The translations under genes and the position numbers were made by a program. A stretch of DNA of 6,840 nt, from the NCBI GenBank assembly GCA_023132135.1, contig JAGLYR010000312.1, forward strand, positions 1-6,840. Reading direction: 5' to 3'. The notes under the pieces were generated by a model. It saw only the letters and a list, made by a program, of their open reading frames with translations. It was not told the origin of the DNA and did not search any database. This DNA is from Candidatus Eiseniibacteriota bacterium (GTDB lineage Bacteria; Arandabacterota; Arandabacteria; JAGLYR01). The first letter of the stretch is position 1. Each line of letters opens with the position of its first letter. This document shows positions 1-6,840 of the stretch, piece by piece.

Positions 1-536
1 TCGGATGACGTGTCGTCGCAGTTGGCGATGATCTCGCCGGTGGAGCAGTTGAACATCCACCCGGTCGTGGTGCTCGCCGCGTCGGGAGAGAGCACACCGG
101 TCGATGCGACAACCTTCACGCTATCGGAAATCACGGTGCCGGATGCATCGGACTCGACACACGGGTTGCCCGGGATTCCGTGTTTCAGATAGGGGCCGTA
201 CGGGTAGTTAGGCCGGTCCAGCGTAGCGGAGATTTTGCCCGTGGCGTCGGAATACTGTGTGATCTGCGCCAGGAAGCTCGCGTAACGATCGCTCGGCGCG
301 CCGGAACCGTCGGTGTGGTCGATGTTGCCCGGGTAATTGTTGCTGTGCTGATGGTAGTAGAGTTCCGCGGCGTTCCTCAGGGCGGCGAGATCGGCCCTCA
401 GAGTGGACTCCTTGGTGTCCCGGACCGAGTCGGTGAACTGCGGGATGGCCACCACCGCAACGATCCCGATCACGATCACCACGAGCAGGAGCTCGATGAG
501 CGTAAACCCGGCCACACCCTTTTTGCTCTTGAACAT
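1..536 (-). CDS. Type IV prepilin / T2SS pseudopilin, partial (3' end beyond window)
   Basis: This is a major-pilin or pseudopilin subunit, made as an inner-membrane precursor, trimmed by a prepilin peptidase and assembled into a fibre. Seen: ATG at 536-534 with an AGGAGG Shine-Dalgarno 8 nt upstream. A 10-residue basic leader (MFKSKKGVAG) is followed by the class III signal FTLIELLLVV, with cleavage expected between G10 and F11 and the conserved +5 Glu at E15. One hydrophobic helix runs to about residue 32 and ends in IPQF. An amphipathic stretch (about 36-62) and a polar globular domain follow. The visible C-terminus contains GWMFNCSTGEIIANC, resembling the final strand region of GspG/PilA-like subunits. 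Cysteines C126, C164 and C173 could form a disulfide. 178 codons are visible with no stop, so the gene leaves the window, probably close to its end. It lies 129 nt downstream of the platform gene, behind a hairpin. Major pilin and GspG-like pseudopilin cannot be told apart here. Confidence 0.93.
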   Translation of the reverse strand, partial: MFKSKKGVAGFTLIELLLVVIVIGIVAVVAIPQFTDSVRDTKESTLRADLAALRNAAELYYHQHSNNYPGNIDHTDGSGAPSDRYASFLAQITQYSDATGKISATLDRPNYPYGPYLKHGIPGNPCVESDASGTVISDSVKVVASTGVLSPDAASTTTGWMFNCSTGEIIANCDDTSS

Positions 537-568
537 TCGTCGTCCCTCCTCAGCTCTATTGCTCGGCC

Positions 569-592
569 GCGGGGTCTACCCGATAGCCCCGC
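569..592 (-). promoter_or_regulatory. GC-rich hairpin in the pilC-pilin gap
   Basis: In the minus-strand transcript, GCGGGG and CCCCGC pair perfectly. Inside them CTA pairs with TAG, leaving one unpaired A and a 5-nt loop. The hairpin sits about 19 nt upstream of the pilin Shine-Dalgarno, in the only long gap within the cluster. No U-run follows, so it is not a standard intrinsic terminator. It could be a processing or stability element that protects a separate, more abundant pilin mRNA. The structure is seen; the role is inferred. Confidence 0.45.
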
Positions 593-665
593 CGGTTCTT
601 CGAGTTATTCTCTGACAGTCTGATCGGATGGACTTCGGACGATCTTTAGCGCGTTTCTTACAGGG

Positions 666-1889
666 CTAATGCATGACGCTTGACATCTTGAAAACGGGTA
701 GCAGGAGGGAGATCACCACGAATCCCACAATGCCGCCGACCACGAAGATCATGGTGGGCTCGAGGATCGTGGTGAGATCTTTCGCTTGGGCTTTGGAGCG
801 GGCGTCGTAGAAGTCGGCGATCTTGATCATCGTGATGGCGAGGGCCCCGGTGGACTCTCCCGTCTGGAGCATCTGCTGGACGGTGGGTGGGACCAGGCCG
901 GATTCGCCGATGGGGCCCGAGAGTGTCTTGCCGGAGATGATGCTGCCCTCCACACGCTCGATCATGTCGCGGAAGAGAACGTTGCCCAGGATAGGTTTGC
1001 TCACCTGGAGAGCCTCCAGGAGGGGCACTCCAGCGTCGAGCATTTCCCCGACGGATCTCATGAGCCGGGCCACGACCACGTTGCGGATGAAAGATCCAAC
1101 CACGGGAATGGAGAGGATCCAGCGGTCCAGGAAGCGGCGGCCCGGGGTCGAACTGAAGAGGACGATCAGGCCCGCGGCCGTGGCCACAACGGCCGGCAGG
1201 ACGAACATCCAGTTGTACTTCAGGAAATCCACGCTGCCCAGAAGGACCCGGGTGGGGAGAGGTAGTACGGCTTCCATGTCCTCGAAGATGCTGATGAATC
1301 TCGGCAGGATGAAGGCCATCATGAAACCCACCACGAGAACACAGAAGAGCGCCAGGACCAGCGGGTACGTGAAGGCGGAACGAACCGTGGAACGGAGCTC
1401 TGCCTGCTTGCCCAGAATCGTGGACATCCGATCCAGCATCTGGTCCAGAAACCCGCCGCTCTCTCCGATGGCCATCATGCTCACGATCGTCTCGGGAAAC
1501 ACATCCAGGTGCCGGCCCATGGCGGTGGAAAGCATTTGCCCGCTCTTGATATCGGCGATCACCTCGCCCAGCGCGCGGCGCAGGCGGGAATGGGTGGTCT
1601 GGGCTTCCAGGGCTTCCAGGGAACTGATCAGAGCCGTCCCGGTTGCGGTCATGATGCTGAGCTGTGAGGTGAACAGGATGAGCTCCTTGGGCGGGAGCGG
1701 TCGTTGCAGCAGTCTCGTACACCGGTTGACCAGGATCTCAATCTTCGCGATCCACGGACGGAGGTTCCACTGGCCGGGGCTCTCGTCCTGAGCGGGAGCG
1801 GATCTCGTGGGGGTGGGCGGATAGGGCCGCGGGCTGGCCTTTTCTTCCGATCCCGCTTCGGGTTTCTGTGACGTCAGTACGTAGGCCAT
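666..1889 (-). CDS. gspF/pilC: Type II secretion / type IV pilus inner-membrane platform protein (GspF/PilC family)
   Basis: This polytopic inner-membrane protein is the platform on which the cytoplasmic ATPase acts to move pilin subunits into the fibre. It has 407 residues, the usual family length. Two T2SSF repeats are visible: the first about 70-193, with GESGGFLDQM at 142-151, and the second about 273-395, with the matching GESTGAL at 344-350. Hydrophobic segments lie at about 177-197, 227-246 and 379-399, the usual three-helix layout. Residues 1-66 are Pro/Ser/Glu-rich and do not look like the usual family N-terminus, so that part seems lineage-specific. The ATG at 1889-1887 has GGAG 7 nt upstream. 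The stop is TAG. Only 20 nt separate it from the ATPase gene upstream, so the two are almost certainly co-transcribed. The family is clear; choosing between secretion and pilus function would need more of the locus. Confidence 0.95.
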   Translation of the reverse strand: MAYVLTSQKPEAGSEEKASPRPYPPTPTRSAPAQDESPGQWNLRPWIAKIEILVNRCTRLLQRPLPPKELILFTSQLSIMTATGTALISSLEALEAQTTHSRLRRALGEVIADIKSGQMLSTAMGRHLDVFPETIVSMMAIGESGGFLDQMLDRMSTILGKQAELRSTVRSAFTYPLVLALFCVLVVGFMMAFILPRFISIFEDMEAVLPLPTRVLLGSVDFLKYNWMFVLPAVVATAAGLIVLFSSTPGRRFLDRWILSIPVVGSFIRNVVVARLMRSVGEMLDAGVPLLEALQVSKPILGNVLFRDMIERVEGSIISGKTLSGPIGESGLVPPTVQQMLQTGESTGALAITMIKIADFYDARSKAQAKDLTTILEPTMIFVVGGIVGFVVISLLLPVFKMSSVMH

Positions 1890-1909
1890 CTCGTCACTCC
1901 GCTTCCAGG

Positions 1910-3610
1910 CTATTCAGTGGCAATCGCCCTTGTCACTTCTTCGATAGTCGTCAGGCCCTTCTTCACCTTCTCCAACCCATCCTCATAGAGGGATGGGAAC
2001 GGGCTGCTGTTCCTCCCCTGGCGCATTTCGTCGGTTGACGCTCGTTTGAGAACCAGGTTGCGCATGGGTTCGTCCACCAGCAGGATCTCATGAATGCCCA
2101 TCCGGCCCTTGAACCCGGTGTCGAAGCAGTGCTCGCAGCCGCGGCCCTTGGCCAGGCGGGTCGACTTGCCGTCGCCCAGTCCCAGGATCTTCCGCAGTTC
2201 CGGGGACGGGAAATACGTGGTCTGGCACTCAGGGCAGATGGTCCGAATCAATCGCTGGGCCAGCACGCCCCGGACCGCCGAGGAAACCAGGTACGGTTCG
2301 ATCCCCATGTCCAGCAGACGCGTCATTGCGCCGGCGCTGTCGTTGGTGTGAAGGGTGCTGAGGACCAGGTGGCCGGTCAGGGCGGCCTGGATGGCCGTCT
2401 CGGCGGTTTCCCGGTCCCGGATTTCGCCCACCATCACGATGTCGGGGTCCTGACGAAGTACCGACCGCAGCACCCTGGAGAACGTGAGTCCGATCTTGTC
2501 GTTCACCTGGATCTGGTTCACGATGCTCATCCGGTATTCAACGGGATCCTCGATCGTGATCAGGTTCTTCTCGATAGTGTTGATGAGACTGACAGCGGCG
2601 TAGAGTGTGGTGGTTTTGCCGCTTCCGGTGGGACCTGTTGCGAGAATCAGCCCGTTGGGCTGTCTCAGGATGGATTTGAAAGCGGGGAGGACAGCGGAAT
2701 GGAATCCCAGCTTGTCCAGATCCAGAAGGACCGCCCGCTTGTCCAGGACGCGAAGCACGACCTTTTCCCCCAGGACCGTCGGCATGGAGGAGAATCGCAG
2801 ATCGACGTCGTGCCCCTCGGCCGTGACCCGGATCCGGCCTTCCTGCGGGAGTCGTCGTTCGGCGATGTCCAGATTGGCCATGATCTTGAGACGCGAGGTC
2901 ACGGCCGGGTGGAGGTCGAGCCGCTGCGCCATCACCTCGTGCATCACGCCGTCCACCCGGTACCGGACACGCAACCTGTCCTCGTCGGGTTCAATGTGGA
3001 TGTCGCTGGCGCCGTCCTTGATAGCGTTGAGGACGATGAGGTTCACCAGGTTGATGACGGGGGATTCGCCCGCCATCTCGCTGATCTCCTCGATATTCTC
3101 GATCTGCCCTTCCTCGACCAGGGTGACGTCGCTGCTCTCGAGGCTGGAGAGGAATGCGTCGATTTCCATCTTTTTTCCGTAGTACTCCTCGATGGAAGTT
3201 TCGATTTCCTCGGCGCGGCACAGAACGGGCTGGATCTTGAGTCCCGTCATCTTCTGGAGATCGTCCAGGACAAAGACGGATTGGGGATTCGAGGTGGCTA
3301 GAGTCAGGATGTTGTGAACGCAGAACATCGGCATCACTTGGTAGAACTCGGCCTGCTGCTGGGGGATGACATCGATGATTTTCGGATCCACCAGGCCCTT
3401 CCGCAACCAGACGTGAGGGATTTCCATCTGCTGGCTGAGGGCTGCCACCGTGTCTTCGGGCGTGATGATCTTGAGGTCGAGCAGGATTTCTCCCACCTTC
3501 TTGCCGGAGATCTTCTGCTCTTCCAGGGCCTGTTCCAGCTGCTCCCGGGTCAGCTTGCCCATGGCAATCAGGATCTCGCCGATGGGAGCTCTCTTTGTAG
3601 CGGTCCTCAC
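1910..3610 (-). CDS. gspE/pilB: Type II secretion / type IV pilus assembly ATPase (GspE/PilB family)
   Basis: This hexameric cytoplasmic ATPase powers fibre assembly through the GspF/PilC platform. Numbered from the preferred GTG (566 residues), an MshEN/GspE N-terminal domain occupies about 1-145, with two degenerate c-di-GMP-type motifs at 9-32 and 38-61. The ATPase core has Walker A GPTGSGKTT (326-334, Lys332), the Asp box ITIEDPVEY (351-359), Walker B IVMVGEIRD with Glu396, and the His box GHLVLSTLHTN (413-423). A full tetracysteine zinc site follows (CPEC 459-462, CEHC 492-495), typical of GspE/PilB and absent from PilT. The C-terminus ends in the familiar EDGLEKVKKGLTTIEEV. All catalytic motifs are intact. 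Start: a GTG at 3625 is possible, but GAGG lies only 1 nt before it. The GTG at 3610 has AGGAG 6 nt upstream and overlaps the STAS stop as GTGA, so it is preferred. The next gene encodes the platform protein, 20 nt downstream. Confidence 0.96.
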   Translation of the reverse strand: MRTATKRAPIGEILIAMGKLTREQLEQALEEQKISGKKVGEILLDLKIITPEDTVAALSQQMEIPHVWLRKGLVDPKIIDVIPQQQAEFYQVMPMFCVHNILTLATSNPQSVFVLDDLQKMTGLKIQPVLCRAEEIETSIEEYYGKKMEIDAFLSSLESSDVTLVEEGQIENIEEISEMAGESPVINLVNLIVLNAIKDGASDIHIEPDEDRLRVRYRVDGVMHEVMAQRLDLHPAVTSRLKIMANLDIAERRLPQEGRIRVTAEGHDVDLRFSSMPTVLGEKVVLRVLDKRAVLLDLDKLGFHSAVLPAFKSILRQPNGLILATGPTGSGKTTTLYAAVSLINTIEKNLITIEDPVEYRMSIVNQIQVNDKIGLTFSRVLRSVLRQDPDIVMVGEIRDRETAETAIQAALTGHLVLSTLHTNDSAGAMTRLLDMGIEPYLVSSAVRGVLAQRLIRTICPECQTTYFPSPELRKILGLGDGKSTRLAKGRGCEHCFDTGFKGRMGIHEILLVDEPMRNLVLKRASTDEMRQGRNSSPFPSLYEDGLEKVKKGLTTIEEVTRAIATE

Positions 3611-3621
3611 AGGAAACTCCT
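3607..3621 (-). promoter_or_regulatory. Ribosome binding site and GTGA overlap fixing the ATPase start
   Basis: On the minus strand, AGGAG (3621-3617) and a 6-nt spacer precede GTG (3610-3608). The last two bases of this GTG open the TGA stop of the STAS gene (3609-3607). The Shine-Dalgarno lies inside the last STAS codons. This arrangement favours termination-reinitiation coupling and argues against the in-frame GTG 15 nt upstream. Confidence 0.75.
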
Positions 3622-3945
3622 GCACGCCTCGTCGACAGTGGGATGGATGAGGACTAGCTTGTCCAGGCGCGTGGCCGTTATGATATCCCGGCAGAGGGTG
3701 TTGGGCGACGCAAGGCAGAAGGTCCCACCCTGGTCCTCGGCCAGTGCGTGGAGATCCAGGAGTGTTTCCAGCCCCGGGCTGTCGATGTAGGGGACCCCGC
3801 CCATATCCACCACCAGGCGCAGGTTTCCTCCGGCCAGCAGCTCGTCGGCTGTTTCCCTGAGAGAGAGGGCGATTTCCTCCATCAGGGGATCATCGACGGC
3901 TATTATGCTGACGGCGCCGCGCTTGAATGACCGAAGTTTCTTCAC
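3607..3945 (-). CDS. Single-domain STAS protein (anti-sigma factor antagonist-like)
   Basis: A cytoplasmic protein of 112 residues, nearly all one STAS domain (about 10-105). Seen: the strand-loop-helix signature LVVDMGGVPYIDSPGLETLL (44-63). It includes Asp55-Ser56 at the position that is reversibly phosphorylated in SpoIIAA/RsbV-type antagonists. A second strand (GTFCLASP) and a C-terminal helix (TVDEACRSFL) follow. Known: such proteins bind an anti-sigma kinase or other switch partner in their unphosphorylated form. No RsbW-like kinase or PP2C phosphatase gene is in the window, so the partner is unknown. The start is GTG at 3945-3943 with no clear Shine-Dalgarno, and it overlaps the kinase stop as GTGA, so translation probably depends on the upstream gene. 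Its own stop overlaps the ATPase start the same way. Position suggests it links the kinase to the ATPase, but that is inference; it may act on a sigma-factor pathway elsewhere. Confidence 0.88.
   Translation of the reverse strand: MKKLRSFKRGAVSIIAVDDPLMEEIALSLRETADELLAGGNLRLVVDMGGVPYIDSPGLETLLDLHALAEDQGGTFCLASPNTLCRDIITATRLDKLVLIHPTVDEACRSFL
3942..3945 (-). promoter_or_regulatory. GTGA stop/start overlap joining kinase and STAS genes
   Basis: The kinase ends CAG-TGA (stop 3944-3942) and the STAS gene starts with GTG at 3945-3943. Immediately upstream there is only a remote GAG and no convincing Shine-Dalgarno. Reinitiation by ribosomes finishing the kinase is therefore the likely way the STAS protein is made. 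Confidence 0.65.
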
Positions 3946-5801
3946 TGTTCAGCGCCGATCTCGACGGCAGCCTGTTTGGCGGCGGTTACGGGAAGGGTCA
4001 GGCAGAACTCCGCCCCCTCACCGGGTGTGGAAGTCACGGTGATCTCCCCTCCATGGATGAAGGCGATTTGCTGGGCCAGCGCCAGGCCAAGCCCGCTTCC
4101 CGGGCGCTGCCGGATGTCCTCGTTCGAAGAGCGATAGAACTTATCGAAAATGTGAAGAAGATCCTCTTCCTTGATCCCCGGGCCGGTGTCTCTCACCCGA
4201 ATGAAGAAGGATGATCCCTCGGCCTTGGCCGAGACATCCACCGTTCCACCCGAAGGGGTGTACTTCAAGGCATTGCCGACGAGATTGACCAGGGCTACGG
4301 AAATCAGGCTTTTGTCGAGCTGCATGGGCGGAGCGGGATCCGGCACGTCCACATGAAAGGCCAGCCCCCCGGCTACTGCCTGTGCTTTGAGCCCCCCGGC
4401 TATTTCGGAAATGAGTTTGTTTATCTTCACCGGGACCCGATTGGCCATGAGACTGCCGGCCTCCATCTTGGAGATGTTGAGAAGGTTCCCGATGAGGCCG
4501 GTTAACCGTTCGGTTTCCTGCGCAATGGTGTTGTAGAATTCCAACCGGGTGCTCTCGTCGTCCACTTGGTCGTCCACCAGCATCTCGGTGTAGGCGCGGA
4601 TGGAGGCCAGTGGTGTCCGGAACTCGTGGGCCACGTGGTTCACGAACTCGTGGGTCATGCGATCGGCCATCTTCTGCTGAGTGATTTCCCGGAGCGTGAC
4701 AAGGGAACCCACCGGCCCGGCCCCCGGTGTGGAGAGATCCGTGATGGAGATCTTCACGACGCGCTCGGCAGACCCGCCGAGTGAGAGCTCCAGAGTTCTG
4801 ATGACCCGGTTATCCTCCAGCGTTTCGTCCAGTTCCTCCTGCCCCAGAGCAGCGCCGAGGGTCTGGCCCAGCAGCTGGCTGTCGGTCTTGAGGAGAAGGT
4901 TCTGCGCTGCCCGGTTGGCCATCGCGATCCTGCCGGAAGAATTGGTCACAAGGACTCCGGTGGGGAGAAAACCGATGATGGCCTCGACCCGGCTCTTCTC
5001 GTATTCCAGTACGTGTTTCTCGATTTCCAGCTGGGAGTTGGCCTGATCCACTCCGTCGATTTTCTCGTGGAACACACGAACGGCGTCGTTCCAGGCATCG
5101 GTCAGCTCCCGAAGCTGGCCGCGGCCCCCGCAGTGGATCCCGCGGACGGATTTGTCGTGGATCTGCCGCTTCAGTTCCCGGATCAGCTTCGGAAGCGGGC
5201 GGAGAACGAGGCGCAGGTAGGCATAGGTTGCACCGACCATGAGGAAGGCGACAAAGGCGACCACGCCGATGAACCGGCTGAACTGTTGCGGCTCGAAGAC
5301 AGGACCCGTTCGCGTGACCGCCACCTGTGCGGTTCCAATCTGGCGCCCTTCGAAGACAACGGGCGCCGAGATCGATACTATTTCCTGGTCGTCGCTCTGA
5401 ATCATGCGCGCTTGCGATCGGGAACCGTGGGAAATCGGTGAGTAGACCGGGACCTTGTCGCTGAAGTCCGCTCGATTCGCCTCCGTCAGGATTGTCCCGG
5501 CGGAGTTGGATACGGCTGCATACAGCAATCCCTGCCGGGCGGCCAGATTACGGACCAGGGCTTCCAGGGTTTCCCGGTCATGATTGCTGAGCGGAACAGC
5601 GGCGGCGGTGGCCAGCACGCCGCAGATCTGCTTTCCGTATGCCCGCGTGGAGCGGATTTCGCTCTGTTTCTGCGCCCCGAGCGAGAAGATTGCCATCAGA
5701 CCAACCAGGACAGCACAGATTCCCAGCAGGACCAGGCCAAGTTGTCCGACCAGTCCTTCCTTCTCAATTCTCGGCTTGGCGAACTTCAAGAACGGTTTCA
5801 T
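3942..5801 (-). CDS. Membrane sensor histidine kinase (periplasmic sensor-HAMP-PAS-HisKA-HATPase_c)
   Basis: An inner-membrane two-component kinase of 619 residues from the preferred ATG at 5801. Domains in order: cytoplasmic N-tail; TM1 about 17-42; an extracytoplasmic sensor region of about 135 residues; TM2 about 177-198; a HAMP-like linker (about 199-252); coiled coil; PAS (about 267-376); HisKA with the H box HVAHEFRTPL (phospho-acceptor His392). The HATPase_c domain has N box NLVGNALKYTP (Asn510), G1 DTGPGIKEED (538-547), F box FDKFYR and G2 GSGLGLAL (568-575). All kinase motifs are intact. No response regulator gene is next to it. Instead its stop overlaps the STAS start, and the pilus-type ATPase follows. 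Start: an in-frame ATG at 5888 would add 29 Arg-rich residues (648 in all). Neither start has a good ribosome site. The extra stretch overlaps hairpin-forming repeats and looks non-coding, so 5801 is preferred with moderate confidence. The signal sensed cannot be told. Confidence 0.93.
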   Translation of the reverse strand: MKPFLKFAKPRIEKEGLVGQLGLVLLGICAVLVGLMAIFSLGAQKQSEIRSTRAYGKQICGVLATAAAVPLSNHDRETLEALVRNLAARQGLLYAAVSNSAGTILTEANRADFSDKVPVYSPISHGSRSQARMIQSDDQEIVSISAPVVFEGRQIGTAQVAVTRTGPVFEPQQFSRFIGVVAFVAFLMVGATYAYLRLVLRPLPKLIRELKRQIHDKSVRGIHCGGRGQLRELTDAWNDAVRVFHEKIDGVDQANSQLEIEKHVLEYEKSRVEAIIGFLPTGVLVTNSSGRIAMANRAAQNLLLKTDSQLLGQTLGAALGQEELDETLEDNRVIRTLELSLGGSAERVVKISITDLSTPGAGPVGSLVTLREITQQKMADRMTHEFVNHVAHEFRTPLASIRAYTEMLVDDQVDDESTRLEFYNTIAQETERLTGLIGNLLNISKMEAGSLMANRVPVKINKLISEIAGGLKAQAVAGGLAFHVDVPDPAPPMQLDKSLISVALVNLVGNALKYTPSGGTVDVSAKAEGSSFFIRVRDTGPGIKEEDLLHIFDKFYRSSNEDIRQRPGSGLGLALAQQIAFIHGGEITVTSTPGEGAEFCLTLPVTAAKQAAVEIGAEQ

Positions 5802-5816
5802 GGTATTGCGTCTGCC

Positions 5817-5857
5817 TGCGCGTTGCGCGTACGGGTTTGCTACCCGCCCCAGAGGGC
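5817..5857. repeat. Tandem heptamer and two small hairpins upstream of the kinase gene
   Basis: TGCGCGT occurs twice in tandem (5817-5830). CGGGT-TTGCT-ACCCG (5832-5846) and GCCC-CAGA-GGGC (5846-5857) form abutting hairpins. The block lies just before the preferred kinase start. It may be a dispersed non-coding repeat or an mRNA leader structure. If the longer kinase start at 5888 is used, it would instead code for an Arg-rich tail. Confidence 0.35.
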
Positions 5858-5939
5858 GAGCAGGCCGTCGCAGGATGCTCGGCGTCATACGGTTATCGGC
5901 ATTCCCGGGGGAATCTAAACCAAGAAACGGAAGAGCGGA

Positions 5940-6560
5940 TTACAGAAAGGCTAGCATTTCCTCGCAGGTCACAATGTAGGCGAAGCCGTAGGCCAGGTTC
6001 TTGAGGGTAGCCAGGTGATATTCCTCCGTGCAGGTGGCCGTGCCGTCCAGGAGGAAATAGACGCGGAAACCTCGCATGAAGGCGTCACGCGCAGTGGTCT
6101 CACAGCAGAGGTTCGTCATCACGCCGCTGATCACCAGATTCTTAACCCTTTGCTTCCGGAGCTCCTCCTCGAGGGGGGTGGCCAGGAATGCGCTGTAGCG
6201 GCACTTCTCGATGAGGAGTTCCCGCTTGCGGGGCCGGAGCTCGGGGACAAGCTCCGCGTCCTCCTGGCCGTCGATCAGGAGACTGTCCCACCACTGCGCC
6301 ATCATTCCTGCATCCGCCGCCGGATCCACGTGCCGGTGCCGGGTGAAGATGATGGGGTAGTCAAGGGTGCGGAAATGCTTCAGGACCGACAGGATGTTGG
6401 GGAGAACGGGGTTCAGCATCTCGTGAAAGTGAACCTGCGCGTCGATAACGAGGAGAGCCGTTCGATCCGGATCCGGTTTCGGGACGGGTCTCGTGAGGTG
6501 CGGCGCGAGTACCTCCCGCCAGCGAGCGGCTCTGGAATCGATCGTGTTCCTGCCGGACAC
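5940..6560 (-). CDS. Isochorismatase-family cysteine hydrolase
   Basis: A soluble hydrolase of 206 residues with the Rossmann-like fold shared by isochorismatases, nicotinamidases and N-carbamoylsarcosine amidases. The predicted catalytic triad is Asp40 in LLVIDAQVHF, Lys119 in LIEKCRYSAF and Cys152 in SGVMTNLCCETTARDAF, where Cys153 also follows. The strand order and the end (VYFLLDGTATCTEEYHLATL) fit the family. The substrate cannot be assigned: the family covers vinyl ether, amide and ureido substrates, and no biosynthetic neighbours are visible. The start is GTG at 6560-6558 with GGAGG 5 nt upstream; the stop is TAA. It is on the same strand as the pilus cluster, 138 nt before the preferred kinase start, and no clear terminator lies between. 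Read-through is possible, but a functional link to the pilus genes is not shown. It may be an independent gene that simply lies upstream. Confidence 0.93.
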   Translation of the reverse strand: MSGRNTIDSRAARWREVLAPHLTRPVPKPDPDRTALLVIDAQVHFHEMLNPVLPNILSVLKHFRTLDYPIIFTRHRHVDPAADAGMMAQWWDSLLIDGQEDAELVPELRPRKRELLIEKCRYSAFLATPLEEELRKQRVKNLVISGVMTNLCCETTARDAFMRGFRVYFLLDGTATCTEEYHLATLKNLAYGFAYIVTCEEMLAFL

Positions 6561-6720
6561 GGGCGCCTCCGCGCAAGTCGAATCAGGTGGTCAGGGATAT
6601 ACCTCAGATGACACACTGCCGGGGGAACGTCAAGCGATAATCTAGCCTGGGTTATTCATGAATCCCTGCTGCGAGCATCTCAGGATGTGCCTGGACTGCG
6701 TTGCGGCGGCGAAGCCAATC

Positions 6721-6746
6721 GTCATCCCCGCGAAAGCGGGGATCCA
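6721..6746 (+). repeat. REP-like hairpin repeat, copy A
   Basis: A 26-nt element with an 8-bp perfect stem (ATCCCCGC/GCGGGGAT, 6724-6743) closed by a GAAA tetraloop, flanked by GTC and CCA. This general pattern of short GC-rich hairpin is a familiar dispersed intergenic repeat in many Gram-negative genomes. It pairs with copy B in inverted orientation 34 nt away. Confidence 0.8.
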
Positions 6747-6780
6747 TCTTGACCTTGCAGGGACAGCGTGCATATGAAAA

Positions 6781-6806
6781 TGGGTCCCCGCGTTCGCGGG
6801 GACGAC
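6781..6806 (-). repeat. REP-like hairpin repeat, copy B (inverted)
   Basis: Read on the minus strand, this 26-nt element matches copy A at 23 of 26 positions. Its 8-bp stem (GTCCCCGC/GCGGGGAC, 6784-6803) stays perfect because two of the three differences are partners in one base pair. Together with copy A (6721-6806) it forms a BIME-like inverted doublet upstream of the hydrolase gene. Between 6561 and 6720 no gene or convincing promoter was seen. Confidence 0.8.
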
Positions 6807-6840
6807 GGGCAAGAGTGCTCCGCGGGGACGCTCTCGCTAC

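Follow-up and report, generated by a model that had tools for sequence, protein, structure and literature searches.

A STAS protein encoded beside the pilus ATPase PilB in what looks like a trimmed form of a widespread pilus-assembly control

Pilus extension is set by c-di-GMP, by PilZ/FimX and by chemosensory systems, and in classical type IV pilus clusters PilS-PilR are encoded beside pilB-pilC. MlaB, a STAS protein, is bound to the ATPase MlaF in MlaFEB. In Xanthomonas the PdeK-PdeR / FimX-PilZ-PilB pathway links a sensor kinase and its regulator to c-di-GMP turnover and post-translational control of PilB (PMC11656802), and in Nostoc punctiforme the HmpUVW partner switch has a downstream effector that is undefined (PMC6495340). 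In the literature that we searched we found no description linking a STAS protein with PilB, and the term STAS occurs nowhere in the text of a 2024 review of PilB cofactors (PMC11656802). MasABK from M. xanthus was considered as a STAS precedent and rejected, its components being described as a membrane protein, a lipoprotein and a kinase.

Genes of the window operon

The window (the whole stretch of 6840 bases analysed here, from an uncultured bacterium) carries on its minus strand, in order, genes for a HisKA kinase, a STAS protein, a PilB/GspE-type ATPase, PilC and a prepilin, with the following features:

3942..5801, minus strand: membrane sensor histidine kinase, 619 aa (Pfam; hydropathy and motif positions; orthologues and tree)
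3942..3945, minus strand: GTGA overlap of kinase stop and STAS start (sequence)
3607..3945, minus strand: STAS protein, 112 aa, RsbV/SpoIIAA-like fold, motif DSPGL (Pfam STAS 1e-15; AlphaFold)
3778..3780, minus strand: Ser56 codon, counterpart of the phosphorylated serine in RsbV/SpoIIAA (alignments; model)
3607..3610, minus strand: GTGA overlap of STAS stop and PilB GTG start (sequence)
1910..3610, minus strand: PilB/GspE-type assembly ATPase, 566 aa, MshEN and T2SSE domains (domain matches; tree)
3428..3586, minus strand: putative tandem MshEN c-di-GMP-binding motif (motif count; NCBIfam NF053729)
666..1889, minus strand: PilC/GspF inner-membrane platform protein, T2SSF (Pfam)
3..536, minus strand: GspG/PilA-like prepilin, N-methylated, cut by the contig end (ORF; domain matches; G326 pilin)

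The contig stops within the pilin gene (position 3) and the operon is read only that far; this pilin is 56% identical to the one at the same operon position in a relative, G326. Both GTGA overlaps of the original prediction, kinase/STAS and STAS/ATPase, are confirmed at 3942-3945 and 3607-3610. Such an overlap is in itself unremarkable (a 4-nt overlap is possible for 45 of the 299 close co-directional pairs in the fetched loci, about 15%); it is the conserved linkage, described below, that exceeds chance. Misassembly at the kinase/STAS junction is unlikely, both ORFs being full length relative to their orthologues and the 4-nt overlap clean. A scan for sigma-70-type promoters found none.

The kinase has the Pfam architecture sCache_3_2-PAS-HisKA-HATPase_c, with two predicted membrane helices on either side of the sCache-like sensor domain (residues 56-162, by hydropathy), an H-box histidine (H392 within HEFRTPL) and the ATPase motifs. 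Its ORF could be longer, starting at 5888; the orthologues favour 5801. As originally predicted no response regulator adjoins the kinase, the STAS gene being directly next, a statement that holds within these 6840 bases only. HisKA kinases pass phosphate to receiver aspartates, and the window kinase would presumably have to signal via a regulator encoded elsewhere.

The AlphaFold model of the STAS protein (pLDDT 93.7) matches anti-sigma antagonists in the PDB; SpoIIAA, RsbV and TM1081 are among its fold matches, as is 7ch7, which we take to be the MlaFEB case. Both the fold and the phosphorylatable serine of the RsbV/SpoIIAA type are present, Ser56 of the DSPGL motif forming the start of a modelled helix (56-71), and alignments show the same serine in every PilB-linked STAS protein examined. 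The protein falls below the curated cut-off of NCBIfam TIGR00377 (49.7 versus 53.45 bits). The window has neither a linked serine kinase (HATPase_c_2) nor a PP2C/SpoIIE phosphatase gene; the genome codes, unlinked to this operon, two RsbW-type and five SpoIIE proteins, which count in favour of the mechanism proposed below. If phosphorylated at all, the STAS protein would be modified by a serine kinase acting in trans. In a contig scan of genomes the window STAS gave no match as query; a sister-family STAS query matched 'Candidatus Eisenbacteria' and other bacterial MAGs.

The ATPase (Pfam T2SSE match 1.1e-138) carries the Walker motifs and zinc-type CxxC pairs expected of PilB/GspE pilus-assembly ATPases, with GPTGSGKT at 326, CPEC at 459 and CEHC at 492. 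Its MshEN motif pair keeps 18 of 22 key positions, both Gln included, and scores 63.8 bits against NF053729 (cut-off 38); the losses include the first Arg, replaced by Pro, and the Gly of the second motif.

Conservation of the STAS-PilB pair

The four nearest PilB orthologues (from the relatives G366, G369, G326 and G272) are 55-59% identical and belong to four other families, and in all four the gene immediately before pilB encodes STAS and overlaps pilB by 4 nt (ATGA), with pilC next in order. This PilB clade is supported at 100/100 and keeps the MshEN motif. STAS adjoins PilB in only one further locus among the 29 nearest PilB loci, and in a reverse control, of 84 other STAS genes only 2-3 had PilB nearby. 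The pair is found again in another phylum, in operons of the SpoIIE/RsbW type, and in sister families, in a CheA/MCP cluster; inputs thus change between lineages, and the STAS-PilB pair stays. That all STAS-linked PilBs form one clade is unsupported: they fall into at least three well-supported groups whose deep order is unsettled in the tree, and a single origin may apply.

A search for the conserved gene order gave a divided answer. STAS-PilB-PilC is kept in all four orthologues, and where the kinase is kept as well (G366, G326 and G272) two genes intervene between it and STAS: one for a response regulator that consists of a receiver alone and one for a c-di-GMP phosphodiesterase of the GAF-HD-GYP type, giving the order kinase-regulator-HD-GYP-STAS-PilB. 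In G279 the order is kinase-regulator-GGDEF-STAS-PilB. G369 keeps STAS-PilB-PilC without a linked kinase. The earlier idea of a STAS protein standing in for the response regulator does not survive this comparison, in that a regulator follows the kinase in 3/3 of the orthologous kinase-keeping operons and in G279. Nor is STAS a local insertion replacing the regulator; no pair is better conserved than STAS-PilB, and it is the regulator and HD-GYP genes that are absent. As the window genome lacks the HD-GYP orthologue of its relatives, the apparent substitution is a local reduction, and the operon looks like a trimmed form of a widespread, apparently undescribed pilus-assembly control.

The predicted placement of a sensory module within a pilus/T2SS-like operon is borne out by co-inheritance (PilB clade 100/100, kinase clade 98/95). 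The PilB and kinase trees are concordant, indicating that the operon is inherited as a unit, its kinase-STAS-PilB front being vertically inherited on this phylogenetic evidence. Mere co-transcription, with the sensory genes sharing an operon for expression and having no mechanistic link to PilB, would fit the commonness of overlapping genes and the loss of parts in members such as G369; we give it very little credence against an order and overlap conserved across four other families at 55-59% PilB identity, and against the recurrence of STAS-PilB in separate PilB groups.

That the kinase phosphorylates STAS directly, in place of a lost response regulator, is suggested by the abutting genes, their 4-nt overlap and the missing regulator, but we consider it highly improbable: the kinase is a canonical HisKA, the class that transfers to receiver aspartates, and its orthologues have a linked receiver. 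STAS is already present beside that receiver in those operons, and therefore did not arise as a substitute.

A proposed control of the pilus motor

On the conserved plan (sensor kinase, receiver-only regulator, HD-GYP/GGDEF c-di-GMP enzyme, STAS, MshEN-bearing PilB, PilC, pilins) the module would set pilus/T2SS-like assembly post-translationally, with local c-di-GMP acting on the MshEN domain of PilB. The STAS protein, made beside PilB and putatively switchable at Ser56, would be an adaptor dedicated to PilB, affecting how active the ATPase is or how it is recruited. The window lineage lacks two members of this plan, the regulator and the c-di-GMP enzyme, and here the kinase gene runs straight into that of STAS. 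Direct control of assembly rather than of transcription, as first proposed, remains plausible given the relatives' receiver-only regulator, the c-di-GMP enzyme gene next to it and the MshEN motif. We infer STAS-PilB contact, STAS phosphorylation and a c-di-GMP response alike, and we give an even chance to the reading that the module acts after translation on a pilus motor responsive to c-di-GMP, with STAS as PilB's dedicated adaptor.

With the HD-GYP orthologue absent, the c-di-GMP arm is perhaps broken in the window lineage; this absence, together with the lost first Arg and one Gly of MshEN, counts against the mechanism, as does the second MshEN motif of the G279 PilB, which is degenerate although a GGDEF gene is linked.

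In the sister-family cluster a FliA-like sigma factor and an NtrC-like regulator lie beside STAS, which suits a transcriptional role and likewise counts against the mechanism. The STAS protein could be an ordinary anti-sigma antagonist, co-expressed with pilus genes and acting on an RsbW-type anti-sigma elsewhere; its fold and phosphosite match RsbV/SpoIIAA, and the genome has RsbW-type and SpoIIE proteins. However, no sigma or anti-sigma gene is found in the window, in G366, G326, G272 or G279, or in the SpoIIE-type operons, and the conserved, overlapping neighbour of STAS is PilB, not a sigma factor; we judge transcriptional control of this kind unlikely.

We hold it to be similarly unlikely that STAS serves the PilB complex as a constitutive subunit, structural or for assembly, in the way that MlaB serves MlaF, with a serine that is no switch. 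ATPase-binding STAS subunits are known, 7ch7 is among the fold matches and G369 has no linked kinase at all, yet Ser56 is kept in every PilB-linked STAS protein examined and in one phylum a partner-switch-type phosphatase/kinase gene adjoins STAS.

More broadly, and tentatively, STAS may be a dedicated phosphorylation-dependent switch of pilus/T2SS motors in several distant lineages, the partner switch being aimed at the motor ATPase and not at a sigma factor, with interchangeable inputs (kinase plus c-di-GMP enzyme, SpoIIE/RsbW fusion, or CheA/MCP array). The recurrence of the pair with changing inputs points to an unrecognised control point on the pilus motor, and the idea is directly testable with two soluble proteins.

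Comparison with described systems

The window operon resembles PilS-PilR clusters in having a sensor kinase gene among pilus genes, but the genome carries a separate cluster of that kind on contig C223, and the tree places the window kinase at a distance from the PilS-like kinases there, ruling out that it is PilS. It recalls MlaB-MlaF in that a STAS protein would partner an ATPase; MlaF is an ABC transporter ATPase, whereas PilB is a hexameric secretion ATPase, and the sequence relation runs only via the STAS fold.

As in the Xanthomonas PdeK-PdeR pathway, a sensor kinase and regulator would, judging from the genes, be tied to c-di-GMP turnover and the PilB motor. However, PdeR itself has an EAL domain, and FimX and PilZ mediate its action (PMC11656802), whereas the pilB operon of the relatives has a receiver-only regulator, a separate HD-GYP/GGDEF enzyme and STAS, and PilB itself carries MshEN. 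MshE and MshEN-type PilB proteins have this same N-terminal c-di-GMP-binding domain on an assembly ATPase (PMC5013675, PMC11656802); a STAS partner gene and a slightly degenerate motif (18/22 in the window) set the present operon apart from those described. In Mycobacterium smegmatis RsfSR-RsfB a two-component system also feeds a STAS protein, but its regulator contains a PP2C phosphatase domain and SigF is what it targets (PMC10950880), whereas in the relatives the enzyme linked to STAS is one for c-di-GMP and PilB is the linked target. Finally, unlike in HmpUVW, STAS is here encoded with PilB itself and no SpoIIE/RsbW genes are linked in the window. The recurrent STAS-PilB pair offers a specific candidate for the effector left undefined downstream of STAS outputs such as HmpV (PMC6495340).

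Gene content and the STAS-PilB pair

The source MAG (345 contigs, 96% complete) carries the following features in the window (C238:1-6840):

6720-6807, imperfect inverted repeat, GTCATCCCCGCGAAAGCGGGGATCC-like (31-nt arms, 87% complementary)
5940-6560, minus strand, isochorismatase-family protein
3942-5801, minus strand, histidine kinase
3607-3945, minus strand, STAS protein
1910-3610, minus strand, PilB/GspE ATPase
666-1889, minus strand, PilC/GspF protein
Truncated by the contig end, minus strand, GspG/PilA-like prepilin

Judged by its sequence, the inverted repeat is of the REP/MITE type, and it lies close to the end of the contig. The isochorismatase-family hydrolase gene, which is read in the same direction, lies 138 nt upstream of the kinase start; it was not seen near the kinase in relatives' loci and is probably unrelated. 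The two GTGA overlaps (kinase/STAS and STAS/ATPase) are present as originally predicted. Alone they are little proof. Four-base overlaps are common: of 299 closely spaced co-directional pairs in the fetched loci, 45 would allow one.

The same genome encodes a PilB-PilT-PilC cluster with kinase and regulator (contig C223) and a GspE-GspF-pilin set (C308). The window PilB groups with neither system in the PilB tree, and the window ATPase is a third such system of its genome. A search of 386 genomes yielded four PilB orthologues at 55-59% identity, in genomes of four other families (G366, G369, G326 and G272), with all remaining matches clearly below these at ≤50%. The window PilB sits beside that of G369 (support 99/90) in a group supported at 100/100, or at 99/94 with G279 included.

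Gene order proved to be conserved, with STAS directly upstream of PilB and PilC next in 4/4 orthologous loci (gene starts as set by a simple ORF caller). In all four, STAS and PilB overlap by 4 nt as ATGA; the window has GTGA at this junction. A prepilin of the window type follows PilC in G369, G326 and G272, and the G366 contig stops inside PilC. STAS adjoins PilB in only 5 of the 29 nearest PilB loci (the four orthologues and G279). Seen from the other gene, only 2-3 of 84 further STAS genes have PilB nearby. Given these counts, the linkage is not due to chance, and both gene order and co-inheritance are direct observations.

Regulator and c-di-GMP enzyme in the related operons

The original prediction placed STAS where a response regulator would be expected. 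None lies at the window locus, but one does follow the kinase in the orthologous operons of G366, G326 and G272, which run kinase - receiver-only response regulator (126-144 aa) - 518-525 aa protein - STAS - PilB - PilC. The ~520-aa product matches PF13487 at E 3.4e-37 or better, has both HD and GYP motifs, and is thereby a c-di-GMP phosphodiesterase of GAF-HD-GYP architecture; in G279 a GAF-GGDEF diguanylate cyclase occupies its position. The kinases of these operons share 31-35% identity with the window kinase (E 1e-83 to 1e-111); among the unlinked kinases compared, the best reached E 4e-52. The operon kinases form one clade with the window and G279 kinases (98/95), the same grouping as in the PilB tree, and are orthologues of the window kinase.

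Full-length HD-GYP orthologues turned up only in G366, G326 and G272. A search of the window genome found no orthologue, its best match being a generic HD-GYP protein (E 2.2e-66), and G369 was not among genomes with an HD-GYP match at E 1e-60. We conclude that the window locus has neither the regulator nor the HD-GYP gene, and that the assembled genome has no HD-GYP orthologue. Since G369, the nearest relative, also lacks regulator, HD-GYP and kinase, loss of regulator and HD-GYP in the window lineage is a simpler reading than their gain in the other lineages.

STAS-PilB pairs in more distant lineages

Sister families of the same class (including 'Candidatus Eisenbacteria') have the order PilZ - CheA - MCP - PilB - STAS - NtrC-like regulator - FliA-like sigma - receiver-HisKA kinase, and PilC and pilin genes were not found near this cluster. 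In two sister-family loci (L083, L084) a chemosensory array is tied to a lone PilB. In eight genomes of another phylum (G130, G413, G414, G417, G418, G267, G399 and G391; in G417 the SpoIIE gene end only) a GAF-SpoIIE-HATPase_c_2 protein directly precedes STAS - PilB - PilC, mostly with pseudopilin genes next. These operons (L134, L164-L167, L170, L249, L250) set a complete partner-switch cassette ahead of the pilus motor. Further copies, truncated or interrupted, occur in G389, G415 and G416; in the G415 locus L168 (5261-9938) the SpoIIE-STAS-PilB operon is conserved except for three extra genes between STAS and PilB, some of which look like mobile or AAA-type genes. In G112, STAS follows a distant PilB. 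In the PilB trees the STAS-linked proteins fall into several groups without a resolved deep branching order. Across all these loci the inputs vary while STAS and PilB persist. Other sensory genes occur in pilB operons of L323 (G205), L305 (G336) and L327 (G373), in the patterns kinase-response regulator-prepilin peptidase-like gene-PilB and PilB-HD-GYP-PilC.

Of the 22 key positions of the MshEN motif pair (as defined in PMC5013675), PilBs of the window clade keep 17-20 and those of the sister families 19, but the pair is degenerate in most SpoIIE-type operons (9-15 of 22; 17 in G267). The G279 PilB scores only 10 of 22, with the second motif shifted. This division by operon type, a correlation across few lineages, suggests that c-di-GMP and partner-switch inputs may be alternatives.

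Proposed mechanism and known systems

The most likely reading is that the operon controls pilus assembly at a post-translational level. The kinase would act through a regulator on a c-di-GMP enzyme, PilB would sense c-di-GMP via MshEN, and STAS would serve as its adaptor. The window kinase, with neither regulator nor c-di-GMP enzyme as neighbour, would need a regulator encoded elsewhere. That it instead passes phosphate directly to STAS is unlikely, because HisKA kinases phosphorylate receivers.

The domains and conserved residues are observed; STAS-PilB contact, phosphorylation and a c-di-GMP response are inferred. The predicted STAS structure has a SpoIIAA/RsbV-type fold (pLDDT 93.7) with Ser56, equivalent to the phosphorylated serine of those proteins, at a helix start. 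Ser56 is kept in all PilB-linked STAS proteins examined, mostly as DS, as ES in G326 and as NS in the distant G112. Two RsbW-type and five SpoIIE proteins are encoded elsewhere in the genome, so phosphorylation in trans is possible. In MlaFEB a STAS protein, MlaB, is known to bind an ATPase, and the fold matches of the STAS model include 7ch7.

Searches of open-licence papers turned up no STAS gene linked to pilB, which, given that scope, is weak evidence of absence. Control of PilB by a sensor kinase and c-di-GMP is already known from PdeK-PdeR-FimX (PMC11656802), which the proposed mechanism resembles in this respect; in its STAS output it resembles HmpV, which acts on hormogonium development by way of an undefined effector (PMC6495340).
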